A program made the position numbers and the translations under genes. This document shows positions 1 to 64,000 of a stretch of DNA of 64,000 nucleotides, in pieces; position 1 is the stretch's first letter; each line of letters begins with the position of its first letter. Origin of the DNA: Bradyrhizobium sp. 199 (GTDB lineage: Bacteria > Pseudomonadota > Alphaproteobacteria > Rhizobiales > Xanthobacteraceae); NCBI RefSeq assembly GCF_023073355.1, contig NZ_JADPJI010000005.1, positions 1,736,001-1,800,000 on the forward strand. Reading direction: 5' to 3'. The notes beneath the pieces were generated by a model. The model saw nothing but the letters and a program-made list of their open reading frames with translations. It had not been told where the DNA came from and searched no databases.

Positions 1-610
1 GCCGTGCGACGCTCCCTTGCACGGATGGCTCATTCCTCGTATGTACGGAATGCTGACGGCCGATATTTCCGGTTGTGTCGCATTCAGCCTCCCGGTGCAT
101 CGCCGGAACTCTCAAGGTTTGAGAATTCCAGCGTTTTCCGTTTCCCTCAAAGACCAGCGCGGTGCGCGGCAGCGAGGTGGAACGGGTCAAGCGTCGGCGG
201 CGGACGGTCCTGGGCTACCACTCGTGTTGCCGGGACGGTTCTGACAGCGACTTAACCCATTACCCGGTCCCTTGATCCCAAGGGAGCGGTTCATGATCCC
301 CAAGGCGAGCGCGCTCGCGCCATGCCTGGCCAGCAGCAACTGATTGAAGGGCGGCCTCGCCGCCCAATGTTTCATACGGGCCGACGCTTGATGCGCCAGA
401 CTGTGCCGACGAATTCTGAAGGACCATTCGCGACGCTGCGGAGTGAAAATCCCGCACGCCGCCTTTGTCCTGAAGCTTCCGGTTCGGCAAGGCGCGAGAG
501 ACGGCGTTTCGGCCTTCCCCTCACCCCCGAATCAGGTGGACCGTCGCGTCACCCGGCGGCGCGATACGCGCCCACGGTGAATCGCGCCCGCCGCCGCCAA
601 GAGTTAAGAC
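1..610. other. Upstream region and long leader of rne; no gene seen
   Basis: I see no convincing coding region here. Short inverted repeats are visible at 2-24 (CCGTGC/GCACGG) and 269-284 (CCCTTG-ATCC-CAAGGG). In enterobacteria rne is autoregulated through a long structured 5' leader, so this stretch could play a similar role, but that is inference; no promoter could be placed with confidence. Confidence 0.4.
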
Positions 611-3600
611 ATGCCCAACAAGATGTTGATCGATGCCACCCACCCGGAGGAGACCCGGGTCGTCGTGGTCCGCGGCAATCGCGTCGAAGAGTTTGATTTC
701 GAGACCGCGCAACGCAAGCAACTGCGCGGGAATATCTACCTCGCCAAGGTCACGAGGGTCGAACCCTCGCTCCAGGCCGCGTTCGTCGAATATGGCGGCA
801 ACCGCCACGGCTTCCTCGCCTTCAGCGAAATCCATCCCGATTACTACCAGATCCCGGTCGCCGACCGGCAGGCGCTGATCGAGGCCGAGGAACAGGCCCA
901 TCGCGAGGCCGAGGAAGAGAGCGAGAACCGCTCCCACGGCCGCCGCCGTTCGCGCCACCGCAACTCACGCCGCCGTAGTCATGGCGAACGCGTCCGCAGC
1001 GACGTCGTCGAAGGCGGCGATCCCGCGGCCCAGCCGGTCCAGGGCGAGGCCCTGTCCGAAGGCGCTTCGCACGAGGGCGAGCACCTGCACGCCGGCGCGG
1101 AGCATCACGGCGAGCACGAGGGCCATGATCATCACGATCATGATCACGACGGACATGATCACGGCGACCATCATCATGCCCATGGTGACGATCATCACGC
1201 CCACGATCATGACGACCATGGTCATCACGGCGAGCACGATCGTCACGACCACGATCATGCCGACGAGACGCCCGCGCCGGTCGCAGCAATCGGCGCCGAG
1301 CCGGTGGTCGCCGCCGGGGTTGATGCCGGGGTTGATGCCGGACCGCAAGATGTTGCCTCCGAAGCACACGCCGAGGATCTCGCCGAGGCCGTGACGTCAG
1401 CCGCTGAACCGGCCGACGCCGTGTACGCCGCCGGCGAAAGCGCCGAGGCTCCGCATTACGAATCCGACGCGGCTGCCGGAGACGACGACGCCGAGGACGA
1501 CGAAGACGACGAGGAAGCCGAAGAGGAAGTCGTCGAATCCGTCGGCGGAGACGACGTGCTGGAGGAAGTACCGGAGCGCACCTTCCGTCCGCGCCGCCAG
1601 TACAAGATCCAGGAAGTCATCAAGCGCCGCCAAGTGATGCTGGTGCAGGTCGTCAAGGAAGAGCGCGGCAACAAGGGCGCGGCGCTGACCACTTACCTGT
1701 CGCTCGCCGGCCGCTATGCCGTGTTGATGCCTAACACCGCGCGCGGCGGCGGCATCAGCCGCAAGATCACCAGCGCCCAGGACCGCTCCCGCCTGAAGGA
1801 GGTGGTGCAGGATCTCGACGTGCCCGAGGGCATGGGCATCATCCTGCGCACCGCCGGCGCCGCCCGTACCAAGCCCGAGATCAAGCGCGACTTCGAATAT
1901 CTGATCCGGATGTGGGAGACGGTGCGCGATCTCACGCTGAACTCGCAAGCGCCGACCCTCGTCTACGAGGAAGGCTCGCTGATCAAGCGCTCGCTGCGCG
2001 ACCTCTACAACAAGGAGATCGACGAGATCTCGGTGGCGGGTGAAGCCGGCTACCGTGAAGCGCGCGATTTCATGAAGATGCTGATGCCCGCCAATGTCAG
2101 CGCGGTGAAGCAGTATCGCGACGGCCAGCCGCTGTTTTCGCGCATGGGCGTCGAAAGTCAGCTGGATGCGATGTTCTCGCCGACCGTGCAACTGCGCTCC
2201 GGCGGTTACATCGTGATCAACCAGACCGAGGCGCTGGTCTCGATCGACGTCAACTCCGGACGATCGACGCGCGAGCACCATATCGAGGACACCGCGCTCA
2301 AGACCAATCTGGAGGCCTCCGAAGAGGTCGCCCGCCAGCTTCGTTTGCGCGACCTCGCCGGCCTGATCGTCATCGATTTCATCGACATGGACGAGAAGCG
2401 CAACAACCGTGCCGTCGAGCGCAAGCTGTCCGATTGTCTGCGGCAGGATCGCGCGCGCATCCAGGTCGGCCGCATCTCCCATTTTGGCCTGCTCGAAATG
2501 TCGCGCCAGCGCATCCGCGCCAGCGTGCTCGAGAGCTCGACCGATCCGTGCCCGCATTGCGGCGGCACCGGCCATGTCCGCTCGGTGTCCTCGGTGGCGC
2601 TCCAACTGCTGCGCGGTCTCGAAGAGACCCTGATGAAGGGCGCGACCCACAATCTCGTGGTCCGCACCCGTACCGACGTCGCGCTCTATGTGCTCAACCA
2701 CAAGCGCGGCCATCTGCGCGATCTCGAGAACGGCTTCAAGGTCACGCTGTCGGTCATCGCCGATCCCAGCGTCAGCGGGCCGCAGGCCTACCTGATTGAT
2801 CGCGGCGAGCAGGTGCATACGCTGGAGGCCGCCAAGGCGCTGCTGATGGCGCAGGCCGCCGCGAGCCCGCCGCCCCTGGCCGAAGAAGCTTACGAGGACG
2901 AGGAGTTCGATCCGGAGACAGAATCCGAGGTCGAGACCGAGGAGACCGAAGGCCTTACCGAGGAGCAGTCCGCAGGCGACGCCGCCTCCGAGCAGGACGG
3001 CCAGCGCCGCAAGCGTCGCCGTCGCCGCCGCGGCCGCGGTGGCCCGCGCGACGGCGAGTTGCGCGATGATGGCGCCCCCACCCTTCCCGAGGCCGCCGTG
3101 GCGGCCGGCGAAGGCGAGGACGATGCCGAAGCCGAAGCCGAAACCGAGCAGGACGGCGAGGAAGGCGAGGAGCAGGCAGCCCGTGGTGAGCAGCAGAGCA
3201 GCGGTGACCGCCGCCGCCGGCGTGGTCGCCGCGGCGGACGCCGCCGTCGCGGTGGCGGCGAAGAAGGTCTTGCCGGCTCGATCGGCGACGAACTCGGCAC
3301 CAATCAGCCATCGGAAGCTGCCGAGGCGGTTGCCGATTTCGACGGCTTCGGCAGCGAGGCCGCGCCTTCGATTGCGCAAACCGAGCACAGCGCCGAGCCG
3401 CAAGTCTCGCAGCCTGAGCCGCGCGCCGAGGTGCAGACCGAGGCGCCGGCCCAGCCCGAACCCGTTGCCGCGGAGGAAGAGCCCGCCGACGACAAGGCTG
3501 CACGGCGCCGCTCCACGGTCCGCGAAAAGGTGAGCTTCCTGTCGAGCGCCCCGAGCGAGCCGGCAACGCCGGTTGCGCAAGCGGCCGAAGCCGACCCGGT

Positions 3601-3709
3601 CACCCCGCCGGCGCCGGCAGCTGAACCCGCGCCGGAAGCGGCAAGCGAAACGCCGGCCGCCCCGCGCCGCGCCGGCTGGTGGTCCCGCCGCTTCGGCGGC
3701 GGCGAATAA
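611..3709 (+). CDS. rne: Ribonuclease E with His-rich S1 insertion
   Basis: Endoribonuclease of the RNase E/G family, 1032 residues; it starts bulk mRNA decay and matures rRNA and tRNA precursors, and its C-terminal tail normally scaffolds the degradosome. Catalytic DNase I-like aspartates are visible as D546 (in SIDVNSG) and D589 (in VIDFIDMDEK), and the Zn-link as C647-x-x-C650. The S1 domain begins near residue 38 (GNIYLAKVTRVEPS) but is interrupted by about 240 residues: Arg-rich, then a His/Asp run at about residues 166-217, then a Glu/Asp run, before S1-like sequence resumes near residue 327. The tail from about 760 is a disordered alternation of acidic and Arg-rich (RRRRRGRGG) blocks, as expected for RNA-binding and protein-binding micro-domains. 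A strong terminator follows. Identification is secure; the function of the insertion is unknown. Confidence 0.97.
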   Translation: MPNKMLIDATHPEETRVVVVRGNRVEEFDFETAQRKQLRGNIYLAKVTRVEPSLQAAFVEYGGNRHGFLAFSEIHPDYYQIPVADRQALIEAEEQAHREAEEESENRSHGRRRSRHRNSRRRSHGERVRSDVVEGGDPAAQPVQGEALSEGASHEGEHLHAGAEHHGEHEGHDHHDHDHDGHDHGDHHHAHGDDHHAHDHDDHGHHGEHDRHDHDHADETPAPVAAIGAEPVVAAGVDAGVDAGPQDVASEAHAEDLAEAVTSAAEPADAVYAAGESAEAPHYESDAAAGDDDAEDDEDDEEAEEEVVESVGGDDVLEEVPERTFRPRRQYKIQEVIKRRQVMLVQVVKEERGNKGAALTTYLSLAGRYAVLMPNTARGGGISRKITSAQDRSRLKEVVQDLDVPEGMGIILRTAGAARTKPEIKRDFEYLIRMWETVRDLTLNSQAPTLVYEEGSLIKRSLRDLYNKEIDEISVAGEAGYREARDFMKMLMPANVSAVKQYRDGQPLFSRMGVESQLDAMFSPTVQLRSGGYIVINQTEALVSIDVNSGRSTREHHIEDTALKTNLEASEEVARQLRLRDLAGLIVIDFIDMDEKRNNRAVERKLSDCLRQDRARIQVGRISHFGLLEMSRQRIRASVLESSTDPCPHCGGTGHVRSVSSVALQLLRGLEETLMKGATHNLVVRTRTDVALYVLNHKRGHLRDLENGFKVTLSVIADPSVSGPQAYLIDRGEQVHTLEAAKALLMAQAAASPPPLAEEAYEDEEFDPETESEVETEETEGLTEEQSAGDAASEQDGQRRKRRRRRRGRGGPRDGELRDDGAPTLPEAAVAAGEGEDDAEAEAETEQDGEEGEEQAARGEQQSSGDRRRRRGRRGGRRRRGGGEEGLAGSIGDELGTNQPSEAAEAVADFDGFGSEAAPSIAQTEHSAEPQVSQPEPRAEVQTEAPAQPEPVAAEEEPADDKAARRRSTVREKVSFLSSAPSEPATPVAQAAEADPVTPPAPAAEPAPEAASETPAAPRRAGWWSRRFGGGE

Positions 3710-3730
3710 AGCCAAGCATCGAATGCAAAG

Positions 3731-3754
3731 CGCCCGGCACCGCCGGGCGTTTTT
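3731..3754 (+). terminator. Rho-independent terminator after rne
   Basis: An 8-bp perfect stem (CGCCCGGC/GCCGGGCG) with a three-base loop is followed by five T residues, 21 bases past the rne stop codon. Confidence 0.9.
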
Positions 3755-3811
3755 GTTTCGCCATTGTCCCGATGTGCTAAGCCGTTTTCGCAATCAGAAA
3801 AGGGACTGGCA

Positions 3812-5308
3812 TTGTCAGAGCTTTGCGATTCCGGCGCCGTCGAGCTGCGCCGCCTGTTGGCCGCGCGAGCGATCTCGCCCGTCGAACTGCTGGATTCCTG
3901 CCTGTCGCGGATCGCCACCGTCAATGCCGCCGTCAATGCCGTCGTGACCCTGGACGAGCCAGGCGCACGTGCCGCTGCCAAGATGGCCGAAGCCGCCATT
4001 CTGCGCGGCGAGGATCGGGGCGCTCTGCACGGCGTCCCCGTTCTCATCAAGGACACCCAGGACACCGCCGGGATGCGGTCCACCTATGGCAGCCCGCTGC
4101 TGAAGGATAACGTCCCAGCCGCCGACCAGGGCTCGGTTGCGCGCCTGCGCGCCGCCGGCGCGGTCATCTTTGGCAAGACCAACACGCCGGAATGGGCGGC
4201 CGGCGGCAACACCCGCAATCCCGTGTTCGGCGCGACCGGCAACCCCTTCGATCCGATGCGCTCGGCGGCCGGCTCCTCCGGCGGCTCGGCGGTGGCCCTC
4301 GCTTGCGGCATGGCCCCGCTCGCCTCGGGCTCGGACACCGGCGGCTCCTTGCGCAATCCGGCCGGCTTCGCCGGCATTGTCGGCATGCGTCCGTCCTACG
4401 GCCTCGTCGCCAGCGAAAAACGTGCGTTCGGCTGGTCCAATTTGTCGACCGACGGGCCGATGGCGAGCAACGTCGCCGACGCGGCGCTGATGCTGTCGGT
4501 GATGGCGAGCGATGATGCCCGCGATCCGCTCGCCTATACGCTGCCCGGCGAGCCGCTGCGCGCGCGCGCCGAGCGCTGGGCCGCCCCGCGCCCCGCGGAG
4601 CTCGGCGGGCTGCGCCTCGCCTTCACCGAGGATTTCGGCTTCGCCCCGACCGAGCAGGCGATCCGGCGCGTGTTTCGCGCCCGAATGAAAAGGCTTGCGC
4701 CTCTCTTCGCGCAATCCCGCGAAGCAACGCCGGATTGCTCCGGCGCCGACGATGCCTTCGCCGTGCTGCGCGCGGGCATATTCCTGGCGACGCACGGCAA
4801 GAACTACAAGGAACGTCCCGAGATGCTCGGCCCCAATGTCCGGGCCAATGTCGAGGAAGGGCTCGGCTACACGCTCGAAGACCACGCGCGGGCCGCGACG
4901 ACACAGACGCGGATCTATCGCGCCTATCAAAGCTTCTTCGAAACCTGCGACGTGCTGATCAGCCCGACCATTACGCTGAGCCCGCGGCCATGGTCGGAGC
5001 CCTATCCGGCAGAGATCGACGGCGCGCCGACCAAATCCTACTTCCACTGGCTCGCGCTCGCCTACGCCGTCACGCTTCCCGGTCATCCCGCCATCAGCAT
5101 TCCGCTCGGGCTCGATGAAGCCGGCCTGCCCTTCGGTCTTCAGATCGTCGGCCCCCGTGGCGGCGACGCCATCGTGCTCTCGGTTGCCGCGAGCGTTGAG
5201 GCTGCGTTCGCAAGCGATGCGCAGATGCGCCGGCCGACGCCAGATCTGGCGCGCCTTGCCGCGGCGCCGCCGCTGTCCGCCGCACCCGGCTTCCTCACTT
5301 GGGAATGA
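3812..5308 (+). CDS. Amidase signature family protein
   Basis: Amidase of the AS family (Ser-cisSer-Lys triad), 498 residues from the TTG at 3812; hydrolyses a carboxylic amide to acid and ammonia, substrate not predictable. The triad is K80 (in VPVLIKD), S155 (in AGSSGGSA) and S179 (in SDTGGSLRNPA). A start at 3764 is possible, but the extra 16 residues are not family-like, and the TTG is preceded by AGGGAC at a good distance and gives the usual N-terminus (SAVELRRLL-like). It resembles GatA and 6-aminohexanoate/indoleacetamide amidases but is not linked to gatB or gatC. The following oxidoreductase gene starts 26 bases downstream, so the two are probably co-transcribed and may act on one amide or amino-acid substrate. 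Confidence 0.9.
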   Translation: MSELCDSGAVELRRLLAARAISPVELLDSCLSRIATVNAAVNAVVTLDEPGARAAAKMAEAAILRGEDRGALHGVPVLIKDTQDTAGMRSTYGSPLLKDNVPAADQGSVARLRAAGAVIFGKTNTPEWAAGGNTRNPVFGATGNPFDPMRSAAGSSGGSAVALACGMAPLASGSDTGGSLRNPAGFAGIVGMRPSYGLVASEKRAFGWSNLSTDGPMASNVADAALMLSVMASDDARDPLAYTLPGEPLRARAERWAAPRPAELGGLRLAFTEDFGFAPTEQAIRRVFRARMKRLAPLFAQSREATPDCSGADDAFAVLRAGIFLATHGKNYKERPEMLGPNVRANVEEGLGYTLEDHARAATTQTRIYRAYQSFFETCDVLISPTITLSPRPWSEPYPAEIDGAPTKSYFHWLALAYAVTLPGHPAISIPLGLDEAGLPFGLQIVGPRGGDAIVLSVAASVEAAFASDAQMRRPTPDLARLAAAPPLSAAPGFLTWE

Positions 5309-5334
5309 CGCGACCCGACAGGAGAATTCTTCCG

Positions 5335-6567
5335 ATGCAAAGCGCAATCGTTCTCGGCGGCGGCATGATCGGCGTGAGTGCGGCGCTGCACCTGCAGCAG
5401 CGCGGCTGGGCCGTCACGCTCGTCGACCGCAGGGAGCCAGGCCGCGAGACCAGCTACGGCAATGCCGGAATGATCCAAGCCGAAGCGGTCCGCCCCTACC
5501 CGATGCCGCGCGACCTTGCGACGCTGCTGAAGATCGCGACCGGCCGCACCAACGACGTGCGCTACAGCCTGTCGTCGCTTCACCTCCATATCGAGCCCCT
5601 GCTCCGCTACTGGTGGCACTCGGCGCCAAAGCGGCATCGCGAGGCGATCGAAGCCTGGGCACGGCTGATCGCCTACGCGACCGCAGAGCACGACATCCTT
5701 ATTCGCGAAGCCCATGCCGACAACCTGATCCGCCGCGCCGGCTATCGCATGCTGCATCGCGATGCCGCTTCATTCGATCTGGCGATCAAGACGGCCGAGC
5801 AAGATCAACGCGAATTCGGCGTCAATTTTCGCGTGCTCTCCGGCAGCGAGCTTGCCAAGGCCGAGCCGATCCTGCGCGACGATCTCCCCGGCGCGATCCA
5901 TTGGCTCGACACCTGGACCGTGTCCGATCCAGGGGCGCTCGTCACGGCGTATGCCGAGCTGTTCGAGCGCCTCGGCGGCACCATCGTTCTCGGGAATGCC
6001 AAGAGCCTGCGGCAGACCGCGACCGGCTGGTCCCTCGATACGGACGAGGGGCGCCTCGATGCCCCGCATGCTGTCGTGACGCTCGGGCCGTGGTCGCCCG
6101 ATCTGCTGCACAAGTTCGGCTATCGCATTCCGTTGGTACGCAAGCGCGGCTACCACATGCATTACAGCGGCGGCGCCTCACTCGACCTACCCCTCGTCGA
6201 CAAGGGCGGCGGCTACGCCATGGGCCCCATGGCCAAGGGCATCCGCATCACCACCGGAGCCGAGCTGACGACCCCGGACGCGCTCGCAACGCCCGTGCAG
6301 CTCGCCAGCGCGGAGGGCTCCGCACGCGAGCTGATCGACCTTGGCAAGCGTGTCGAGCCCGATCCGTGGTTCGGCACCCGCCCTTGCACGCCCGACATGC
6401 TGCCGGTGCTCGGGCAAGCGCCGCGTCATCCCGGCCTCTGGATGAATTTCGGCCACGGCCACCAGGGCTTTACCCTGGGACCCGCGACCGGACGCCTGCT
6501 CGCCGAGATCATGAGCGGCGAGACGCCGGCGATCGATCCGGCGCCGTACCGGCCAGAGCGGTTCTAA
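5335..6567 (+). CDS. DadA-like FAD-dependent oxidoreductase
   Basis: FAD-dependent oxidoreductase of the glycine oxidase/D-amino-acid dehydrogenase (DadA) group, 410 residues. The N-terminal Rossmann motif VLGGGMIGVSAALHL and the following acidic LVDRREPG turn bind FAD; SYGNAGMI is the characteristic post-motif of this family, and the C-terminal NFGHGHQGFTLGPATGRLLAEI is the second FAD contact. The ATG at 5335 follows AGGAGAA. It oxidises an amino acid or sarcosine-like amine to an imino acid, probably with electrons going to the quinone pool; exact substrate unknown. Being directly downstream of an amidase suggests release and then oxidation of an amino compound. Its TAA stop is formed by the first bases of a dispersed repeat. 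Confidence 0.85.
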   Translation: MQSAIVLGGGMIGVSAALHLQQRGWAVTLVDRREPGRETSYGNAGMIQAEAVRPYPMPRDLATLLKIATGRTNDVRYSLSSLHLHIEPLLRYWWHSAPKRHREAIEAWARLIAYATAEHDILIREAHADNLIRRAGYRMLHRDAASFDLAIKTAEQDQREFGVNFRVLSGSELAKAEPILRDDLPGAIHWLDTWTVSDPGALVTAYAELFERLGGTIVLGNAKSLRQTATGWSLDTDEGRLDAPHAVVTLGPWSPDLLHKFGYRIPLVRKRGYHMHYSGGASLDLPLVDKGGGYAMGPMAKGIRITTGAELTTPDALATPVQLASAEGSARELIDLGKRVEPDPWFGTRPCTPDMLPVLGQAPRHPGLWMNFGHGHQGFTLGPATGRLLAEIMSGETPAIDPAPYRPERF

Positions 6568-6667
6568 AGCGCGATGCGATCAGGATGAATCGCCATCGCG
6601 CTTCAGGTTGTTGTTTAAGCATGATCTTTTCGGAAAACCGCTGCGCACTTTTTCGGATCATGCCTTA
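6565..6667 (-). repeat. Dispersed double-hairpin repeat, copy 1
   Basis: About 103 bases, in reverse orientation relative to the other three copies (20129, 44453, 53993). It contains two imperfect palindromes: one bounded by AAGCGCGATG/CATCGCGCTT and one by AAGCATGATC/GATCATGCCTT. Its first three bases are the TAA stop codon of the DadA-like gene. Confidence 0.85.
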
Positions 6668-6679
6668 GACCCCGAAAGA

Positions 6680-6709
6680 AAAAGGGCTGGTCTCTCGACC
6701 AGCCCTTTT
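6680..6709. terminator. Bidirectional terminator between dadA-like gene and dctA
   Basis: A 12-bp perfect stem (AAAAGGGCTGGT/ACCAGCCCTTTT) with a six-base loop has A-rich and T-rich flanks on both sides, so it can terminate the two converging genes. Confidence 0.9.
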
Positions 6710-6732
6710 CACGTCCAAGCCCGAGGGCGCGA

Positions 6733-8067
6733 TCAGTCCGTCGTAATCGCCGTCTCCATGTCGGTCGGATCGATCCGCTTGGCAAGGTTGGCGTTGAGCT
6801 TGTCGCGGTCGAGCTCGCCCTCCCACCAGGCGACGATCACGCAGGCGACGCCGTTGCCGCACAGATTGGTCAGCGCGCGGCACTCGCTCATGAACTTGTC
6901 GATGCCGAGCACGATCGCCATGCCCGGCACGAGGCGCGGATCGACCACGGCGAGCGTCGCCGCCAGCGTGATGAAGCCCGCGCCGGTGATGCCGGAGGCG
7001 CCCTTCGAGGTCAGCATCGCCACAACCAGGATCGTGGCCTGCTGGCTGAAGGAGAGATCGTAGCCGAGCGCCTGTGCGATGAAGAGCGTCGCCAACGTCA
7101 TGTAGATATTGGTGCCGTCGAGATTGAACGAGTACCCGGTGGGTACCACGAGGCCGACCACCGACTTGGAGCAGCCGAGCCGCTCCAGCTTTTCCATCAG
7201 GGAGGGCAGCGCGCTTTCCGAGGACGAGGTGCCGAGCACGATCAGCAATTCGTCCTTGATGTAGGCCAGGAACTTGAAGATCGAGAACCCTGCGAGGCGC
7301 GCGATGATGCCGAGCACGACGAAAACGAACAGTGCCGCGGTGACATAGAACGTGGCGATCAGCCCGACCAGATTGAGGATCGCGCCGGTGCCGAACTTGC
7401 CGATCGTATAGGCCATCGCACCGAACGCGCCGATCGGCGCTGCGCGCATCACGATGGCGATCACGCCGAACACGGCATGAGCGGCGTCGTCGATGAAGCT
7501 GCGGATGGTGTGGCCGCGCTCGCCAAGGCTCATGACCGCGAAGCCGAACAGCACCGAGAACAGCAGCACCTGGAGGATTTCGCCTTGCGCGAAGGCGCCG
7601 ACCACCGTGTCCGGAATGATGTGCAGCACGAAGTCGACGGACTTCTGACCGGCGGCCTGTTTGGCGTAATTTGCAACGGCCGCTTCGTTGGCCGCTCCAC
7701 CGCCGAAGCCTGCGCCCGGCTTCACCAGGTTGCCGATGACGAGACCGATCACCAGGGCAAAGGTCGAGACGACCTCGAAATAGACCAGCGCCTTGACGCC
7801 GATGCGGCCGACTTTTTTGGCATCCTGGATATGGGCAATGCCGGAAACGACGGTGCAGAAGATGATCGGGGCGATCACCATCTTGATCAGCTTGATAAAC
7901 CCGTCACCGAGCGCCTTGATCCATTCGTTGGTGGCGAACTGTGGCCAGAGCCAGCCGACGACGGCGCCGAGCACGATGGCGATCAGCACCTGGATGTAGA
8001 GAACCTTGTACCACGGCTTTGCTGCGGGCGGCGCGATCGGCGCCTCCGCCATCGTTGTCGTCGTCAT
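6733..8067 (-). CDS. dctA: C4-dicarboxylate transport protein DctA
   Basis: Sodium/proton:dicarboxylate symporter of the DAACS family, 444 residues, importing succinate, fumarate and malate across the inner membrane. Eight or more hydrophobic segments are visible. The [14 protein letters not shown] re-entrant serine-rich loop, the [21 protein letters not shown] helix and the [17 protein letters not shown] segment are the GltPh/DctA substrate and ion-binding elements. The ATG at 8067 ([10 protein letters not shown]) follows GGGGGAG; a further in-frame start upstream adds six residues without support. Dicarboxylate uptake is essential for nitrogen fixation in rhizobia, but rhizobia often carry several DctA paralogues, so this need not be the symbiotic one. 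The dctBD sensor pair is not next to it. Confidence 0.95.
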
Positions 8068-8151
8068 CGTTTCACTCCCCCTCAAAACTTTGGGCCAGCC
8101 AAGATCAACTTGGCGGGCCCTGTCAATCGGAACTGCTCGCTTTTGCCGGTT

Positions 8152-8766
8152 TTACCTTCGGCGCTCGATCAGCTTGCGCGCGGCTGGTATCAACATCGCG
8201 CCAAGCGCGTTCTTGACCAGCGACGCAGCAACGAACGGCGCGATGCCGACCTGCCAGGATTTCGCAACGCCCAGCCCGAGGCCAAACGCCAGCCAGCCGA
8301 AGCCGGCGGCCAGAATGACAATATGGCCAACAGCCATTGCTGCAAACAAAAGCGGCACGTTGCGATCCCAGCCGCGCTCGGCGAGCCAGCCGGTCACGAA
8401 AGCAGCCGCAACGAATCCGAACAGATATCCGGCGGTCGGGCCGAACAGCGGTGCAGTGCCACCCACCGGTCCGGCAAATACCGGAGCGCCAAGCGCGCCC
8501 TCGGCGAGGTAGGCGATCATGATTGCGCTGCCAAGACGCCAGCCATAGGCAGCGCCGATCATCAGCACCACCAGCGTCTGCAACGTCATCGGGACATGGG
8601 GCAGCGGCAGGTTGACCTTGGCTGATAGCGCCATCAAGGCAGTGCCGAGCGCGATCAGTACGGCGCCGCGCACTGCGCCAACGGCTTCGCCAGGCCGGGT
8701 CGGCCACATCAATGCGGCAAGACAAAAGTGCGGCGCAGCAGCAGTCGGGGCAGATTGGCCAGACAA
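8152..8766 (-). CDS. bioY: Biotin transporter BioY (ECF S-component)
   Basis: Substrate-binding S-component of a biotin ECF transporter, 204 residues with about six membrane segments. The family blocks are clear: LPHVPMTLQTLVVLMIGAAYG and GALGAPVFAGPVGG, followed by GPTAGYLFGF. No bioM or bioN (ATPase and T-component) lies alongside, so it either works alone, as some BioY proteins do, or borrows shared components. The gene is 84 bases upstream of dctA on the same strand, but the functions are unrelated. Confidence 0.92.
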   Translation of the reverse strand: MSGQSAPTAAAPHFCLAALMWPTRPGEAVGAVRGAVLIALGTALMALSAKVNLPLPHVPMTLQTLVVLMIGAAYGWRLGSAIMIAYLAEGALGAPVFAGPVGGTAPLFGPTAGYLFGFVAAAFVTGWLAERGWDRNVPLLFAAMAVGHIVILAAGFGWLAFGLGLGVAKSWQVGIAPFVAASLVKNALGAMLIPAARKLIERRR

Positions 8767-8796
8767 GATGAACTCCGAAGTGATCGAAACTGGCGG

Positions 8797-9984
8797 CTAT
8801 TTAAGCCAGTGAGCGATCCGGTCAACTGCCTCGCGCATTTCCCCGGGCGAGCGCGCATAGGAAAGACGAATGAATGAGCGGCCGTGAACGGGATCGAAAT
8901 CGAGGCCGGGCGTTGCCGCAACGCGTGCCTGCTCCAGCATCTGCTTGGCGAACTCGAAACTGTCGGAGGTGAAGTCCGAGACGTCGGCATAGAGATAAAA
9001 TGCACCATCGGCCGGCAGGAACTTGGCTAGCCCGGCTTTCGGCAATCCCTCAATCAAGATCCGGCGGTTTTCCTGATAGCCGTGCTTGATCGCCTCCATC
9101 TCGGCAGCGCCGTCGAAGGCGGCCTCGGCCGCGATCTGCGAGAGCGACGGCACCGAGATCGACAGGTTCTGCTGCAGCCGCTCGATCGGCCGCACCAGGA
9201 TGTCGGGTACGACCATCCAGCCGACGCGCCAGCCGGTCATGCAAAAATACTTCGAGAACGAGTTGATCACGAGTGCGTGCTCCGAGAGCGCGGCGGCGGT
9301 CACGGCCGGAAACGCATAATCGAGGCCGTGATAGATCTCATCCGAGATGAAGCGGATGCCCGCATCTTCGGCGGCCGAAATCAAGCCCGCGAGCGCTTCG
9401 CGGGACATCATCGTCCCCGTCGGATTGGCGGGGCTGCCGACCAGCACGCCCTTCAACGGCGCCTGACGATGCGCCGCGAGCAACGCCTCGCCGGTGAGCG
9501 CATGGCGTGTCTCGTTGGTCGTCTCGATCAGCACCGGCTCGCACCCGAGCGCGGTGAGGATATGACGATAAGGCGGATAACCAGGCACCGTCACGGCAAC
9601 GCGGTCGCCGGGCTCGAACATCGAGAGGAAAGCCAAGATGAACCCACCGGACGAACCGGTGGTCACCACCACCCGCTCGGGGCTGACGTCACAGCCATAG
9701 GCATCGCGATAATGGCGTGCGATGCGCTGGCGCAGACTGGGAACGCCGAGCGCGGAGGTATAATCGATCCGTCCGGCCTCCAGCGCCGCATGGGCGGCCG
9801 CAATCGCGGTTCTGGGCGCGCCGGCCGCGGGCTGGCCGACCTCCATATGGATGACATGGCCGCCAGCGGCCTCGATTCGGGCCGCCGCGGCCATGACGTC
9901 CATCACCATGAACGGGGGAACATCGCTCCGGCGGGAGGGCTCGAGCCACTGCCCCAACCGGTGCCTCAATGTCGCATCGTGCAT
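8797..9984 (-). CDS. PLP-dependent class I/II aminotransferase
   Basis: Fold-type I aminotransferase of the AspC/AspB group, 395 residues. Visible active-site elements: GSSGGF (cofactor phosphate cup, about residues 110-115), SPANPTG with N187, D215-E-I-Y218, and the Schiff-base lysine K245 in SFSKYFCMTGWRVGW. R386 near the C-terminus (RLSYARS region) would bind the substrate carboxylate. Amino donor and acceptor are not predictable from sequence; annotation as aspartate or aromatic aminotransferase would be a guess. It ends 30 bases before the bioY start on the same strand, so the two could share a transcript; PLP-enzyme and biotin-uptake pairing is not an obvious pathway. Confidence 0.9.
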   Translation of the reverse strand: MHDATLRHRLGQWLEPSRRSDVPPFMVMDVMAAAARIEAAGGHVIHMEVGQPAAGAPRTAIAAAHAALEAGRIDYTSALGVPSLRQRIARHYRDAYGCDVSPERVVVTTGSSGGFILAFLSMFEPGDRVAVTVPGYPPYRHILTALGCEPVLIETTNETRHALTGEALLAAHRQAPLKGVLVGSPANPTGTMMSREALAGLISAAEDAGIRFISDEIYHGLDYAFPAVTAAALSEHALVINSFSKYFCMTGWRVGWMVVPDILVRPIERLQQNLSISVPSLSQIAAEAAFDGAAEMEAIKHGYQENRRILIEGLPKAGLAKFLPADGAFYLYADVSDFTSDSFEFAKQMLEQARVAATPGLDFDPVHGRSFIRLSYARSPGEMREAVDRIAHWLK

Positions 9985-10178
9985 CGACTTCTGCTATTTC
10001 GCTGGCGGACCGGCCGGTCCGGTCCGGTCCGGGAAAAGGGGGCGCTTGCGCCCCAGACTGGCCGCATTGTACGGCTCATAAGGGGACGGCCCGCAAGGGC
10101 ATATCGTGGATCCGGTCCGCCGCCAATCGCCAAACCAAACACGAAACTGCTTCAAGACCGTTTGACCCAGACCGCCTG

Positions 10179-11579
10179 ATGTTGCTCCAGATCGCATTGC
10201 GCAAGAAGGCCTCCGCCCTCACCGCCCTTGTCACGGCTGCGGCGGTCACGCTGACGCCGTTCTCGGCCGCGCATGCGCAAGCCAAAGGGCCGCCGGTCCT
10301 GCGCGACACCGAGACCGAGCAGCTGCTGCGCGAATACACGCGCCCGATCCTGCGCGCTGCAGGTCTGGAGAAGCAGAACATCCAGATGGTGATCATCAAC
10401 GACAGTTCGTTCAACGCGTTCGTCGCCGACGGCCGCCGCATCTTTGTCAATTACGGCGCCATCCTTCAATCGGAGACGCCGAACCAGATCATCGGCGTGC
10501 TCGCGCACGAGACCGGGCATCTGGCCGGCGGCCATCTGTCCAAGCTGCGCGAGCAGCTCGCCGCCGCCCAGACCCAGATGATCATCGCGATGCTGCTCGG
10601 CGCCGGGGCGATTGCCGCGGGCAGCACCCAGCGCAGCAGCGCCGGCAACAATGGGCTTGCCAATGCGGGCGCCGCCGCGATCTCCGCGCCGCAGGAGGTG
10701 ATCCGCCGCACGCTGCTGTCCTATCAGCGCCAGCAGGAGGAGAACGCCGACCGCGCGGGCGTAAAATTCCTGACGGCGACCCAGCAATCGCCGAAAGGCA
10801 TGTACGAAACCTTCAAACGCTTCACAGGCGAGAGCCTGTTCGCCGCACGCGGCGCCGATCCCTATCTCCAGTCGCATCCGATGCCGGCCGAGCGCGTCGC
10901 CGCGCTCCAGGAGTTCGCAAGCTCCAGCCCCTTCTGGAACAAGAAGGACGATCCTGCGCTCCAGCTCCGCCACGACATGGTGCGCGCCAAGATCTCTGCC
11001 TTCATGGAGCGGCCGGAAACGGTCTACCGCCGCTATCCCCAAACCAACGACAGCATGCCGGCGCGCTATGCCCGCGCCATCAGCACCTATCTGCACGGCG
11101 ATTTGCGCAGCGCGCTCACCCAGATCGACGCGCTGATCCAGGTCCAGCCGAACAACCCGTATTTCTACGAGGTGCGCGGCCAAGCGCTGCTCGAAAGCGG
11201 CAAGCCGGCCGAGGCGATCCCGGCCCTGCGCAAGGCTGTCGCGCTCTCGAACAATTCACCCCTCATCGAGATGTTACTTGGGCAGGCGCTGGTTGGAACC
11301 GATAATAAGGCCTACACCGACGATGCCGTTCGGATTCTCCGCGCCGCGGTGGCGCGAGAGCCCGAGGCTGCGCTCGGCTACACCCAGCTCGCGATGGCCT
11401 ATGGCCGGAAGGGCGAATATGCCGAGGCAGATCTCGCCTCGGCCCAGGCCGCTTATCTGCGCGGCGACAACAAGACCGCCCGCGAGCTTGCCACGCGCGC
11501 GAAAACCCGTTTCGCCGTCGGCACGCCCGGATGGGTCAAAGCCGACGACATCGTCGCGGCGAAGCCGCCGCGCAATTGA
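10179..11579 (+). CDS. M48 metalloprotease with TPR repeats (BepA-like)
   Basis: Periplasmic zinc metallopeptidase of family M48C joined to tetratricopeptide repeats, 466 residues; E. coli BepA/YfgC of this kind assembles or degrades outer-membrane proteins such as LptD and BamA. The ATG at 10179 opens a signal peptide ending in AHAQA (about residues 20-35). The zinc motif HETGH is at residues 110-114, and the third ligand lies in the QQEENADRAG helix. TPR-like helices (VRGQALLESGKPAEAIPALRKAV and two more) fill residues 300-450. The longer upstream in-frame start has no signal-like sequence and was rejected. The DsbA-like gene follows 130 bases later, so periplasmic protein quality control may be a common theme. 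Confidence 0.93.
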   Translation: MLLQIALRKKASALTALVTAAAVTLTPFSAAHAQAKGPPVLRDTETEQLLREYTRPILRAAGLEKQNIQMVIINDSSFNAFVADGRRIFVNYGAILQSETPNQIIGVLAHETGHLAGGHLSKLREQLAAAQTQMIIAMLLGAGAIAAGSTQRSSAGNNGLANAGAAAISAPQEVIRRTLLSYQRQQEENADRAGVKFLTATQQSPKGMYETFKRFTGESLFAARGADPYLQSHPMPAERVAALQEFASSSPFWNKKDDPALQLRHDMVRAKISAFMERPETVYRRYPQTNDSMPARYARAISTYLHGDLRSALTQIDALIQVQPNNPYFYEVRGQALLESGKPAEAIPALRKAVALSNNSPLIEMLLGQALVGTDNKAYTDDAVRILRAAVAREPEAALGYTQLAMAYGRKGEYAEADLASAQAAYLRGDNKTARELATRAKTRFAVGTPGWVKADDIVAAKPPRN

Positions 11580-11708
11580 ACATCGTGGCGGCCAAGGCGC
11601 CACCGCGATGAAATGACTAAAACGACGCCCGACACCGACGTCACGACGCCGAGCCCTAAGTCCGCCGGGACGTTTCTCGAAACCTGCTTTGATAAGAGGA
11701 TTTTGCCT

Positions 11709-12476
11709 ATGCCTTCGCTGCGCCTGCTTGCTCCTGCGTTGTTTGCGCTCGCCCTGTTTGGCGCAGCCGCGCCCGCGTCGGCCGACAGTTTCTCCGACAG
11801 CCAGCGCACCGACATCGAGGCCATCATCAAGAGCTATCTCGTCAGCCATCCCGAGGTGCTCGAGGAGGCCATGGCCGAGCTCAGCAAGCGACAGGCCGCA
11901 GCCGAGACCCAGAAGCATGCAGCCAGCGTCGCGCAGAATGCGGACGCGATCTTCAACTCGCCGCGCCAGGTCGTGCTCGGCAACAAGGAGGGCGATGTCA
12001 CTTTCGTCGAGTTCTTCGACTACAATTGCGGCTACTGCAAGCGCGCGATGGACGACATGCTTACGCTCATGAAGAGCGATCCGAAGCTCAAGGTCGTGCT
12101 GAAGGAGTTTCCGGTTCTGAGCCAAGGTTCGGTGGAAGCGGCCCAGGTCGCGGTCGCCGTACGCATGCAGGATCCCACCGGAAAGAAATATCTCGACTTC
12201 CATCAGAAGCTGCTCACCGGCCGCGGTGCCGCCGACAAGGCGCGCGCGCTTCAAGCGGCCAAGGAAGCCGGCCTCGACACCGCGAAGATCGAAAAGGACA
12301 TCGGCAGCCCCGAGGTGCGCGCCACCATCGAGGAGAACTTCAAGCTCGCCGAAGCGATGGGCATGAACGGTACGCCGAGCTACGTCATCGGCAAGCAGAT
12401 CGTGATCGGCGCTGTCGGCGTCGAAAGCCTGAAGGAAAAGATCGGCATCGCCCGCTGCGGCAAGGCAACCTGCTGA
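11709..12476 (+). CDS. DsbA-family thiol:disulfide oxidoreductase
   Basis: Periplasmic thioredoxin-fold protein, 255 residues. A signal peptide (residues 1-25, ...AAAPASA) precedes a helical stretch (about 28-80) resembling the DsbA/ScsC/Com1 oligomerisation stalk, then the active site C107-G-Y-C110 in FFDYNCGYC. The cis-proline segment is GTPSYVIG (about residue 220). Likely role: oxidising or isomerising disulfides in exported proteins. The start at 11709 was chosen because it begins the signal peptide and follows AAGAGGA; the frame is open further upstream but without a signal. A strong terminator follows. Confidence 0.92.
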   Translation: MPSLRLLAPALFALALFGAAAPASADSFSDSQRTDIEAIIKSYLVSHPEVLEEAMAELSKRQAAAETQKHAASVAQNADAIFNSPRQVVLGNKEGDVTFVEFFDYNCGYCKRAMDDMLTLMKSDPKLKVVLKEFPVLSQGSVEAAQVAVAVRMQDPTGKKYLDFHQKLLTGRGAADKARALQAAKEAGLDTAKIEKDIGSPEVRATIEENFKLAEAMGMNGTPSYVIGKQIVIGAVGVESLKEKIGIARCGKATC

Positions 12477-12503
12477 TCAAAGTCTTACGGTACTGAAAAC
12501 ACG

Positions 12504-12533
12504 AAAAGGCCGGCCGAAAAGCCGGCCTTTTTT
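12504..12533 (+). terminator. Rho-independent terminator after DsbA-like gene
   Basis: An 11-bp stem (AAAAGGCCGGC/GCCGGCCTTTT) with a six-base loop ends in a run of six T residues. Confidence 0.9.
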
Positions 12534-12617
12534 CTTGACGCCGCACGTTGGCGTCTTCGTGCCAAAGTCATTCATCTGGCGTTCAACAAACAAATGCCGC
12601 GGAACAGGCGAAGTTCC

Positions 12618-12642
12618 GGAACAACTGAAATCTCCTTTCGTT
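12618..12642 (+). promoter_or_regulatory. EcfG-type promoter, GGAAC-N16-CGTT
   Basis: An exact match to the alphaproteobacterial general-stress-response sigma factor consensus lies 45 bases upstream of the DUF1236 start codon. -35 GGAAC is at 12618-12622 and -10 CGTT at 12639-12642. Confidence 0.75.
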
Positions 12643-12686
12643 GTCGGCGCGGGCAATGACGCAATGAACCACGTGAGGAGAATTCT

Positions 12687-13484
12687 ATGTTGAACCGCTT
12701 TATGATCTCGGTTGCCGCACTCGCACTGGTCGCAGGCACTGGTGCGGCAAACGCACAGGGCACGGGCCGCGACAGCGGAGGTGGCGCCGGCGGTGCGCAG
12801 ATGCAGCAATCGCAGCCTTCCGGTGGTGCCGGCTCGACGGGCCGCGACTCCATGAGCAAAGACAAGGGTACCGTCGGCCAGACCGGCGGCGCGATGAAGT
12901 CCGGCGGGGCCTCCGACGAGAAGTCATCCGGTGCGATGGACAAGTCCGGCACCGCTGAGAAGTCCGGTGGCATGGACAAGTCCGGCTCCGGCGCGATGAA
13001 CAAGAACGCGGCGGACGAAAAGGCCGGCGCAAAGGGCGAGCATGCTCAAGGCCAGACGGACAAGTCGAAGAGCATGAGCTCGGACTCCGCCACCAAGTCC
13101 GGTGCCAAGGACATGAAGGCTGAGGACAACAAGGCTGGCGGCGCCGCGAAGAGCAACAATGCCGAGAACCGTCCGGCCACCACCGATACCAAGCAGCAGA
13201 CCACGACCGGCAACGCTCCGGCCACCGCCGCCGCACCGCCGGCCGAGAAGAGGACCGAGATCTCGAGCGCGATCAAGTCGACCAAGATCGAAGAGACCAC
13301 TAACGTGAACTTCAACATTTCGGTCGGCGCCGCGGTCCCGGCGTCGGTCCACTTCCACCCGCTGCCGCCCCGGATCGTCGAGATCTACCCGCAGTGGCGT
13401 GGCTATGAAGTGATCTTCGTCCGCGGCCAGTACGTGATCGTCCGTCCGCAGACGCGAGAGATCGTCTACATCATCGAAGGCTAA
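12687..13484 (+). CDS. DUF1236 exported protein, paralogue 1
   Basis: Exported protein of unknown function, 265 residues. After a signal peptide (residues 1-23, cleavage near ANAQG) comes about 165 residues of low-complexity Gly/Ser/Lys/Asp sequence (KSGG and KSG repeats), then the conserved DUF1236 C-terminal domain with TNVNFNISVGAAVPASV, RIVEIYPQWRGYE and IVRPQTREIVYIIEG. The domain is typical of Bradyrhizobium and relatives, and its role is not established. A perfect EcfG-type promoter precedes it. A paralogue with the same layout is at 43751. ATG 12687 follows GAGGAGAA. The hydrophilic linker resembles desiccation-related proteins, but that is only a compositional resemblance. Confidence 0.88.
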   Translation: MLNRFMISVAALALVAGTGAANAQGTGRDSGGGAGGAQMQQSQPSGGAGSTGRDSMSKDKGTVGQTGGAMKSGGASDEKSSGAMDKSGTAEKSGGMDKSGSGAMNKNAADEKAGAKGEHAQGQTDKSKSMSSDSATKSGAKDMKAEDNKAGGAAKSNNAENRPATTDTKQQTTTGNAPATAAAPPAEKRTEISSAIKSTKIEETTNVNFNISVGAAVPASVHFHPLPPRIVEIYPQWRGYEVIFVRGQYVIVRPQTREIVYIIEG

Positions 13485-13508
13485 GCTGCTTCGCTGAAGC
13501 CCAGATCA

Positions 13509-13534
13509 GCCCCTGCCGAGAGATCGGCGGGGGC
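13509..13534 (+). terminator. GC-rich hairpin after DUF1236 gene
   Basis: An imperfect 11-bp stem (GCCCCTGCCGA/TCGGCGGGGGC) with a GAGA loop lies 24 bases past the stop. It has only a short T run, so termination strength is uncertain. Confidence 0.55.
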
Positions 13535-13739
13535 GTTCGGCGTCTTGGCCAGCCCCTCCCACCCGTCCCGGCGGCAGCCATGGTTCGGACTGGTTAACAA
13601 GCAATTTCCGTAGCTTCCACACAGGTTTTTGCACCTGGGATGAGGTGGTTGGAGCTCCCCCGGAGGCCCTTCAAGGCTTCCCCTGCGCCACTTTGTTACC
13701 TATAACCCCGCCACGCCGAGCACCTCTTCCGGGATTGGA

Positions 13740-14207
13740 ATGGCTGAACCTGCAACCGACACGATCCTCGTCCTGAACGGGCCGAACCTCAACATGTTGG
13801 GGACGCGCGAGCCGGACAAGTATGGCCACGCGACGCTGGCCGATGTCGAGGCGCTGTGCCGGCAGACGGCGGCGACCTTCGGTCTCAAGGCCGATTGCCG
13901 GCAGTCCAACCGCGAGGGCGAGCTGATCGACTTCATCCACGAGGCGCATGCGCGCAAGATGAAGGGCATCATCGTCAACGCCGGCGGCTATTCGCACACG
14001 TCGATCGCGCTGCACGACGCGCTGCTTGCGGCGCAGATCCCGACGGTCGAAGTGCACGTGACCAACATCCACGCCCGCGAGAGCTTTCGTCACCACTCCT
14101 ACACCGCGCGCGCGGCCTTCGCCTCGCTTTGCGGTTTTGGCATCGAGGGCTACCGCCTCGCCATCCAGGGCCTTGCCGCCAAGCTTGCCATCAAGCCCAA
14201 AGTCTGA
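13740..14207 (+). CDS. aroQ: 3-dehydroquinate dehydratase, type II
   Basis: Dodecameric type II dehydroquinase, 155 residues, converting 3-dehydroquinate to 3-dehydroshikimate in the shikimate pathway. Signature blocks are all present: [18 protein letters not shown] (with the catalytic-loop Arg and Tyr), [30 protein letters not shown], and [15 protein letters not shown] with the catalytic His. It is the first gene of aroQ-accB-accC, an order common in alphaproteobacteria, and is separated from accB by 37 bases. Confidence 0.97.
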
Positions 14208-14244
14208 AGCTCCCTCATCCAACAGAACATTCGGATCAAAGAAC

Positions 14245-14733
14245 ATGGCGCGCCAGCCAGACGACAAAGCAGCCGCAAAATTTTCCAGCGAGGATTCCGC
14301 GCTCATCCGCGAGCTCGCTTTGCTGCTCGATGAGACCAGTCTCACCGAGATCGAGATCGAGCGTTCGGGCCTGCGCCTGCGCGTCGCCCGCAACATCAGC
14401 GTTGCTGCGACCATGCCTGTGCCGATGGCAGCTGCTCCCGCCGCCCTGCCGGTAGCGGCCGCCGCGCCTGCCGCTGCGGGGCCCGACCTGTCGAAGCATC
14501 CCGGCGCGGTCAGCTCGCCGATGGTCGGCACCGCCTATTGGGCGCCGGAGCCGGGCGCCAAGCCGTTCATCGAGGTCGGCAGCAAAGTCTCGGTCGGACA
14601 GACGTTGCTGATCATCGAAGCCATGAAGACCATGAACCAGATCCCCTCGCCGCGCGCCGGCACGGTGACGCAGATCCTGATCGATGACGGCCAGCCGGTC
14701 GAGTACGGCGAGCCGCTGGTCATCATTGAGTGA
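14245..14733 (+). CDS. accB: Biotin carboxyl carrier protein of acetyl-CoA carboxylase
   Basis: BCCP subunit, 162 residues, carrying biotin between the carboxylase (AccC) and the carboxyltransferase in malonyl-CoA synthesis. An N-terminal helical dimerisation region (about 1-50) is followed by an Ala/Pro linker (55-80) and the biotinyl domain with the modified lysine K128 in [11 protein letters not shown] 14245 was chosen over an in-frame start 108 bases upstream that lies inside aroQ. Confidence 0.97.
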
Positions 14734-14738
14734 GGGCG

Positions 14739-14803
14739 TGGCGAACAGCGAGTAGCGAATAGTTACTCTTCCCTGTTCGCCATTCGGCTATTCCCCATTT
14801 GCC
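14739..14803. repeat. GCGAATAG-type inverted repeat between accB and accC
   Basis: The spacer holds repeated GCGAA-(C/T)AG and GAGTAGCGAATAG units on one side and CTGTTCGCC and TTCGGCTATTC on the other, forming an imperfect inverted repeat. Such TTCGC/GCGAA intergenic repeats look like REP-type elements; an effect on the accB:accC ratio is possible but unproven. Confidence 0.55.
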
Positions 14804-14815
14804 CCCTGAGGCACC

Positions 14816-16174
14816 ATGTTCGACAAGATCCTCATAGCCAATCGCGGCGAGATCGCCCTTCGCATCCTCAGGGCCTGCAAGGAGCTTGGGATCGCGACCG
14901 TCGCCGTGCATTCCACCGCCGACGCCGACGCAATGCATGTGCGCCTGTCGGACGAGAGCGTCTGCATCGGGCCGCCGGCATCCAAAGACAGCTATCTCAA
15001 CGTCCCCGCGCTGCTTGCGGCCTGCGAGATCACCGGCGCCGATGCCGTACATCCCGGCTACGGCTTCCTGTCGGAGAATGCCCGCTTCGCCGAAATCCTG
15101 TCCGAGCACAATCTGCATTTCATCGGTCCGAAGGCCGAGCACATCCGCCTGATGGGCGACAAGATCGAGGCGAAGAAGACCGCCAAGCGCCTGGGCATCC
15201 CCGTGGTGCCCGGCTCCGACGGCGCTGTCGGCCCCGATGACGACGCGATAGCGATCGCCCGCAAGATCGGCTTCCCGGTGCTGGTGAAGGCCGCGGCCGG
15301 TGGCGGCGGCCGTGGCATGAAGGTCGCGCACAGCGAGGCCGACCTCCAGGTGGCGCTGTCGACGGCGTCCAACGAGGCCAAGTCCGCCTTCGGCGATGCC
15401 TCCGTCTACCTCGAAAAATACCTCCAGAGGCCGCGCCACATCGAGATCCAGATCCTCGGCGACGGCCGCGGCGGCGCCATCCATCTCGGCGAACGCGACT
15501 GCTCGCTGCAACGCCGCCACCAGAAGGTCTGGGAAGAAGGCCCCTCGCCGGTTCTTGCCGCCGCCGCCCGCGCCAAAATCGGCGAGACCTGCGCCAAGGC
15601 GATGCGGGACATGAAATATCTCGGCGTCGGCACCATCGAGTTTCTCTACGAGGATGGCGAGTTCTATTTCATCGAGATGAACACGCGCATCCAGGTCGAG
15701 CATCCCGTCACCGAGAGCATTACCGACATCGACCTCGTGCTGGAACAAATCCGCATCGCCGCCGGCGGCGACCTGCCGGCCAAGCAGGAAGAGATCCAGG
15801 TCATCGGCCATGCGATCGAGTGCCGCATCAACGCCGAGAATCCCCAGACCTTCCGGCCCTCGCCCGGCCGCATCCTGCAATATCATCCGCCCGGCGGGCT
15901 TGGCGTCCGGATCGATTCCGCCGTCTACCAAGGCTACACGATCCCGCCCTACTACGATTCCCTGGTCGGCAAGCTGATCGTGCACGGCAAGACCCGCGCC
16001 GAATGCCTGATGCGGCTGCGCCGGGCGCTCGACGAGATGGTGGTCGAAGGCATCGAGACCACGCTGCCGCTGTTCCGCGCGCTGGTGCGCGAAGACGACA
16101 TCATCAACGGCGACTACCACATCCACTGGCTGGAACAGTATCTCGCCGGCAAGGCGGAACCCGCGCCGAGATAA
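14816..16174 (+). CDS. accC: Acetyl-CoA carboxylase, biotin carboxylase subunit
   Basis: ATP-grasp biotin carboxylase, 452 residues, carboxylating biotin on AccB using ATP and bicarbonate. The N-terminal domain begins [16 protein letters not shown]; the glycine-rich ATP loop is [14 protein letters not shown]; metal-binding and catalytic residues lie in [14 protein letters not shown], and the C-terminal domain contains the RINAENP motif. Length matches the family. It lies 82 bases downstream of accB, with a repeat in the gap. Confidence 0.98.
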
Positions 16175-16188
16175 TCTCCGCGCTTGGT

Positions 16189-16213
16189 GGAACCCCTTGG
16201 CCCCGATCGCGTT
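16189..16213 (+). promoter_or_regulatory. EcfG-type promoter, GGAAC-N16-CGTT
   Basis: An exact general-stress promoter match (GGAAC 16189-16193, CGTT 16210-16213) sits 67 bases upstream of the GTG start of the CHASE3 kinase. The same stretch has GC-rich dyad symmetry (CCCCTTGGCCCC and GGGGCC...AAGGGG) that could also act as the accC terminator. Confidence 0.7.
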
Positions 16214-16280
16214 CTGGACGGTTGGGGCCAGTTCCAAGGGGGCGTTTTGATTCCACTGAATGTAGACCGGGTGAACCGTC

Positions 16281-17807
16281 GTGACGGCTGAAGCCCATCG
16301 ACGGCGCACGTTCTGGCAGATCCTGCTGTTTTCGGCGGGGCTTCTAGTGCTGACCGTGATCAGCGCCGGCTCGGTCTATCTCGTCGACAAGGCGCGGCAG
16401 GACAGTAAGTCGGTGGTTCATACCATGGAGGTGGAGAACCAGATCAATGCCCTGCTGCTGGAGATCCGCCGCGCGGAAAGCTCCGCCCGCGGCTTCCTGC
16501 TGACCCGGGCGGAGAACTTCAGAATTGATCACGAAAACGCCGTGGCGGCCATCATCCCGGCCCTGGACAAGCTCACACGCCAAAGCGGCGACAATCCCGC
16601 GCAACGCGAGAACGTGGAAAAATTAAGCGCGGCGATCGAGACCCGCCTCGGCCAATTCAAGCAGGAGATGGACTTCATCCGCCAAGGCCAGCCCGATCAG
16701 GCCGCTGCGCTGATCCGCGAGGTCGTATCCACCGAAGCCACCGCCGCGATCGCCGAGGTCGCGAACGCGATGATCCAGGAAGAGGAGCGCCTGTTCCGGC
16801 TCCGCACCATCAACTCCGACCGCAGCCAGACCCTCGCTGCATCGATGACGGGAGTCGGCTCCGGCCTCGTCGTGCTGCTCGCCCTGATCTCGATCTGGCT
16901 GGTGCGGCGCTCGGCACTCGCCCGCGACGAGGCTGAGAGACGCCTGCGCGAAGGCTACGCCAACCTCGAATCCATCATCGATGAGCGCACCGCGGATCTG
17001 CGCGAGGCCAACGACGAGATCCAGCGCTTTGCCTACATCGTCAGCCACGATCTGCGCTCGCCGCTGGTCAACATCATGGGATTCACCAGCGAGCTCGATG
17101 AGCTCGGCAACGACATCTTTCGCCGCATCGGCAGCCTTGCCCAGGTCCCCGCGGACGGACCGCCACTGGCGCCCACAGGACCCGGCGAGATCGCGCTCGA
17201 GGGCGCCGACAAGCAGCTCTCGGAGGATTTTTCCGAAGCGCTCGGCTTCATCAAGTCGTCGATCGCCAAGATGGACCGGCTGATCTCGGCGATCCTCAAC
17301 CTCACCCGCGAGGGCCGGCGCGAATTCCAGCCCGTGAAGATCGACACAAGCGAGCTGATCGAGACCATCGTCTCGACGCTGGCGCACCAGGCGGCCGAGG
17401 CGCAGGCCCAGATCCATCTCGAGGCCCTGCCAAATGTCGTGAGCGACCGCCTCGCGCTCGAGCAGATCTTCTCCAATCTGATCGACAATGCGATCAAATA
17501 TCTCAAGCGCGGCGTGCCCGGCGAGATCAGAATACGCGGGCGGACCAAGCTCGGTTACGCCATCTTCGAGATCAGCGACAATGGCCGCGGCATCGACCCG
17601 AAGGATCACCAGCGGATCTTCGACCTGTTCCGCCGCGCGGGAACCCAGGACAAGCCCGGCCAGGGCATCGGTCTTGCGCATGTGCGTGCACTTGTGCGTC
17701 GCCTCGGCGGCACCATGTCGGTATCGTCGGAACTGAACGCGGGCAGCACCTTTACCGTCACGCTGCCGATCGCCTGGAACGTAAGCAACCGGAACGCAGA
17801 TCGATGA
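16281..17807 (+). CDS. CHASE3-domain sensor histidine kinase
   Basis: Membrane histidine kinase, 508 residues. TM1 (about 12-35) and TM2 (about 188-208) flank a CHASE3 periplasmic sensor, recognisable from EIRRAESSARGFLLT. A coiled coil (210-250) leads to the HisKA domain with phospho-acceptor H256 in YIVSHDLRSPL; the ATPase domain has NLIDNAIKY (N box), DNGRGI (G1) and GQGIGLAHVRALVRRLGG (G2). The YIVSHDLRSPL type and the lack of a fused receiver recall bacteriophytochrome-related and Bradyrhizobium stress kinases. A GTG start overlaps no RBS of note. Its stop overlaps the next gene by four bases (ATGA), so it is translationally coupled to a receiver protein, its likely partner. The signal sensed is unknown. 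Confidence 0.92.
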   Translation: MTAEAHRRRTFWQILLFSAGLLVLTVISAGSVYLVDKARQDSKSVVHTMEVENQINALLLEIRRAESSARGFLLTRAENFRIDHENAVAAIIPALDKLTRQSGDNPAQRENVEKLSAAIETRLGQFKQEMDFIRQGQPDQAAALIREVVSTEATAAIAEVANAMIQEEERLFRLRTINSDRSQTLAASMTGVGSGLVVLLALISIWLVRRSALARDEAERRLREGYANLESIIDERTADLREANDEIQRFAYIVSHDLRSPLVNIMGFTSELDELGNDIFRRIGSLAQVPADGPPLAPTGPGEIALEGADKQLSEDFSEALGFIKSSIAKMDRLISAILNLTREGRREFQPVKIDTSELIETIVSTLAHQAAEAQAQIHLEALPNVVSDRLALEQIFSNLIDNAIKYLKRGVPGEIRIRGRTKLGYAIFEISDNGRGIDPKDHQRIFDLFRRAGTQDKPGQGIGLAHVRALVRRLGGTMSVSSELNAGSTFTVTLPIAWNVSNRNADR

Positions 17808-18244
17808 CCCAGCCTGTCACCATCATCATGATCGAGGACGACGAGGGCCACGCCCGCCTGATCGAGCGCAACATCCGCCGCTCCGGCGTCTACAACGAAA
17901 TCGTCTCCTTCAAGAACGGCACGGACGCGATGCTGCACCTGTTCGGCGCTGACGGCAGCGGGCTCGTGCAGAAGGGCAATGCGCTCTTGATCCTGCTCGA
18001 CCTCAATTTGCCCGACATGACCGGGATCGACATCCTGCGGCAGATCAAGGAAAACAAATATCTGAAGGCGTCGCCCGTGGTGGTGCTGACCACCACCGAC
18101 GATTCCCAGGAAATCAAGCGTTGCTACGAACTCGGCTGCAACGTCTACATCACCAAGCCCGTCAACTACGAGAATTTCGCCAATGCCATCCGGCAGCTCG
18201 GCCTGTTCTTCTCGGTCATCCAGGTCCCGCCCGCCGCCCCATGA
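17804..18244 (+). CDS. Single-domain response regulator
   Basis: Stand-alone receiver domain, 146 residues, related to the Rcp1/phytochrome-associated group. Acidic pocket E11-D12-D13, phospho-acceptor D66 in LLLDLNLPDMTG, Thr in VVLTTTDDSQEI and the conserved lysine in YITKPVN. It has no output domain, so it probably relays phosphate or docks on a partner. It overlaps the CHASE3 kinase upstream (ATGA) and the response regulator/kinase downstream (four bases), so the three form a tightly coupled operon. Confidence 0.93.
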   Translation: MTQPVTIIMIEDDEGHARLIERNIRRSGVYNEIVSFKNGTDAMLHLFGADGSGLVQKGNALLILLDLNLPDMTGIDILRQIKENKYLKASPVVVLTTTDDSQEIKRCYELGCNVYITKPVNYENFANAIRQLGLFFSVIQVPPAAP

Positions 18245-19344
18245 ACCAGCGCACACCTACACTGCTCTACATCGATGACGACGGCGCGCTGGCGCGCCTG
18301 GTCGATCGCGGCCTGACGCGGCGCGGCTACAGGGTCGTCCATGCCGCGAGCGGCGAGGAAGGTCTGGAGCGCATCCGTCGCGCGGATACCGAGGGCGGCA
18401 TCGACGTGGTCGCGCTCGACCAGTACATGCCCGGCCTCGACGGGTTGGAGACGCTGGAGCAGATCATGGCGATCCCCGGGGCGCCGCCGGTCGTGTTCGT
18501 GACGGCCTCGCAGGATTCCAACATTGCGGTCACCGCGCTGAAGGCCGGCGCGGCCGACTATCTCGTCAAGGACGTCACGGGCGATTTCATTCCCCTGCTC
18601 CACGTCGCAGCCGAGGGCGCGCTGCGCCAGGCCGAATTGCAGAAGGCGCGCGAGGAAGCCGAAGCCGAGATCCATGCCTCGCGTGACCGCTATGCCGCGC
18701 TTGCCGCCGAACGCGAGCTGCTGCTGCGCGAGGTCAACCACCGCGTCGGCAACTCGCTCCAGATCATCGCTTCGCTGCTGCACCTTCAGGCAAGCTCCGC
18801 CACGCATGACGACGTCAAGGCGGCACTGACCAATGCGATGGGCCGCGTCGCCGCGGTCGCGCAGGTACATCGGCGTCTTTACACATCGCAGGATCTGAAG
18901 AGCGTGGTCCTGAACCAGTATCTGGACTCGCTGCTCGAGGATCTGCGCCGCTCGGCTGAAGGCAACCGGATGTCGCGCCTGACGCTGAAGGCCGAGCCGA
19001 TCGAGATCGATCCTGACCGCGCCGTCGCCGTCGGCATCATCGTCAACGAGCTGGTGATGAACGCGGTGAAATACGCCTATCCCGACGGCGCCGGCCCGAT
19101 CCATGTCGAGCTGAATTCGAACGGCGACGATCTCCTGCTGTCGATCACCGACCACGGCGTCGGCGACAACGTCAAGGCCGATCCGCGCTCCACCGGCATG
19201 GGCCAGCGCATCGTCGCGGCCATGGCCTCCAAGCTCGACGCCTCGGTCGAGCGCGATCCCGCGCATTCCGGAACCCGGATCATTCTGAAGTTCGGTCGCG
19301 TGCCCGCAAGCCCCGGCAAGACCAGCACCGCCGCCGCGGGTTGA
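18241..19344 (+). CDS. Response regulator fused to HisKA_2/HWE-type histidine kinase
   Basis: Soluble hybrid protein, 367 residues. An N-terminal receiver (phospho-acceptor D60 in VVALDQYMPGLDG, K110 in YLVKD) is joined by a coiled coil (about 128-160) to a HisKA_2/HWE-type kinase core with H167 in LREVNHRVGNSLQI and the ATPase motif IVNELVMNAVKYAYPDG. In alphaproteobacteria such kinases commonly feed PhyR, the anti-anti-sigma regulator of the EcfG general stress response. No phyR, nepR or ecfG is in the window, so the link is by family and by the EcfG-type promoter at the head of the operon. The ATG at 18241 overlaps the preceding gene; an earlier in-frame start lies inside that gene. Confidence 0.9.
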   Translation: MNQRTPTLLYIDDDGALARLVDRGLTRRGYRVVHAASGEEGLERIRRADTEGGIDVVALDQYMPGLDGLETLEQIMAIPGAPPVVFVTASQDSNIAVTALKAGAADYLVKDVTGDFIPLLHVAAEGALRQAELQKAREEAEAEIHASRDRYAALAAERELLLREVNHRVGNSLQIIASLLHLQASSATHDDVKAALTNAMGRVAAVAQVHRRLYTSQDLKSVVLNQYLDSLLEDLRRSAEGNRMSRLTLKAEPIEIDPDRAVAVGIIVNELVMNAVKYAYPDGAGPIHVELNSNGDDLLLSITDHGVGDNVKADPRSTGMGQRIVAAMASKLDASVERDPAHSGTRIILKFGRVPASPGKTSTAAAG

Positions 19345-19405
19345 TCTTGCGCCCCGCTGCGCAACCCATCGCAACCGCATCGCGATCCTGCTATGATTGC
19401 GAACC

Positions 19406-20086
19406 ATGACTTCGCGCGACTCCGCCCCGTCTGAAATCACACCGGCCGTGCTGCTGCGCGCCTATGCCTGCGGCATCTTCCCGATGGCGGAAAGCGCTGA
19501 CGATCCGACCCTGTTCTGGGTCGAGCCGGAGTTGCGCGGCGTCATCCCCCTCGATGGATTTCGCGTCGCCTCGCGGCTCGCGCGCACCGTGCGCTCGGAT
19601 GTCTTTCGCGTCACCGTCAATACCGCGTTCAAGGCGACCATCGCCGGCTGTGCCGCGCCGCAGGCCGGACGCGAGGATACCTGGATCAACAAGCGCATCC
19701 GTGACCTCTACGGCGGCCTCTACGAGCTCGGTCATTGCCACAGCGTCGAAGCCTGGCAGGGCGAGGATCTCGTCGGCGGCCTGTACGGCGTCAGTCTGGG
19801 GCGCGCCTTCTTCGGCGAGAGCATGTTCCACACCGCACGCGATGCCTCCAAGGTGGCCCTGGTGCATCTGGTCGCGCGCCTGATCCATGGCGGCTTCGAG
19901 CTGCTCGATACCCAATATGTCACCGATCACCTGAAGAGCTTCGGCGCGGCGGAGATCTCGCGGCGGCGCTACACCGCACTACTCGACAAGGCGCTCGCCG
20001 GCGAGCCCGGCGATTTCCTCAGGCTCTCGCCCGGTGACGCCATCCCGGGCGCACGCGCGCTCGAGATCATCGCCTCGCGACAATAA
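19406..20086 (+). CDS. aat: Leucyl/phenylalanyl-tRNA--protein transferase
   Basis: L/F-transferase, 226 residues, adding Leu or Phe to N-terminal Arg or Lys of proteins and so marking them for ClpS/ClpAP (N-degron pathway). Family blocks: [61 protein letters not shown] and [16 protein letters not shown]. The ATG at 19406 is favoured over a TTG nine bases upstream. It converges with the DUF2155 gene, with a dispersed repeat between them. Confidence 0.96.
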
Positions 20087-20128
20087 CGGACAGCTGGGTT
20101 TGCGGCCGAGACCCCGGGGGATTTGGCC

Positions 20129-20232
20129 TAAAGCATGATCCGGAAAAGTGCGCAGCGGTTTTCCGAAAAGATCATGCTTAAACAACAACCTAAAGCGCGA
20201 TGGCGATTCATCCTAATCGCATCGCGCTTTAG
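20129..20232 (+). repeat. Dispersed double-hairpin repeat, copy 2
   Basis: About 104 bases with an AAGCATGATC/GATCATGCTT palindrome followed by a CTAAAGCGCGATG/CATCGCGCTTTAG palindrome. The right end (bases 20229-20231, TTA on the plus strand) is the stop codon of the minus-strand DUF2155 gene. Confidence 0.9.
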
Positions 20233-21254
20233 CGGCCAAACCCGGGGATGCCGAACAGCCCTGGCCGCTGCTCAGGCGGCGGAGGTGGCGGCGGTGCCGG
20301 TTGCTGCTGCTGGATCGGCGGCAAGGGCTGCGGCGGTCGCTGCTGGACCTGCTTGGGCGCGGCTTTCTTCTGCGCGGGCGGAGGTGCGGGCTTGGTCGCG
20401 GGATCCGGCGCGGCGGTCGCAATGGTCTGCTGCGGCTCTTTGCAGTCGGTGAGCCAGATGTCGTAGATCGGATGTTCGACGCCGTGCAGGCCGGGGCTCG
20501 CCGCGTACATCCAGCCCGAAAAGATGCGCTTCACCTCGCCCTGCAAGGTGATCTCGTCGACCTCGACGAAGGCATCGGTGTTGGTGGCCTCGGTCGCCGG
20601 CCGCGTGTAGCAGGCGTCGGTCTTGACCCTGAGCGCGCCGAACTGGACCGTCTCCCCGATCTCCTCGTCGAAATTGATGATGCGCCCGGTGATCTTGTCG
20701 AGACCGGAGAAGGTCGCCTTCTTGTTCACGATCTTCTGCGCCGGCGGTTCGGTGACGACCTCGTCACCCGGCTGCAGGCTCGCCGGCGTCTGCGGCACGG
20801 CGCCCGGAGCGCCCTTCTGCTGCGGCGGGCGCTGACCCGGCGCAGCCGGGGCTTGCGGACCGGGCGGCGCAATCGCCGCGGATGGCGGCTGGTTCGGCGG
20901 CGCGACGGTGGAGCCCGGCGGCGGCGCCAGCGGCTGGGTCTCGACCGGCCCGGGCATCACATTGCCCTGCCTGCCCGGCGGCGGAGGCATCGGGCGCGAC
21001 GGCAGCACACGGCCCTGCGGCGGCAGCTCCGGCACCTCTTCGTCGTCGTCGGGGACCTGCTGCGGCTGCGGCTGGCCACGCGGAATGTTACCGGGCGGCC
21101 GCAGCGGCGGATCGGAAAAGATCGTGCCGATCTGCGCCTGAGCCGGCGTCGCAACCGTCAGTGCGGTGGCGGCCAAAAGCGCCGCAAGAGTTGTCAGGGG
21201 AATGGTTCGAAACATCTCGCGCGGCTTCAACAGCGAATCGGGCTTGTTGGACAT
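20229..21254 (-). CDS. DUF2155 exported protein
   Basis: Exported protein, 341 residues. The inner M14 begins a good signal peptide (FRTIPLTTLAALLAATALTV, cleavage after TPAQA), so translation may start either at 21254 or at 21215. Residues 45-215 are a Pro-rich linker with PPPPG and QPP runs; the DUF2155 domain follows with ATFSGLDKITGRIINFD, FGALRVKTDACYTRP and the EIT.QGEVKRIFSGWMYAASPGLHGVEHPIYDIWLTDC block. The C-terminal 80 residues are again Pro/Gln-rich. DUF2155 proteins are common in alphaproteobacteria near aat and complex I genes; function unknown. The Pro-rich tails suggest an envelope-spanning or protein-binding role. Confidence 0.88.
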   Translation of the reverse strand: MSNKPDSLLKPREMFRTIPLTTLAALLAATALTVATPAQAQIGTIFSDPPLRPPGNIPRGQPQPQQVPDDDEEVPELPPQGRVLPSRPMPPPPGRQGNVMPGPVETQPLAPPPGSTVAPPNQPPSAAIAPPGPQAPAAPGQRPPQQKGAPGAVPQTPASLQPGDEVVTEPPAQKIVNKKATFSGLDKITGRIINFDEEIGETVQFGALRVKTDACYTRPATEATNTDAFVEVDEITLQGEVKRIFSGWMYAASPGLHGVEHPIYDIWLTDCKEPQQTIATAAPDPATKPAPPPAQKKAAPKQVQQRPPQPLPPIQQQQPAPPPPPPPEQRPGLFGIPGFGR

Positions 21255-21461
21255 TCTACAGGGGATACCGCCGCTCGCAGGCCCTCCGGTTAACACGGCG
21301 AATACGGCGGGGGAAGGGCCGCAAACCTGCCCTTCCTGGTCTCGTCTGGCCAGACCGGCTCCCGAATGGGATAGTCGATCACCCCTCCCGGGGGTGCGAG
21401 GCGGACGGCGCCTTCCCGAACCGATGTCCGACCCTGACCTAAAACCCCGAGGCCGCTCTCC

Positions 21462-22409
21462 ATGCCCGTTGTGCTCGATCCCGACGCCGCCGCCGTCTAC
21501 AGGGCGTTCCAGGACGCCGGCCGTCCCGCCTACGAGACCCTGACCGCACCGGAAGCGCGCGCCTATTATGCGCAGGCCCGCTTTGCCACCAACCCCGAGC
21601 CGCCCGAGCTCGCCCGTGTCGCAGAGCTTGCGATCCTGGCCCCGCACGGCGCCATCCCCGCCCGGCTCTACGTACCCAAGGAGCCGCGCCGACATGACGG
21701 TCTCTCGCCGGCGCTGGTGTTCTTCCATGGCGGCGGCTGGGTGATCGGCGATCTCGACTCCCACGACGTCGTCTGCCGCCAGCTCGCAGTCGAAGGCGCG
21801 CTGATCGTGATCTCGGTCGACTACCGCCTCGCGCCCGAGCACAAATTTCCCGCCGCGATTGAGGACGCCATCGCCGCGACCAGATGGGTCGCAGCGAACG
21901 CGGTCCAGCTCGGCATCGACGCCTCACGCCTGTCGATCGGCGGTGACAGCGCCGGTGGCAATCTCACCGCAGTCGTCGCGCTGGCCGCGCGCGACGGCGA
22001 TGGCCCTGCGCTCGCAGGCCAGCTGCTGATCTATCCGGCCACCGATTTCGCCATGACCCACGGCTCCCACAGCGAGCCTGAGACCAGCGTGTTGCTGACG
22101 CATTCGGTGATCCGCTGGTTCCGCGACCACTATCTCAATGGCGCCGCCGACATCCATGACTGGCGCGCTTCGCCGGCGCGTGCGCAAGACCTTGCGGGCC
22201 TGCCGCCGGCTTACGTGCTGACAGCCGGCGCCGATCCCCTGCGCGACGAAGGCCAGGAATATGCCGAGCGCCTCAGCCAAGCCGGCGTGCCCGTGACGAC
22301 CAAGCACTATCCCGGTCAGTTCCACGGCTTCTTCACGATGGGCAAGCTGTTGCCACAGGCCAATGTCGCCGTCAGCGAGATCGGTGCGTGGTTGAAGCGA
22401 TTGGGCTGA
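21462..22409 (+). CDS. HSL-family alpha/beta hydrolase
   Basis: Esterase/lipase of the hormone-sensitive-lipase group, 315 residues. The oxyanion motif H89-GGGW, nucleophile S163 in GGDSAGG, D258 in AGADPLRDEG and H288 in GQFHGF form the complete catalytic machinery. Likely cytoplasmic carboxylesterase acting on short acyl esters; natural substrate unknown. The following membrane carrier begins 13 bases after its stop, suggesting an operon and possibly uptake of an ester or organic acid followed by hydrolysis. Confidence 0.92.
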   Translation: MPVVLDPDAAAVYRAFQDAGRPAYETLTAPEARAYYAQARFATNPEPPELARVAELAILAPHGAIPARLYVPKEPRRHDGLSPALVFFHGGGWVIGDLDSHDVVCRQLAVEGALIVISVDYRLAPEHKFPAAIEDAIAATRWVAANAVQLGIDASRLSIGGDSAGGNLTAVVALAARDGDGPALAGQLLIYPATDFAMTHGSHSEPETSVLLTHSVIRWFRDHYLNGAADIHDWRASPARAQDLAGLPPAYVLTAGADPLRDEGQEYAERLSQAGVPVTTKHYPGQFHGFFTMGKLLPQANVAVSEIGAWLKRLG

Positions 22410-22422
22410 GACGCCGTTCCGC

Positions 22423-23430
22423 ATGGCTTCTCCGCTCCAATCCATCGTCGCCCTCCCGCTGCGCGCACTGATCTGGCTCGGCAGCCAAGGCACACGCGGA
22501 GTAGCTGCGATCGTGTTCATCGCTGCCGCGGTGCCACCGCTCGGCGCATTGCTGCGTCCCTATCTCACCGAGGCAATCCTCTGCCTGCTCTGCATCTCGT
22601 TCATGCGGGTCGATCTGGCCGCCCTCTACAGCCATCTGCGCCGACCGGCGCTGGTTGCAACTGCCACGGTCTGGACCACGATCGGCGTGCCGGTGATCGT
22701 GGGACTGATCGCGCATGCAACCGGGCTCACGGCTCGGGCGCCCGGGCTTTCGCTCGCACTGATGCTCCAGAGCATGGCCTCACCGATGATGGCGTCCCCG
22801 GCGCTCGCCGCGCTGATGGGTCTCGATGCCACGCTCGTGCTGATCACGCTGGTGACCTCGACCGCGCTGGTGCCCTTTACGGCATCGATGTTCGCGAGCC
22901 TCTTCCTCGGTGACATGCTGAGCATCACGCCGCTGACGCTGGGTCTGAAACTGCTCGGCATCCTCGCAGCATCGCTGCTGGCCGCGAGCGCCATCCGATG
23001 GGTCTTCGGCGCCGAGGCGATCCAGCGTCACAAGACGCCGATCGACGGTCTCAACATCGTCATCCTCTTCATCTTCGCGGCCGCGATCATGGGCGACGTC
23101 GTCAGCGACCTCCTTGCACAGCCGCTTTTCACCGTCGGCCTCGCAGCTCTGTCGTTCGCGATCTACTTCACGCTGCTCGCGATCACCACGCTGCTGTTCC
23201 GCCGCATCGGCACTGGGCGCGCACTGGCGCTCGGGCTGATGGTGTCACAGCGCAATCTCGGCCTGATGCTGGCGGCAACGGCCGGCGCATTGCCCCCCAC
23301 CACCTGGCTGTACTTCGCAATGACGCAGTTTCCGATTCACCTGGCGCCATACATGCTGATGCCGATCGCGCGGCGGCTGACGGCGCGCACGGTTGCGTCC
23401 AGCGAATCGGCGGCAGACAGCACCGCCTAG
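22423..23430 (+). CDS. BASS-like membrane transporter
   Basis: Integral membrane protein of 335 residues with eight to ten hydrophobic segments. The layout and the central SMASPMMASPALAALMGLDATLVLI segment resemble the bile acid:sodium symporter (BASS/SBF) superfamily, where paired short helices cross over in the membrane. LGLMVSQRNLGLMLA near residue 275 fits the second crossover (GTQNS-like) element. Substrate unknown, likely an organic anion. Co-directional with and close to the HSL hydrolase. Confidence 0.7.
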   Translation: MASPLQSIVALPLRALIWLGSQGTRGVAAIVFIAAAVPPLGALLRPYLTEAILCLLCISFMRVDLAALYSHLRRPALVATATVWTTIGVPVIVGLIAHATGLTARAPGLSLALMLQSMASPMMASPALAALMGLDATLVLITLVTSTALVPFTASMFASLFLGDMLSITPLTLGLKLLGILAASLLAASAIRWVFGAEAIQRHKTPIDGLNIVILFIFAAAIMGDVVSDLLAQPLFTVGLAALSFAIYFTLLAITTLLFRRIGTGRALALGLMVSQRNLGLMLAATAGALPPTTWLYFAMTQFPIHLAPYMLMPIARRLTARTVASSESAADSTA

Positions 23431-23472
23431 CCATGTCCTCACAAAATCGTTTGCGTCGCACTCACGAGTGAC

Positions 23473-23497
23473 GGAACATCGATGCAGAGACTTCGTT
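23473..23497 (+). promoter_or_regulatory. EcfG-type promoter, GGAAC-N16-CGTT
   Basis: Exact general-stress promoter match (GGAAC 23473-23477, CGTT 23494-23497), 28 bases upstream of the start codon of the small PepSY-like gene. Confidence 0.75.
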
Positions 23498-23525
23498 GCA
23501 ACCTTTCATCAACGGGAGATTCGCG

Positions 23526-23780
23526 ATGAAGTTTGCCGCAATTCTGGTTCTCGGTTCACTTGCCCTCAGCTCGGCAGCAAGCGCAGATCAACCCGGAGCT
23601 GACTGGATGCCGATGGAGCAAGTCAAGGCGAAGGTTATGGAGTCGGGCTATACGCAAGTCACCAAGCTTGAGGCCGACGATGGCCGGTGGGAGGGTGAAG
23701 GCGTCAAGAACGGACAGAAGATGGAATTCCATGCCGACCCCAAGACCGGCCTCATCGTGAGCGAAAAGCCGGATCACTGA
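23526..23780 (+). CDS. Small exported PepSY-like protein
   Basis: Protein of 84 residues with a signal peptide (1-20, ...SSAASA). The mature part carries one PepSY-like unit: WMPMEQVKAKVMESGYTQVTKLEADDGRWEGEGVKNGQKMEFHADPKTG follows the usual helix-strand-strand pattern with a C-terminal x-D-x-x-T-G. PepSY proteins are often periplasmic inhibitors or sensors; partner unknown. ATG 23526 follows CGGGAGA. It has its own EcfG-type promoter and sits apart from the upstream transporter. Confidence 0.85.
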   Translation: MKFAAILVLGSLALSSAASADQPGADWMPMEQVKAKVMESGYTQVTKLEADDGRWEGEGVKNGQKMEFHADPKTGLIVSEKPDH

Positions 23781-23823
23781 GCATCGTCGATGTCCGCTTT
23801 CAGGCAACGCGGACGTACAGGCC

Positions 23824-24762
23824 CTACCCCGCCCGGGCCGCGCGCCGCAGCGCTTGCGGCGGCTGGCCGAAGGCGCGGATGAAGGCGCGCCGCATACGCT
23901 CGGGATCGCGGAAGCCTGTGGCTTCCGCAACGAGCTCAATCCCTTCGCGCGAGGACTGCACGCGCTCGCGCGCGACTTCGAGCCGGAGCCGCTCGATCGC
24001 CTTGGACGGCGTCGTGCCGGTTTCGGCGGCGAAGGCGCGGGCGAAATGCCGCGCGCTCATGCCGGCGCGATCGGCGAGGTCCTCCACCGTCAGCGGTGCA
24101 TCGAGATTTTCGCGTGCCCAGGACAGCAGCGCGCCGAAGCGGCCGTTCGGCGCCTTCAGCTCCAGCAGCGAGGAAAACTGCGACTGACCGCCACTACGGC
24201 GATGGTAGAGCACGAGGTGCCGCGCGGCCTGCCGCGCGATCTCCTCGCCATGATCCTCGGTAACCATCGCGATCGCCAGATCGATGCCCGCGGTGATGCC
24301 GGCCGACGTCCACACATTGCCGTCACGCGTGAAAATCTGGTCCGGCTCGAACTTCACCTTGGGATAGCGCGCGACGAAATCGCGCGTCCGTCCCCAATGC
24401 GTGGTGGCGCGGCGGCCGTCGAGCAGACCTGCCTCGGCCAGCACATAGGCGCCCGAACAGACGCTCGCGACCCGTACGCCGCGCCGCGCCAGCCGCTGCA
24501 CGAAGGCGCGCGTGACCTCGCAGCGCGCGGCATCCGCGACACCCGCGCCGCCCGCGATGACCAGCGTCGTGATCGCATTCGCCGACTTGAAATCACGTGC
24601 CATCATCTCGACGCCCGACGAGCTGCGCACCGCGCCCGCATTCAGTGCCAGCACGCGGAGCGCAAGCGGCTTGCCGGCGCAGCGCGCTGCGACCTCGAAC
24701 ACCGAGATCGGGCCGGCGGCGTCGAGCAGCTGGAAATCCGGGAAGATCAGGATGCCGATCAT
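23824..24762 (-). CDS. GlxA-family transcriptional regulator (DJ-1/PfpI + AraC)
   Basis: Regulator of 312 residues joining an N-terminal class I glutamine amidotransferase-like DJ-1/PfpI domain (about 1-165, with the elbow VASVCSGAYVLAEAG) to a C-terminal AraC-type DNA-binding domain (about 215-310, RAGMSARHFARAFAAETGTTPSKAIERLRLEVAR and a second helix-turn-helix in ATGFRDPERMRRAFIRAFG). It is divergent from the isonitrile hydratase-like gene, with 95 bases between the starts, so control of that gene is likely. Relatives regulate arginine, choline or carnitine catabolism (ArgR, GbdR, CdhR); the inducer here is unknown. Confidence 0.9.
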   Translation of the reverse strand: MIGILIFPDFQLLDAAGPISVFEVAARCAGKPLALRVLALNAGAVRSSSGVEMMARDFKSANAITTLVIAGGAGVADAARCEVTRAFVQRLARRGVRVASVCSGAYVLAEAGLLDGRRATTHWGRTRDFVARYPKVKFEPDQIFTRDGNVWTSAGITAGIDLAIAMVTEDHGEEIARQAARHLVLYHRRSGGQSQFSSLLELKAPNGRFGALLSWARENLDAPLTVEDLADRAGMSARHFARAFAAETGTTPSKAIERLRLEVARERVQSSREGIELVAEATGFRDPERMRRAFIRAFGQPPQALRRAARAG

Positions 24763-24857
24763 AGCCTATGTCCGAAATAGAGGGAATTATGCCATTTCAG
24801 ACACAAAGGCATCATGCCAATCTTCGCGCGTCAAGCTCAACGTTGGAGGACCTGCCG
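24763..24857. promoter_or_regulatory. Divergent promoter region of glxA-like and inhA-like genes
   Basis: This 95-base divergent spacer contains a repeated half-site, GGCAT (in TATGGCAT-like context), near 24790 and 24814-24822 and dyads around CATAGGCTATG. It is the expected operator location for the AraC-type regulator; no single site can be assigned. Confidence 0.4.
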
Positions 24858-25544
24858 ATGTCGTCACCGCTCCAGATCGGAATCCTGGTGTTTCCGCGCG
24901 TCACCCAGCTCGACTTCACCGGTCCCTTGCAGGTGTTTTCCATGGTGCCCGGCGCAAAGCTGCACCTGATCTGGAAGCGGATCGAGCCGGTGCCGAGCGA
25001 TTCCGTGCTCACGCTGACCCCGACCACGACGTTCGCGGATTGCCCGCAGCTCGACGTGATCTGCGTGCCCGGTGGCGGCGGCACCAATGACCTGCTCAAC
25101 GACGAGGAGGTGCTCGGCTTCCTGCGCAAGCAAGCGGAGGGCGCAAAATACGTTACCTCCGTCTGCACGGGATCACTGGCGCTCGGCGCCGCCGGACTGT
25201 TGAAGGGCTACCGCGCCGCCACCCATTGGAGCGCGATGGAAATGCTCGGCCAGTTCGGCGCCACGCCGACGAAGACACGCGTCTGCGTCGACCGCAATCG
25301 CATCACCGGCGGCGGCGTCACCGCGGGAATCGATTTCGCGCTGACACTGGTGTCCATCATGATCGATCGCACCACGGCGGAGGCGATCCAGCTCCAGATG
25401 GAATACAATCCGGCCCCGCCGTTCAATTCAGGCTCGCCCGACACGGCGTCCGCCGAGGTGCTGGCCTTGCTTAGGGAACGCGGCGCAGCGAACCAGGCGC
25501 GGCGACTTGAAGCCGTCAAGCGTGCGGCTGAGCGGGTGATGTAG
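24858..25544 (+). CDS. inhA: Isonitrile hydratase-like DJ-1/PfpI protein
   Basis: DJ-1/PfpI superfamily enzyme of 228 residues, the length of Pseudomonas putida isonitrile hydratase (EC 4.2.1.103), which converts isonitriles to N-substituted formamides. Catalytic candidates sit in the expected places: D19 in TQLDFTGP, C103-T104 in VTSVCTGSLALGAAGLL. The ATG at 24858 follows GGAGG. The divergent regulator carries the same DJ-1 fold, so the pair may have arisen by duplication, one copy becoming a sensor for the other's substrate. Isonitrile hydratase annotation is widely transferred to this family, so the substrate is not certain. Confidence 0.75.
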   Translation: MSSPLQIGILVFPRVTQLDFTGPLQVFSMVPGAKLHLIWKRIEPVPSDSVLTLTPTTTFADCPQLDVICVPGGGGTNDLLNDEEVLGFLRKQAEGAKYVTSVCTGSLALGAAGLLKGYRAATHWSAMEMLGQFGATPTKTRVCVDRNRITGGGVTAGIDFALTLVSIMIDRTTAEAIQLQMEYNPAPPFNSGSPDTASAEVLALLRERGAANQARRLEAVKRAAERVM

Positions 25545-25559
25545 CGCGCGCCCATGCTC

Positions 25560-25700
25560 TGATGTCCCGGACGAGCTGCGGCGTGCAACGCTGCTGCGCA
25601 GAGCCGGGACCAGGAAGCCACACCATCCGTTGCAATATGGGCCCCGGCTCAGCAGCGCACCGTCGAAGAGACGTTGCGCTGCGTCCGGGCACGACAGCTT
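25560..25700. repeat. GTCCCGGACG-type intergenic inverted repeat
   Basis: The left arm (GTCCCGGACG ... GCTGC ... GCAGAGCCGGGACC) is mirrored by a right arm (GGGCCCCGGCTC ... GCGCTGCGTCCGGGCAC). The arrangement is an imperfect long palindrome of a type common between Bradyrhizobium genes. Confidence 0.6.
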
Positions 25701-25720
25701 CGTGCTGGTCCCTCAAAGAA

Positions 25721-25750
25721 AAAGGCCGCTCGGTTTCCCAAGCGGCCTTT
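25721..25750. terminator. Hairpin terminator AAAGGCCGCT/AGCGGCCTTT
   Basis: A perfect 10-bp stem with a ten-base loop; flanked by A-rich and T-rich sequence, so it may serve the inhA-like gene and possibly the converging NDUFA12 gene. Confidence 0.75.
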
Positions 25751-26047
25751 CCTGTCTTACGGCGGCTGCACATTTCATCGGGCGATTTCGGAGCTTCCAG
25801 ACCGGGGGCCTATCTCCCGATCGAGTCCTGGTCGGCGGCCGCTGCATTTCGGGACAGTCGCGAACTGTTGCCCGAACCGAACGCGATGGTCTCCCATCTC
25901 CGTAAGATGGGACCATTGAGCCGCATCGCTCGCATGAGCGCAACGCCCGCACAGGCAGCATCCCCGCTGTTCCCGTTGTCCACAGCGGCATGAGGCGGAT
26001 GCGCATGCATCCAACGCCGCGACCACGATTCGCGGCCGCGCAGATGC

Positions 26048-26458
26048 TTAGTTGGTGGGGGTCCAGGGCTGATAGTCGCCGGTCGCCTTCGGCCGCTTGC
26101 CGCTGGCAAGGGTCGAGCCCGAGGGACGATAGGCCTTTGCCGTGCCGGTGAGATTGGGCTGGTGCGGCTTTTCCCACTCGCGCGGCTGATAATTGGCCTC
26201 GGTCGGCGGCACATCGACCATATGATGGATCCAGCCGTGCCAGGACGGCGGGATCCGGCTCGCCTCGGCATAGCCGTTATAGATCACCCAGCGCCGCTCG
26301 AAGCCGAGCGCCGGGTCGATCGCCCCGCCGCGCGTGCGATAGTAGAGATTGCCCTGCTCATCCTGGCCGACCAGCTCGCCGTAGCGCTTGGTCCAGAGTT
26401 GGGTGCCAAAAGTCTGGCCATTCCACCAGGTGAAGAACTTGAGGAAGAATTGTTTCAT
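26048..26458 (-). CDS. NADH:ubiquinone oxidoreductase subunit NDUFA12 homologue
   Basis: Supernumerary complex I subunit (B17.2/NDUFA12 family), 136 residues, found in alphaproteobacteria and mitochondria and needed for complex I assembly or stability at the inner membrane. Diagnostic blocks: FTWWNGQTFGTQLWTKRYGE (residues 9-28), GQDEQGNLYYR, RRWVIYNGYAEASRIPPSWHGWIHHMVDVPPTE and the C-terminal KPHQPNLTGTAKAYRPSGS. The ATG at 26458 starts the family-typical N-terminus; a much longer in-frame extension upstream is not conserved-looking. It stands apart from the nuo operon, as usual for this subunit. Confidence 0.95.
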   Translation of the reverse strand: MKQFFLKFFTWWNGQTFGTQLWTKRYGELVGQDEQGNLYYRTRGGAIDPALGFERRWVIYNGYAEASRIPPSWHGWIHHMVDVPPTEANYQPREWEKPHQPNLTGTAKAYRPSGSTLASGKRPKATGDYQPWTPTN

Positions 26459-26653
26459 GCGGCAAGGGCCCTGCTTCGTCGGGTCCTGATGCCATCCGGA
26501 CGGTGAAATGTCCAGTTCGGCGGGGGCGGCAGTGCTCTTCCCTGAATGCCCGCCGCGACACAAACGCTGCCGCAAATCGGACGCGATCCGTTCATGCGGG
26601 GTACAGGGGTCGCGAGCCAGGCTCACCTTTGCACGCAAACCGGCGTGATCCCA

Positions 26654-26678
26654 GGAACCCCAGCGCTTTCGCAGGGTT
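26654..26678 (+). promoter_or_regulatory. Weak EcfG-like promoter, GGAAC-N16-GGTT
   Basis: A one-mismatch version of the general-stress promoter (GGTT instead of CGTT) lies 24 bases upstream of the BA14K-type gene. It is listed separately because it is not an exact match. Confidence 0.35.
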
Positions 26679-26702
26679 TGCTTCCGGGAAAGGAGTTCAA
26701 CC

Positions 26703-27371
26703 ATGAATAGTCTGAAAGTCTTGAGTGCCGCCGCAGCGTTGGCGCTCGTTCTACCCATGACCTCGCCCAGCTTCGCACAGGGGCCCGGCGGTGGCGGCCG
26801 TGGCGGTGGTGGTGGTGCCCACATTGGCGGAGGTGGGGGCGGCGGCGCTCACATCGGCGGTGGCGGTGGCGGCGCCCACTTCGGTGGTGGCGGCGGCGCG
26901 CGCATGGGCGGCGGCAGCTTCAGCGGCGGCGGAGCCCGGATGGGCGGCGGCGCCGCGTTGCAGGGAGGTGGCGGCAACTTCGCGGCCGGCCCGGCGGCGC
27001 GTCCGAGCGGCGGCACGTCCTTCACCGGTGGCGTCAACCGCAACTTTGCGACCGCCAATGGCGGCACCTGGCAAGGCAGCGGCGGCAACTGGAACGGCGG
27101 AAGCTGGCGTCATCATCATCGGCGTGGCGGCTTCTGGCCCGGCTTCGCGACGGGCGCCGCGATCGGCGGCCTCGGCTCGTACGCCTATTACGGCGGCGGC
27201 TATTACGATGACCCCTACTACTATGGCGACAGCTACTATGATGAGCCGACCGTAGCGGTCGTCCCTGATGGCGGCGGCGATGCGGCCTATTGCGCGCAGC
27301 GCTACAAATCGTACGACCCCGCCTCGGGCACCTATCTCGGTTATGACGGCCAGCGGCATCCCTGCCCGTAA
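26703..27371 (+). CDS. Glycine-rich exported protein with BA14K-like C-terminus
   Basis: Exported protein, 222 residues. A signal peptide (1-26, ...PSFAQG) is followed by about 100 residues of GGGGGGAHIGGGG-like repeats, a HHHRRGGFWPGFATGAAIGGLG segment, a Tyr-rich YYDDPYYYGDSYYDEP stretch and a C-terminal BA14K-type motif: CAQRYKSYDPASGTYLGYDG ending RHPCP. BA14K-like proteins are surface-exposed, lectin-like proteins of Brucella and rhizobia. The glycine repeats suggest an extended or adhesive cell-surface region. ATG 26703 follows AAGGAG. Confidence 0.85.
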   Translation: MNSLKVLSAAAALALVLPMTSPSFAQGPGGGGRGGGGGAHIGGGGGGGAHIGGGGGGAHFGGGGGARMGGGSFSGGGARMGGGAALQGGGGNFAAGPAARPSGGTSFTGGVNRNFATANGGTWQGSGGNWNGGSWRHHHRRGGFWPGFATGAAIGGLGSYAYYGGGYYDDPYYYGDSYYDEPTVAVVPDGGGDAAYCAQRYKSYDPASGTYLGYDGQRHPCP

Positions 27372-27657
27372 GACGGCCTGAACGATCGATGCAACAAACC
27401 GCATGGGCGGCGCCGGTGATGGCCGGCGCCGCCCATCGCGCAATGGTGACGCCCTTCGAGTTTGCTGCAACCTTTCATCAAACCTGCTCGCATTCGCGTG
27501 ACGCACGTCATCCGAGAGGGCGAAGCGGGCTCAGCCATGGAACCGCGTCCTCCTATTCACCGCACCGTGCATATCTACCCTTATCCAATCCAAAATTGAC
27601 CCGGTGCGCGATTCACCTGTATCACCGTCGTGGGAACTTCGATTGCTGGGAAGTGTC
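27372..27657. other. Intergenic region upstream of second signalling pair
   Basis: No gene seen. The segment GCAACCTTTCATCAA near 27467 also occurs at 23499, just after the EcfG-type promoter there; the meaning of this shared short string is unknown. Confidence 0.3.
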
Positions 27658-28074
27658 ATGCCGCGCGTACTCGTGGTTGACGACGATCCGATGGTCGGCG
27701 CGACCATCGAAGTCCTCCTTCAACGTCAGGGCTTCGACGTCACGCTGGCCGACGGTGGCGAAACAGGACTGGCTGCGCTCGAAGCGCAGGCCTTTGAAGT
27801 GATGCTGGTTGACATCTTCATGCCGCATATGCGCGGCTTCGAGTCCATCCGCATCTTCCATGAGCGCGCGCCGGCAACTCCGCTGATCGCGATGTCCGGC
27901 TACGCCTTCGCCTCATCCGCCTCGCCCTCTCCCGATTTCCTCCGCATGGCACTGGAGCTCGGCGCAACACGCTGCCTGCGCAAGCCCTTCACGCCCGAAG
28001 CGTTGCTGACCGCGATCCGGGAATGCCTCGGGGGCGAGAGCGCGCAGCCGAAGGACAAGAAAGAAGCACCTTGA
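27658..28074 (+). CDS. Single-domain response regulator
   Basis: Stand-alone receiver, 138 residues: acidic pocket D8-D9-D10, phospho-acceptor D52 in MLVDIFMPHMRG, conserved Ser in IAMSGY and Lys in LRKPFTPE. No output domain. The stop codon overlaps the TTG start of the hybrid kinase (TTGA), so the two are translationally coupled and probably phosphorelay partners. An in-frame start 54 bases upstream lacks an RBS. Confidence 0.9.
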   Translation: MPRVLVVDDDPMVGATIEVLLQRQGFDVTLADGGETGLAALEAQAFEVMLVDIFMPHMRGFESIRIFHERAPATPLIAMSGYAFASSASPSPDFLRMALELGATRCLRKPFTPEALLTAIRECLGGESAQPKDKKEAP

Positions 28075-30311
28075 TCCCAACGCAGCGCGTCATTCTCGGT
28101 GCTGGACTTGCCATCCTCCTGATCATCACGGCAGCCTCGATCGCCCTCGACGTCAAATCGCGGTCCGATGCGGCGTGGGTCAATCATGCCATCCAGGTGC
28201 AGAAGAAGATCTCCGATCTGCGCGTGCTGCTGCGCCGCGCTGAGAGCGCCGCGCGCGGCTTTGAGCTCTACCGAGGTCCAGCCTTCAGCAGCGAATTCGA
28301 ATCCGTCCACGCCCGGATCGCACCGGCCCTCGCCGAGCTCAAGCGCGGCGTGCGCGACAATCCCGATCAGGTCACTCTGCTGGAGGGCACCGAGCCGTTG
28401 GCGCTGCGCCGGATGGAGATCGCGGCCGAAGCGATGCGCCTGCGCGCCGCGAACGATGAGGCCGGCATTACCGCGCTCAACCGCAAGGCCGAAGGTCGCG
28501 GCCTCATGGACACGGTGATGGGCAATCTCGACCATCTGAGCGCGGAGCAAGAACGCCTGCTCGCGGCGCGCTCCCAGGATTCGCGCCGCACCGGCATCGT
28601 GCTGCTCGGCATCGACGTCGCCGGCGCCGTGCTGATCCTGCTGCTGGTCGCGCTGGTGATGCGCGAGAGCCAGCGCGCGACGGTGCAGCTCCAGAGCACG
28701 CTGACCGAGACCACGGCCGCCAAGGAGGCGCTCGCTGCGGCGGTGGCCGAGCGCACCGAGCATCTGGTCACCGCGCATGACGAGCTGCGCCTGTCGGTGA
28801 ACGTGCTGCAAAGCACGTTTCACAGCATGGCGGAAGCGGTGCTGGTCATCGACGCCGACGGCAATGTCCTTCTGTCCAATCCGGCCGCAGAGCGCATGCT
28901 GTTGCATCGCACCGGCATGAACCTGCGCAATCTGCGCGCGCTATCGGACGTATTCCAAGGCGACGGCGTCACCCCGCTCAAGGCGGACGAGCTGCCCTCG
29001 GCGCGCGTGCTGCGCGGCGAGAAGTTCGAGGACATGGAGATGATCGTCCGCCCGCACAGCGGCAATCCTCCCCGTCATCTCATGATCAGCGGCCGGCCGA
29101 TGCTGGACGGGCACGGCAACATTTCCGGCGCCGTGCTGGTCTATCACGACGCGACCATGTCGCGCGAGACCGAGCGGCAGCTGTACCAGTCGCAGAAGCT
29201 GGATGCGATCGGCAAGCTGACCGGCGGCGTCGCGCACGACTTCAACAACATGCTGACCGTGATCTCCGGTAACACCGAGACGCTGGTGGCGAGCCTGAAA
29301 CAGCAGCCCGAGCTTCAGCGCGCGGCACAGCTGATCGACGATGCCGCCGAGCGCTGCGCCGAGCTAATCCAGCATCTGCTCGCCTTCGCGCGCCGGCAGC
29401 CGCTGCAGCCGCGCAATGTCGAGATCAACGCGGCGATCGCGGACGTCGCAAAACTCCTGCGCCCCACCCTCGGCGAGCAGATCCAGATCGAGACCGTGCT
29501 GGAACAGGGACCGATGACCGCGCACATCGATCCGTCGCGGCTCACCAATGCCGTGCTCAACATGGCGATCAACGCGCGCGACGCCATGCCGAACGGCGGC
29601 AAGCTGCTGCTGGAGACCCATCGCGTCGTGCTGGACGAGGCCTATGCGCACGCCAATGCCGACGTGGTGCCCGGCCCCTATGTCATGCTTGCCGTCAGCG
29701 ACACCGGCACCGGCATGTCCGGGGAGACCCAGCAGAAGGCGTTCGAGCCCTTCTTCACCACCAAGGAGGTCGGCAAGGGCTCAGGCCTCGGCCTCTCCAT
29801 GGTCTACGGCTTCGTCAAGCAGTCCGGCGGTCACATCAAGATCTACAGCGAGGAAGGCCACGGCACCACGATCAAGCTCTATCTGCCGCCCGGCGAAGGC
29901 GCGACGGATGTGGCAGCGGCCGTCGCGCCGCAGGCCGAAGGCGGCGCCGAGACCATCTTCGTCGTCGAGGACGACAATCTCGTGCGTAACTTCGTCATCA
30001 CGCAGCTCCAGAGCCTCGGCTACAAGACGGTGGCCGCGCCGGACGGCAAGGCCGCGCTCGAATTGATCGACGCCGGCGAGCCGTTCGATCTGCTGTTCAC
30101 CGACGTCGTCATTCCCGGCGGCATGAGCGGGCGCGAGCTCGCCGAAGAGGTGGCGAGGCGCCGTCCCGGCCTGAAGGTGCTCTACACCTCCGGCTACACC
30201 GACAACGCCATCGTCCACCACGGCAAGCTCGACGACGGCGTGATGCTGCTGACGAAGCCGTACCGGCGAAACCAGCTCGCGGAGATGATCAGGAGGGCGC
30301 TGGCTAGCTAA
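28071..30311 (+). CDS. CHASE3 hybrid sensor histidine kinase
   Basis: Hybrid kinase, 746 residues from the TTG at 28071. Order: TM1 (about 8-28), CHASE3 sensor (about 35-175, LRRAESAARGFELY), TM2 (about 180-203), coiled coil, PAS domain (about 245-370, SMAEAVLVIDADGNVLLSNPAAERML), HisKA with H389 in GGVAHDFNNMLTVI, ATPase (MNGGKLLLE and GTGMSGETQQKAFEPFFTTK), and a C-terminal receiver with D678 in FTDVVIPGG. Probably autophosphorylates and passes phosphate through its own receiver or to the coupled single-domain regulator. The alternative start 48 bases upstream lies inside the regulator gene. Signal unknown; CHASE3 senses extracytoplasmic cues. Confidence 0.92.
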   Translation: MIPTQRVILGAGLAILLIITAASIALDVKSRSDAAWVNHAIQVQKKISDLRVLLRRAESAARGFELYRGPAFSSEFESVHARIAPALAELKRGVRDNPDQVTLLEGTEPLALRRMEIAAEAMRLRAANDEAGITALNRKAEGRGLMDTVMGNLDHLSAEQERLLAARSQDSRRTGIVLLGIDVAGAVLILLLVALVMRESQRATVQLQSTLTETTAAKEALAAAVAERTEHLVTAHDELRLSVNVLQSTFHSMAEAVLVIDADGNVLLSNPAAERMLLHRTGMNLRNLRALSDVFQGDGVTPLKADELPSARVLRGEKFEDMEMIVRPHSGNPPRHLMISGRPMLDGHGNISGAVLVYHDATMSRETERQLYQSQKLDAIGKLTGGVAHDFNNMLTVISGNTETLVASLKQQPELQRAAQLIDDAAERCAELIQHLLAFARRQPLQPRNVEINAAIADVAKLLRPTLGEQIQIETVLEQGPMTAHIDPSRLTNAVLNMAINARDAMPNGGKLLLETHRVVLDEAYAHANADVVPGPYVMLAVSDTGTGMSGETQQKAFEPFFTTKEVGKGSGLGLSMVYGFVKQSGGHIKIYSEEGHGTTIKLYLPPGEGATDVAAAVAPQAEGGAETIFVVEDDNLVRNFVITQLQSLGYKTVAAPDGKAALELIDAGEPFDLLFTDVVIPGGMSGRELAEEVARRRPGLKVLYTSGYTDNAIVHHGKLDDGVMLLTKPYRRNQLAEMIRRALAS

Positions 30312-31204
30312 CGCGTCGCCAGCACCACCGCCGCCAGCGTGAAAATCAGCGCGGCGATCTGCCCCGGGCCTAGCGGCTCGTGCAGCGCGATCGCGGAGGC
30401 GACGACGCCGATGACCGGCACCGCCATCGTGCCGATCGCGGCGACCGAGGCCGGCAGGCGCGCCAGCGCTGCGAACCAGCTGACATAGGCGATGCAGAAC
30501 TGCACCACGGTCGAATAGACCAGCAGCCACCAGCCGAGCGGCGTCACGCGGTCCAGATGCGTGGTCTCGACCAGGAGGCCGATGATCGAAATCGGCAGGC
30601 AGCCGATCCCGATCTGCCAGGCCGCGGCCGTCAGCGGCGGCAGACGGATCGGGTACTTCTTCGAGAACACCGTGCCGATCGCAAAGCCGAGCGCGCCGCA
30701 CAGCGCCATGATGATTCCGGGCAGCTTCTCGAGGCTGGCGGTGATGCCGTTGCCGCCCATGATCGAGGCGAGCCCGACGAAGGCCATCACCAGCCCCAGC
30801 GTGCGCAGCAGCGTCGGCCGCTCGCCCAGCACCGGCCAGGCGATGATCGAGGCCCAGACCGGCATGGTGTAGGCGATCAGCGCCGCCTCGCTCGCCGGCA
30901 GCCAGAGCAGCGCGAGGCCCATCAAGACCATCCAGCCGGTGACGTTGAGCACGGCGGCGGTGACGAGGCGCGGCCAGATCGCGGGATCCACCTTCAGGCT
31001 CTGCCGGCGCATGACCGCCAGCGCCGCAAGCAGGAGCGCGCCCAGCACCCCGGTCACGCCACGCAGCGTCAGCGGCGGCAGCTCGGAAAGCAGGAATTTC
31101 GTCACCGGCCAGTTGAAGCCCCAGCCGATCGAGGTGATGGCGAGGAACATCAGGCCGGCCGGGGCGATGCGCGGTCGCGGCACCGGCCTCGTCGAATCAA
31201 GCAT
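30308..31204 (-). CDS. EamA/DMT-family transporter
   Basis: Ten-helix drug/metabolite transporter, 298 residues, with the two EamA repeats (residues about 20-145 and 160-295). Typical blocks: FLAITSIGWGFNWPVTKFLL and ALIAYTMPVWASIIAWPVLGERPTLLRTLGLVMAFVGL; the second repeat ends AVIGTMAVPVIGVVASAIALHEPLGPGQ. Probably exports amino acids or other small metabolites from the cytoplasm; substrate unknown. ATG 31204 gives a normal N-terminus; an upstream in-frame start adds 24 unrelated residues. Its 3' end overlaps the hybrid kinase end by four bases (converging genes). Confidence 0.88.
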   Translation of the reverse strand: MLDSTRPVPRPRIAPAGLMFLAITSIGWGFNWPVTKFLLSELPPLTLRGVTGVLGALLLAALAVMRRQSLKVDPAIWPRLVTAAVLNVTGWMVLMGLALLWLPASEAALIAYTMPVWASIIAWPVLGERPTLLRTLGLVMAFVGLASIMGGNGITASLEKLPGIIMALCGALGFAIGTVFSKKYPIRLPPLTAAAWQIGIGCLPISIIGLLVETTHLDRVTPLGWWLLVYSTVVQFCIAYVSWFAALARLPASVAAIGTMAVPVIGVVASAIALHEPLGPGQIAALIFTLAAVVLATR

Positions 31205-31965
31205 GTGGGGTACCCGGCAAAATTGAGCGTCAGCTTGGCGCGGATTCGTGGCCCAAACCACCACCTCGGCAGGCATGCCTGCCCTCGCCTTCCGTAGGGC
31301 TACGTGAGTCCTGCTGACGCAACCCCATCGCCTAAAAATATACCTGCCCTGTGAACAGCGGGATGAAGCATCCGCGTCCCCACCGAATGCAAATTTTTTC
31401 GGTTGGGAATCCCTGAGGACTCACTGATACTTGGCTCCACTGCAGGCGCGGGCTTACCCCCTGTTATCCCCCACAATCCACCATATTTAGTATTTGATTC
31501 AGGAACTCGCACTAGTTCTTGACGGGCGCAACGGAGAGTCCTAGCTTTCGATCCGTCCGGCGCGAGTGAGTTTGCGTCCCGCCGGCGCTCCCCAAAGGGT
31601 CTCGCAAATCGACACTCCGCCCGCCAGCCAAAGGTAGCGGATGAGGGCTTGTCTGCCCTCGAAATGCGGGCTTTTCGGGCGCCAGAACGGGCCGGCAACG
31701 GGCTCGCAAGGCAGTTGTTGAAGTGACTGTGGGGCGTTGAATGCATGTCGGGCCCATCCCCTTGGGGGCGGATGTGTCTGGACATGGCGGCGGATGATCG
31801 ATGCGTGCATCGAACCATTGCGCCGGCAGAACAAGGGCCGGGTCCACCGGCTGAACTGCGATGCCCAAAGGCCGAACGGCCGACAGGCGCCGCGAAATGA
31901 AATGTCGGCCCGGCACGCCTTCAACGAGGGGCGAGACCGGTCAAAGAAAAGGACGGGGCAAGACC
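31205..31965. other. Long leader and intergenic region upstream of nrdJ
   Basis: About 760 bases without a convincing gene. A candidate NrdR box lies at 31478-31493. The long region downstream of it would be the nrdJ leader. I looked for a cobalamin riboswitch because the enzyme needs adenosylcobalamin but could not support one. Confidence 0.4.
31478..31493 (+). promoter_or_regulatory. Candidate NrdR box
   Basis: CCACCATATTTAGTAT matches 12 of 16 positions of the NrdR consensus ACACTATATATAGTGT by hand alignment. It lies about 470 bases upstream of nrdJ; no clear second box at the usual spacing was seen. Confidence 0.35.
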
Positions 31966-34900
31966 ATGCGGATTGAGCGGCGCCACACCACTTCGGGACA
32001 GTCACCTTACGCGGGAATCGATTTCCGCCTGACCACGTCGGAGATTCGCAATCCCGACGGCTCGGTCGTGTTCAAGCTGGAGAATGTCGAGGTCCCGACC
32101 GCCTGGTCGCAGGTCGCCTCCGACGTGCTCGCCCAGAAGTATTTCCGCAAAGCCGGCGTTGCCGCGCGCCTGAAGAAGGTCGAGGAGGAATCCGTCCCCT
32201 CCTTCCTGTGGCGCTCCGTGCCCGATACCGAGGCCCTTAGCCTCCTGCCCGAGAAAGAGCGCTATGTCAGCGAACTCTCGGCCAAGCAGGTGTTCGACCG
32301 CCTCGCCGGCTGCTGGACCTATTGGGGCTGGAAGGGCGGCTACTTCACGTCGGACGACGACGCGCAGGCCTTCTATGACGAGCTCCGCTACATGCTCACC
32401 ATGCAGATGGTCGCGCCGAACTCGCCGCAATGGTTCAACACCGGGCTGCACTGGGCCTATGGCATCGACGGCCCCGGCCAGGGCCATTATTACGTCGACC
32501 CCTTCACCGGCAAGCTGACCAAGTCCAAGTCGGCCTATGAACATCCGCAGCCGCACGCCTGCTTCATCCAGGGCGTCGGTGACGACCTCGTCAACGAGGG
32601 CGGCATCATGGACCTCTGGGTCCGGGAAGCCCGCTTGTTCAAGTACGGCTCCGGCACCGGCTCCAACTTCTCGCGCCTGCGCGGCGAAGGCGAAAAGCTC
32701 TCCGGCGGCGGCCGCTCCAGCGGCCTGATGAGCTTCCTCAAGATCGGCGACCGCGCCGCCGGCGCCATCAAGAGCGGCGGCACGACCCGCCGGGCCGCCA
32801 AGATGGTCGTCGTCGACGTCGATCACCCCGACATCGAGACCTATATCGACTGGAAGGTGAAGGAGGAGCAGAAGGTCGCAGCCCTCGTCACCGGATCCAA
32901 GATCAACCAGAAGCACCTCAAGGCGGTGCTGAAGGCCTGCGTCAACTGCGAAGGCTCGGGCGATGATTGCTTCGACCCCGAGAAGAACCCGGCACTGCGC
33001 CGCGAGATCAAGCTGGCGCGCCGCAGCCTCGTGCCCGACAATTACATCAAGCGCGTCATCCAGTTTGCGAAGCAGGGCTACAAGGACATCCAGTTCGACG
33101 TCTACGACACCGACTGGGATAGCGAAGCCTACCTCACCGTGTCGGGCCAGAACTCCAACAACTCAGTCTCGCTCAGGGACGACTTCCTGCGCGCCGTCGA
33201 AACCGACGGCGACTGGAATCTCGTCGGACGCACCACGAAGAAGATCACCAAGACCCTGAAGGCGCGCGACCTCTGGGAGAAAATCGGCTACGCCGCCTGG
33301 GCCTCGGCCGACCCGGGCCTGCACTTCAACACCACCATGAACGACTGGCACACCTGCAAGGCGTCCGGCGACATCCGCGCCTCCAATCCGTGCTCGGAAT
33401 ACATGTTCCTGGACGACACGGCGTGCAATCTGGCCTCCGCGAACCTCCTGACGTTCTACGACATCCCCTCCAAGCGCTTCGACGTCGACGGCTACGAGCA
33501 CCTCTGCCGGCTCTGGACCGTCGTGCTCGAAATCTCCGTGATGATGGCGCAGTTTCCGTCGAAGGCGATCGCCGAGCTCTCCTACGAGTTCCGCACCCTC
33601 GGCCTCGGCTACGCCAATATCGGCGGCCTCTTGATGACCATGGGTCTGCCCTATGACAGCAAGGAAGGCCGTGCGATCGCCGGCGCGCTGACCGCTGTGA
33701 TGACCGGCATCACCTACAAGACCTCCGCGGAGATGGCGGCCGAGCTCGGCACCTTCCCCGGCTACAAGAAGAACGCCGCGCACATGCTGCGCGTGATCCG
33801 CAATCACCGCCGCGCCGCCCATGGCCAGTCCAACGGCTACGAGGCGCTCAGCGTCAATCCAGTGCCGATGGACCTCGTCTCCTGCCCGCAGGCTGACCTC
33901 GTCAGCCACGCGCAGGCGGCCTGGGATGCAGCGCTCGAGCTCGGCGAGAAGCACGGCTATCGCAACGCCCAGACCACGGTGATCGCGCCGACCGGCACGA
34001 TCGGCCTCGTCATGGATTGCGACACCACCGGCATCGAACCGGACTTCGCCCTGGTGAAATTCAAGAAGCTCGCCGGCGGCGGCTACTTCAAGATCATCAA
34101 CCGCGCGGTTCCCGCGGCGCTGCGCGCGCTCGGCTATCGCGAAGCTGAGATCGCGGAGATCGAGGCCTACGCTGTCGGCCACGGCTCGCTCTCCAACGCC
34201 CCCGGCATCAACGCCTCGACCCTCCGGGCCAAGGGCTTCACCGATGAAGCCATCGCCAAGGTCGAGAAGGCCCTGCCGACCGCCTTCGACATCAAGTTCG
34301 CCTTCAACAAGTGGACCTTTGGCGAAGACTTCATCCGCGACCAGCTCGGCATCAGCGCCGAGGCGATCGCGGCCCCCGGCTTCGACCTGCTCCAGGCCGT
34401 CGGCTTCACCAAGCGCGAGATCGAGGCGGCCAACGTCCACATCTGCGGCGCGATGACGGTGGAAGGTGCTCCGCACCTCAGGGCCGAGCACTATCCGGTG
34501 TTCGACTGCGCCAATCCCTGCGGCAAGATCGGCAAGCGCTATCTGTCGGTCGAGAGCCACATCCGCATGATGTCGGCGGCGCAGCCCTTCATCTCGGGCG
34601 CGATCTCCAAGACCATCAACATGCCGAACGACGCCACGGTGGAGGACTGCAAGTCCGCCTACATGCTGTCGTGGAAACTCGCATTGAAAGCCAACGCGCT
34701 CTATCGCGACGGCTCCAAGCTCAGCCAGCCGCTCAACTCGCAGCTCATCAGCGACGATGAGGACGAGGACGATGCGATCGAGTCCCTCTACGAGAAGCCG
34801 ATGGCGGCGCGTGCCGCCCAGGTCTCGGAGAAGATCGTCGAGAAGCTGGTCGAGCGCATCATCGTGATGCGCGAGCGCGAGAAGATGCCGGACCGCCGCA

Positions 34901-35733
34901 AGGGCTACACCCAGAAGGCGGTCGTCGGCGGCCACAAGGTATACTTGCGCACCGGCGAATATGACGACGGCCGTCTCGGCGAGATCTTCATCGACATGCA
35001 CAAGGAAGGCGCGGCACTGCGCTCCTTCATCAACAACTTCGCCATCGCGGTGTCGCTCGGCCTGCAATACGGCGTGCCGCTCGAGGAATATGTCGACGCC
35101 TTCACCTTCACCCGCTTCGAGCCGGCGGGCCCCGTGCAGGGCAACGACAGCATCAAATACGCGACCTCGATCCTCGACTACGTCTTCCGCGAGCTCGCGG
35201 TGAGCTACATGTCGCGCTTCGACCTCGCCCATGTCGATCCGACCGAGTCGAACTTTGACGCACTCGGCAAGGGCGTCGAGGAAGGCAAGGAGCCGGAGGA
35301 CCAGAACCACCAGGCGACCAGGCTGGTGTCGCGTGGCCTCACCCGCTCCCGCACCGACAATCTGTTCGTGATGCGCGGCGGCTCGACCGTCGTCGCATCC
35401 GGCAATGACAGCGCGCCATCAGGCGGCAGCAAGGTCACGGCCCTGGCGCACGGTGCCTCAGCCCGCGTCGGCGACGCCATCGAAGGCGCCGTCGCCCTGA
35501 AGCAGGAAGTCCAGCACGACCTCTCGCCGACGGAGAAGCTGGAGCAGCTGCAGTGGAGCAAGGCCGGCAGCGCCGCAACCGTCGCCGTCCCCAGCAAGGC
35601 CGAGCGCCGCGCGGAAGCCAAGGCCAAGGGCTACGAGGGCGAGATGTGCAGCGAGTGCGGCAACTTCACGCTGGTGCGGAATGGGACCTGCATGAAGTGC
35701 GATACTTGCGGAAGCACGACGGGGTGTTCGTGA
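31966..35733 (+). CDS. nrdJ: Vitamin B12-dependent ribonucleotide reductase (class II)
   Basis: Adenosylcobalamin-dependent ribonucleotide reductase, 1255 residues, reducing ribonucleoside diphosphates to deoxyribonucleotides for DNA synthesis in air or without it. Motifs: [14 protein letters not shown]476 in [23 protein letters not shown], the loop [29 protein letters not shown], and the Cys-rich C-terminal tail [22 protein letters not shown], which re-reduces the active site or binds zinc. An internal insertion with [11 protein letters not shown] near residue 325 is typical of long alphaproteobacterial NrdJ. The ATG at 31966 was chosen; earlier in-frame starts add a basic, non-conserved stretch. 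It is the last core gene before the accessory island. Confidence 0.96.
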
Positions 35734-35827
35734 GGGGCGGGCGCAACGAACTAGGTGTCGTTTTCACCAAAGAAAGCCCGCGACTCCCACTCTAATGCCT
35801 GCGATCGCGGGCCTTCAATCCACGGAT

Positions 35828-35923
35828 CCCCGCTACGCGGGGTTTCCAGCCGGCGAGAGGCCTGATTGGCCTCTCGCCGGCGACGTTTGAGCCGGGCCAA
35901 TGGCCCAGGTGCCCCGAGGCACC
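35828..35923. repeat. Cluster of four consecutive hairpins
   Basis: Between nrdJ and the island: CCCCGC-TAC-GCGGGG (35828-35842, followed by TTT), a perfect 14-bp stem GCCGGCGAGAGGCC with a five-base loop (35849-35881), GGGCC-AAT-GGCCC (35894-35906) and GGTGCC-CCGA-GGCACC (35908-35923). The first may terminate nrdJ. Their density is unusual and they lie at the island boundary. Confidence 0.75.
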
Positions 35924-35961
35924 ACTGATGAAGAATTGTTCGTTTCGACGAGGTCAATTCG

Positions 35962-36744
35962 ATGTCGAGTGACGATTTCATAGTCGATCCGCTGCGGGAC
36001 CTCGAAGTCCACGGGCACGCGAAGGCTCTGCGCAGCTCTCTGGGCTGGGAGAACTCCGAACGGGTCGATCCCCTCGACCTCGAATCGGTCAACGAGATCT
36101 GGACTGTTCGCGGGAAAAAGCCGTTCAGGTTCGAAGTCGTGTCCGATGCCGAGCTCCCGGACGATTCTGGGCTGACCACTTACGACGGCACATGCATCGT
36201 CGTGAAGATTCCAAGGCGGATCCGCCACAAGGCGTTCATGGGTGACGGCTATGCGCGATACACCATCGCCCATGAGCTCGGCCACGCCGTTCTTCACATC
36301 GATCAGCTGTTAAAGGGAGCGACGCTTCCACGGCGTCGCGTGGGGAATGCGACCCCCGCCTGGATCCCAAAGTTCAAGTCCGCCGAGCACCAGGCCATGG
36401 TCTTCGGCGGGGCGTTCCTTATCAACGACGCTACCGCGCGCGTACTCTCCTCGGCAGACGAGGTATCCGTACAGGCCGGCGTGAGCTTGATTGCCGCGCG
36501 CATTTACTTCGAGCAGGTGCAGGAGGAGCTGGCGAGACCGGTGGTTGCAGCGCGGGTCCAAAAGATCGCCGACGAGGTTCAGGAGATCTTGTCGTCAAAT
36601 CCCGTCCCTCCGCAAACTTCGTATTTGAACGAGGTCTGCTCCTGCTGCGGTCAGCAGAAGCTCTTCCCCGTCGGCCACAAGTTCATGTGCCAAGCCTGCG
36701 ACACGGTGTACGACCGGTTCCAAGACGGCGACGAGGTCCAGTAA
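35962..36744 (+). CDS. ImmA/IrrE-family metallopeptidase with C-terminal zinc ribbon
   Basis: Predicted zinc metallopeptidase (M78, ImmA/IrrE type), 260 residues. H104-E-L-G-H108 in YTIAHELGHAVLH supplies two ligands; E142 in SAEHQAMVFGGAFLIND is the likely third. No N-terminal helix-turn-helix is visible. A four-cysteine ribbon (C226-x-x-C229 and C243-x-x-C246) ends the protein. M78 proteases cleave repressors to switch on mobile elements or defence; CapP of this family cleaves the CapH repressor upstream of some CBASS operons. Here it lies 88 bases upstream of the CD-NTase on the same strand, so it could be a CapP-like regulator, yet no CapH-type repressor was found. It could equally be a passenger of the island. 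ATG 35962 has only a weak RBS (GAGGT). Confidence 0.85.
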   Translation: MSSDDFIVDPLRDLEVHGHAKALRSSLGWENSERVDPLDLESVNEIWTVRGKKPFRFEVVSDAELPDDSGLTTYDGTCIVVKIPRRIRHKAFMGDGYARYTIAHELGHAVLHIDQLLKGATLPRRRVGNATPAWIPKFKSAEHQAMVFGGAFLINDATARVLSSADEVSVQAGVSLIAARIYFEQVQEELARPVVAARVQKIADEVQEILSSNPVPPQTSYLNEVCSCCGQQKLFPVGHKFMCQACDTVYDRFQDGDEVQ

Positions 36745-36832
36745 CGTAGCGTTCCTACACCGAATGGTTTTAGCGGTACTGGGGCGCGGAACGAAACAGG
36801 AATTGAAGCTAGAGTTGTAGAGGAGCGTCGAT

Positions 36833-38110
36833 ATGAATTATTCCGATCGCTATCTGCGTCAGATCGCGAACTACTCCACGATGGACGTCATGCTGGCGGA
36901 CGTCGCGATCCGGATCCAACTCGGTCCGACCGACTACCAGCTCGCCGTCGACCACTACCACGCGATCAACGATTGGCTCGAGCGGGACGATAGCCCGCTC
37001 AAGGGCTATGTTCGGGACTTCTACACGCAGGGCGGCTTCGCGATCGGCGCCACCGTCGCGCGCCACTCCAGTGATGACGAATTCGACATCGACGTCATGG
37101 CCGACCTCGCCTTCCGCGCCGACGTCGACCCCGAAGATGCACTCGCGACACTGCACGACGCGATCCGCGGCGAGCGCGGCTCGCGCTACCACCTCAAGAC
37201 CGATCGGAAGACTCGCTGTAGCACCGTCAATTACGACGGCATGCATCTCGACGTGACCCCCACCGTTCGCCTCCCGGGCACTATCGAAAAGACGGGACTT
37301 ATCTTCCACTCGAAGCCGGAGGAGCCGTGGGCGAAGAAGTCCCTGTTCGCGAACCCGCATGGGTTCGCGCAGTGGTTCATGTCCAAGACCCCGCCGGATC
37401 AGGATTTCGGCAACTTCTTCGAGCGACGGTCACTGGACTACGATCGCGAGCGCGCGATCCTCTCAAAGCGCGCAGACGCTGTCCCCGTGCCACAGCAGAG
37501 TCCGGCATACCAGAAGTCGCGTGCCGTCATCGCGCTGCAGTTGATCAAACGCTGGCGCAACCTGGCCTACGACAAGCGGCACCCGAATCGGCGGCTGCCG
37601 CCTTCGGTGTTGCTCGCCTATTACGTGGCCAATCATGCCAATCGGGCGAAGTCGCTGGTGGAGGAGCTCTGTTTCCAGGCCGAGAGCATGCTGGCCATCC
37701 TTGGGGAGGCGCACGACCACGGCGAGAAGGTCTTCGCCAGCAACCCGGTGTGTAACGATGACATCCTCACGGACCGCTGGCCCACCGACCTGAGCGACCA
37801 AGCCATCTTAATTCGCGAACTAGGCGACCTCACCGGCAAGCTACGACGGCTCAGCGGCGAAATCCGTCTGCCCGAGATGCAGCAAATCCTTGAGGATCTG
37901 TTCGGCGAGAAGCCAGCGCGATCCGCGGTGAAGGACCACGTTTTGCGCGTCGGCAAGGACGTCGGCTCGAACGGCAGCCGCTTCATGCCGGGCAAGGCGA
38001 CTATCTCAGCCGCCGTGGCCGGCGGCGCAGCGGCACCGAGCGTCGCCTTCTCGGCGCCGCCGCACCGATTCTTCGGCGATCACCCCGATGACTTACCGAA
38101 CCATCAATGA
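36833..38110 (+). CDS. CBASS CD-NTase (cGAS/DncV-like nucleotidyltransferase)
   Basis: Nucleotide second-messenger synthase of the CD-NTase family, 425 residues; on phage infection such enzymes make cyclic oligonucleotides that activate a toxic effector. The Pol-beta-type signature hG[GS]x(n)DhD is QG67-G68-FAIGATV followed by D85-I-D87, and D140 in MHLDVTP is the third metal ligand. The helical C-terminal (OAS1-C-like) part includes YQKSRAVIALQLIKRWRN and the lid region. The last residues read HRFFGDHPDDLPNHQ, so the end is Gln, with a Gly at 415. GAGGAG lies seven bases upstream of the ATG. Its 3' end overlaps the E2-like gene by 23 bases. Which nucleotide is made cannot be read from sequence. 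Confidence 0.93.
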   Translation: MNYSDRYLRQIANYSTMDVMLADVAIRIQLGPTDYQLAVDHYHAINDWLERDDSPLKGYVRDFYTQGGFAIGATVARHSSDDEFDIDVMADLAFRADVDPEDALATLHDAIRGERGSRYHLKTDRKTRCSTVNYDGMHLDVTPTVRLPGTIEKTGLIFHSKPEEPWAKKSLFANPHGFAQWFMSKTPPDQDFGNFFERRSLDYDRERAILSKRADAVPVPQQSPAYQKSRAVIALQLIKRWRNLAYDKRHPNRRLPPSVLLAYYVANHANRAKSLVEELCFQAESMLAILGEAHDHGEKVFASNPVCNDDILTDRWPTDLSDQAILIRELGDLTGKLRRLSGEIRLPEMQQILEDLFGEKPARSAVKDHVLRVGKDVGSNGSRFMPGKATISAAVAGGAAAPSVAFSAPPHRFFGDHPDDLPNHQ

Positions 38111-38765
38111 GCAAGACGGCGAGATTCGGCGCGTCTTTCCCGACTTCCGGCTGACTGCACATGCCGATTGGATCGCCGTATGGGAAGGGCCGCTCAAACC
38201 GGCCTCGAAGAGCTACCGCGTCCGTATCGTCCACTTTGCGAAAACGATCTTCACCGGATGGATTCTTGCAAACAACTACGTGACCGTCCACGTGGTCGAT
38301 CCCCTCATCGGCGGGGACATGTTGGTGAACGAGAAGCTTCTGCCGCACATTTATTGGAATGATCGCAATCCTGCTTGGCCAGCGCTGTGCTTGTGGGATC
38401 CGGCTGAGATGTTCTGGACGCCGGAGATGTCGATCGCGAAGACGATCATCCCGTGGACCTCGGAATGGTTGCTGTTTTTCGAGTACTGGCAGATATCGGG
38501 CGAATTCTTGGGACCTGGCCGACACCCGCCGAGGAGACGTAAAGAATGCCTAAGCCTGCCGACTTATTCGGACCCGGAGACCCACGCTCGAAGGGCGCGA
38601 TTCCGCAACGTTGAATTCCACAGGATTGGCCGAAGGGTCGGCGTTTTCGGATCTTATCTCTGGATGGGGGCGGCATTAAAGGCCTGTTCTCTGCAACTGT
38701 TCTCTCCGAGCTCGAACAGCGGTTTCTGGACGGCCAGCCAATCACCAAGCATTTTGATTTGGTGA
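38088..38765 (+). CDS. CBASS stand-alone E2-like protein, 3' end apparently frameshifted
   Basis: Ubiquitin-conjugating E2-like protein of type II-short CBASS. C101 in PALCLWDP is the predicted catalytic cysteine; IIPWTSEWLLFFEYWQISGEFLGPGRHP (split by family into the W..EWL..YE.W..TGEW.G..HP signature) ends near residue 147. In the family it primes its CD-NTase. The frame as it stands gives 225 residues: the last 75 are Arg-rich, unlike E2 sequence, and are the out-of-phase shadow of the patatin gene. Adding one base near 38526-38531 would instead give ...HPAEET and a TAA stop at 38540, three bases before the effector ATG. I therefore infer a one-base deletion in this strain or assembly; a naturally extended protein is the alternative. 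Confidence 0.8.
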   Translation: MTYRTINEQDGEIRRVFPDFRLTAHADWIAVWEGPLKPASKSYRVRIVHFAKTIFTGWILANNYVTVHVVDPLIGGDMLVNEKLLPHIYWNDRNPAWPALCLWDPAEMFWTPEMSIAKTIIPWTSEWLLFFEYWQISGEFLGPGRHPPRRRKECLSLPTYSDPETHARRARFRNVEFHRIGRRVGVFGSYLWMGAALKACSLQLFSPSSNSGFWTASQSPSILIW

Positions 38766-39595
38766 CCGGCACGTCAACCGGGGGAATTATCGCGCTCGGC
38801 CTTGGAGCTGGCCTGAGGGCGTCAGAACTCGTCGAAATGTACTCACACCGCGGCGCAGAGATTTTTCCCGAACGCGGCAGCGTTCGCAGAAATCTGCAAG
38901 CGTTTCGAAATCTTGTTCACTATTACTATGAACGAAATGCCTTGGAGAACGTCCTACTGGATGTTTTAGGGGCGAAGCTCCTTGGAGATTCGATTGTCCG
39001 TCTTTGTATTCCCGCTTTCGAAGGGAGGGACAGCGAAGTCTTCGTATTCAAGACACCACACCACGCCGACTATAGGGTAGATCGCTTAGAGCCTATGGTG
39101 AAGGTTGCCCTAGCAACCTCCGCTGCACCTACCTTCTTTCGCCCCTTAGAGCACGAGGGCTACACGCTGGTAGATGGAGGTGTGTGGGCTAACAATCCCA
39201 TTATGCTGGCGGTTGTTGAGGCTCTGATTTGCTTTAATCTTGAACGTGATCAGATCGATGTACTGAGCATAGGTTGCGGCGACGACCCATACATTGTCTC
39301 AGAAGCACAACTGAATTCCGGTGGTAAACTAGCCTGGAACGATGTGATCTTCGCAGCGATGCGCCTGCAATCCCTGTCTGCGACCAACCAAGCACGACTT
39401 CTATTGAGCCCAGCGGCCGTTCGGCGCATCGATCCGCCATTCCCAGCCGAACCAATTGCCCTTAATGACTTCCGTAGATCTCTCACGGAACTTATTCCCG
39501 CCGCTCGAGCGATCGTTGACCAGCATGGAGATCAACTCGCGAGAGACTTTCTCTCTACACCGGCGCCTTGCTATAGGCCTCAACCGATGACGTAA
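38546..39595 (+). pseudogene. capV: CBASS patatin-like phospholipase effector with in-frame TGA at codon 23
   Basis: Patatin-family phospholipase effector that degrades the inner membrane when a cyclic nucleotide binds. From ATG 38546 (GAGGAG nine bases upstream) the frame reads 22 codons (MPKPADLFGPGDPRSKGAIP then QR), meets TGA at 38612, and continues without a break to 39595, 350 codons including the stop, the usual CapV size. The patatin core is intact beyond the TGA: oxyanion loop D40-GGG-IKG in RILSLDGGG, nucleophile S77 in GTSTGG, and D210 in LVDGGVWANNP. No ATG, GTG or TTG exists between the TGA and the DGGG loop, and the first usable start (TTG 38759) would lose it. G+C falls to about 45-52% here. 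Either a nonsense mutation silences the effector, an unusual start (ATT 38615) is used, or the base is a sequencing error. Confidence 0.8.
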
Positions 39596-39618
39596 CCGTG
39601 CGCGTCATCGCTCGCTCG

Positions 39619-39867
39619 CTATTTGCGCCGGAATGTTACATGTCTGCGCAATCGATCGACCTCGGCAGTGAAACCGGCGGTTACCCAGGCCTTGCTCTGC
39701 GAGTGAGTCGTTTTCTCAGGATCTTCGTTGCTCCACCACTCGTCATAGTCACGAGAAGAGGGCGGAAGTGGGTGCCCAATTAAGGCTTCGATTTCCTCGA
39801 ACGATAGAGCCAGTGAGTCTTCCCGGAATGCGGTCAATCGGCTTTTAAGCGGATCATATTTGGACAT
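39619..39867 (-). CDS. Small DUF7662-like protein
   Basis: Protein of 82 residues. MSKYDPL at the start, LSFEEIEALIGHPLPPSSRDYDEWWSN in the middle and AWVTAGF...VTFRRK at the end match a widespread small domain that I recognise as the DUF7662 type; function unknown, often next to restriction or other accessory genes. Start 39867 is supported by GGAGG; an in-frame start 42 bases upstream is less likely. It converges on the patatin gene with a 23-base gap and is AT-richer than the chromosome, in keeping with an island gene. Confidence 0.7.
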   Translation of the reverse strand: MSKYDPLKSRLTAFREDSLALSFEEIEALIGHPLPPSSRDYDEWWSNEDPEKTTHSQSKAWVTAGFTAEVDRLRRHVTFRRK

Positions 39868-39918
39868 TTCTCGCCTCCTTCGGCGGAGCGAACCGATACT
39901 AATTACCACCTAATCAAC

Positions 39919-39955
39919 AAGCATGATGGGTTTCGCAAGAGCGAAACCCACCTAA
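39919..39955. repeat. GGTGGGTTTCGC-type palindromic repeat, copy 1
   Basis: GATGGGTTTCGC and GCGAAACCCACC face each other across five bases, making a hairpin with a 12-base arm. Related, less perfect copies lie at 40598-40690 and 45650-45715. Confidence 0.65.
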
Positions 39956-40050
39956 GAGCCGAATAGCCTTTGCGGTCGAGCCCTTCCCTTCTAAACTCAG
40001 ACCTCCGCCGGCTTGAGTTCCGACGGCCCCGGTAGAAGCGGAGTCAACTT

Positions 40051-40566
40051 ATGCCCAAACCGGAAAGCTTCCCGATCGAGAAGATCTTCGTTCCCACGAA
40101 GCAGAAGAAGGCCATCAAGCCCGAGATCGTCGGGGAGATCGCGGAAAGCATGCTGGACATCGGGCAGCAGGAGCCCATTTCCGTTCGGCTAGACGGAGAC
40201 CGCCTCGTTCTGGTCGAGGGACTGCATCGGTTAGAGGCCTGCAAGGCGCTCGGCGAGACGACCATACTCGGTGTCCTGGTTCCGGGCGAGCTTGCGCAGC
40301 ACAAGCCGCTGCTCTCCGAGCGGCCCGAAGTCGAGGCAGAGCGCATCAAGATGGCGCGATTGAAACAGTTGCGCCTCGAGAAGGAAGCCGCGGAGGCATC
40401 GATGTCTGCCCCGAAGCGCGTCAGCGCAACGGAAGCGCTGCGCGCGCGTCCGACCAAAGGCGCTCGCGACAACGCGAAGACATCGCCGGGCCGGACTGCG
40501 AAATCGACGTCGAGATCATTGTCGGACTGGATCACGCAGCAAAAGGGAAGTGGCAACCGCTATTGA
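40051..40566 (+). CDS. ParB/Srx-fold N-terminal domain protein
   Basis: Protein of 171 residues. Residues 7-85 form a ParB-type (ParB/sulfiredoxin fold) domain: IFVPTKQKKAIKPEIVGEIAESMLDIGQQEPISVR is the family's first block, and LVEGLHRLEACKALG is the second (GxHRxxA, nucleotide-binding). A Lys/Arg-rich helical segment (115-171) follows, with no helix-turn-helix as in segregation ParB. Short ParB-like proteins of this kind occur on plasmids, phages and defence islands, where the domain may act as a nuclease or CTP-binding switch. No parA is nearby. It marks the right-hand side of the island. GGAG lies upstream of the ATG. Confidence 0.8.
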   Translation: MPKPESFPIEKIFVPTKQKKAIKPEIVGEIAESMLDIGQQEPISVRLDGDRLVLVEGLHRLEACKALGETTILGVLVPGELAQHKPLLSERPEVEAERIKMARLKQLRLEKEAAEASMSAPKRVSATEALRARPTKGARDNAKTSPGRTAKSTSRSLSDWITQQKGSGNRY

Positions 40567-40597
40567 TTGCCGGCTCGTTGCCAAAGAAGCAGCCCGT

Positions 40598-40690
40598 AGG
40601 ATGGGTAGAGCCCTTGCGAAACCCATCATTCCGCGACGGCTATTGATGGCTTTGCTTCGCTTGACCCATCCTGCGAGCCGAAGATGTCTA
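40598..40690. repeat. GATGGGT(TT)-type inverted repeat, copy 2
   Basis: GTAGGATGGGTAGAGC on the left is mirrored by TTGACCCATCCTGCGAG on the right; between them is GCGAAACCCATCATTCCGCG, also found at 45695-45715. The rest of 40567-40825 contains no gene that I can recognise. Confidence 0.65.
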
Positions 40691-40825
40691 CCCATACTTC
40701 GTCTTCCCGCGCGCGGAAATGATTGGTAGGCTCTCCAACTGATGCTTGCATGAACCGGTTTGGGGCGCAGTATGATGACACTTGAATGCGGGTGGTCCGC
40801 GCGGACCACTCGGTCGTTCAATAAG

Positions 40826-41309
40826 ATGCTCAATTCGATTTTTGCGTTGAGCACGCTTGGTGTTGCTGCAAGCCGCCTCAGAGACCTCCGCCTTCGCTCA
40901 AAACCAGGCATCGGACACGCGGCAGGGCCACATCTACTTCATCCGGCACTCCAGCGTTTTGAGCCGGCTTGGCAAACCGGACATCAAGGTCGATGGCAAA
41001 GTGGTGGGCGAGCTCGCCGTTGCCACATACATCCTCGTCGATCGGCCGGCAGGGCCACACACCATCACGGTCGTTGGTGCCATGGATTCAGTGGGGTGCG
41101 AGGCCGAGATTCGCGTGCAGCCCGGCATGTCCCACTATTTCGAAATGGGGCCGATCGTGAACATCAACATGGATACGTTCAATATTGCCTCGATGGGCGT
41201 CACCGGACGGCCTGTCCCCTGCCGCAACAGGCATAACACGCCCTACATGTTCTACTCGCTTGATGCGACTGCTGGAGCTGCCGCGGTCGCAAGGATCAAG
41301 GGCCGGTAG
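40826..41309 (+). CDS. DUF2846-like exported protein with apparent frameshift in its signal peptide
   Basis: The mature protein, read in the frame open from 40857 to 41309, contains GHIYFIRHSSVLSRLGKPDIKVDGKVVGELAVATY and PAGPHTITVVG, a DUF2846-like layout (compact beta-sandwich of lipoprotein-like exported proteins). Reading from ATG 40826 in another frame gives MLNSIFALSTLGVA, a plausible signal-peptide start, and the open frame supplies LLQAASETSAFAQ, a plausible end with a cleavage site. Joining them needs a one-base shift near 40860-40866. Alternatives are starts at TTG 40857, GTG 40860 or TTG 40863, which leave a very short hydrophobic segment. Function unknown. Confidence 0.6.
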
Positions 41310-41359
41310 CCGCAATCTCAGACCGCGGCCACCTCTCCTCGCCGATCAACCCGATCGTC

Positions 41360-41626
41360 TCACGCCGCTTTCGCCTGCTCCGGCGATGCCGTCTCCATCG
41401 CGCGCATGTAGAGGTCGAGCAGGCTTTCGCGCTCGTCGCGCTCGTTCTTGTCTTCCTTGCGCAGCTTGATGATCTCCTTGAGGATTTTCACGTCGAAACC
41501 CTCGCCCTTGGCTTCCGCGAAGATCTCCTTCTTCTGTTCGCTCAACTCCTGCATTTCGCTGTCGAGGTTCTCGATCCGCTCGACGAAGGAACGGATCTTG
41601 CCGCCGGGAATGGTGATGTCGGACAT
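41360..41626 (-). CDS. DUF2312 protein
   Basis: Small helical protein of 88 residues of the DUF2312 family, recognised from GGKIRSFVERIENLDSEMQEL and the GEGFDVKILKEIIKLRKEDKNERDERESLLDLYM block. Widespread in alphaproteobacteria, where it usually stands alone; predicted to be mostly coiled coil, possibly nucleic-acid binding by analogy with GapR (which is a DUF2312 protein that binds overtwisted DNA ahead of replication and transcription). Conserved residues of the GapR DNA-encircling helices fit. Start 41626 was chosen because upstream in-frame sequence is not family-like. Confidence 0.93.
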   Translation of the reverse strand: MSDITIPGGKIRSFVERIENLDSEMQELSEQKKEIFAEAKGEGFDVKILKEIIKLRKEDKNERDERESLLDLYMRAMETASPEQAKAA

Positions 41627-41734
41627 GGTACCTCTTTGCTGACTGAGGTCGCGAAAATGACCGCAAAGACATGACCAATGTGTTAACCTCGCCGCCCGCG
41701 CATTGCCGCGCTGAAACGCCGAGGGAGCTGTTGC

Positions 41735-42514
41735 ATGGCCGAGCTTCGCTTCGATGACGGTGCCGCCTATGAGCAGATGATGGGCGTCTGGAGCCGTTCG
41801 GTCGGCGAGGTCTTTCTCGACTGGCTGAGGCCGGCCCAGGGGCTGCGCTGGATCGATGTCGGCTGCGGCAGCGGCGCCTTCACCGAGCTCATCCTTGAGC
41901 GCTGCGCCCCCGGCGATGTGCAGGGCATCGATCCCTCGGAGGGCCAGCTCGCCTTTGCCCGCACGCGTCCGGGTGCACGCGGCGCCGTGTTTCAAACGGG
42001 CGATGCCATGGCGCTACCGTTTCCGGCGGCAAGTTTCGATGTCGCCGTGATGGCATTGGTTCTCGTGTTCGTGCCGGATGCATCGAAAGCTGTCGCGGAG
42101 CTGGCGCGGGTCGTTCGTCCCGGCGGCTTAGTAGCGACCTACATGTGGGACATGCTGGGCGGCGGATTTCCGCTCGATCCGATCCTTGGCGAGATGCGCG
42201 CGATGGGGCTGTCGCCGACGCGTCCGCACGTGGAAGCGTCCAGCCTTGCGGCGCTTCAGGGTTTCTGGAGCGCGGCCGGGCTTGAGCAGATCGCGACCCG
42301 CGAGATCACCGTGCAGCGGACGTTTGCCGATTTCGACGAATTCTGGAAATTGGAGACGAAGGCCCCCTCCACCACGGCGGTGATCGCAGCCATGCCGGCG
42401 GCCGATGTCACCGAACTCATGCAGCGCGTGAGGGCGCGCCTGCCCGCAGACACGGACGGCCGCATCACCTACAGCGCCCGCGCGCACGCGATCAACGGAC
42501 GCAAGCCGGGCTGA
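41735..42514 (+). CDS. Class I SAM-dependent methyltransferase
   Basis: Rossmann-fold methyltransferase of 259 residues (Methyltransf_11/UbiE-like). Motif I is IDVGCGSGAFTELIL (about residues 38-52), followed by the acidic GIDPSEGQLAFA, AMALPFPAASFDVAVMALVLVF (motif II/III) and ARVVRPGGLVATYMWD (post-III). Substrate unknown. It is divergent from the DUF2312 gene with a 108-base gap. Confidence 0.9.
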   Translation: MAELRFDDGAAYEQMMGVWSRSVGEVFLDWLRPAQGLRWIDVGCGSGAFTELILERCAPGDVQGIDPSEGQLAFARTRPGARGAVFQTGDAMALPFPAASFDVAVMALVLVFVPDASKAVAELARVVRPGGLVATYMWDMLGGGFPLDPILGEMRAMGLSPTRPHVEASSLAALQGFWSAAGLEQIATREITVQRTFADFDEFWKLETKAPSTTAVIAAMPAADVTELMQRVRARLPADTDGRITYSARAHAINGRKPG

Positions 42515-42544
42515 AGAAGTGGCGAAGACCGTCGCCGCTAGATG

Positions 42545-42763
42545 TCAATAACGCGTCGAGATCTGAAGCTCCATCAGCGCCATGCGCTGCAGGATCATGG
42601 GGTCCCGCTCGCCATCCTTCGCGGTGCGAAGGATGGTTTCCGCGATGGCCTGAATGTGCGCGGAGCTGACCGGGGCAGGCAGTGACGCAACCGCCGTGTC
42701 CAGCGCAGCCTTCATCACGTCGATCGTTTCAGGTGAAAAAGATCCGTTCGAAAAGTTTAGCAT
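42545..42763 (-). CDS. Conserved small hypothetical protein
   Basis: Protein of 72 residues, probably all-helical: ETIDVMKAALDTAVASLP, SSAHIQAIAETILRTAKDGERD and PMILQRMALMELQISTRY. I recognise the style as a common Bradyrhizobium/Rhodopseudomonas small protein but not a named domain. Codon use is that of a real gene. No signal peptide or membrane segment. Confidence 0.7.
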   Translation of the reverse strand: MLNFSNGSFSPETIDVMKAALDTAVASLPAPVSSAHIQAIAETILRTAKDGERDPMILQRMALMELQISTRY

Positions 42764-42851
42764 GCCGGCACCGATCCGCAGGTGATCACGGGCGTCTTCC
42801 TCGCCCGCGCCTCACCGGCGCCGGCGCCTGATGCTGCCGCCTGGGTATGGG

Positions 42852-43157
42852 TCACCAGCGCCGACCCCAGCTGCCGCGCCAGCTGCTTCCCCATCCGCCG
42901 CCACCGCGAACCAACCGGACGACGAGGAGCAGCAGCACCGCACCCACTGTGGCGTTGACGATCGCACTGATGGTGCCGCTGCCGAGATGCACGCCGAGCT
43001 GAGGCAACAACCAGCTGCCGACAAACGCGCCCAGGATTCCGACGACGATATCACCGACGATCCCAAAGCCGGTCCCGCGGACGATCTGGCCGGCCAGCCA
43101 GCCGGCGACGAGACCTACGACCAAGATGACCAAAAGGCTTTCGCCGGACATATTCAT
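42852..43157 (-). CDS. GlsB/YeaQ/YmgE stress-response membrane protein
   Basis: Small inner-membrane protein, 101 residues, with three hydrophobic segments: SLLVILVVGLVAGWLAGQIV, the glycine-zipper-like GFGIVGDIVVGILGAFVGSWLLPQLG, and SAIVNATVGAVLLLLVVRLV. The family (transglycosylase-associated protein domain) is induced by stress in many bacteria. Its start overlaps the stop of the upstream 65-residue gene by four bases (ATGA), so they are coupled, and an EcfG-type promoter stands upstream of the pair. The Gly/Trp/Arg-rich tail (about 12 residues) is longer than usual. Confidence 0.9.
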   Translation of the reverse strand: MNMSGESLLVILVVGLVAGWLAGQIVRGTGFGIVGDIVVGILGAFVGSWLLPQLGVHLGSGTISAIVNATVGAVLLLLVVRLVRGGGGWGSSWRGSWGRRW

Positions 43158-43351
43158 TTTGTGACCTCACTCGGTTGGTTCAAATGGCTGCTGATCTGCG
43201 CAATCTGCTCGACGAGAATCGTCAGATGTCGCGGTAACGGGTCGTGCTCGCCGCGGAGGCTGACCCGCAGGCGGTCTCCGATTTCGTTGCAGATTGCCAG
43301 GCTGCAGCCGGGGTCGATCTGAATGGCGATGCGAACGTTGGGGCGATCCAT
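43154..43351 (-). CDS. Small hypothetical protein coupled to glsB-like gene
   Basis: Protein of 65 residues: MDRPNVRIAIQIDPGCSLAICNEIGDRLRVSL followed by an HLTILVEQIAQISSHL helix. No known domain. Support for it being real is the four-base overlap with the GlsB-like gene and the shared EcfG-type promoter at 43500-43524. A GTG start at 43480 would give 108 residues, but the extra 43 residues are rich in Pro/Arg and look non-coding. Confidence 0.65.
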   Translation of the reverse strand: MDRPNVRIAIQIDPGCSLAICNEIGDRLRVSLRGEHDPLPRHLTILVEQIAQISSHLNQPSEVTK

Positions 43352-43499
43352 GGCGATTTCCGGTTGGTACGCACGGAAGCTGACGCTTCGCGCCGGGCCG
43401 ACTGGCTCTCGGAACGCGACCGGTGTCGTTATTGAAGGTGCGGGGTTCGGGTGATCTTTCGGACGTGCGATCCTACGCACCGCCGGGGCTCACTGACAC

Positions 43500-43524
43500 A
43501 ACGGCTGCAATGACCAAGGGTTCC
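43500..43524 (-). promoter_or_regulatory. EcfG-type promoter, GGAAC-N16-CGTT (minus strand)
   Basis: Read on the minus strand: GGAAC at 43524-43520 and CGTT at 43503-43500 with 16 bases between. It faces the 65-residue/GlsB-like gene pair, 149 bases upstream of the first start. Confidence 0.7.
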
Positions 43525-43668
43525 GTCCGAATACAACCTATATTTGAATCTTACGGTCGCGCCCGAGCCGACACGTAGAGATTGGACACCGCCGGCTCGC
43601 GATCACTCCTTTTTCCACTGTATTCCTGCATCGTGGCTCCCAATCGTCATTAAACCAGAAATAGAACC

Positions 43669-43693
43669 GGAACTTCAGCTCCTCGAGGCCGTT
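43669..43693 (+). promoter_or_regulatory. EcfG-type promoter, GGAAC-N16-CGTT
   Basis: GGAAC at 43669-43673 and CGTT at 43690-43693, 57 bases upstream of the second DUF1236 gene. Confidence 0.75.
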
Positions 43694-43750
43694 CGCTCCC
43701 CATGGCTGACGTTTGTCGGCATCATATTCAAATGAATTGGAAAAGATCAG

Positions 43751-44455
43751 ATGAGACATACTTTGATGGTTTCTGTCGCCGTTGCAGCCTTGTTTGCTGC
43801 GATCGGTGTTGCGATGGCTCAAGGCGCCAACCAGAGCGGAGCAAAGGGCGCGGAGGCTCCCGCCGCCGTTGCGCCGAAGGCTGACACCGCGGCCCCTCAC
43901 GGCTCGCCGGCACAGGCAACGCCGCAGCACGCACAGGGCGCGCCTGACGCAAAGCGCGTCGGGGACGTCAAGGCCGACGGCAAGCCGAAGACCTCGGAAA
44001 CAATGGCCCCGGCGACCACTTCGAAGGACGGGATGAAGCCGACAGCCGACAAGAAGACGACCGGCGAGATGAAGTCGGATGGGACGACAAAGGCGCCCGA
44101 TTCGGCCACCACGTCGAAGGACATCAAGAGCCCGACCGCCGAGAGCAGGCCTTCGGCGCCCGAGGGCAAGACGACCGGCAATGCCGCTACCACGGCAGTC
44201 GCGGCGCCTCCCGCCGAAAAGCGTACCCAGATCACTTCGGCCATCAAGCAGGAAAAGGTCGAGGAAGTCACCAACGTGAACTTCAATTTGTCGATCGGCA
44301 CCGTCGTCCCGGCCAGCGTCCGTTATCACGCGTTGCCGAGCCGCATTGTCGAAATCTATCCGGAGTGGCGCGGATACGAGTTCATCCTGGTGCACGGCAG
44401 GTACGTGATCCTTCGCCCGCACACCCACGAGATCGTCTATATCATCGAGGGCTAA
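43751..44455 (+). CDS. DUF1236 exported protein, paralogue 2
   Basis: Exported protein of 234 residues built like the protein at 12687: a signal peptide (1-23, cleavage near AMAQG), about 130 residues of Lys/Thr/Ser/Ala-rich linker with TTSKDG and TTSKDI repeats, and a DUF1236 C-terminal domain (TNVNFNLSIGTVVPASV, RIVEIYPEWRGYEFILV, YVILRPHTHEIVYIIEG). The last 75 residues are near-identical in pattern to paralogue 1 while the linkers differ. It too has an exact EcfG-type promoter. Function unknown. Its TAA stop is the first triplet of dispersed-repeat copy 3. Confidence 0.88.
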   Translation: MRHTLMVSVAVAALFAAIGVAMAQGANQSGAKGAEAPAAVAPKADTAAPHGSPAQATPQHAQGAPDAKRVGDVKADGKPKTSETMAPATTSKDGMKPTADKKTTGEMKSDGTTKAPDSATTSKDIKSPTAESRPSAPEGKTTGNAATTAVAAPPAEKRTQITSAIKQEKVEEVTNVNFNLSIGTVVPASVRYHALPSRIVEIYPEWRGYEFILVHGRYVILRPHTHEIVYIIEG

Positions 44456-44556
44456 AGCATGATCCGGAAAAGTGCGCAGCGGTTTTCCGAAAAGGTCATG
44501 CTGAAACAAAACCTAAAGCGCGATGGCGATTCGTCCTAATCGCATCCGCGCTTTAG
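44453..44556 (+). repeat. Dispersed double-hairpin repeat, copy 3
   Basis: About 104 bases, same orientation and structure as copy 2 (AAGCATGATC palindrome then AAGCGCGATG palindrome). Its left-end TAA is the stop codon of the DUF1236 gene, so here the opposite end of the element is used compared with the other copies. Confidence 0.9.
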
Positions 44557-44581
44557 GCGCAATCAGATCACGCGCAAACCC

Positions 44582-44608
44582 AAGGGCGGCTTAACAGCCG
44601 CCCTTTTT
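44582..44608 (+). terminator. Rho-independent terminator after DUF1236 gene
   Basis: A 10-bp stem (AAGGGCGGCT/AGCCGCCCTT) with a four-base loop is followed by three further T residues. Confidence 0.85.
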
Positions 44609-44657
44609 GCCGTTCAGCCCGGTTCGGTTTGCATGAACACCAGGGCCGAAACGCGCA

Positions 44658-44683
44658 AAGGCCGCGGATTTCGCCGCGGCCTT
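44658..44683 (-). terminator. Hairpin terminator for minus-strand gene at 44706
   Basis: A perfect 10-bp stem (AAGGCCGCGG/CCGCGGCCTT) with a six-base loop lies 23 bases past the stop of the minus-strand gene. Confidence 0.75.
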
Positions 44684-44705
44684 CAGTAAGTTGTGGTTGT
44701 TAAGC

Positions 44706-45011
44706 TCAGTAGCGGCTGCCGCCGATGCCCACGCTCACGCCGGGAGCGCTGAAGCCGATTCCGCCGCGGTCCTCGTAGCCACGGCGCTCAATGTAGCGCT
44801 CGCGAGGAGCGTACCCATAGGACTCGCGAACGATGACCCGTCGCTGGCCGCGTTCACGCCAGCAGCGGCCGTTTTCGTTGCAGACCATGCGAACGTTCTG
44901 AATGTCGCTATCCGAGCCTATGGATTGATCAACAACGAGAGGCGCTGCCGAAGCGGCAGTCGCAAGGAGCGCGCTTGTAGCCACCGCGAAAGCGATTGCA
45001 ATTTTGTTCAT
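44706..45011 (-). CDS. Small exported protein under stress promoter
   Basis: Protein of 101 residues with a signal peptide (1-22, ...TAASAAP). The mature chain has two cysteines (VCNENGRCWRERGQRR), an Arg/Tyr-rich middle (YGYAPRERYIERRGYEDRGG) and a Gly-rich end. No domain is recognised. It has an exact EcfG-type promoter 33 bases upstream and its own terminator, so it is a single-gene unit. GGAG lies upstream of the ATG. Confidence 0.78.
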   Translation of the reverse strand: MNKIAIAFAVATSALLATAASAAPLVVDQSIGSDSDIQNVRMVCNENGRCWRERGQRRVIVRESYGYAPRERYIERRGYEDRGGIGFSAPGVSVGIGGSRY

Positions 45012-45043
45012 GATGTTCTCCGGAGGGAATGTGTCGTGGATGC

Positions 45044-45068
45044 AACGGGCCAGCCACAGCTTAGTTCC
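45044..45068 (-). promoter_or_regulatory. EcfG-type promoter, GGAAC-N16-CGTT (minus strand)
   Basis: On the minus strand GGAAC spans 45068-45064 and CGTT 45047-45044, 16 bases apart, pointing to the 101-residue exported protein. Confidence 0.75.
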
Positions 45069-45131
45069 CTCCCCCGGAAAACAACGACGCAGCCGATCTC
45101 ACCAGCAGATGCTCGACCACCGGCCAGTCCT

Positions 45132-45602
45132 TCACGCCTCACCCAAACCGAGAATGAAGGTCTCAAGATCGGGCGCGAGTTCGTTTGTATTCGGGAAGTC
45201 GGCGAACATCTCGCCACCGTCCGGTGGCTCGCGCTCGTGGTCCCAGTAGAACACCTTGCCATAGCTGTCCTGCTCCAGACTGAGCAGGAACAGGTCACCG
45301 CCTGGATCAGGCGCGAAGGGGCAGCTCAGCCGCGGGATTCGATTCATGCTCCGATACACATCGTAATTGTCGATGACGCCGTAGCTATCGGTCGGATGGG
45401 TTGTGAACAGCACGTCCAGAACGGTGCGGTCGTTGCGCCAGGGCAACTCGACGCCGCAAGGTTCGAAGCCGCCGCCATCGGACTGCGCAAGCAGCGCCTT
45501 GTAGGGTGCGGGCAGCGGCGCACAGATATGTTGTTCGAGCGCGCGAATCGCATCGAAGGACGCCGGCGGGCGTCGGTCGTCCATGAGATCCAGATAGTTC
45601 AT
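45132..45602 (-). CDS. SMI1/KNR4 family protein
   Basis: SUKH-superfamily protein of 156 residues: IRALEQHICAPLPAPYKALLAQSDGGGFEPCG is the family's N-terminal block, followed by VIDNYDVYR, FLLSLEQDSYGKVFYWDHE and the C-terminal ADFPNTNELAPDLETFILGL. SUKH proteins often serve as immunity proteins against contact-dependent toxins; no toxin gene lies beside it here, so it may be an orphan immunity gene or have a housekeeping role. Transcribed toward the stress-promoter region; no own promoter identified. Confidence 0.85.
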   Translation of the reverse strand: MNYLDLMDDRRPPASFDAIRALEQHICAPLPAPYKALLAQSDGGGFEPCGVELPWRNDRTVLDVLFTTHPTDSYGVIDNYDVYRSMNRIPRLSCPFAPDPGGDLFLLSLEQDSYGKVFYWDHEREPPDGGEMFADFPNTNELAPDLETFILGLGEA

Positions 45603-45649
45603 GTGGGACCGCGGCGTCTCTCGATAGGCCGTTGAGTAGACTTACCTTC

Positions 45650-45715
45650 CGCGAGGGCTATTGGTGGGTTTCGCTCCGCCTACCCACCCTGCCACGCACC
45701 CATCATTCCGCGTGG
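45650..45715. repeat. GGTGGGTTTCGC-type repeat, copy 3
   Basis: GGTGGGTTTCGCTCCGCCTACCCACC forms a dyad, followed by ACCCATCATTCCGCG, which is shared with 40634-40648. It fills the gap between the SMI1/KNR4 gene and the next small gene. Confidence 0.6.
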
Positions 45716-45719
45716 ATGC

Positions 45720-46001
45720 CTACCACCAATACGGCCAGCGCCAGCCCTCGTAGCGCACATAGGACGGCACCAGCGGCGGGCCGTAGGGATCGACCTTGTC
45801 GTCCTCGGGGCGATAGCGATAGCGCGGAACGACGTTGTAATCCCACGGCGTCGGCCTCAGCACGGGCGCGGTGACGATGAGCCGCTCTTGCGGTGCGCGA
45901 ACGACAACGGCTTTCCGCGTCCGGGCTTCAGCGCCTGATGTTGCAAGGCTGCACAGCACCAGGGCGGTTCCGAGCGCACAGGCGGCGGTCTTTTTTGTCA
46001 T
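45720..46001 (-). CDS. Small exported hypothetical protein
   Basis: Protein of 93 residues from MTKKTAA (98 if the ATG at 46016 is used). Signal peptide 1-27 (LGTALVLCSLATSGAEA). The mature part is rich in Pro, Tyr and Arg: VVPRYRYRPEDDKVDPYGPPLVPSYVRYEGWRWPYWW with a Trp-rich C-terminus. No named domain; similar small envelope proteins are common in Bradyrhizobium. Confidence 0.7.
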   Translation of the reverse strand: MTKKTAACALGTALVLCSLATSGAEARTRKAVVVRAPQERLIVTAPVLRPTPWDYNVVPRYRYRPEDDKVDPYGPPLVPSYVRYEGWRWPYWW

Positions 46002-46084
46002 GCGTTGGGTCTCCATTCGCTACGAAGAGTGCAAAAGGACGGGCGGCAAGGCAAGCAAATTTCGCGCGAACTTTTTTCTGCGGC

Positions 46085-46213
46085 CATCCTTCGAGACGCC
46101 CGCTTTGAGCGGGCTCCTCAGGATTAGGGCTGAGTGCGCGGCAACAGCTTCGGCAGGCGCCATTGCCGCTTAGCCTCATCCTGAGGAGGCGCGTCAGCGC
46201 CGTCTCGAAGGAC
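46085..46213. repeat. CATCCTTCGAGACG-type large intergenic palindrome
   Basis: An imperfect palindrome about 130 bases long: outer arms CATCCTTCGAGACG/CGTCTCGAAGGACG, inner arms GCTCCTCAGGAT/ATCCTGAGGAGG. The rest of 46017-46343 (327 bases) holds no gene that I can support. The motif is a well-known type of interspersed sequence in Bradyrhizobium and Rhodopseudomonas. Confidence 0.75.
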
Positions 46214-46343
46214 GAGGCGCTCGCTCCGGCGCTTTAACGGTCGTGGCCCGGATGGCCCTACGCCGCGTCGATATCTTCAGGCACATCGCCATGGTAAAGA
46301 AATTGCTGCCCGCTTCGCCTCATCGCGCGGCGCAGATCGCACG

Positions 46344-46670
46344 TCACCCGCCGGCTTCGCCGTCCAACAATTCCAGAACCCGCGCCACCTGGCCGCGGTC
46401 CGCAACCAGCACATATTCCTGCCGCGCCAGACTGGCGCCGCTCGCGACGACGATCGCTTTCTTCGGGCAGAGGCCGAAGCATGCGGTCACGATCAGCTTT
46501 GCCGGCTTGTTGCCGTCGCGCTTGCTCGCCTTCAGTTCGGATTTCAGCGCACGCCTAACCTCGCGGCCCTCATCGCTGCGCTTGAGGCACTTCCGGCACA
46601 CCAGAACCGGGGCCGCGCGGCGCGGGCGCACGAGCATCGGGCTTGCGGATTTCGGGGACTTTTCTTGCAT
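46344..46670 (-). CDS. Thioredoxin-like [2Fe-2S] ferredoxin domain protein
   Basis: Protein of 108 residues with the thioredoxin-like 2Fe-2S fold: C25-x-x-C28 in VLVCRKCLKR and C64-x3-C68 in VTACFGLCPKKAI are the four cluster ligands. Such proteins act as small electron carriers or in (2Fe-2S) transfer, and are common in rhizobia as stand-alone genes. N-terminal 18 residues are basic and disordered. Confidence 0.85.
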   Translation of the reverse strand: MQEKSPKSASPMLVRPRRAAPVLVCRKCLKRSDEGREVRRALKSELKASKRDGNKPAKLIVTACFGLCPKKAIVVASGASLARQEYVLVADRGQVARVLELLDGEAGG

Positions 46671-46763
46671 GGAGAACCTGTATGAGACATCAGCTCATAT
46701 AGGGATGGAACCGCGCATCCGCCGCAGCGAGACGATGCAAATTGGTCAAAGCGCTAGCGCGCC

Positions 46764-47399
46764 CTACTCGCGCGCCCGACGCAAAGCCTCCTGCAGCTTG
46801 ATCCGCTGCTTGTCCCAGCGGTCCTGTTCCGCTTCGGCCCGCTGGTCCAGCGCGGCACGGGCGGCCTCGATTTCCTCGGTTCGCGCCTCGTGCTCCTGCT
46901 TTGCCTTGTTCAGCGCCGCCTCGGCCGCGGCCGCCGCCTTGTCGCGGCGTGCGCGCGCCTTGGCACGGGTGGCCTCCTCCTTGCGGCGCTCGGCCTCGCG
47001 CCGCCGCTCCTCCTTCTCGAACGCGGCGGCAGCCTTGCGCGCCGCCTGTTCGTCGACCTTGCGGGGCGGTTTCTTTGCAGACTTGGCCGGACGCTGCTTC
47101 GACGTCGTCCTGCTTTTGGGCTTACGTTTCGGCTTGGCGTCGTCCTCGGCAAGATCGGTGGGCAGCTCGGCGCTTTCGGTGAACGGGCCGTTGGATCCGA
47201 CCGGACGCCTGAGCACGACACCCGGCTTCGCCATGGTCGCCGCGACGATGTCAGGATCGTCAGTCTCCGTTGCGGCGCCCTGATGGAACAGGTTGGAGCT
47301 GGCGCCCCAGGCCTGAAGCGCCGCCTTCATCGAGGGCGCGGCGATCGCCTGGTCGTAGAAGCCGAGCGAGGTCTGGTAAGTCTTCAGTTTCTTTGGCAT
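46764..47399 (-). CDS. TolA-like coiled-coil protein
   Basis: Protein of 211 residues. The N-terminal 50 residues form a small conserved domain (KLKTYQTSLGFYDQAIAAPSMKAALQAWG...NLFHQG) that I know from alphaproteobacterial proteins annotated as cell-envelope biogenesis or TolA-like. Residues 80-211 are Lys/Arg/Ala/Glu-rich coiled coil. No signal peptide or membrane segment, so a true TolA role is unlikely; the coiled coil drives the automatic name. Next to a VOC-family gene on the same strand, 30 bases away. Confidence 0.7.
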   Translation of the reverse strand: MPKKLKTYQTSLGFYDQAIAAPSMKAALQAWGASSNLFHQGAATETDDPDIVAATMAKPGVVLRRPVGSNGPFTESAELPTDLAEDDAKPKRKPKSRTTSKQRPAKSAKKPPRKVDEQAARKAAAAFEKEERRREAERRKEEATRAKARARRDKAAAAAEAALNKAKQEHEARTEEIEAARAALDQRAEAEQDRWDKQRIKLQEALRRARE

Positions 47400-47429
47400 G
47401 TCGCCCCGTTAGCGAGCGTAGATCACGAA

Positions 47430-47834
47430 CTACGAACGTCCCACCAACGCGTCATACCCCTGCTCGCTGAACGCCAGCAAACAAAACCCGTGCCCGAACG
47501 GATCGGCCAGCATCGCGATCCGGCCGTAGGGCGCATCGCTCGCCGGCACCTCCAGGATCGCGCCGGCGCGCAACGCGCGTTCGACGGCGGCATCGACATC
47601 GTCGACGACGACGTCGATATGCATGGGCGTCCAGTGCCGCTCGTAACGGCGGCGGTCGGCGCCGGCACCTAACGTGCCGGCCTTCTTGGTCAAGAGATAG
47701 ACCGGCGCGGGCCAGCCGAGCAGCTCGACGAAGTCTGTGCCGAAGCGGCGGCTGACCGTGAGGCCGAAGGCTTCGGTGTAGAACGTCGTGGCCTGCGCGA
47801 CATCGGGGACGTCGATGTTGAGAAGAAAGGTCAT
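47430..47834 (-). CDS. VOC superfamily (glyoxalase/bleomycin resistance-like) protein
   Basis: Vicinal-oxygen-chelate fold protein of 134 residues with two beta-alpha-beta-beta-beta modules: FLLNIDVPDVAQATTFYTEAFGL and HWTPMHIDVVVDDVDAAVERAL (metal-ligand His), ending with GYDALVG. Could be a lyase, dioxygenase or antibiotic-binding protein; substrate unknown. The final DPFGHGFCLLAF block is the second half's signature. Confidence 0.85.
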   Translation of the reverse strand: MTFLLNIDVPDVAQATTFYTEAFGLTVSRRFGTDFVELLGWPAPVYLLTKKAGTLGAGADRRRYERHWTPMHIDVVVDDVDAAVERALRAGAILEVPASDAPYGRIAMLADPFGHGFCLLAFSEQGYDALVGRS

Positions 47835-47865
47835 GAAGCACTCGCTGCGAGGTTTGTGCGGCGAA

Positions 47866-47948
47866 CCTAGCCCGGATGGAGCGCAAACAAAATCCGGGAT
47901 GATGCCGCACGCTCGGCGGGCGGATTTCGCTGACGCTTCATCCTACGC
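47866..47948. repeat. AGCCCGGATGGAGCG-type repeat
   Basis: AGCCCGGATGGAGCGC is followed by AATCCGGGA and then GGCGGATTTCGCTGACGCTTCATCCTACG, an interspersed sequence style of Bradyrhizobium. A shorter relative (AGCCCGGATGGAGGGGGCGCTCCATCCGGCTTACG) is at 53012-53046. Confidence 0.6.
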
Positions 47949-48310
47949 AGGGCTCTCCTCGTCACCTACCATCGCCAGCAAGACATCATGCCACCGTTTT
48001 GCCCGACGGGTCAAATCTTGTTCGGCGTTACCGAAATTGCGGAGCGTTATCAAGATGTGCCTACTGTGCATGGGGTTGTTTTCGAGATTCGATGAAGAGG
48101 CACACTGCTTCGGTGATATCGCACCGGCAGGGGATGGCGGCGCGATGCGTCGGCAGCTTTCCCTTGCGACGGACACACAACATCGCCTTGCAAGATCGAC
48201 GGCATCGGCGCGATGAACTTGAAGTCGGAGTTCGTGAGAAAGGCGTAGCGGCAAGACAGCCCGCGCGTCGCGCCATTGCGGGTTGCGGGTTCCTGCGCGG
48301 GAACAAACAA
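47943..48310 (-). pseudogene. Possible frameshifted gene remnant
   Basis: Three overlapping minus-strand frames each contain a patch of protein-like sequence that would join end to end: SCRYAFLTNSDFKFIAPMPS (about 48190-48250), then KLPTHRAAIPCRCDITEAVC (about 48090-48150), then RHILITLRNFGNAEQDLTRR and KRWHDVLLAMVGDEESPA ending at 47943. Two single-base shifts would be needed. No family recognised; low confidence. Confidence 0.3.
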
Positions 48311-48447
48311 TGTTCTTATCGCTGTCGCAAATCTGTGTAAGCTGACGGATGCCGGGCAGGCGTTTCTAGCGCGTATCTATTTTTTCAACCCGGGGCTGGC
48401 TTGTTGGTTCACCTGTTCGATTGCATCACAGGCTTTCAGACTTCAGC
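48311..48447. other. Intergenic region
   Basis: I see no gene here; it is somewhat AT-rich in parts (CTATTTTTTCAACCC near 48378) and may hold a promoter, direction unknown. Confidence 0.3.
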
Positions 48448-48470
48448 GGCCGCCCTCCTCGGGCGGCCTT
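48448..48470 (-). terminator. Hairpin terminator GGCCGCCC/GGGCGGCC
   Basis: A perfect 8-bp stem with a five-base loop lies 30 bases past the stop codon of the minus-strand EamA gene; T-rich tail is weak on that strand. Confidence 0.55.
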
Positions 48471-48501
48471 CCTGTTTGACGCGCGCAGAATCCGCAGCGA
48501 T

Positions 48502-49422
48502 CTAGCGCTGCCGCTGCGCCAGATAAAATCCGCACAGCACCGTCACGAGCCCCGCGCCCTGCAATAGCGTTGGCGCCTCGCCGAGCAGCAGCCAGCCAGT
48601 GAGCAGCGTCAGCGCCGGCACGCAGGCCGGAAACACCGCGGCGCGGGCAACGCCGAGGCGCTGGACAGAGACGGCGTAGAGATAAAGCGCGGCGGGACCG
48701 GCGAGCACGCCCTGCGCCAGCGCCTGGATGGCGTTCTCGGTGATGCCGATCGCCGCAACATGGGCAAGGCCGACGGTCGCGATGTAGACCGGCAGCAGCA
48801 GCAGCGACAGCACGCTGATGACGAGCGCGGCCGACACGGGCGAGACGCGCCAGTGCCGCAGCGCTGCGCCGAAGCCGGCGAACATCAATCCCGTCAGCAC
48901 GAAGATCAGATCGCCCAGCACGCCGTCGGCACCGATATGGCCGATCGATTCCGCGCCGATCACGCCGAGGCCACCGACGATGACGATCGCGCCGGCAAGG
49001 CGCGAGGCGGAGACATGTTCCTTCAGCACCAGTGCTGCGAGCAGCAGGCCGCCGAGCGTCGCGCAGGAGGGCTGGATCACGCTGCCATGGCCGAGCGGCA
49101 CGAACAGGAAGCCGGTGTAGGAGATCAGCGACATCACGGGGCCGCCGAGCACCATCAGCACGAGGCCCCTGCTCCAGCCGATGCCGCAGAGATCGCCAAT
49201 GCCGGCGCGCAGCACCAGCGGCAGGAACGCGATGCCCGACCAGACATAGCGATGCACCAGCAGATCGACCGGCGTGAAGCCGACCTTGAGCCCGTGCCGC
49301 GTGCCGGCAAAGCCGAGCGCCCAGAACAGCGCCGCGGCAAGGCCGCAGACCACGCCGAGCAGTGCCGGCGCTGCATCGTTGTTTTGAGAAAGAGCGTCAG
49401 CGCCGCTCGTCCGCTGATCCAT
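48502..49422 (-). CDS. EamA/DMT-family transporter
   Basis: Ten-helix inner-membrane transporter, 306 residues, with two EamA repeats: GVVCGLAAALFWALGFAGTRHGL starts the first, GDLIFVLTGLMFAGFGAALRHW the second. The GHGSVIQPSCATLGGLLLAALVLKEHVSASRLAGAIVIVGGLGVIG and GEAPTLLQGAGLVTVL blocks are characteristic. Probably a metabolite exporter; substrate unknown. Not closely related to the EamA protein at 30308 by eye. Confidence 0.85.
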   Translation of the reverse strand: MDQRTSGADALSQNNDAAPALLGVVCGLAAALFWALGFAGTRHGLKVGFTPVDLLVHRYVWSGIAFLPLVLRAGIGDLCGIGWSRGLVLMVLGGPVMSLISYTGFLFVPLGHGSVIQPSCATLGGLLLAALVLKEHVSASRLAGAIVIVGGLGVIGAESIGHIGADGVLGDLIFVLTGLMFAGFGAALRHWRVSPVSAALVISVLSLLLLPVYIATVGLAHVAAIGITENAIQALAQGVLAGPAALYLYAVSVQRLGVARAAVFPACVPALTLLTGWLLLGEAPTLLQGAGLVTVLCGFYLAQRQR

Positions 49423-49490
49423 CGATCAGGCTTAGGCCAGCGCGCCGATCGGCTCAACCCACGGCGCTGCAGGGCTGGCACGCGGAGGGC

Positions 49491-49637
49491 CTAGAAAAAT
49501 CCCGGGCTGAGATCGAGGCCGTATGTCAGGCAGAGCACGAACACGAACAGCCCGGCGGCGGCGAACAGGGCGGTGTGCTTGAGAATGAACGCACGCGGCG
49601 AAGCGGTGGCAACAACGGCTTTCTGCGCAACGGGCAT
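49491..49637 (-). CDS. Small single-pass membrane protein
   Basis: Protein of 48 residues: MPVAQKAVVATASPRAFILK, then a hydrophobic helix TALFAAAGLFVFVLCLTYGL, then DLSPGFF. The ATG at 49637 follows GGAGACCGTC, a good RBS; a longer frame opens upstream (49649). No known domain. Short membrane proteins like this often tune larger membrane complexes. Confidence 0.6.
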   Translation of the reverse strand: MPVAQKAVVATASPRAFILKHTALFAAAGLFVFVLCLTYGLDLSPGFF

Positions 49638-49946
49638 GACGGTCTCCATTATGATTTCAAAAATTGGCCGCCGGGAATGCGGCCGTCGCATCAAGCAACG
49701 CGATTGTGCAAAGCAACTGTTAAATGGATCACGCCCGTTATGAACGGGGATACATAACCGGCACATTCACGCGAACTTGTTCGCGGCCGGATTCTCAATC
49801 AGCGCATCGGTGTCAATTCATCGTGCCGAGACATCGCACGCCGCGCGCCGGCGCGAAATACACAGGCAGTGTCGATGTCGAAAAGTCTGATGCGGCAGCG
49901 GGTCCCGCCTCTAGGCGGAACCCACCTGCCGTCACGCGATCTCAGA
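49638..49946. other. Intergenic region with one hairpin
   Basis: No gene seen. A stem GGGT(C)CCGCCT/AGGCGG(A)ACCC lies at 49900-49922 just past the stop of the next minus-strand gene and could terminate it. Confidence 0.4.
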
Positions 49947-50201
49947 TCAGCGGGCAGCGCTGGTCGTGACGTCGGCCGTCTTCACCTTGCGCGAGCTGAG
50001 CACCTTCGCCTGGTGGACCGAGGCAACGCTGGTCGGCGCAGCAATCTGCTGCTCGACATGCGCGGCACCGAGCACGCGAACCTGTAGGGGCGAGACCGGA
50101 AATCCGTTGGCCTCGTAAGTCGGCAGCTCGGCGGCGAAAGCCGCGGTGCTGCCCGCGATCGTCAGGATGGCGGCGGCGATCGACAGAGTCTTCTTGTTCA
50201 T
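49947..50201 (-). CDS. Small exported protein
   Basis: Protein of 84 residues with a clear signal peptide (MNKKTLSIAAAILTIAGSTAAFA, cleavage before AELPTYE). The mature part reads LPTYEANGFPVSPLQVRVLGAAHVEQQI and then a Lys/Ser-rich tail. This layout (LPTYE.NGFP.(T/S)P.Q...LG) is common in small Bradyrhizobium exported proteins of unknown function. AGGAG precedes the ATG. A 9-bp perfect palindrome lies 50 bases upstream. Confidence 0.78.
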   Translation of the reverse strand: MNKKTLSIAAAILTIAGSTAAFAAELPTYEANGFPVSPLQVRVLGAAHVEQQIAAPTSVASVHQAKVLSSRKVKTADVTTSAAR

Positions 50202-50250
50202 TGGTAATGCTCCTGAGGGGAAGTGTCGGAGCATATTTAGGCCCGTTTTG

Positions 50251-50281
50251 TTGCGATGCGACATCCTTTGTTGCATCGCAA
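50251..50281. promoter_or_regulatory. Palindrome TTGCGATGC-N13-GCATCGCAA
   Basis: A perfect 9-bp inverted repeat separated by 13 bases lies 50-80 bases upstream of the exported-protein gene at 49947. It could be a regulator binding site or an RNA hairpin in the leader. Confidence 0.5.
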
Positions 50282-50372
50282 TATAGCGTGCGACGCATGG
50301 CGATATGTTTAACGCGTACAGGGAGTTGCCCGAATCACGGTCGGCCGCGACATGACGGTTTTATGGACGTGC

Positions 50373-50576
50373 TCAGCCACCGAGCACATTGCCCCAGCCA
50401 TCGAACAGATAGTCCTTCCAGGCTACGGTTCCATCGTCGCTCCTGCGGCTGGCCTGCCGGTAATCGTCGGCCTGCTCAGCGGTCCAGGTGATGATCGTGT
50501 CCGTAAGGCGATCGTGCAGGATGGCGGGCTCGGTGGGGTCGAAGGCGTCCATGGAACGAAGCGAGGAATGCGTCAT
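50373..50576 (-). CDS. Small hypothetical protein
   Basis: Protein of 67 residues: an N-terminal MDAFDPTEPAILHDRLTDTI, a middle AEQADDYRQASRRSDDGTV and an end WKDYLFDGWGNVLGG. No recognised domain and no good RBS; coding is supported only by composition and a conserved-looking aromatic end. MDAF at 50552 is an alternative start. Confidence 0.5.
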   Translation of the reverse strand: MTHSSLRSMDAFDPTEPAILHDRLTDTIITWTAEQADDYRQASRRSDDGTVAWKDYLFDGWGNVLGG

Positions 50577-50846
50577 GGGCGACCAAACGCGTCAGCCGCA
50601 ACAAAGTTGCGCGTAACGGGTAGCGAAGTTTCCCCTCGGGAACCGCAATGGAACTCGCGTTGCACCTCAGCAACACCCGCTCGAAAAGCCGGTTTTCGCC
50701 AACTTGCGCTATTGCGCCGCCACACCATCCTCCGAACAATCAAGGCGCTGCGTGCCTTTCCGTGCAAGACTGTTTTCGTCAGACTGTTTGCATCATGACT
50801 GTCCGGACAAGACGGGTTCGGGCAGAACCGTTTGGAGGCAGGGATC
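50577..50846. other. Intergenic region upstream of M15-like gene
   Basis: No gene recognised. GGAAC occurs twice (about 50640, 50650) but the nearest CGTT is only 14 bases from the first, so it was not called an EcfG promoter. Confidence 0.35.
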
Positions 50847-52139
50847 ATGAACGATCGGCGGTCTCTTTTAGTGGCGGTCACTTGCCCTTCGGCGGTGCTC
50901 GCCGGCTGGCTAGCGCTTTCTCTCTCCGCCTATGCTCCTGCCCTCATCGAGAACAGCGGTGCCAATGCGGCCGCCGTTTCGCGCGCGAAGGATCTCAGCC
51001 GCCTCGACCTCGCCGACGTGCCGCGCGCTGCAACGATCGAGGACGGCATCGCCTTGACCACCGACATCGCGGCTGCCGTCGCCGCGGCGCCGGTCCCGAC
51101 GATCACTGAGACGCCCGCCCCCGCCGTCAAGCTCGCCGCGGCCGATCCGGCGCTGATTTTGCTGACCGAGGCACCGCTCGCGCCACAAATGTCGCCAGAA
51201 CCAGAGCCCGTCGTCATCGAGGCGGCGCCGGCAGCGGCGCCGGAGCCAGTCAAACTGGCATCCGCCGATCCCACCGAGCTCCTAATGACGGACGCGCTGT
51301 CCTCCGCGGCGATCGCGAGCGGCCCTGTCACGCCCGTAAGCAAGGCATCACCTCCGGCCGACACCGTCGCCGTGCTCGACGAATGCTTCGTCATGGATGC
51401 GTGCATCGATCGCTATCTCTGGACGCTCTATCAGCGCACCGCAAAGGAGGACTCGATCAAGGTCCAGGCGCGCCGTGCCGTCACCGTCAAGCGCAAGGGC
51501 AAGACAATCACGGTAATGCGCAGCTTCACGAAGCTGGTCGATGAGGATTTCGGCTGGAAGGATCCGAAGGCGGCCGAGCACGCCGGCATGTCAATGATGG
51601 ATTACGTCATCGGCGGCATGGACAAGAGCTTCAAGCGAAAGCTGTTTCGCACGCTGCTTGCCGCGGAAGCCGTCGGCCTCTCGCCCGGGATCACCAGTGC
51701 GTTCCGCGACGATTATCGCCAGTCGATCGCGAGTGGCCTGAAGGCCGCCTCCGACCGTTCGTATCATGGCGGCAGCACGCGCGGCGGCTACGGCCACGGC
51801 ATGGCCGCCGACATCGTCAGCACCCAAGGGAATAATCGCGCGCAGCGTTGGGTCTCGACCGAAATCCTGTGGAAGTGGGTCGACGCCAACGGCAGGGCGT
51901 ACGGCATCGGCCGGCCCTATCTCGGTCGCGATCCGCCGCATGTCGGCCCGGTCGACGGCCAGGAATACATCTCGCGCCGTGGCACGGGCGACGGAAAGCA
52001 AGTGGCCAGCGTGAAGTCCAGGAAGGTGATGCGCGCCGCGGCCCATGCAAAACCACCAAAGGCCCAGGCCGCACGCGAGCAGAGGGTTCCCGCGAAGCCG
52101 CAGAAATCGGCGCAATCGACCGGCAAGCGCGCGACCTGA
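50847..52139 (+). CDS. Exported protein with M15/LAS-type peptidase-like domain
   Basis: Protein of 430 residues. A signal or anchor segment (about 8-28) is followed by a Pro/Ala-rich repeat region (40-170) with three similar LAAADP(A/T).(I/L)L.T(E/D)A units, and by a domain (about 185-370) related to M15 D-Ala-D-Ala peptidases and extensin-like proteins: LSPGITSAFRDDYRQSIASG, H317 and D322 in GYGHGMAADIV, and GRPYLGRDPPHVGP with another His. These are the zinc ligands of the LAS fold. The C-terminal 60 residues are basic. Likely a periplasmic cell-wall hydrolase or a degenerate binding version. ATG 50847 follows GGAGGCAGG. Confidence 0.72.
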   Translation: MNDRRSLLVAVTCPSAVLAGWLALSLSAYAPALIENSGANAAAVSRAKDLSRLDLADVPRAATIEDGIALTTDIAAAVAAAPVPTITETPAPAVKLAAADPALILLTEAPLAPQMSPEPEPVVIEAAPAAAPEPVKLASADPTELLMTDALSSAAIASGPVTPVSKASPPADTVAVLDECFVMDACIDRYLWTLYQRTAKEDSIKVQARRAVTVKRKGKTITVMRSFTKLVDEDFGWKDPKAAEHAGMSMMDYVIGGMDKSFKRKLFRTLLAAEAVGLSPGITSAFRDDYRQSIASGLKAASDRSYHGGSTRGGYGHGMAADIVSTQGNNRAQRWVSTEILWKWVDANGRAYGIGRPYLGRDPPHVGPVDGQEYISRRGTGDGKQVASVKSRKVMRAAAHAKPPKAQAAREQRVPAKPQKSAQSTGKRAT

Positions 52140-52144
52140 CACCC

Positions 52145-52963
52145 TTACGGTGCGCGGCCCGGCGTCGGCAGCGGCACGAGCCGCATCTCGGCCGTGCCGG
52201 CGTCCTGCGTGCGCACCAACACCGCAAAAATCGTCTCGACCGCGAGCCGCACCGCTGCCTCGATCGCCTGGCCCTTGGCCAGATGCGCCGCGATCAGACC
52301 GGTGAGGAGATCGCCGGTGCCGTAGGGGCGGATCGGCAGGCGCGGCGTCGCCAAGCGCGACAATCGCCCGTCGGCACACAGGATCGTCTCCACCTGCCCC
52401 GCCGCCGTGTCGGCGAGCGTGCAACCGGTGGCGACGACATCGATGCGGCCGGTCGCCGCCAGCGCCGCACACGCGACGCGCAGGCCCCGCGCATCAGGGA
52501 TCGTGAGGCCTGAGAGCAGCTCGAGCTCGAACTGGTTCGGCGTCGTCAGGTCCGCTGCCGGCAGCAACCGGTGCCGGACCACGTCCAAAATGCCCTCGGC
52601 GACATAGACGCGGCCGTCATCGCCGATCACGGGATCGCAGAGATAGACGAGCTTCGCATTTCGCGTAAGCGCCCGCTCGACGAAATCGGCGATCACGGCG
52701 GCATTGCCCGGCGAGCCGAGATAGCCGGTCACCAGCACGGCCGCCTCGTCGACGAGGCCGCGTTCCTCCACACCCTTCAGAAGGTCGGCGACGAGCTCGG
52801 TCTCCAGCACCCGCCCGCGCAGGCTCGGGTAGCGCGGATGGTTGGACAGCAGGGTCGTCGGTACCGCCGCAACGTTCACACCCTCCGCCTGCATGGCATA
52901 GGCGGCCGCGCTGTTGCCGACATGGCCGTGGACCACCTGGCTTTGAATGGAGATAACAAGCAT
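52145..52963 (-). CDS. pdxY: Pyridoxal kinase
   Basis: Ribokinase-fold pyridoxal kinase, 272 residues, phosphorylating pyridoxal with ATP in the B6 salvage route. The N-terminal block VISIQSQVVHGHVGNSAAAYAMQ, the central CDPVIGDDGRVYV, TPNQFELELLSG, and the anion-hole motif PYGTGDLLTGLIAAHLAKG with the catalytic Asp are all diagnostic of PdxY/PdxK. A wall-enzyme gene converges with a gap of only five bases. Confidence 0.95.
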   Translation of the reverse strand: MLVISIQSQVVHGHVGNSAAAYAMQAEGVNVAAVPTTLLSNHPRYPSLRGRVLETELVADLLKGVEERGLVDEAAVLVTGYLGSPGNAAVIADFVERALTRNAKLVYLCDPVIGDDGRVYVAEGILDVVRHRLLPAADLTTPNQFELELLSGLTIPDARGLRVACAALAATGRIDVVATGCTLADTAAGQVETILCADGRLSRLATPRLPIRPYGTGDLLTGLIAAHLAKGQAIEAAVRLAVETIFAVLVRTQDAGTAEMRLVPLPTPGRAP

Positions 52964-53260
52964 GAAGGAGGTCCGTAGGGTCTATTGTCGAGCGACACAA
53001 GCAGGGCAATCGTAGCCCGGATGGAGGGGGCGCTCCATCCGGCTTACGAGCCTACGGCATCCGGCGAGTTCTGAAAATCATCGCGCAAAGGCCGCGATCT
53101 CCGCCTCGCTCCGCGTCTCTTCCGAGAAACTCTTGCCGACCTCGCTGTGCGTCCTCTCCTATGTCACGACGGCACAGACGCGCATGAGCGCCGATCTTCG
53201 CGCCGTGCACGCAAGGCTGCTCGCTCAGACTTATCGACGCGGCTAGCAGGAGGTGGCAGC
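52964..53260. other. Intergenic region with short repeat
   Basis: Contains an AGCCCGGATGGAG hairpin (53012-53046). A plus-strand frame ending at 53245 with SLCVLSYVTTAQTRMSADLR and ending AQTYRRG looks weakly protein-like but has no proper start; I do not call it a gene. Confidence 0.35.
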
Positions 53261-53626
53261 CTACTGGGTCTGCACCGGCTTGGGCGGACGCGGCGCGGAT
53301 CGCGCGGGCTTCTTGGCGGGCTTGGCCGGCCCGCGCGGCGGCGGCTCGTCGACTGACTGCAGATAGGCGGCAAGCACCCTGGCCGAGTCCGAGCTGGTCG
53401 CGTAGTGGTCCTTCAGAAACCAGGACAACGTCAGGCTGAAGCGACCCTTGGCAAGGCCGCGCGGACTGCGATGGCAGCTCGCACAGCCGTCAGCGAAGAG
53501 CTTGGCTGGCGACTTGCCGGCGTCGAGATTTTGCGCGGCTGCGACCGTCGCCGTGAGAACGACGACGGCGGCTGCACTCATCACGGGCACGATCCGGTCG
53601 CGTCCCGGTCGAAACAGTGATCTCAA
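53261..53626 (-). CDS. Exported c-type cytochrome-like protein
   Basis: Protein of about 121 residues (start uncertain: TTG 53626 or GTG 53656; ATG 53581 would also serve). A hydrophobic export segment (VMSAAAVVVLTATVAAAQ) precedes a haem-attachment motif C-A-S-C-H in LFADGCASCHRSPRGL; the axial Met is not obvious because the following region is FSLTLSWFLKDHYATSS. The last 25 residues are Pro/Lys-rich. It could be a small periplasmic electron carrier or a degenerate cytochrome. Confidence 0.72.
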   Translation of the reverse strand: MRSLFRPGRDRIVPVMSAAAVVVLTATVAAAQNLDAGKSPAKLFADGCASCHRSPRGLAKGRFSLTLSWFLKDHYATSSDSARVLAAYLQSVDEPPPRGPAKPAKKPARSAPRPPKPVQTQ

Positions 53627-53652
53627 ATGTCGCCCCTCGCCCCGGCCTGCGG

Positions 53653-53832
53653 TCACGCCGCCGACAGCTGATCGAATTCGGGCGGTGCGTAGGCCTTACC
53701 GTCCTGATCGGTGATGACGACCCGCCACCCCTCGCTCGCCCACACCTTGGCCTTTGCCACGATGAGCAGCCGGCTCTCGCGGTCGAAACTGCACTTCTCG
53801 TTGTCGCGTTCTGCGACCATTCTGTAGGCCAA
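53653..53832 (-). CDS. Small conserved hypothetical protein
   Basis: Protein of 59 residues from TTG 53832: AYRMVAERDNEKCSFDRESR, LLIVAKAKVWASEGWRVVIT, DQDGKAYAPPEFDQLSAA. The KVWASEGWRVVITD(Q/E)DG pattern recurs in Bradyrhizobium small proteins, but I know no domain name. It lies upstream of the cytochrome-like gene on the same strand with a gap of 26 bases. Confidence 0.65.
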   Translation of the reverse strand: MAYRMVAERDNEKCSFDRESRLLIVAKAKVWASEGWRVVITDQDGKAYAPPEFDQLSAA

Positions 53833-53992
53833 TTCGCATCCCCTTGCGTCGCCCTGCACCCGGCCTCGTCGTGGCAGCGGGCTTTGGCGGCAATTCGCCG
53901 GGAGCGTGGCAATTTGGTGCCATCCGCAAAGCATGGCTCTGGCGGCTGGTCACATCAGCAATGGAACCGATCGTCCCATGCGCGAGCTTCGC

Positions 53993-54091
53993 TAAAGCAT
54001 GATCCGGAAAAGTGCGCGGTCTTCCGAAAAGATCATGCTTAAACGACAACCTAAAGCGATGGCGATTCATCCAAATCGCATCGCGCTTTAG
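53993..54091 (+). repeat. Dispersed double-hairpin repeat, copy 4
   Basis: About 99 bases, same orientation as copies 2 and 3, a few bases shorter (GCGCGGTCTTCC in place of GCGCAGCGGTTTTCC). Its right-end TTA (54088-54090) is the stop codon of the minus-strand gene that starts at 54366. Confidence 0.9.
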
Positions 54092-54366
54092 TGCACGCGG
54101 ATGATGTGTGGGCGGCCGAGATCGATCAGCCCCTGCACGGCTGAGAGGCGATCGTCGAGGGCTGCTATAGTGAGCAGCAGGTTGTTCCGGCGTTCGTCGA
54201 GCAAACCCATTTCGGCGCCGGTGAGCTTCATGCTCGTCCGTTCCTTTTGAATCGCTTCGAGGGATTCGCGCAATCCGGCAATCAGGCCGGTCAGCTGTTT
54301 GGCCTCTTTCGTCATCGAACGCTTCGCGACATTTTGGCGGCGAGACACCGCCTGGCTCTGTCTCAT
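54088..54366 (-). CDS. Small coiled-coil hypothetical protein
   Basis: Protein of 92 residues, mainly helical: QLTGLIAGLRESLEAIQKERTSMKLTGAEMGLLDERRNNLLLTI and AALDDRLSAVQGLIDLGRPHIIRVH are two coiled-coil-like segments. No known domain. GGGAGGATGAC gives a very strong RBS for the ATG at 54366. Its stop is supplied by dispersed-repeat copy 4. Confidence 0.7.
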   Translation of the reverse strand: MRQSQAVSRRQNVAKRSMTKEAKQLTGLIAGLRESLEAIQKERTSMKLTGAEMGLLDERRNNLLLTIAALDDRLSAVQGLIDLGRPHIIRVH

Positions 54367-54524
54367 GTCATCCTCCCGTGCCCCGCTGCCCCGAGTGGAT
54401 GCTTACACCTTTGGGTAGACATGTTACGATCGATGAAATCTTCCCCCGAAAAACCGAATTAAATTGTCGCGACCTCAACATGGCGTGGAAAAGCCCGGCG
54501 CCAGGGCCGGGCTTTCATACTACG

Positions 54525-55493
54525 CTAGTGCTTCTGATGGCCGCCGGGGCCGCCGACCGGTGCACCGCCGCCAGGGGGCGCGGCATTGATGTGGGGAGCA
54601 CCGCCGCCGCCGGGGTGCGGCATTGCAGGTGCCGCCGCGCGCGGCGCCGGCATCTGGGCATGAGCGTTCGTCGGTGAACCATGGCTGACATTAGGCTGGG
54701 CCACGTGGGGCATCGCAGGTCGAGCCGCAGGCGCGGCGGAAACGCGCGGCGCCTCATGCGCACGCGTCATCGGCTCCGTGCGCATTGCGGCGCGGCCCGC
54801 AGCATGGTCGCGCATCATGCGCCCCTGCGCCTCACGCGGACCACGGGTCTGCACGGCAGCGCGCTCATTCACGATGCGCTCGCTGCGTCCGGCGCGAGTC
54901 CGGTCGGCCGTCGCCGCAGCATCGCGCTTGATGGCGGCGTCCGGCCGCGCCGTTGTGGCATCACGCCGGGAGATCGCCTCCGCACCCTTACCGTGCACGC
55001 CGCTACGTTCGAGTGCGCTCGCCGCGTCGCGAGTCGCCGCGCGACCGATGCGGGCCGCGCGCGGATCAATGGTCATCCGCGTCGCGACGCTCTGATGCGA
55101 GCTCCAGTAATTATTCCAATAGGCGTGGCGGCGATACCAGGAACGTCCGCCATAATGGCTCGACCAGTACGACGTCAGCACGAAGGGGACGATGGGAACG
55201 TCGATCTCACCGACATAGTCGGGCAGATAGACGTAGTGATTGCGATAGAGATATTCGAGATATTGCGATGACACCCAGCCGCGATCGTCTGAGAAGCTGA
55301 CGTCGCACCAGGCATTGCCGCGCAGGCAGCCATGGATGTTGACGCGGGCGCCCCCGGGGATGCGATCGACCAGCGGAAAGCCCGTGCCCGGCCCGGCGCG
55401 CAAGCCGGTTGAGACGGTGACGATGCCCGGCGCGGCCAGTGCGGCTGTTGGCGCGAGCAGCAATGCAGCAATTAAAACGCTCTTGAATTTCAT
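54525..55493 (-). CDS. Exported SH3-domain protein with Ala/Arg/Pro-rich tail
   Basis: Protein of 322 residues. Signal peptide 1-20 (ALLLAPTAALAAP). A bacterial SH3 domain (about 22-75) reads TVSTGLRAGPGTGFPLVDRIPGG and ARVNIHGCLRGNAWCDVSF then DDRGWVSSQYLEYLY. A Tyr/Trp/His-rich segment (WSSHYGGRSWYRRHAYWNNY) and about 170 residues rich in Ala, Arg, Met, Pro and Gly follow. SH3-like domains bind peptidoglycan or proteins in the envelope. It carries an exact EcfG-type promoter. RBS GAGGAGGAG. Confidence 0.85.
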   Translation of the reverse strand: MKFKSVLIAALLLAPTAALAAPGIVTVSTGLRAGPGTGFPLVDRIPGGARVNIHGCLRGNAWCDVSFSDDRGWVSSQYLEYLYRNHYVYLPDYVGEIDVPIVPFVLTSYWSSHYGGRSWYRRHAYWNNYWSSHQSVATRMTIDPRAARIGRAATRDAASALERSGVHGKGAEAISRRDATTARPDAAIKRDAAATADRTRAGRSERIVNERAAVQTRGPREAQGRMMRDHAAGRAAMRTEPMTRAHEAPRVSAAPAARPAMPHVAQPNVSHGSPTNAHAQMPAPRAAAPAMPHPGGGGAPHINAAPPGGGAPVGGPGGHQKH

Positions 55494-55519
55494 GGCGCGC
55501 TCCTCCTCTTTCGAGTCGG

Positions 55520-55544
55520 AACGCGCAAGCGGAACGGGCGTTCC
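55520..55544 (-). promoter_or_regulatory. EcfG-type promoter, GGAAC-N16-CGTT (minus strand)
   Basis: On the minus strand GGAAC is 55544-55540 and CGTT 55523-55520, 27 bases before the SH3-protein start codon. Confidence 0.75.
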
Positions 55545-55648
55545 GTGCGGGAGGGCTTCATCCGTCGAAAGAATGAAACGCGTGCTGCGCACGGTTCAAT
55601 ATTCATTCGCCGTTCATCGACACTGCGCGCGCAAGAGCTGCCGGTTGG

Positions 55649-57571
55649 TCAGTTCACCTGTAGCATGAACCCGTCGAAGTACGACGCAAGCGCAGCAAAG
55701 TCGTCGAGAGGCAGCACGTTCGCGACATACTGGTCGGGCCGCACCACCACCAAGCAGCCGGCTGTCCGATCGATGCCGCGCATGGTGAAAACGTCGTGGC
55801 CGCTCTTGAGGTCCGGACAGAACATCTTTTCGTAGTCGCGCAAGCCATAGCGCCCCTTGCGCGGGAGCAGCAGTGGCGGCATCGCCTCGATGGCGAGCTC
55901 GCGATGGCCTTGCTGGAACACCGCGCGCAGATCGATCAAGCTGTCGATGTCGGCCCCGTCAGGCGTATATCGCCGGACCGGCGAGTCCCGGGAGTCCGCG
56001 AGGAAATTGCACAATGCGCGAATGGCCGAGCCTGCGGCGGCAGGATCTTCGGCGGGCGAAAACGCGTAGAGGCGGAAACGGCCATCGGCCTGTGCGGCGT
56101 GACCGAGATGGACCGGCTTTGCATCGGCAAGCCGGATCACCGGGGCGGAATGGAAGCGCTTGCCGATGACGAGGCCCTGCGCGAGGTGCTGATGAGACGC
56201 TGCGCCGGTGAGAAGCGACTGGCCGTAATGCGTGGCCGTGCCGGCGGTGTAGCGGCCGTGCCTGACGAAATAGTCCTGCGTCCTGGCGGCGTCGGCGCCG
56301 CCGGCCTTGGCGGCGGAGGCGAGAATTCCCGCCCACTCGCGGTCGAAGTCGATCAGCTCCTTGGCAACTGCCTGGCGCTCGGCCGAATAGGAATGCAACA
56401 GGTGTGGCGCGCACTGCTTCCGCATGACGGCGGCGAGCTTCCAGCCGAGATTGAAGGCATCCTGCATCGAGACGTTCATGCCCTGCCCCGCCTTCGGACT
56501 GTGGGTGTGGCAGGCATCGCCGGCGATGAAGATGCGCGGCAGGCGGCTGGCGACCTCGCCCTCCGGCACGTCATCGAACTTGTCGGTCAGACGCTGGCCG
56601 ATCTCGTAGACCGACCACCAGGCGATCTCCTTCACCTCGAGCGTATGCGGCTTGAGGATGCGCCGCGCCTTGGCAATCACGTCATCGGCGGTGATGTTGC
56701 GGCTAGCGACGCGTTCGCCGGCCTCGAGCCTGGCGAGCTCGACATAGATGCGGACCATGTAGCCCCCTTCTCGGGGAATGATCAGCAGGCTGCCATCCTT
56801 TGCCGACTGGACGAGCGACTTGAAGCGGATGTCCGGAAAATCGGTCACGGCCAGCACGTCCATCACGCCCCAGGCGTGGTTGGCGGAATCGCCGTGCAGC
56901 TCGCGGCCGATCGACTTGCGCACCGTACTGCGGGCGCCATCGCAACCGACGACATGACGCGCCCTGATCGTCTCGATCTTTCCTTCATTCGCGGCATCGA
57001 CACGTTCGAGCCGCACGGTCACGGCATGATCGTTGGCCTCCGCAGACCGATCGACTTCGATATCGACCAGACGACGGCTGTAGTAGGGCTCCAGCTCGGC
57101 CGGCGCTTTGCGCATGATATCGAGAAAGCCGTCATGGATGCGCGCCTGATTGAGGATGACGTGCGGGAATTCGGACAGCCCGTCCTCGACGTCCTGCACA
57201 CGGCCGCTGCGGATGATGGTCTCGGGGGAGCGTTCGTCCGGCTTCCAGAACGTCGTCTCGTTGACCCAATAGGCCTCCTTCAGCACGCGCTCGCTGAAGC
57301 CATAGGCGTGAAACATTTCCATGGTGCGGCAAGCGATGCCGTCGGCTTGCCCGACCAACAGCCGTTCAGGCTTCTGCTCGACGATGCAGGTCTTGATGTC
57401 AGGGAATTGCGCAAGCTGGGCGGCGAGCGTGAGGCCCGCAGGACCACAACCGACGATGAGGACATCGACCTCGTCCGGCACGGCGCCCGCTGCGCCCGAG
57501 GCCTGAACGCGCCCGGCGAGATCGGCGATTTCAGGATCGCCCGGCTGAAATCCATTCAGATGAAATTGCAT
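55649..57571 (-). CDS. FAD-dependent aromatic hydroxylase (phenol/3-hydroxybenzoate monooxygenase type)
   Basis: Flavoprotein monooxygenase of the PHBH/phenol hydroxylase family, 640 residues, the long form with a C-terminal thioredoxin-like dimerisation domain. FAD motif VDVLIVGCGPAGLTLAAQLAQ (about residues 34-55); the DG motif HVVGCDGARSTVRKSIG (about 205-220); GD motif IFIAGDACHTHSPKAGQGMNVSMQDAFNLGWKLA (about 345-380). Closest by memory to 3-hydroxybenzoate 4-monooxygenase (MobA), but meta/para specificity is not readable. It uses NAD(P)H and oxygen to add a hydroxyl group. The ATG at 57571 follows GGGAGAGG; in-frame sequence before it is not protein-like. Divergent from a MarR gene, with an operator between them. 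Confidence 0.9.
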   Translation of the reverse strand: MQFHLNGFQPGDPEIADLAGRVQASGAAGAVPDEVDVLIVGCGPAGLTLAAQLAQFPDIKTCIVEQKPERLLVGQADGIACRTMEMFHAYGFSERVLKEAYWVNETTFWKPDERSPETIIRSGRVQDVEDGLSEFPHVILNQARIHDGFLDIMRKAPAELEPYYSRRLVDIEVDRSAEANDHAVTVRLERVDAANEGKIETIRARHVVGCDGARSTVRKSIGRELHGDSANHAWGVMDVLAVTDFPDIRFKSLVQSAKDGSLLIIPREGGYMVRIYVELARLEAGERVASRNITADDVIAKARRILKPHTLEVKEIAWWSVYEIGQRLTDKFDDVPEGEVASRLPRIFIAGDACHTHSPKAGQGMNVSMQDAFNLGWKLAAVMRKQCAPHLLHSYSAERQAVAKELIDFDREWAGILASAAKAGGADAARTQDYFVRHGRYTAGTATHYGQSLLTGAASHQHLAQGLVIGKRFHSAPVIRLADAKPVHLGHAAQADGRFRLYAFSPAEDPAAAGSAIRALCNFLADSRDSPVRRYTPDGADIDSLIDLRAVFQQGHRELAIEAMPPLLLPRKGRYGLRDYEKMFCPDLKSGHDVFTMRGIDRTAGCLVVVRPDQYVANVLPLDDFAALASYFDGFMLQVN

Positions 57572-57606
57572 GAACCTCTCCCGGCAAATTTCTGTTTTGA
57601 TATTGC

Positions 57607-57637
57607 TCAGTATGCTGACTATCAGTATACTTGTCAA
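57607..57637 (-). promoter_or_regulatory. Sigma-70 promoter and MarR-type operator of the hydroxylase gene
   Basis: On the minus strand, TTGACA (57637-57632) and CATACT (57614-57609) are 17 bases apart, a good -35/-10 pair for the hydroxylase. Two TCAGTAT(G/A)CT repeats (57607-57616, 57622-57631), one containing the palindrome AGTATACT, cover the spacer and -10. Binding there by the adjacent MarR protein would repress the hydroxylase. Confidence 0.65.
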
Positions 57638-57670
57638 TGATCGCGCTGTCCTTGTCCAACGGAGAATTCG

Positions 57671-58135
57671 GTGAAAGACAACAACGACATGCCCGGGCAT
57701 CTGGCGCGCCGGTTCCAGCAGATCGCGGTCGCCGTGTTTCTGGCCGAGGTCGAGGAAGCCGGCTTCGACCTGACGCCGGTGCAATACGCCGCGCTCGCGA
57801 CCATCAAGGCCAATCCGAGCCTCGACCAGGTGACGCTCGCGGGATTGATCGCCTATGACCGCACCACCATCACCGGCGTGATCGATCGCCTGGTGCAGAA
57901 GGGGCTGGTCGAGCGCCGCGCCTCCAGCCGCGACCGCCGCGCCCGCGAGCTCGAGATCACCGGCGAGGGCCGGCGCGCGCTGCGCAAGGTTACACCGGCG
58001 GTGAAATCGGCCCAGCGCATCCTGCTGCGTGGCCTCAGCGCGAAGGAGGGCGAAGAATTGATGCGGCTGCTGCGCAAGGCGATTGCCGCCGGTAACGATC
58101 TGAGCCGCGCGCCGCTCCGCGACATGCCGGCATGA
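57671..58135 (+). CDS. MarR-family transcriptional regulator
   Basis: Winged-helix regulator of 154 residues. The recognition region is LDQVTLAGLIAYDRTTITGVIDRLVQKGLVERRAS followed by the wing SRDRRARELEITGEGRRAL. Helices at both ends (IAVAVFLAEVEEAGFDLTPVQYAAL and RILLRGLSAKEGEELMRLLRKA) form the dimer. Divergent from the aromatic hydroxylase (99 bases), so it probably represses that gene until an aromatic acid binds. GTG start after GGAGAA. Confidence 0.92.
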   Translation: MKDNNDMPGHLARRFQQIAVAVFLAEVEEAGFDLTPVQYAALATIKANPSLDQVTLAGLIAYDRTTITGVIDRLVQKGLVERRASSRDRRARELEITGEGRRALRKVTPAVKSAQRILLRGLSAKEGEELMRLLRKAIAAGNDLSRAPLRDMPA

Positions 58136-58253
58136 TCCGGTATTTTGTACGTATTGTCGCAGCGCCCTGAAACCAGGAACTAACCTTCGGCTGTTAGGGT
58201 CGGCAACATTCTGCGCTTAACGCGCGATTAACTCTGCGGTTTGGGAGTTCCGG

Positions 58254-58688
58254 ATGTTCAGGTTCCTCGTTGCGGCCGCGGCCATCGCGCTCTCGACCGG
58301 CCATGCGCTGGCAAACGGCCATGGCGGCGGCGATGCCGCTGCTCCGCCCAAGCCCGAGGCGGCGACGGCACCGGCAAAAGTGGTCATCACCAAGCAGGGT
58401 CCCAAGCTGGTCGATCCCAAGGGCATGACGCTTTACTATTACGAGCACGACACCACCGGAAAGACGTCGAACTGCAACGGCAAGTGCACCGAGAGCTGGG
58501 TGCCGCTCCCCGCCACGGCCGACGCCAAGGCCGTCGGCGACTTCACCGTGATCAGCCGTAACGACGGCAGCAGGATGTGGGCCTACCGCTACCGTCCGCT
58601 CTACACCTCCGCCGCCGACAAGACACCGGGCGATGCCAATGGCAACGCGACGACGCTGCAATGGCGCATCGCCCGTCCCGAAAATTAG
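58254..58688 (+). CDS. Exported COG4315-type repeat protein
   Basis: Exported protein of 144 residues, from a family often annotated as a secreted repeat of unknown function or lipoprotein. After a signal peptide (1-20, STGHALANG) two repeats follow: GPKLVDPKGMTLYYYEHDTTGKTSNCNGKCTESWVPL and ISRNDGSRMWAYRYRPLYTSAADKTPGDANG. The Y-x4-D motif and the paired cysteines (CNGKC) are typical. Function unknown; similar proteins occur in many soil bacteria. Confidence 0.82.
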   Translation: MFRFLVAAAAIALSTGHALANGHGGGDAAAPPKPEAATAPAKVVITKQGPKLVDPKGMTLYYYEHDTTGKTSNCNGKCTESWVPLPATADAKAVGDFTVISRNDGSRMWAYRYRPLYTSAADKTPGDANGNATTLQWRIARPEN

Positions 58689-58698
58689 GCCGAAATCG

Positions 58699-58878
58699 TC
58701 AGCGGTTTTCAGGACCGGTCGGGGCCAGTTCGGTCGGAACAGGCCTGAACGTCGGCATACTCGCGCTCGGCTGTAGCGGCCTGAACTCAGCGTTCACCAC
58801 CACGGGTCCGGTGGTGAACCAGAGCGCCGCCACGGCCGCGATCGCCAATCCCGCGCCCAGCGCCGCAAGCTCTTTCAC
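58699..58878 (-). CDS. Small single-pass membrane or exported protein
   Basis: A 59-residue frame with a GTG start: MKELAALGAGLAIAAVAALW is a short basic start plus hydrophobic helix, then FTTGPVVVNAEFRPLQPSAS and a Pro-rich end ELAPTGPENR. AGGGACGG precedes the start at the right spacing. It lies 17 bases downstream of the larger membrane-protein gene on the same strand and is likely co-transcribed. No domain recognised. Confidence 0.6.
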   Translation of the reverse strand: MKELAALGAGLAIAAVAALWFTTGPVVVNAEFRPLQPSASMPTFRPVPTELAPTGPENR

Positions 58879-58895
58879 GTTTCCGTCCCTAAAGA

Positions 58896-59879
58896 TCAGT
58901 TGCTGAGGATGACGCCATGCTGGTGCCGCGACGGATGATCGGCACCGACCAGCGTGTTCGGATCGGTTGCGATCACGGCTTCCGGTAGCGGCATCGGCTC
59001 GAGGCCGGCGAAGCGGCGATAGATCGCGCCCATGACAGCTCCGCAGAATGCCGCCGGCACCACGAGAAAGGCAAGCAGCGGCACCGCGAACGCAAGCAAC
59101 AGCGTACAGGCGAACGCCGCAATGCCGCCAATCGCCGCGTATCCCCAGGCGTTGCGGCGGCTCATGGCTCGCGCGACGTGGTGAACGCAGAGCATGAAGA
59201 TGCCCGCAGGAATGACCGAGATCGCCATCATGACCATGAAGGTCTGCGCCGGGATCACCGCCGCGAAGATGTGTGCGGTGCTTTTGTCTCCGAAACCGTT
59301 CATCAGCAGCGGCACCAACGTATAGGGCAGCAGAGTTGCAAGCACTGTCGGCATCAGCGCGGCGATGACGATGCCTGCAAACGACGTGCGGACGCGGACC
59401 GGCCCGGTAAACGCCAGTGGCGGCTTTCCTGGTGAATCGGCAGCGGAAGCTTCCGCGGCTGTGCGCGCAGCCGGGCTCAGCCCGGCGAACTGGCCGTAGA
59501 GGAATCCACCGATCATTCCCGCGATGGTCGGCAACAGACCGATCGTCATCACCGTGCCGTCACCGGGTGCTGCCAGCTGGATATGGTTGCGGATCGCAAT
59601 GCCGTAGCTCACCGCCGCCATGACGCCGCCCATCAAGCCGTAGGCGAGCCGGCTTGAGACCGTCCACTGCCGTAGCACCATATGCCCGGCGAAGAGCAAG
59701 GCCGCGTTCATCGCCATGCGGCCGGCATACAACATCAGAATCTGATCCGGGGCCGGCACGCCGACCGGATCCGTCACCTGCCCGCTTGCGATCGCGTAGA
59801 CCAGCAGCACGGCTTCGACGATGGCCAGCGGAATCAGCGCAGCGAACAGCGCGCGCGGCGAATTCTTGACGAGATACAT
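58896..59879 (-). CDS. Polytopic membrane protein of unknown function
   Basis: Integral membrane protein, 327 residues with about eight hydrophobic segments (for example ALFAALIPLAIVEAVLLVYA, ALLFAGHMVLRQW, TIGLLPTIAGMIGGFLYG, IAAFACTLLLAFAVPLLAFL). No family recognised. Start 59879 (MYLVKNSPRALF) was chosen; an in-frame GTG/ATG further up adds 20 residues without support. The small 59-residue protein follows it and may belong to the same complex. Confidence 0.75.
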   Translation of the reverse strand: MYLVKNSPRALFAALIPLAIVEAVLLVYAIASGQVTDPVGVPAPDQILMLYAGRMAMNAALLFAGHMVLRQWTVSSRLAYGLMGGVMAAVSYGIAIRNHIQLAAPGDGTVMTIGLLPTIAGMIGGFLYGQFAGLSPAARTAAEASAADSPGKPPLAFTGPVRVRTSFAGIVIAALMPTVLATLLPYTLVPLLMNGFGDKSTAHIFAAVIPAQTFMVMMAISVIPAGIFMLCVHHVARAMSRRNAWGYAAIGGIAAFACTLLLAFAVPLLAFLVVPAAFCGAVMGAIYRRFAGLEPMPLPEAVIATDPNTLVGADHPSRHQHGVILSN

Positions 59880-59992
59880 GCGAGCAACCCCTTGCTCGCT
59901 GCACGCTAGGCGCGAGACGTTAGCGACCGCGCAAAACAATGGCTAAAATTGTTGGCAAACACCGCGGCGGGCGGTGCACGCCGGCGCAGCCT

Positions 59993-60646
59993 TCAGCCTC
60001 GCCAGCTTCCGCCCACCTCGGCCTGCGCGCTCTGTCCGGGCGGCAGCACCACGACCATCGAATTGAGCTTCACCCGATCGTACAGATCGATCACGTCCTC
60101 GTTGCGCATGCGGATGCAGCCTGACGAGATCGCCTGCCCGATATATTCCGGCTGGTTGGTGCCGTGAATGCGGTAGAGCGTGTCCTTATTGCCGGCATAG
60201 AGATAGATGCCGCGCGCGCCCAGCGGATTGGCGGGACCGCCGGGAACGCGCGCCGGATAGGGTCCAAGCCGCGCCTGGATATCTGCCGTCGGAACCCAGT
60301 CCGGCCATTCCGCAAGGCGGCCGACCCGCGCAACGCCGGAGAACGCCATGGCTTCCTCCCCGACCGCAACGCCGTAGCGGATCGCCTTGCCCTCCGGCAG
60401 CACGTAATAGAGGTAGCGCGCGTCGGTATCGACCAGGATGGTGCCCGGCTGCTCCTTGCGGTGGTAGTCGACGACATGACGGAGATACTGCTCGGGCACG
60501 TTCGCCTTCGCGTAAGGCGTATGCGCGAGCAACTGCCGGTCGCGCGGCGTCATGCTCGCGTCCGTCGATGGCGAGAGTGTCGTCTGCATGCAGCCGCCCA
60601 GCGGCAGCAAGGCAACGACGAATAGAGCGATTAAAGATCTTGGCAC
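59993..60646 (-). CDS. L,D-transpeptidase lipoprotein (YkuD domain)
   Basis: Cell-wall cross-linking enzyme of 217 residues (GTG start). The lipobox L-G-G-C19 in LLPLGGCM indicates a lipoprotein. The YkuD domain (about 65-205) ends with the catalytic HGT (H161) and S-S-G-C177-IRMRNEDVIDLY. It forms 3-3 (mDAP-mDAP) links in peptidoglycan or attaches outer-membrane proteins to it. The upstream in-frame start would remove the lipobox from the N-terminus. RBS AGGGGCC. Confidence 0.92.
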   Translation of the reverse strand: MPRSLIALFVVALLPLGGCMQTTLSPSTDASMTPRDRQLLAHTPYAKANVPEQYLRHVVDYHRKEQPGTILVDTDARYLYYVLPEGKAIRYGVAVGEEAMAFSGVARVGRLAEWPDWVPTADIQARLGPYPARVPGGPANPLGARGIYLYAGNKDTLYRIHGTNQPEYIGQAISSGCIRMRNEDVIDLYDRVKLNSMVVVLPPGQSAQAEVGGSWRG

Positions 60647-60953
60647 CGCCGGCCCCTGATAGCGGATAGCAGCGCCCCCAGCTTCCCCACATGCTGCCAA
60701 AATCGTGCTGAAAACAAGGCAGTACGGAACAATTGGGCGTGTTCGACAAGGTGGGTTCCATCACCACAAACGGCGGAAGAGCGTCGCATCATCTCCATCC
60801 TCGCGCCTTGCTTTGGTCAAACCCGGCTGGACTCGTGCGTCATCGGCCGGGCTCATCGGTTTGGAGCTCGCCGCAATAGGTCGGCTCGCGCCAATGCGGA
60901 CGACCACGACTTAACATCCGGGTTTCAAACATCCGGGCCTCAAAGGAGCTGCG
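60647..60953. other. Intergenic region with a short direct repeat
   Basis: No gene recognised. ACATCCGGG occurs twice 15 bases apart (about 60914-60939) just upstream of the next start codon; significance unknown. Confidence 0.35.
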
Positions 60954-61997
60954 ATGCTCGCGACGTTGAACCCTAAGCAAATCGTCGATGAGATCGTGAA
61001 GGACACGGTCAAGGACAATGATCCGCACGACGCGATTCAGATTTCGCCCGACATCGTGCTGGCCTCGCGCCCCATCAGCGTTGCGCCCGCGCTGACGCCT
61101 GACGTCACGACGCGCCCGGAGCCGAAATTCGCGCCCGAGCCCAAATTCTCGCTGGAGCGCAAAATCTCTCTTGAGCCCAAGTTCAGTCCTGTCTCGGAGC
61201 CGCCGGCGGCACCGCCCCACTCCGTCGACACGGCCGTACGCGTAGCAGCGGGCGACGGTCATGGCCCGCGGAAGCGGTCTGCCGTTGGCAGGTGGATGCG
61301 CGGCGCGTTCGTCACGTTCGTGTTTGCGGGAGGAAGCGCAGCCGCCACCGTCGCGTGGGAGAAGCACGGCGACACGGCCAAACAGATGCTCGCCGAATGG
61401 ACCCCCGTCGCGGCGTCGCTGCTGCCATCCGTATCGCAGACCGCCACATCGCAGACCGCGCCGGTCGCCGCCGCGCAGGCCTCGCCAGCCGCGGAGCAAG
61501 CTGCCCCGCCTGCGGCACAAGCGGCGGTCGATCAAACCGCCGACCAACCTGTAGCGCCGCCTTCGAGCCAGGTTGCAGCCGCCAGGCCTGCGGCAACACC
61601 GCCCGATGCCGGGCAGTCGGTGCAATCGATCACGCGCGACCTTGCCGCGATGGCGCAGCAGATCGAGCAGCTCAAGGCCAACATCGCCGAGTTGAAGGCC
61701 GGACAGGAGCAGATGGCGCGCGAGGCGAGCAAGCCGCCGAAGCCGATGGCTGAGGTCAAGCCCGTCGATCCGCGCGCACACGCTGCTGCGGTCTCGCCAC
61801 GAGCGCCGTCACCACCGCCGGTTCGCAAACCGAAACCGGTCGTATCGCACACTTACATGCCGGCCTATTCGCCTGCGCCACTCGCACCTCCGCCGCCGCC
61901 CTCGCAAGCTTCCGCGATGCCGCCGCCTGTCACCACGACTCAAGCCGTTGCCGATGACGACGGACCGATCGTGCGTCCGCCGATGCCGTTGCGCTAA
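60954..61997 (+). CDS. Membrane protein with Ala/Pro-rich periplasmic domain
   Basis: Protein of 347 residues. The first 110 residues are hydrophilic, with three near-repeats (EPKFAPEPKFSLE, RKISLEPKFSP). One transmembrane helix (about 116-135, GAFVTFVFAGGSAAATVAWE) follows a KRSAVGRWMR basic stretch, so the N-terminus is cytoplasmic. The periplasmic part is Ala/Gln/Pro-rich with a coiled coil (ITRDLAAMAQQIEQLKANIAELKAGQEQMAREAS) and ends PPMPLR. No domain recognised; Bradyrhizobium genomes hold many such proteins. Confidence 0.72.
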   Translation: MLATLNPKQIVDEIVKDTVKDNDPHDAIQISPDIVLASRPISVAPALTPDVTTRPEPKFAPEPKFSLERKISLEPKFSPVSEPPAAPPHSVDTAVRVAAGDGHGPRKRSAVGRWMRGAFVTFVFAGGSAAATVAWEKHGDTAKQMLAEWTPVAASLLPSVSQTATSQTAPVAAAQASPAAEQAAPPAAQAAVDQTADQPVAPPSSQVAAARPAATPPDAGQSVQSITRDLAAMAQQIEQLKANIAELKAGQEQMAREASKPPKPMAEVKPVDPRAHAAAVSPRAPSPPPVRKPKPVVSHTYMPAYSPAPLAPPPPPSQASAMPPPVTTTQAVADDDGPIVRPPMPLR

Positions 61998-62394
61998 AAC
62001 CAGCCGCGCAGCAACGCGGGCGCGCTGCTACAACGTCGCGTACGCTGTCCGAGTCGGTGTCATGCGTTGAGTCCGGGTCATTACGGAAAGCGATGCGCAG
62101 ATCATCTTCCGTTCAAGAGAAAAGGCCGTCGGGAGCTATGCCGGCGGCCTTCTCTTGCAGCTGCCGGTTCCCGGAGCCCGGTTCTGCTGCAATTCCATGC
62201 CTCATGATCACGCCACGTATTTAATAAAGTCTTAATGGACCAACACGCTGCACATCATTTCTGCGCTATAAGCACAGAGATTGCGCGGCCTGTTCATTCG
62301 ATAGATATCGACTCAGTGGTACCATTCCGGACGTGTCGAGATTTCCATTGAAGACTCGTTTTTCAAACTTGGTTCGTCACACCGGGGAATTCGG
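61998..62394. other. Intergenic region
   Basis: No gene recognised. It contains a terminator (62115-62156) and a relatively AT-rich stretch (ACGTATTTAATAAAGTCTTA, 62213-62232) that could hold the promoter of the DUF6894 gene. Confidence 0.4.
62115..62156 (+). terminator. Hairpin terminator downstream of membrane-protein gene
   Basis: AAGAGAAAAGGCCG(T)CGG pairs with CCGGCGGCC..TTCTCTT across a short loop, with T residues after the stem. Confidence 0.75.
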
Positions 62395-62625
62395 ATGCCT
62401 TACTACTCCTTCGACCTTGTGGTTGGTGAAGAGTTCAGAAACCAGGGCGGAATCATTCTCGAAGACATCGAGGTTGCCTCCGACCGCGCCGATCAACTGG
62501 CGACCGAGCTGTCGCAGGTCAAGCCGGAACTGCAACAGAAGGGCTGCGCGGTGCGGGTCACCGATCGCGATCACAACGAGCTCTATCGAACACCGCTCGA
62601 TCCGGTGCCGGCCTGGCGACGCTGA
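62395..62625 (+). CDS. DUF6894 family protein
   Basis: Small protein of 76 residues: MPYYSFDLVVGEEFRNQGGIILEDIEVASDRADQLATELSQVKPEL is the family pattern (YxFxlxxG.......G..l.d...A...A...A..L), ending with VRVTDRDHNELYRTPLDPV. Common in multiple copies in Bradyrhizobium; function unknown. Converges head-to-tail with the SDR gene with no gap. Confidence 0.82.
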   Translation: MPYYSFDLVVGEEFRNQGGIILEDIEVASDRADQLATELSQVKPELQQKGCAVRVTDRDHNELYRTPLDPVPAWRR

Positions 62626-63411
62626 CTATTCATCAAAGGACGGCGGCTCGAACCAGTTCGTCAGGGACAATCCGCCGTCGACGACGAAAGCCGCACCGGT
62701 GACGTAACCGGAAAGCTTGTTCGACAGCACCGTGACCGCCATGGGTGCGAGATCATTGGCCTCGCCGAGACGCCCGAGCGGAATGTGCCGCGCCAGCGCG
62801 GGATCCGCAACGAAGCCGCCGGCCGCGATCGCGCCGGGCACTAGCGCGTTGACGCGGATGCCGTAACGGCCAAACGTTTTAGCCAACTCCTTCACCAGCA
62901 TCGCCATCGCCGCCTTCGCCGTCGAATAGTGCGGCAGGTTGCGCGGCGTGCCCGCGTGCAGCGAGGTGAGAAACAGGAACGAGCCCGGCCGCTTCGCCGC
63001 GATCAGCCGCTTTGCGAGTTCGCGCGCCAGGTGAAAGCCGGCATCGAGATTGACGGCATGCATCTGCTGCCAGATCCTGCGATCGACCGCGAGCGCATGA
63101 TCGGCCTCCCGCCGCGGCGGCGATGCACTGTGGACCAGATGCGTGATATCGCCCAACGCTGCGTGCGCGGCGGCAAGCAGTGCATCGCACGCATCGAGCT
63201 CCGCGAGATCGCCGACCCAAGGCACCGCCAGTTCAGGCCGCGGGCTGGCGCTGATCGCGGCGGTTACCCGCTCGGCGCTGACATCGGCGAACACGGTGCG
63301 GACGCCCTCGCCGACCAGGGCCTGCGCGATCGCACGGCCGATGCCGTTGCCCGCGCCGGTCACGAGTGCTGTGTCACGGGCAGGATCGAACGGCGTGCTG
63401 AACAGGCTCAT
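62626..63411 (-). CDS. SDR-family oxidoreductase
   Basis: Short-chain dehydrogenase/reductase of 261 residues (classical type). The cofactor loop TGAGNGIG (TGxxxGxG), VHSAS (in place of NNAG), catalytic S in LFLTSLHAG, and Y-S-T-A-K in HYSTAKAAMAMLVKELA are present, with the PGAIAAGG loop after it. Prefers NAD(P)H; substrate unknown. The start at 63411 gives a normal N-terminus; the upstream in-frame stretch is discarded. Confidence 0.92.
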   Translation of the reverse strand: MSLFSTPFDPARDTALVTGAGNGIGRAIAQALVGEGVRTVFADVSAERVTAAISASPRPELAVPWVGDLAELDACDALLAAAHAALGDITHLVHSASPPRREADHALAVDRRIWQQMHAVNLDAGFHLARELAKRLIAAKRPGSFLFLTSLHAGTPRNLPHYSTAKAAMAMLVKELAKTFGRYGIRVNALVPGAIAAGGFVADPALARHIPLGRLGEANDLAPMAVTVLSNKLSGYVTGAAFVVDGGLSLTNWFEPPSFDE

Positions 63412-63541
63412 GTCGCTCTCCTCGGTCGGATCTCGGGCGACGATAGCGCACTGCGGTCGGAAGCGACAAATTCGCCCCGGCACCATTGCGGAGCAGCCCG
63501 CCGGACGCTAGCCTCCCAAAAAACGGAGGAGATACCTGAGG

Positions 63542-63931
63542 ATGCGCTACGGTTTGCTGATCGCCAGCCTGTTGCTGATCGCCGCTCCGGCCGAGGCCGA
63601 GGACCACCCACGTTCAACCTACGTCACGCTGGTGTTGCAGGCCTTTGCCGCCAAGATCGAATGCCCGGGCACTGATGTCGTCTACCAGGACCTGGTACAG
63701 AAGGCGGAGCAGATGCACCTGCCCGACGGCACCACCGAAAAGGTGCGCAAGGCGATCGCGTGGATGCACACCGGCGGCAAGATGGGCGAGAAGCAGGACG
63801 ACGATTTGATGGCCGAGGTCGCGGTCGCGACCCAGGCGACCGATCTCAACCAGCGCCGCCTCGGCATGCCCAATTGGTGCGAGGCCCAGAAGACCAACCT
63901 CGCCGGGCTGATCCGCGCCAAGGGCGGCTAG
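63542..63931 (+). CDS. Small exported protein
   Basis: Protein of 129 residues with a signal peptide (1-20, ...APAEAED). The mature chain is mostly helical (YVTLVLQAFAAKIECPGTDVVYQDLVQKAEQM and KVRKAIAWMHTGGKMGEKQ), with two cysteines (ECPG, NWCEA) that may form a disulfide. No known domain. It lies just before the end of the window. RBS GGAGGAGA. Confidence 0.78.
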   Translation: MRYGLLIASLLLIAAPAEAEDHPRSTYVTLVLQAFAAKIECPGTDVVYQDLVQKAEQMHLPDGTTEKVRKAIAWMHTGGKMGEKQDDDLMAEVAVATQATDLNQRRLGMPNWCEAQKTNLAGLIRAKGG

Positions 63932-64000
63932 CAGGCCGGCTGTCGCGGCACTAAGCACGCGCAGCAAGGTTCTGCGCCGGCCAAAAATTGTCACAATTCT

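Follow-up and report, generated by a model that had tools for sequence, protein, structure and literature searches.

A three-gene kinase operon of Bradyrhizobium, likely orthologous to KipF-PakF and preceded by a predicted EcfG-type promoter

Gene order and domains of the operon

In the window, i.e. the whole stretch of 64,000 nucleotides of Bradyrhizobium sp. 199 that was analysed, three genes follow accC (14816..16174; stop at 16174), all on the forward strand. The first gene, HK1 (16281..17807), has a GTG start and encodes a KipF-like protein of 508 aa with CHASE3 (aa 42-176; 97 bits), HisKA (H256) and HATPase domains. The second, RR (17804..18244), encodes a stand-alone receiver of 146 aa (D66), for which Pfam returned Response_reg alone, without an output domain, and whose best solved relative was 3heb (224 bits). 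The third, HK2 (18241..19344), encodes a PakF-like kinase of 367 aa with a receiver (D60), HisKA_2 (82 bits; HWE_HK 27.5) and HATPase; H167 is the histidine of its HRVGN motif. A LOV or PAS sensor was not found on HK2, in which Pfam recognised REC, HisKA_2/HWE and HATPase only. The preliminary description had proposed a three-gene operon of a CHASE3 kinase, a stand-alone receiver and a receiver-HisKA_2/HWE kinase with 4-base overlaps. The open reading frame calls confirmed the overlap at both junctions, HK1/RR and RR/HK2, and the Pfam scan confirmed the domain types.

An orthologue was found in 97 of the 98 genomes sampled from Bradyrhizobium, while one genome (G097, 75% complete) gave a weak match only. 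The genus set consisted of 89 loci (the window and 88 others) out of the 97 genomes with a strong match; eight genomes with a split or incomplete match, or with one close to the end of a contig (G016, G033, G035, G051, G060, G072, G074 and G090) were left aside. Gene order was the same in all 89 loci, with accC upstream in each, and the HK1 match of L067 and L078 covered the later part only. Alignments A2 and A3 (36 and 39 rows) were derived from 42 loci picked for diversity, from which short or stop-bearing matches had been dropped. REC and HisKA_2 were present in 36/36 HK2 rows scanned, and CHASE3 and HisKA in 39/39 HK1 rows, which had been chosen for a long HK1 match.

In the HK2 alignment, D60 was conserved in 201 of 202 rows and the H, R and N positions in all 202. 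The stretch joining receiver and kinase (18568..18741, forward strand) runs from K110 to H167, and helix 116-186 was unbroken in a structure model with a mean pLDDT of 88.8. The spacing from K to H was 57 residues in 158 rows and 50 in 44, i.e. one heptad apart. LvrB of Leptospira was the top-ranked solved fold for HK2, at about 20% identity, and when the PDB was searched with the HK2 profile, the 60 matches listed out of 216 were to receivers. HK2 shows the features of an LvrB-type Rec-controlled kinase, namely the order REC-DHp-CA, a continuous receiver-DHp helix (in the model) and linkers differing by sevens, and the linker of 57 or 50 residues suits coiled-coil gating as in LvrB. D60 and the heptad-spaced linker would also be compatible with phosphorylation of the HK2 receiver by the first kinase. 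In the LvrA-LvrB system an upstream kinase is likewise described as phosphorylating the receiver of a REC-DHp-CA kinase (PMC5863495, PMC13269768, excerpts), and linker lengths in multiples of seven are a further likeness to HK2. The two systems differ in that LvrA, as excerpted, is a soluble hybrid kinase and in that LvrB passes its signal to LvrC, a receiver with an anti-sigma domain, and not to PhyR/NepR/EcfG.

Occurrence of the triad and its link to PhyR

The triad, in the same order, was also found across Alphaproteobacteria, in Sphingomonas, Caulobacter, Microvirga, Devosia and other genera. Some loci of the wider set of 120 (L236-L355) occur in both of its two collections (the HK2 sequences agree fully within the pairs L241/L294 and L265/L308), and five others (L351-L355) are partial or unrelated. 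With duplicate and partial loci counted, 55 loci had an HK2 of less than 50% identity, of which 49 had HK1, 49 had RR and 48 had both, and the HRxxN motif was present in 113/113 HK2 rows. One receiver-plus-kinase match per genome was obtained in 14/14 named genomes, which included Sphingomonas. The HK1 match extended from the sensor part onward in 104 of the 120 wider loci, comprised the later part only in 8 and was missing in 8. Among the 8 loci with the later part only, one was cut at a contig end, one was unrelated and six carried other sensors, as PAS or MHYT replaced CHASE3 on the first kinase in five loci of Microvirga and one of Methylobacterium. The idea that the first kinase always carries CHASE3 was therefore rejected.

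A two-tiered kinase pathway, KipF-PakF, was reportedly described in Sphingomonas melonis Fr1 by Kaczmarczyk et al. in 2015. The triad matches this known pathway, a point that was absent from the preliminary description. In the operon and its near relatives the first gene encodes a HisKA-type histidine kinase with CHASE3, HK2 is a receiver-HisKA_2 kinase with HRxxN and no further sensor domain, and Sphingomonas genomes show the same triad order as Bradyrhizobium. According to published descriptions, KipF is a CHASE3 kinase (PMC10950880, excerpt), and PakF has no sensor domain and is phosphorylated by KipF (PMC5863495, excerpt). Judged by this architecture and by second-hand descriptions of the S. 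melonis genes, orthology with KipF-PakF is likely, and the kind of relay is one already known.

No other protein of the genome matched the PhyK model as well as HK2, which scored 119.4 bits over the kinase core against 35.5 for the next core match; two other matches, of 56.3 and 41 bits, fell on the sensor part of the model, and all of these scores lie below its full-length cut-off of 750. HK2 resembles the PhyK/PhyT phosphotransferases in this core; it differs from them in having a receiver in front and in retaining the G-box glycines of the ATP site, and its gene is located away from phyR in the window's genome, in which PhyR, NepR and EcfG are all present. NepR was found in 16 of 20 genomes with HK2 vs 50 of 365 others (p = 3e-10, uncorrected for kinship), and in 14 of 17 once partial HK2 matches had been removed. 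The four HK2 genomes in which NepR was not found include G279, where the triad lies next to phyR and ecfG. In three genomes (G582, G505 and G279) the triad adjoins ecfG and phyR, together with another kinase whose core resembles that of HK2.

The HRxxN motif, the PhyK-like core, the co-occurrence with NepR and the position next to ecfG and phyR in three other genomes, together with the likely orthology to PakF, support the connection between the last kinase and PhyR signalling that had been suggested for this locus. The first four of these also speak against a module that is output only, i.e. made by EcfG with HK2 feeding another response regulator and with no loop. The receivers and kinases found in this network may have more than one partner (PMC5964349, excerpt), which would favour such an arrangement, but we consider the arrangement improbable. 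In S. melonis, direct transfer from Pak to PhyR is described as minor in vivo and the main route as Pak-SdrG-PhyT-PhyR (PMC6599016, excerpt). The motif PFXFATG[G/Y] was found neither in RR, which reads VVVLTTTDD, nor in the HK2 receiver, which reads VVFVTASQD, and RR as a hub of the SdrG/MrrA type (FATGUY) was rejected because it lacks this motif.

The EcfG-type site upstream of HK1

A GGAAC-N16-CGTT site (16189..16213, forward strand) sits between the stop of accC and HK1, 67 nt ahead of the GTG. One match in one genome proves little about a promoter. Genome-wide (6.1 Mb, one genome) the pattern had 135 matches vs 123 for its reversed control, and single-genome enrichment was rejected as evidence on this ground. 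The site is credible as a promoter because it is conserved across loci. It was exact in 72 of the 89 accC-HK1 gaps of the genus when 30-nt flanks were included and in 71 of 89 without flanks, while 500 rounds of shuffling gave 0.21 on average and never more than 3, a comparison that is not a probability, since the loci are related. GGAAC was present in 88 of the 89 gaps and fell within the flank in the 89th; the 17 loci without the exact site retained GGAAC, and some of their -10 elements were CGTA, CATT or AGTT. In 63 rows with N16, where the motif columns are fixed by the choice of rows, most of the 16 spacer columns were variable (0.15-0.95 bits) and three were well conserved (1.46, 1.55 and 1.8 bits).

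The absence of a convincing terminator from the accC-HK1 gap means that transcriptional read-through from accC may likewise contribute to expression of the operon. RNA read through the window's gap folds with z = -2.38; this, and a motif hardly commoner than its reversed control, would suit a GGAAC/CGTT match without a promoter role, due to chance or to a 3'-terminal hairpin of the accBC transcript, with the operon read through from accC. This explanation is very improbable, as z fell below -2 in only 13 of 88 loci, so that the hairpin or terminator reading of the gap was rejected for want of conservation, whereas the exact site recurs in the 72 genus loci and is kept over a clade. The EcfG-type promoter of the preliminary description thus stands as a predicted site, by its conservation in the genus and its neighbours. 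The EcfG regulon of B. japonicum was reportedly described by Gourion et al. in 2009. With a conserved GGAAC-N16/17-CGTT promoter sequence close upstream of HK1, the operon shows a feature of the EcfG regulon and is probably under EcfG itself in Bradyrhizobium.

In the HK2 tree, one supported clade had the exact site in 41 of its 52 rows vs 2 of 62 elsewhere, duplicate and partial loci counted. In 67 loci with an HK2 of less than 60% identity, counted in the same way, it was exact in 2, and a relaxed EcfG-type site was present in 7, in some far from the gene; the site was rejected as a general feature of the triad, a limit that the preliminary description had not noted. An EcfG-type site ahead of the operon in the Bradyrhizobium clade is a difference from KipF-PakF, since L319 was the only Sphingomonas locus with an exact site. 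An EcfG-type site close before HK1 was not found in G582, G505 and G279, where the triad abuts ecfG and phyR, and autoregulation is therefore not general. As far as these sequences tell, EcfG control of the triad appears to be lineage-specific. In L251 (from a 74% complete genome), HK2 lies alone behind an EcfG site, HK1 and RR having gone.

Proposed working of the relay and its significance

With a probability of about 0.65, this operon is orthologous to the KipF-PakF module that serves the general stress response in Alphaproteobacteria, and is transcribed by the EcfG that it feeds. HK1 would sense an envelope or osmotic signal via CHASE3, autophosphorylate at H256 and then phosphorylate RR (D66) and the HK2 receiver (D60). 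Phospho-D60 would cause HK2's long helix to form a coiled coil, freeing the catalytic domain. HK2 would then autophosphorylate at H167 and the phosphate would be passed to PhyR, either directly or via another receiver and a phosphotransferase. PhyR-P would draw NepR off EcfG, which in turn would transcribe the operon from 16189-16213 besides its other targets, and stress would thus raise the amount of its own sensors. The positive feedback loop proposed in the preliminary description would be a putative form of this circuit. As it is fed by CHASE3, the operon is possibly salt- or osmo-sensing.

LovK of Caulobacter has a LOV sensor where the Bradyrhizobium operon has a receiver and a separate CHASE3 kinase. 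LovK and LovR, a HisKA_2-type kinase and a stand-alone receiver, share one stress-sigma-controlled operon, and this operon, controlled by SigT, is proposed to damp the response in a negative-feedback loop (PMC5964349, excerpt). The same module and promoter could act in Bradyrhizobium in this sense, with more product damping the response through RR as a drain of phosphate from HK1 or through HK2 as mainly a phosphatase or sink while HK1 is quiet. In favour of this, the operon also encodes an output-less receiver, whose conservation exceeded that of HK2 in 109 of 111 loci and which for this reason appears to be under functional constraint. Negative feedback is nevertheless unlikely, as the solitary HK2 of L251 is more in keeping with an input kinase than with a sink pair and PakF is termed a PhyR-activating kinase (PMC5898713, excerpt). 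Within an EcfG-driven KipF-PakF module, RR would probably serve as an internal brake or as an adaptor.

More tentatively, and at somewhat less than even odds, an old modular relay may have been put under its own sigma factor in the Bradyrhizobium-Rhodopseudomonas-Afipia-Tardiphaga ancestry, making the operon both accelerator and brake. The modular relay would here consist of an exchangeable sensor kinase, a fixed receiver and a fixed receiver-kinase. If this is true, past stress would set the sensitivity of one input, and the highly conserved stand-alone receiver encoded in this operon would set the ceiling.

The general stress response is reported to play a pivotal part in establishing an efficient Bradyrhizobium-soybean symbiosis (PMC8092242, excerpt), and no input kinases of the Bradyrhizobium stress response were named in titles or abstract openings among the matches listed. 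The operon is a concrete candidate for such an input. A shared relay would have been rewired in one lineage by the addition of a promoter and elsewhere by a swap of the sensor, and, if the operon is controlled by EcfG, the bacterium could tune its own sensitivity to stress.

The operon and its predicted EcfG-type site

Pfam searches identified a sensor kinase with CHASE3, HisKA and HATPase domains (HK1, 16281-17807), a receiver with no other domain (RR, 17804-18244) and a kinase with receiver, HisKA_2 and HATPase domains (HK2, 18241-19344), all on the forward strand. Both junctions overlap by four bases; the preliminary description had given this gene arrangement and these domain types correctly. 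The kinase class of HK2 scored far higher as HisKA_2 (82 bits) than as HWE (27.5 bits), and H167 is the histidine of its HRVGN motif.

The EcfG-type site GGAAC-N16-CGTT lies at 16189-16213 (+), 67 nt 5′ of the GTG start of HK1. Because this pattern occurred 135 times in the genome and its reversed form 123 times, a single match is weak evidence, and the gap between accC, the upstream neighbour, and HK1 was therefore compared across the genus. HK2 matches were found in all 98 genus genomes sampled (strong in 97), and the order accC, HK1, RR, HK2 was kept in 89/89 loci examined. The exact site was present in 72 of these 89 loci, or 71 counting strictly within the gap; over 500 rounds of shuffling the gaps, this count averaged 0.21 and never exceeded 3, a figure that is not a probability, since the loci are related. 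GGAAC by itself was observed in 88 of the 89 gaps and in the flank of the 89th, and loci lacking the exact site showed CGTA, CATT or AGTT as -10 variants. Both boxes were constant while the majority of spacer columns varied, three spacer columns being also well conserved. This pattern is a stronger argument for the site than the shuffle figure, and the promoter claimed earlier is upheld as a predicted, conserved site.

Other exact EcfG-type matches could also be observed in the window. One at 12618-12642 (+) lies 44 nt 5′ of ORF 12687-13484, a predicted secreted protein rich in Ser, Gly and Ala and plausibly a second EcfG target. Another at 23473-23497 (+) stands immediately 5′ of an ORF that ends at 23780, has an in-frame ATG near position 23526 and is predicted to encode a small secreted protein. 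Overlapping matches on both strands were found at 55518-55544, and single ones at 43669 (+), 43524 (-) and 45068 (-).

Likeness to KipF-PakF and probable link to PhyR

The identity of the operon was read from its anatomy and the published descriptions of KipF and PakF. PakF of Sphingomonas melonis is reported to have no sensor domain and to be phosphorylated by KipF in the stress response (PMC5863495), and KipF to be a CHASE3 kinase with a suggested role in salt sensing (PMC10950880). The Bradyrhizobium operon has the same composition, a CHASE3 kinase with a sensorless receiver kinase. HRxxN was present in 113/113 HK2 orthologues, and REC with HisKA_2 in all 36 scanned. One match covering receiver and kinase was found in every one of 14 named genomes, of which nine are Sphingomonas or Sphingomonas-like.

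Three supports, each of a different kind, suggest that HK2 is linked to PhyR signalling. With a PhyK model, HK2 was the genome's best match, its kinase core scoring 119.4 bits and the next core match 35.5; other proteins matched the model's sensor part at 56.3 and 41 bits, and all matches, HK2 included, lay below the model's cut-off. Among 385 genomes of the class, NepR was found in 16/20 with HK2 versus 50/365 without (p = 3e-10, kinship ignored). Three genomes, all from one other genus (L356, L357, L358), carry the three genes next to ecfG, phyR and one more kinase; NepR was detected in between in two of these genomes, and an EcfG-type site was not found close 5′ of HK1 in any of the three. 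A fourth genome carried a distant HK2 relative 1 kb from ecfG, without HK1 or RR.

No kinase was found among the ORFs adjoining phyR-nepR-ecfG in the window's own genome, indicating that its PhyR kinases are encoded elsewhere. Read by eye, the phyR promoter in the phyR-nepR gap of this locus (L166, 6607-6788) is GGAAC-N16-CGTA, and the canonical site is absent in the nepR-ecfG direction. The Paks of S. melonis are said to act chiefly via SdrG and PhyT (PMC6599016). RR as an SdrG/MrrA-type receiver was ruled out on its sequence.

Probable gating of HK2 and sign of the proposed feedback

In an AlphaFold2 model of HK2 (mean pLDDT 88.8), the helix that leaves the receiver continues unbroken into the DHp domain. 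The receiver lysine and the catalytic histidine were separated by 57 residues in 158 of 202 sequences and by 50 in 44, with no other spacing; a quick tree with the linker left out called for three length changes, and well supported branches make two of these unavoidable. For LvrB, PMC13269768 reports that linkers of such kinases favour multiples of seven, and that phosphorylation of the receiver leads to a coiled coil which frees the catalytic domain. HK2 shares with kinases of the LvrB type the continuous helix and linker lengths in steps of seven, 57 and 50 differing by seven. A whole-length fold search placed LvrB at ranks 1-6, followed by EL346 and PorX, with the Brucella LOV-HK kinase domain at rank 30. 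HK2 superposed poorly on LvrB as a whole (TM 0.33), an outcome to be expected when multi-domain chains are flexible. The receiver of HK2 thus very probably gates its kinase.

If HK2 is activating, positive feedback follows naturally. Damping of the stress response by the operon products is rather unlikely, but two points speak for it: lovKR of Caulobacter, an operon under the stress sigma factor as predicted here, is proposed to dampen the response (PMC5964349), and the operon also encodes RR, a receiver without output. RR was better conserved than HK2 in 109/111 loci (medians 68% versus 46% in the most distant group), which makes a mere passive phosphate sink unlikely. A KipF-PakF-like relay that feeds PhyR and is itself EcfG-controlled in a positive loop is the reading we prefer, at a probability of roughly 0.65. 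The earlier interpretation is partly right: the conserved site and the link to PhyR found support, and the positive sign is the least certain step.

Sensor exchange and spread of the operon

CHASE3 was present in all 39 HK1 sequences scanned, which were selected for long matches. A constant CHASE3 was nevertheless ruled out in a wider comparison of 120 further loci, some of them genus members: six carried other sensors on an HK1-like core, with the same RR and HK2 behind (L312, L321, L322, L331, L333 and L340; PAS repeats in five Microvirga, MHYT and PAS in one Methylobacterium). On sequence comparison, the sensor is exchangeable and RR-HK2 is the fixed core.

When the 120 loci were split at 60% HK2 identity, the exact site was found in 42/53 at or above this value versus 2/67 below it, and a relaxed pattern in 45/53 versus 7/67. 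A quick HK2 tree of 114 sequences placed the site in 41 of the 52 members of one fully supported clade versus 2/62 elsewhere. The three genes also recur together beyond the genus, HK1 and RR both being present in 48 of the 55 most distant loci.

One locus of the same clade, L251 (genome 74% complete), has lost HK1 and RR, with HK2 directly behind accC and the EcfG-type site, and may represent a natural simplification of the operon. No description of lineage-specific EcfG control of the three genes was found in the literature searched, most subscription papers lying outside that search.

Because distant loci keep HK1 and RR while the site is concentrated in one HK2 clade, the relay itself is old and its predicted EcfG control, on this evidence, a lineage trait.
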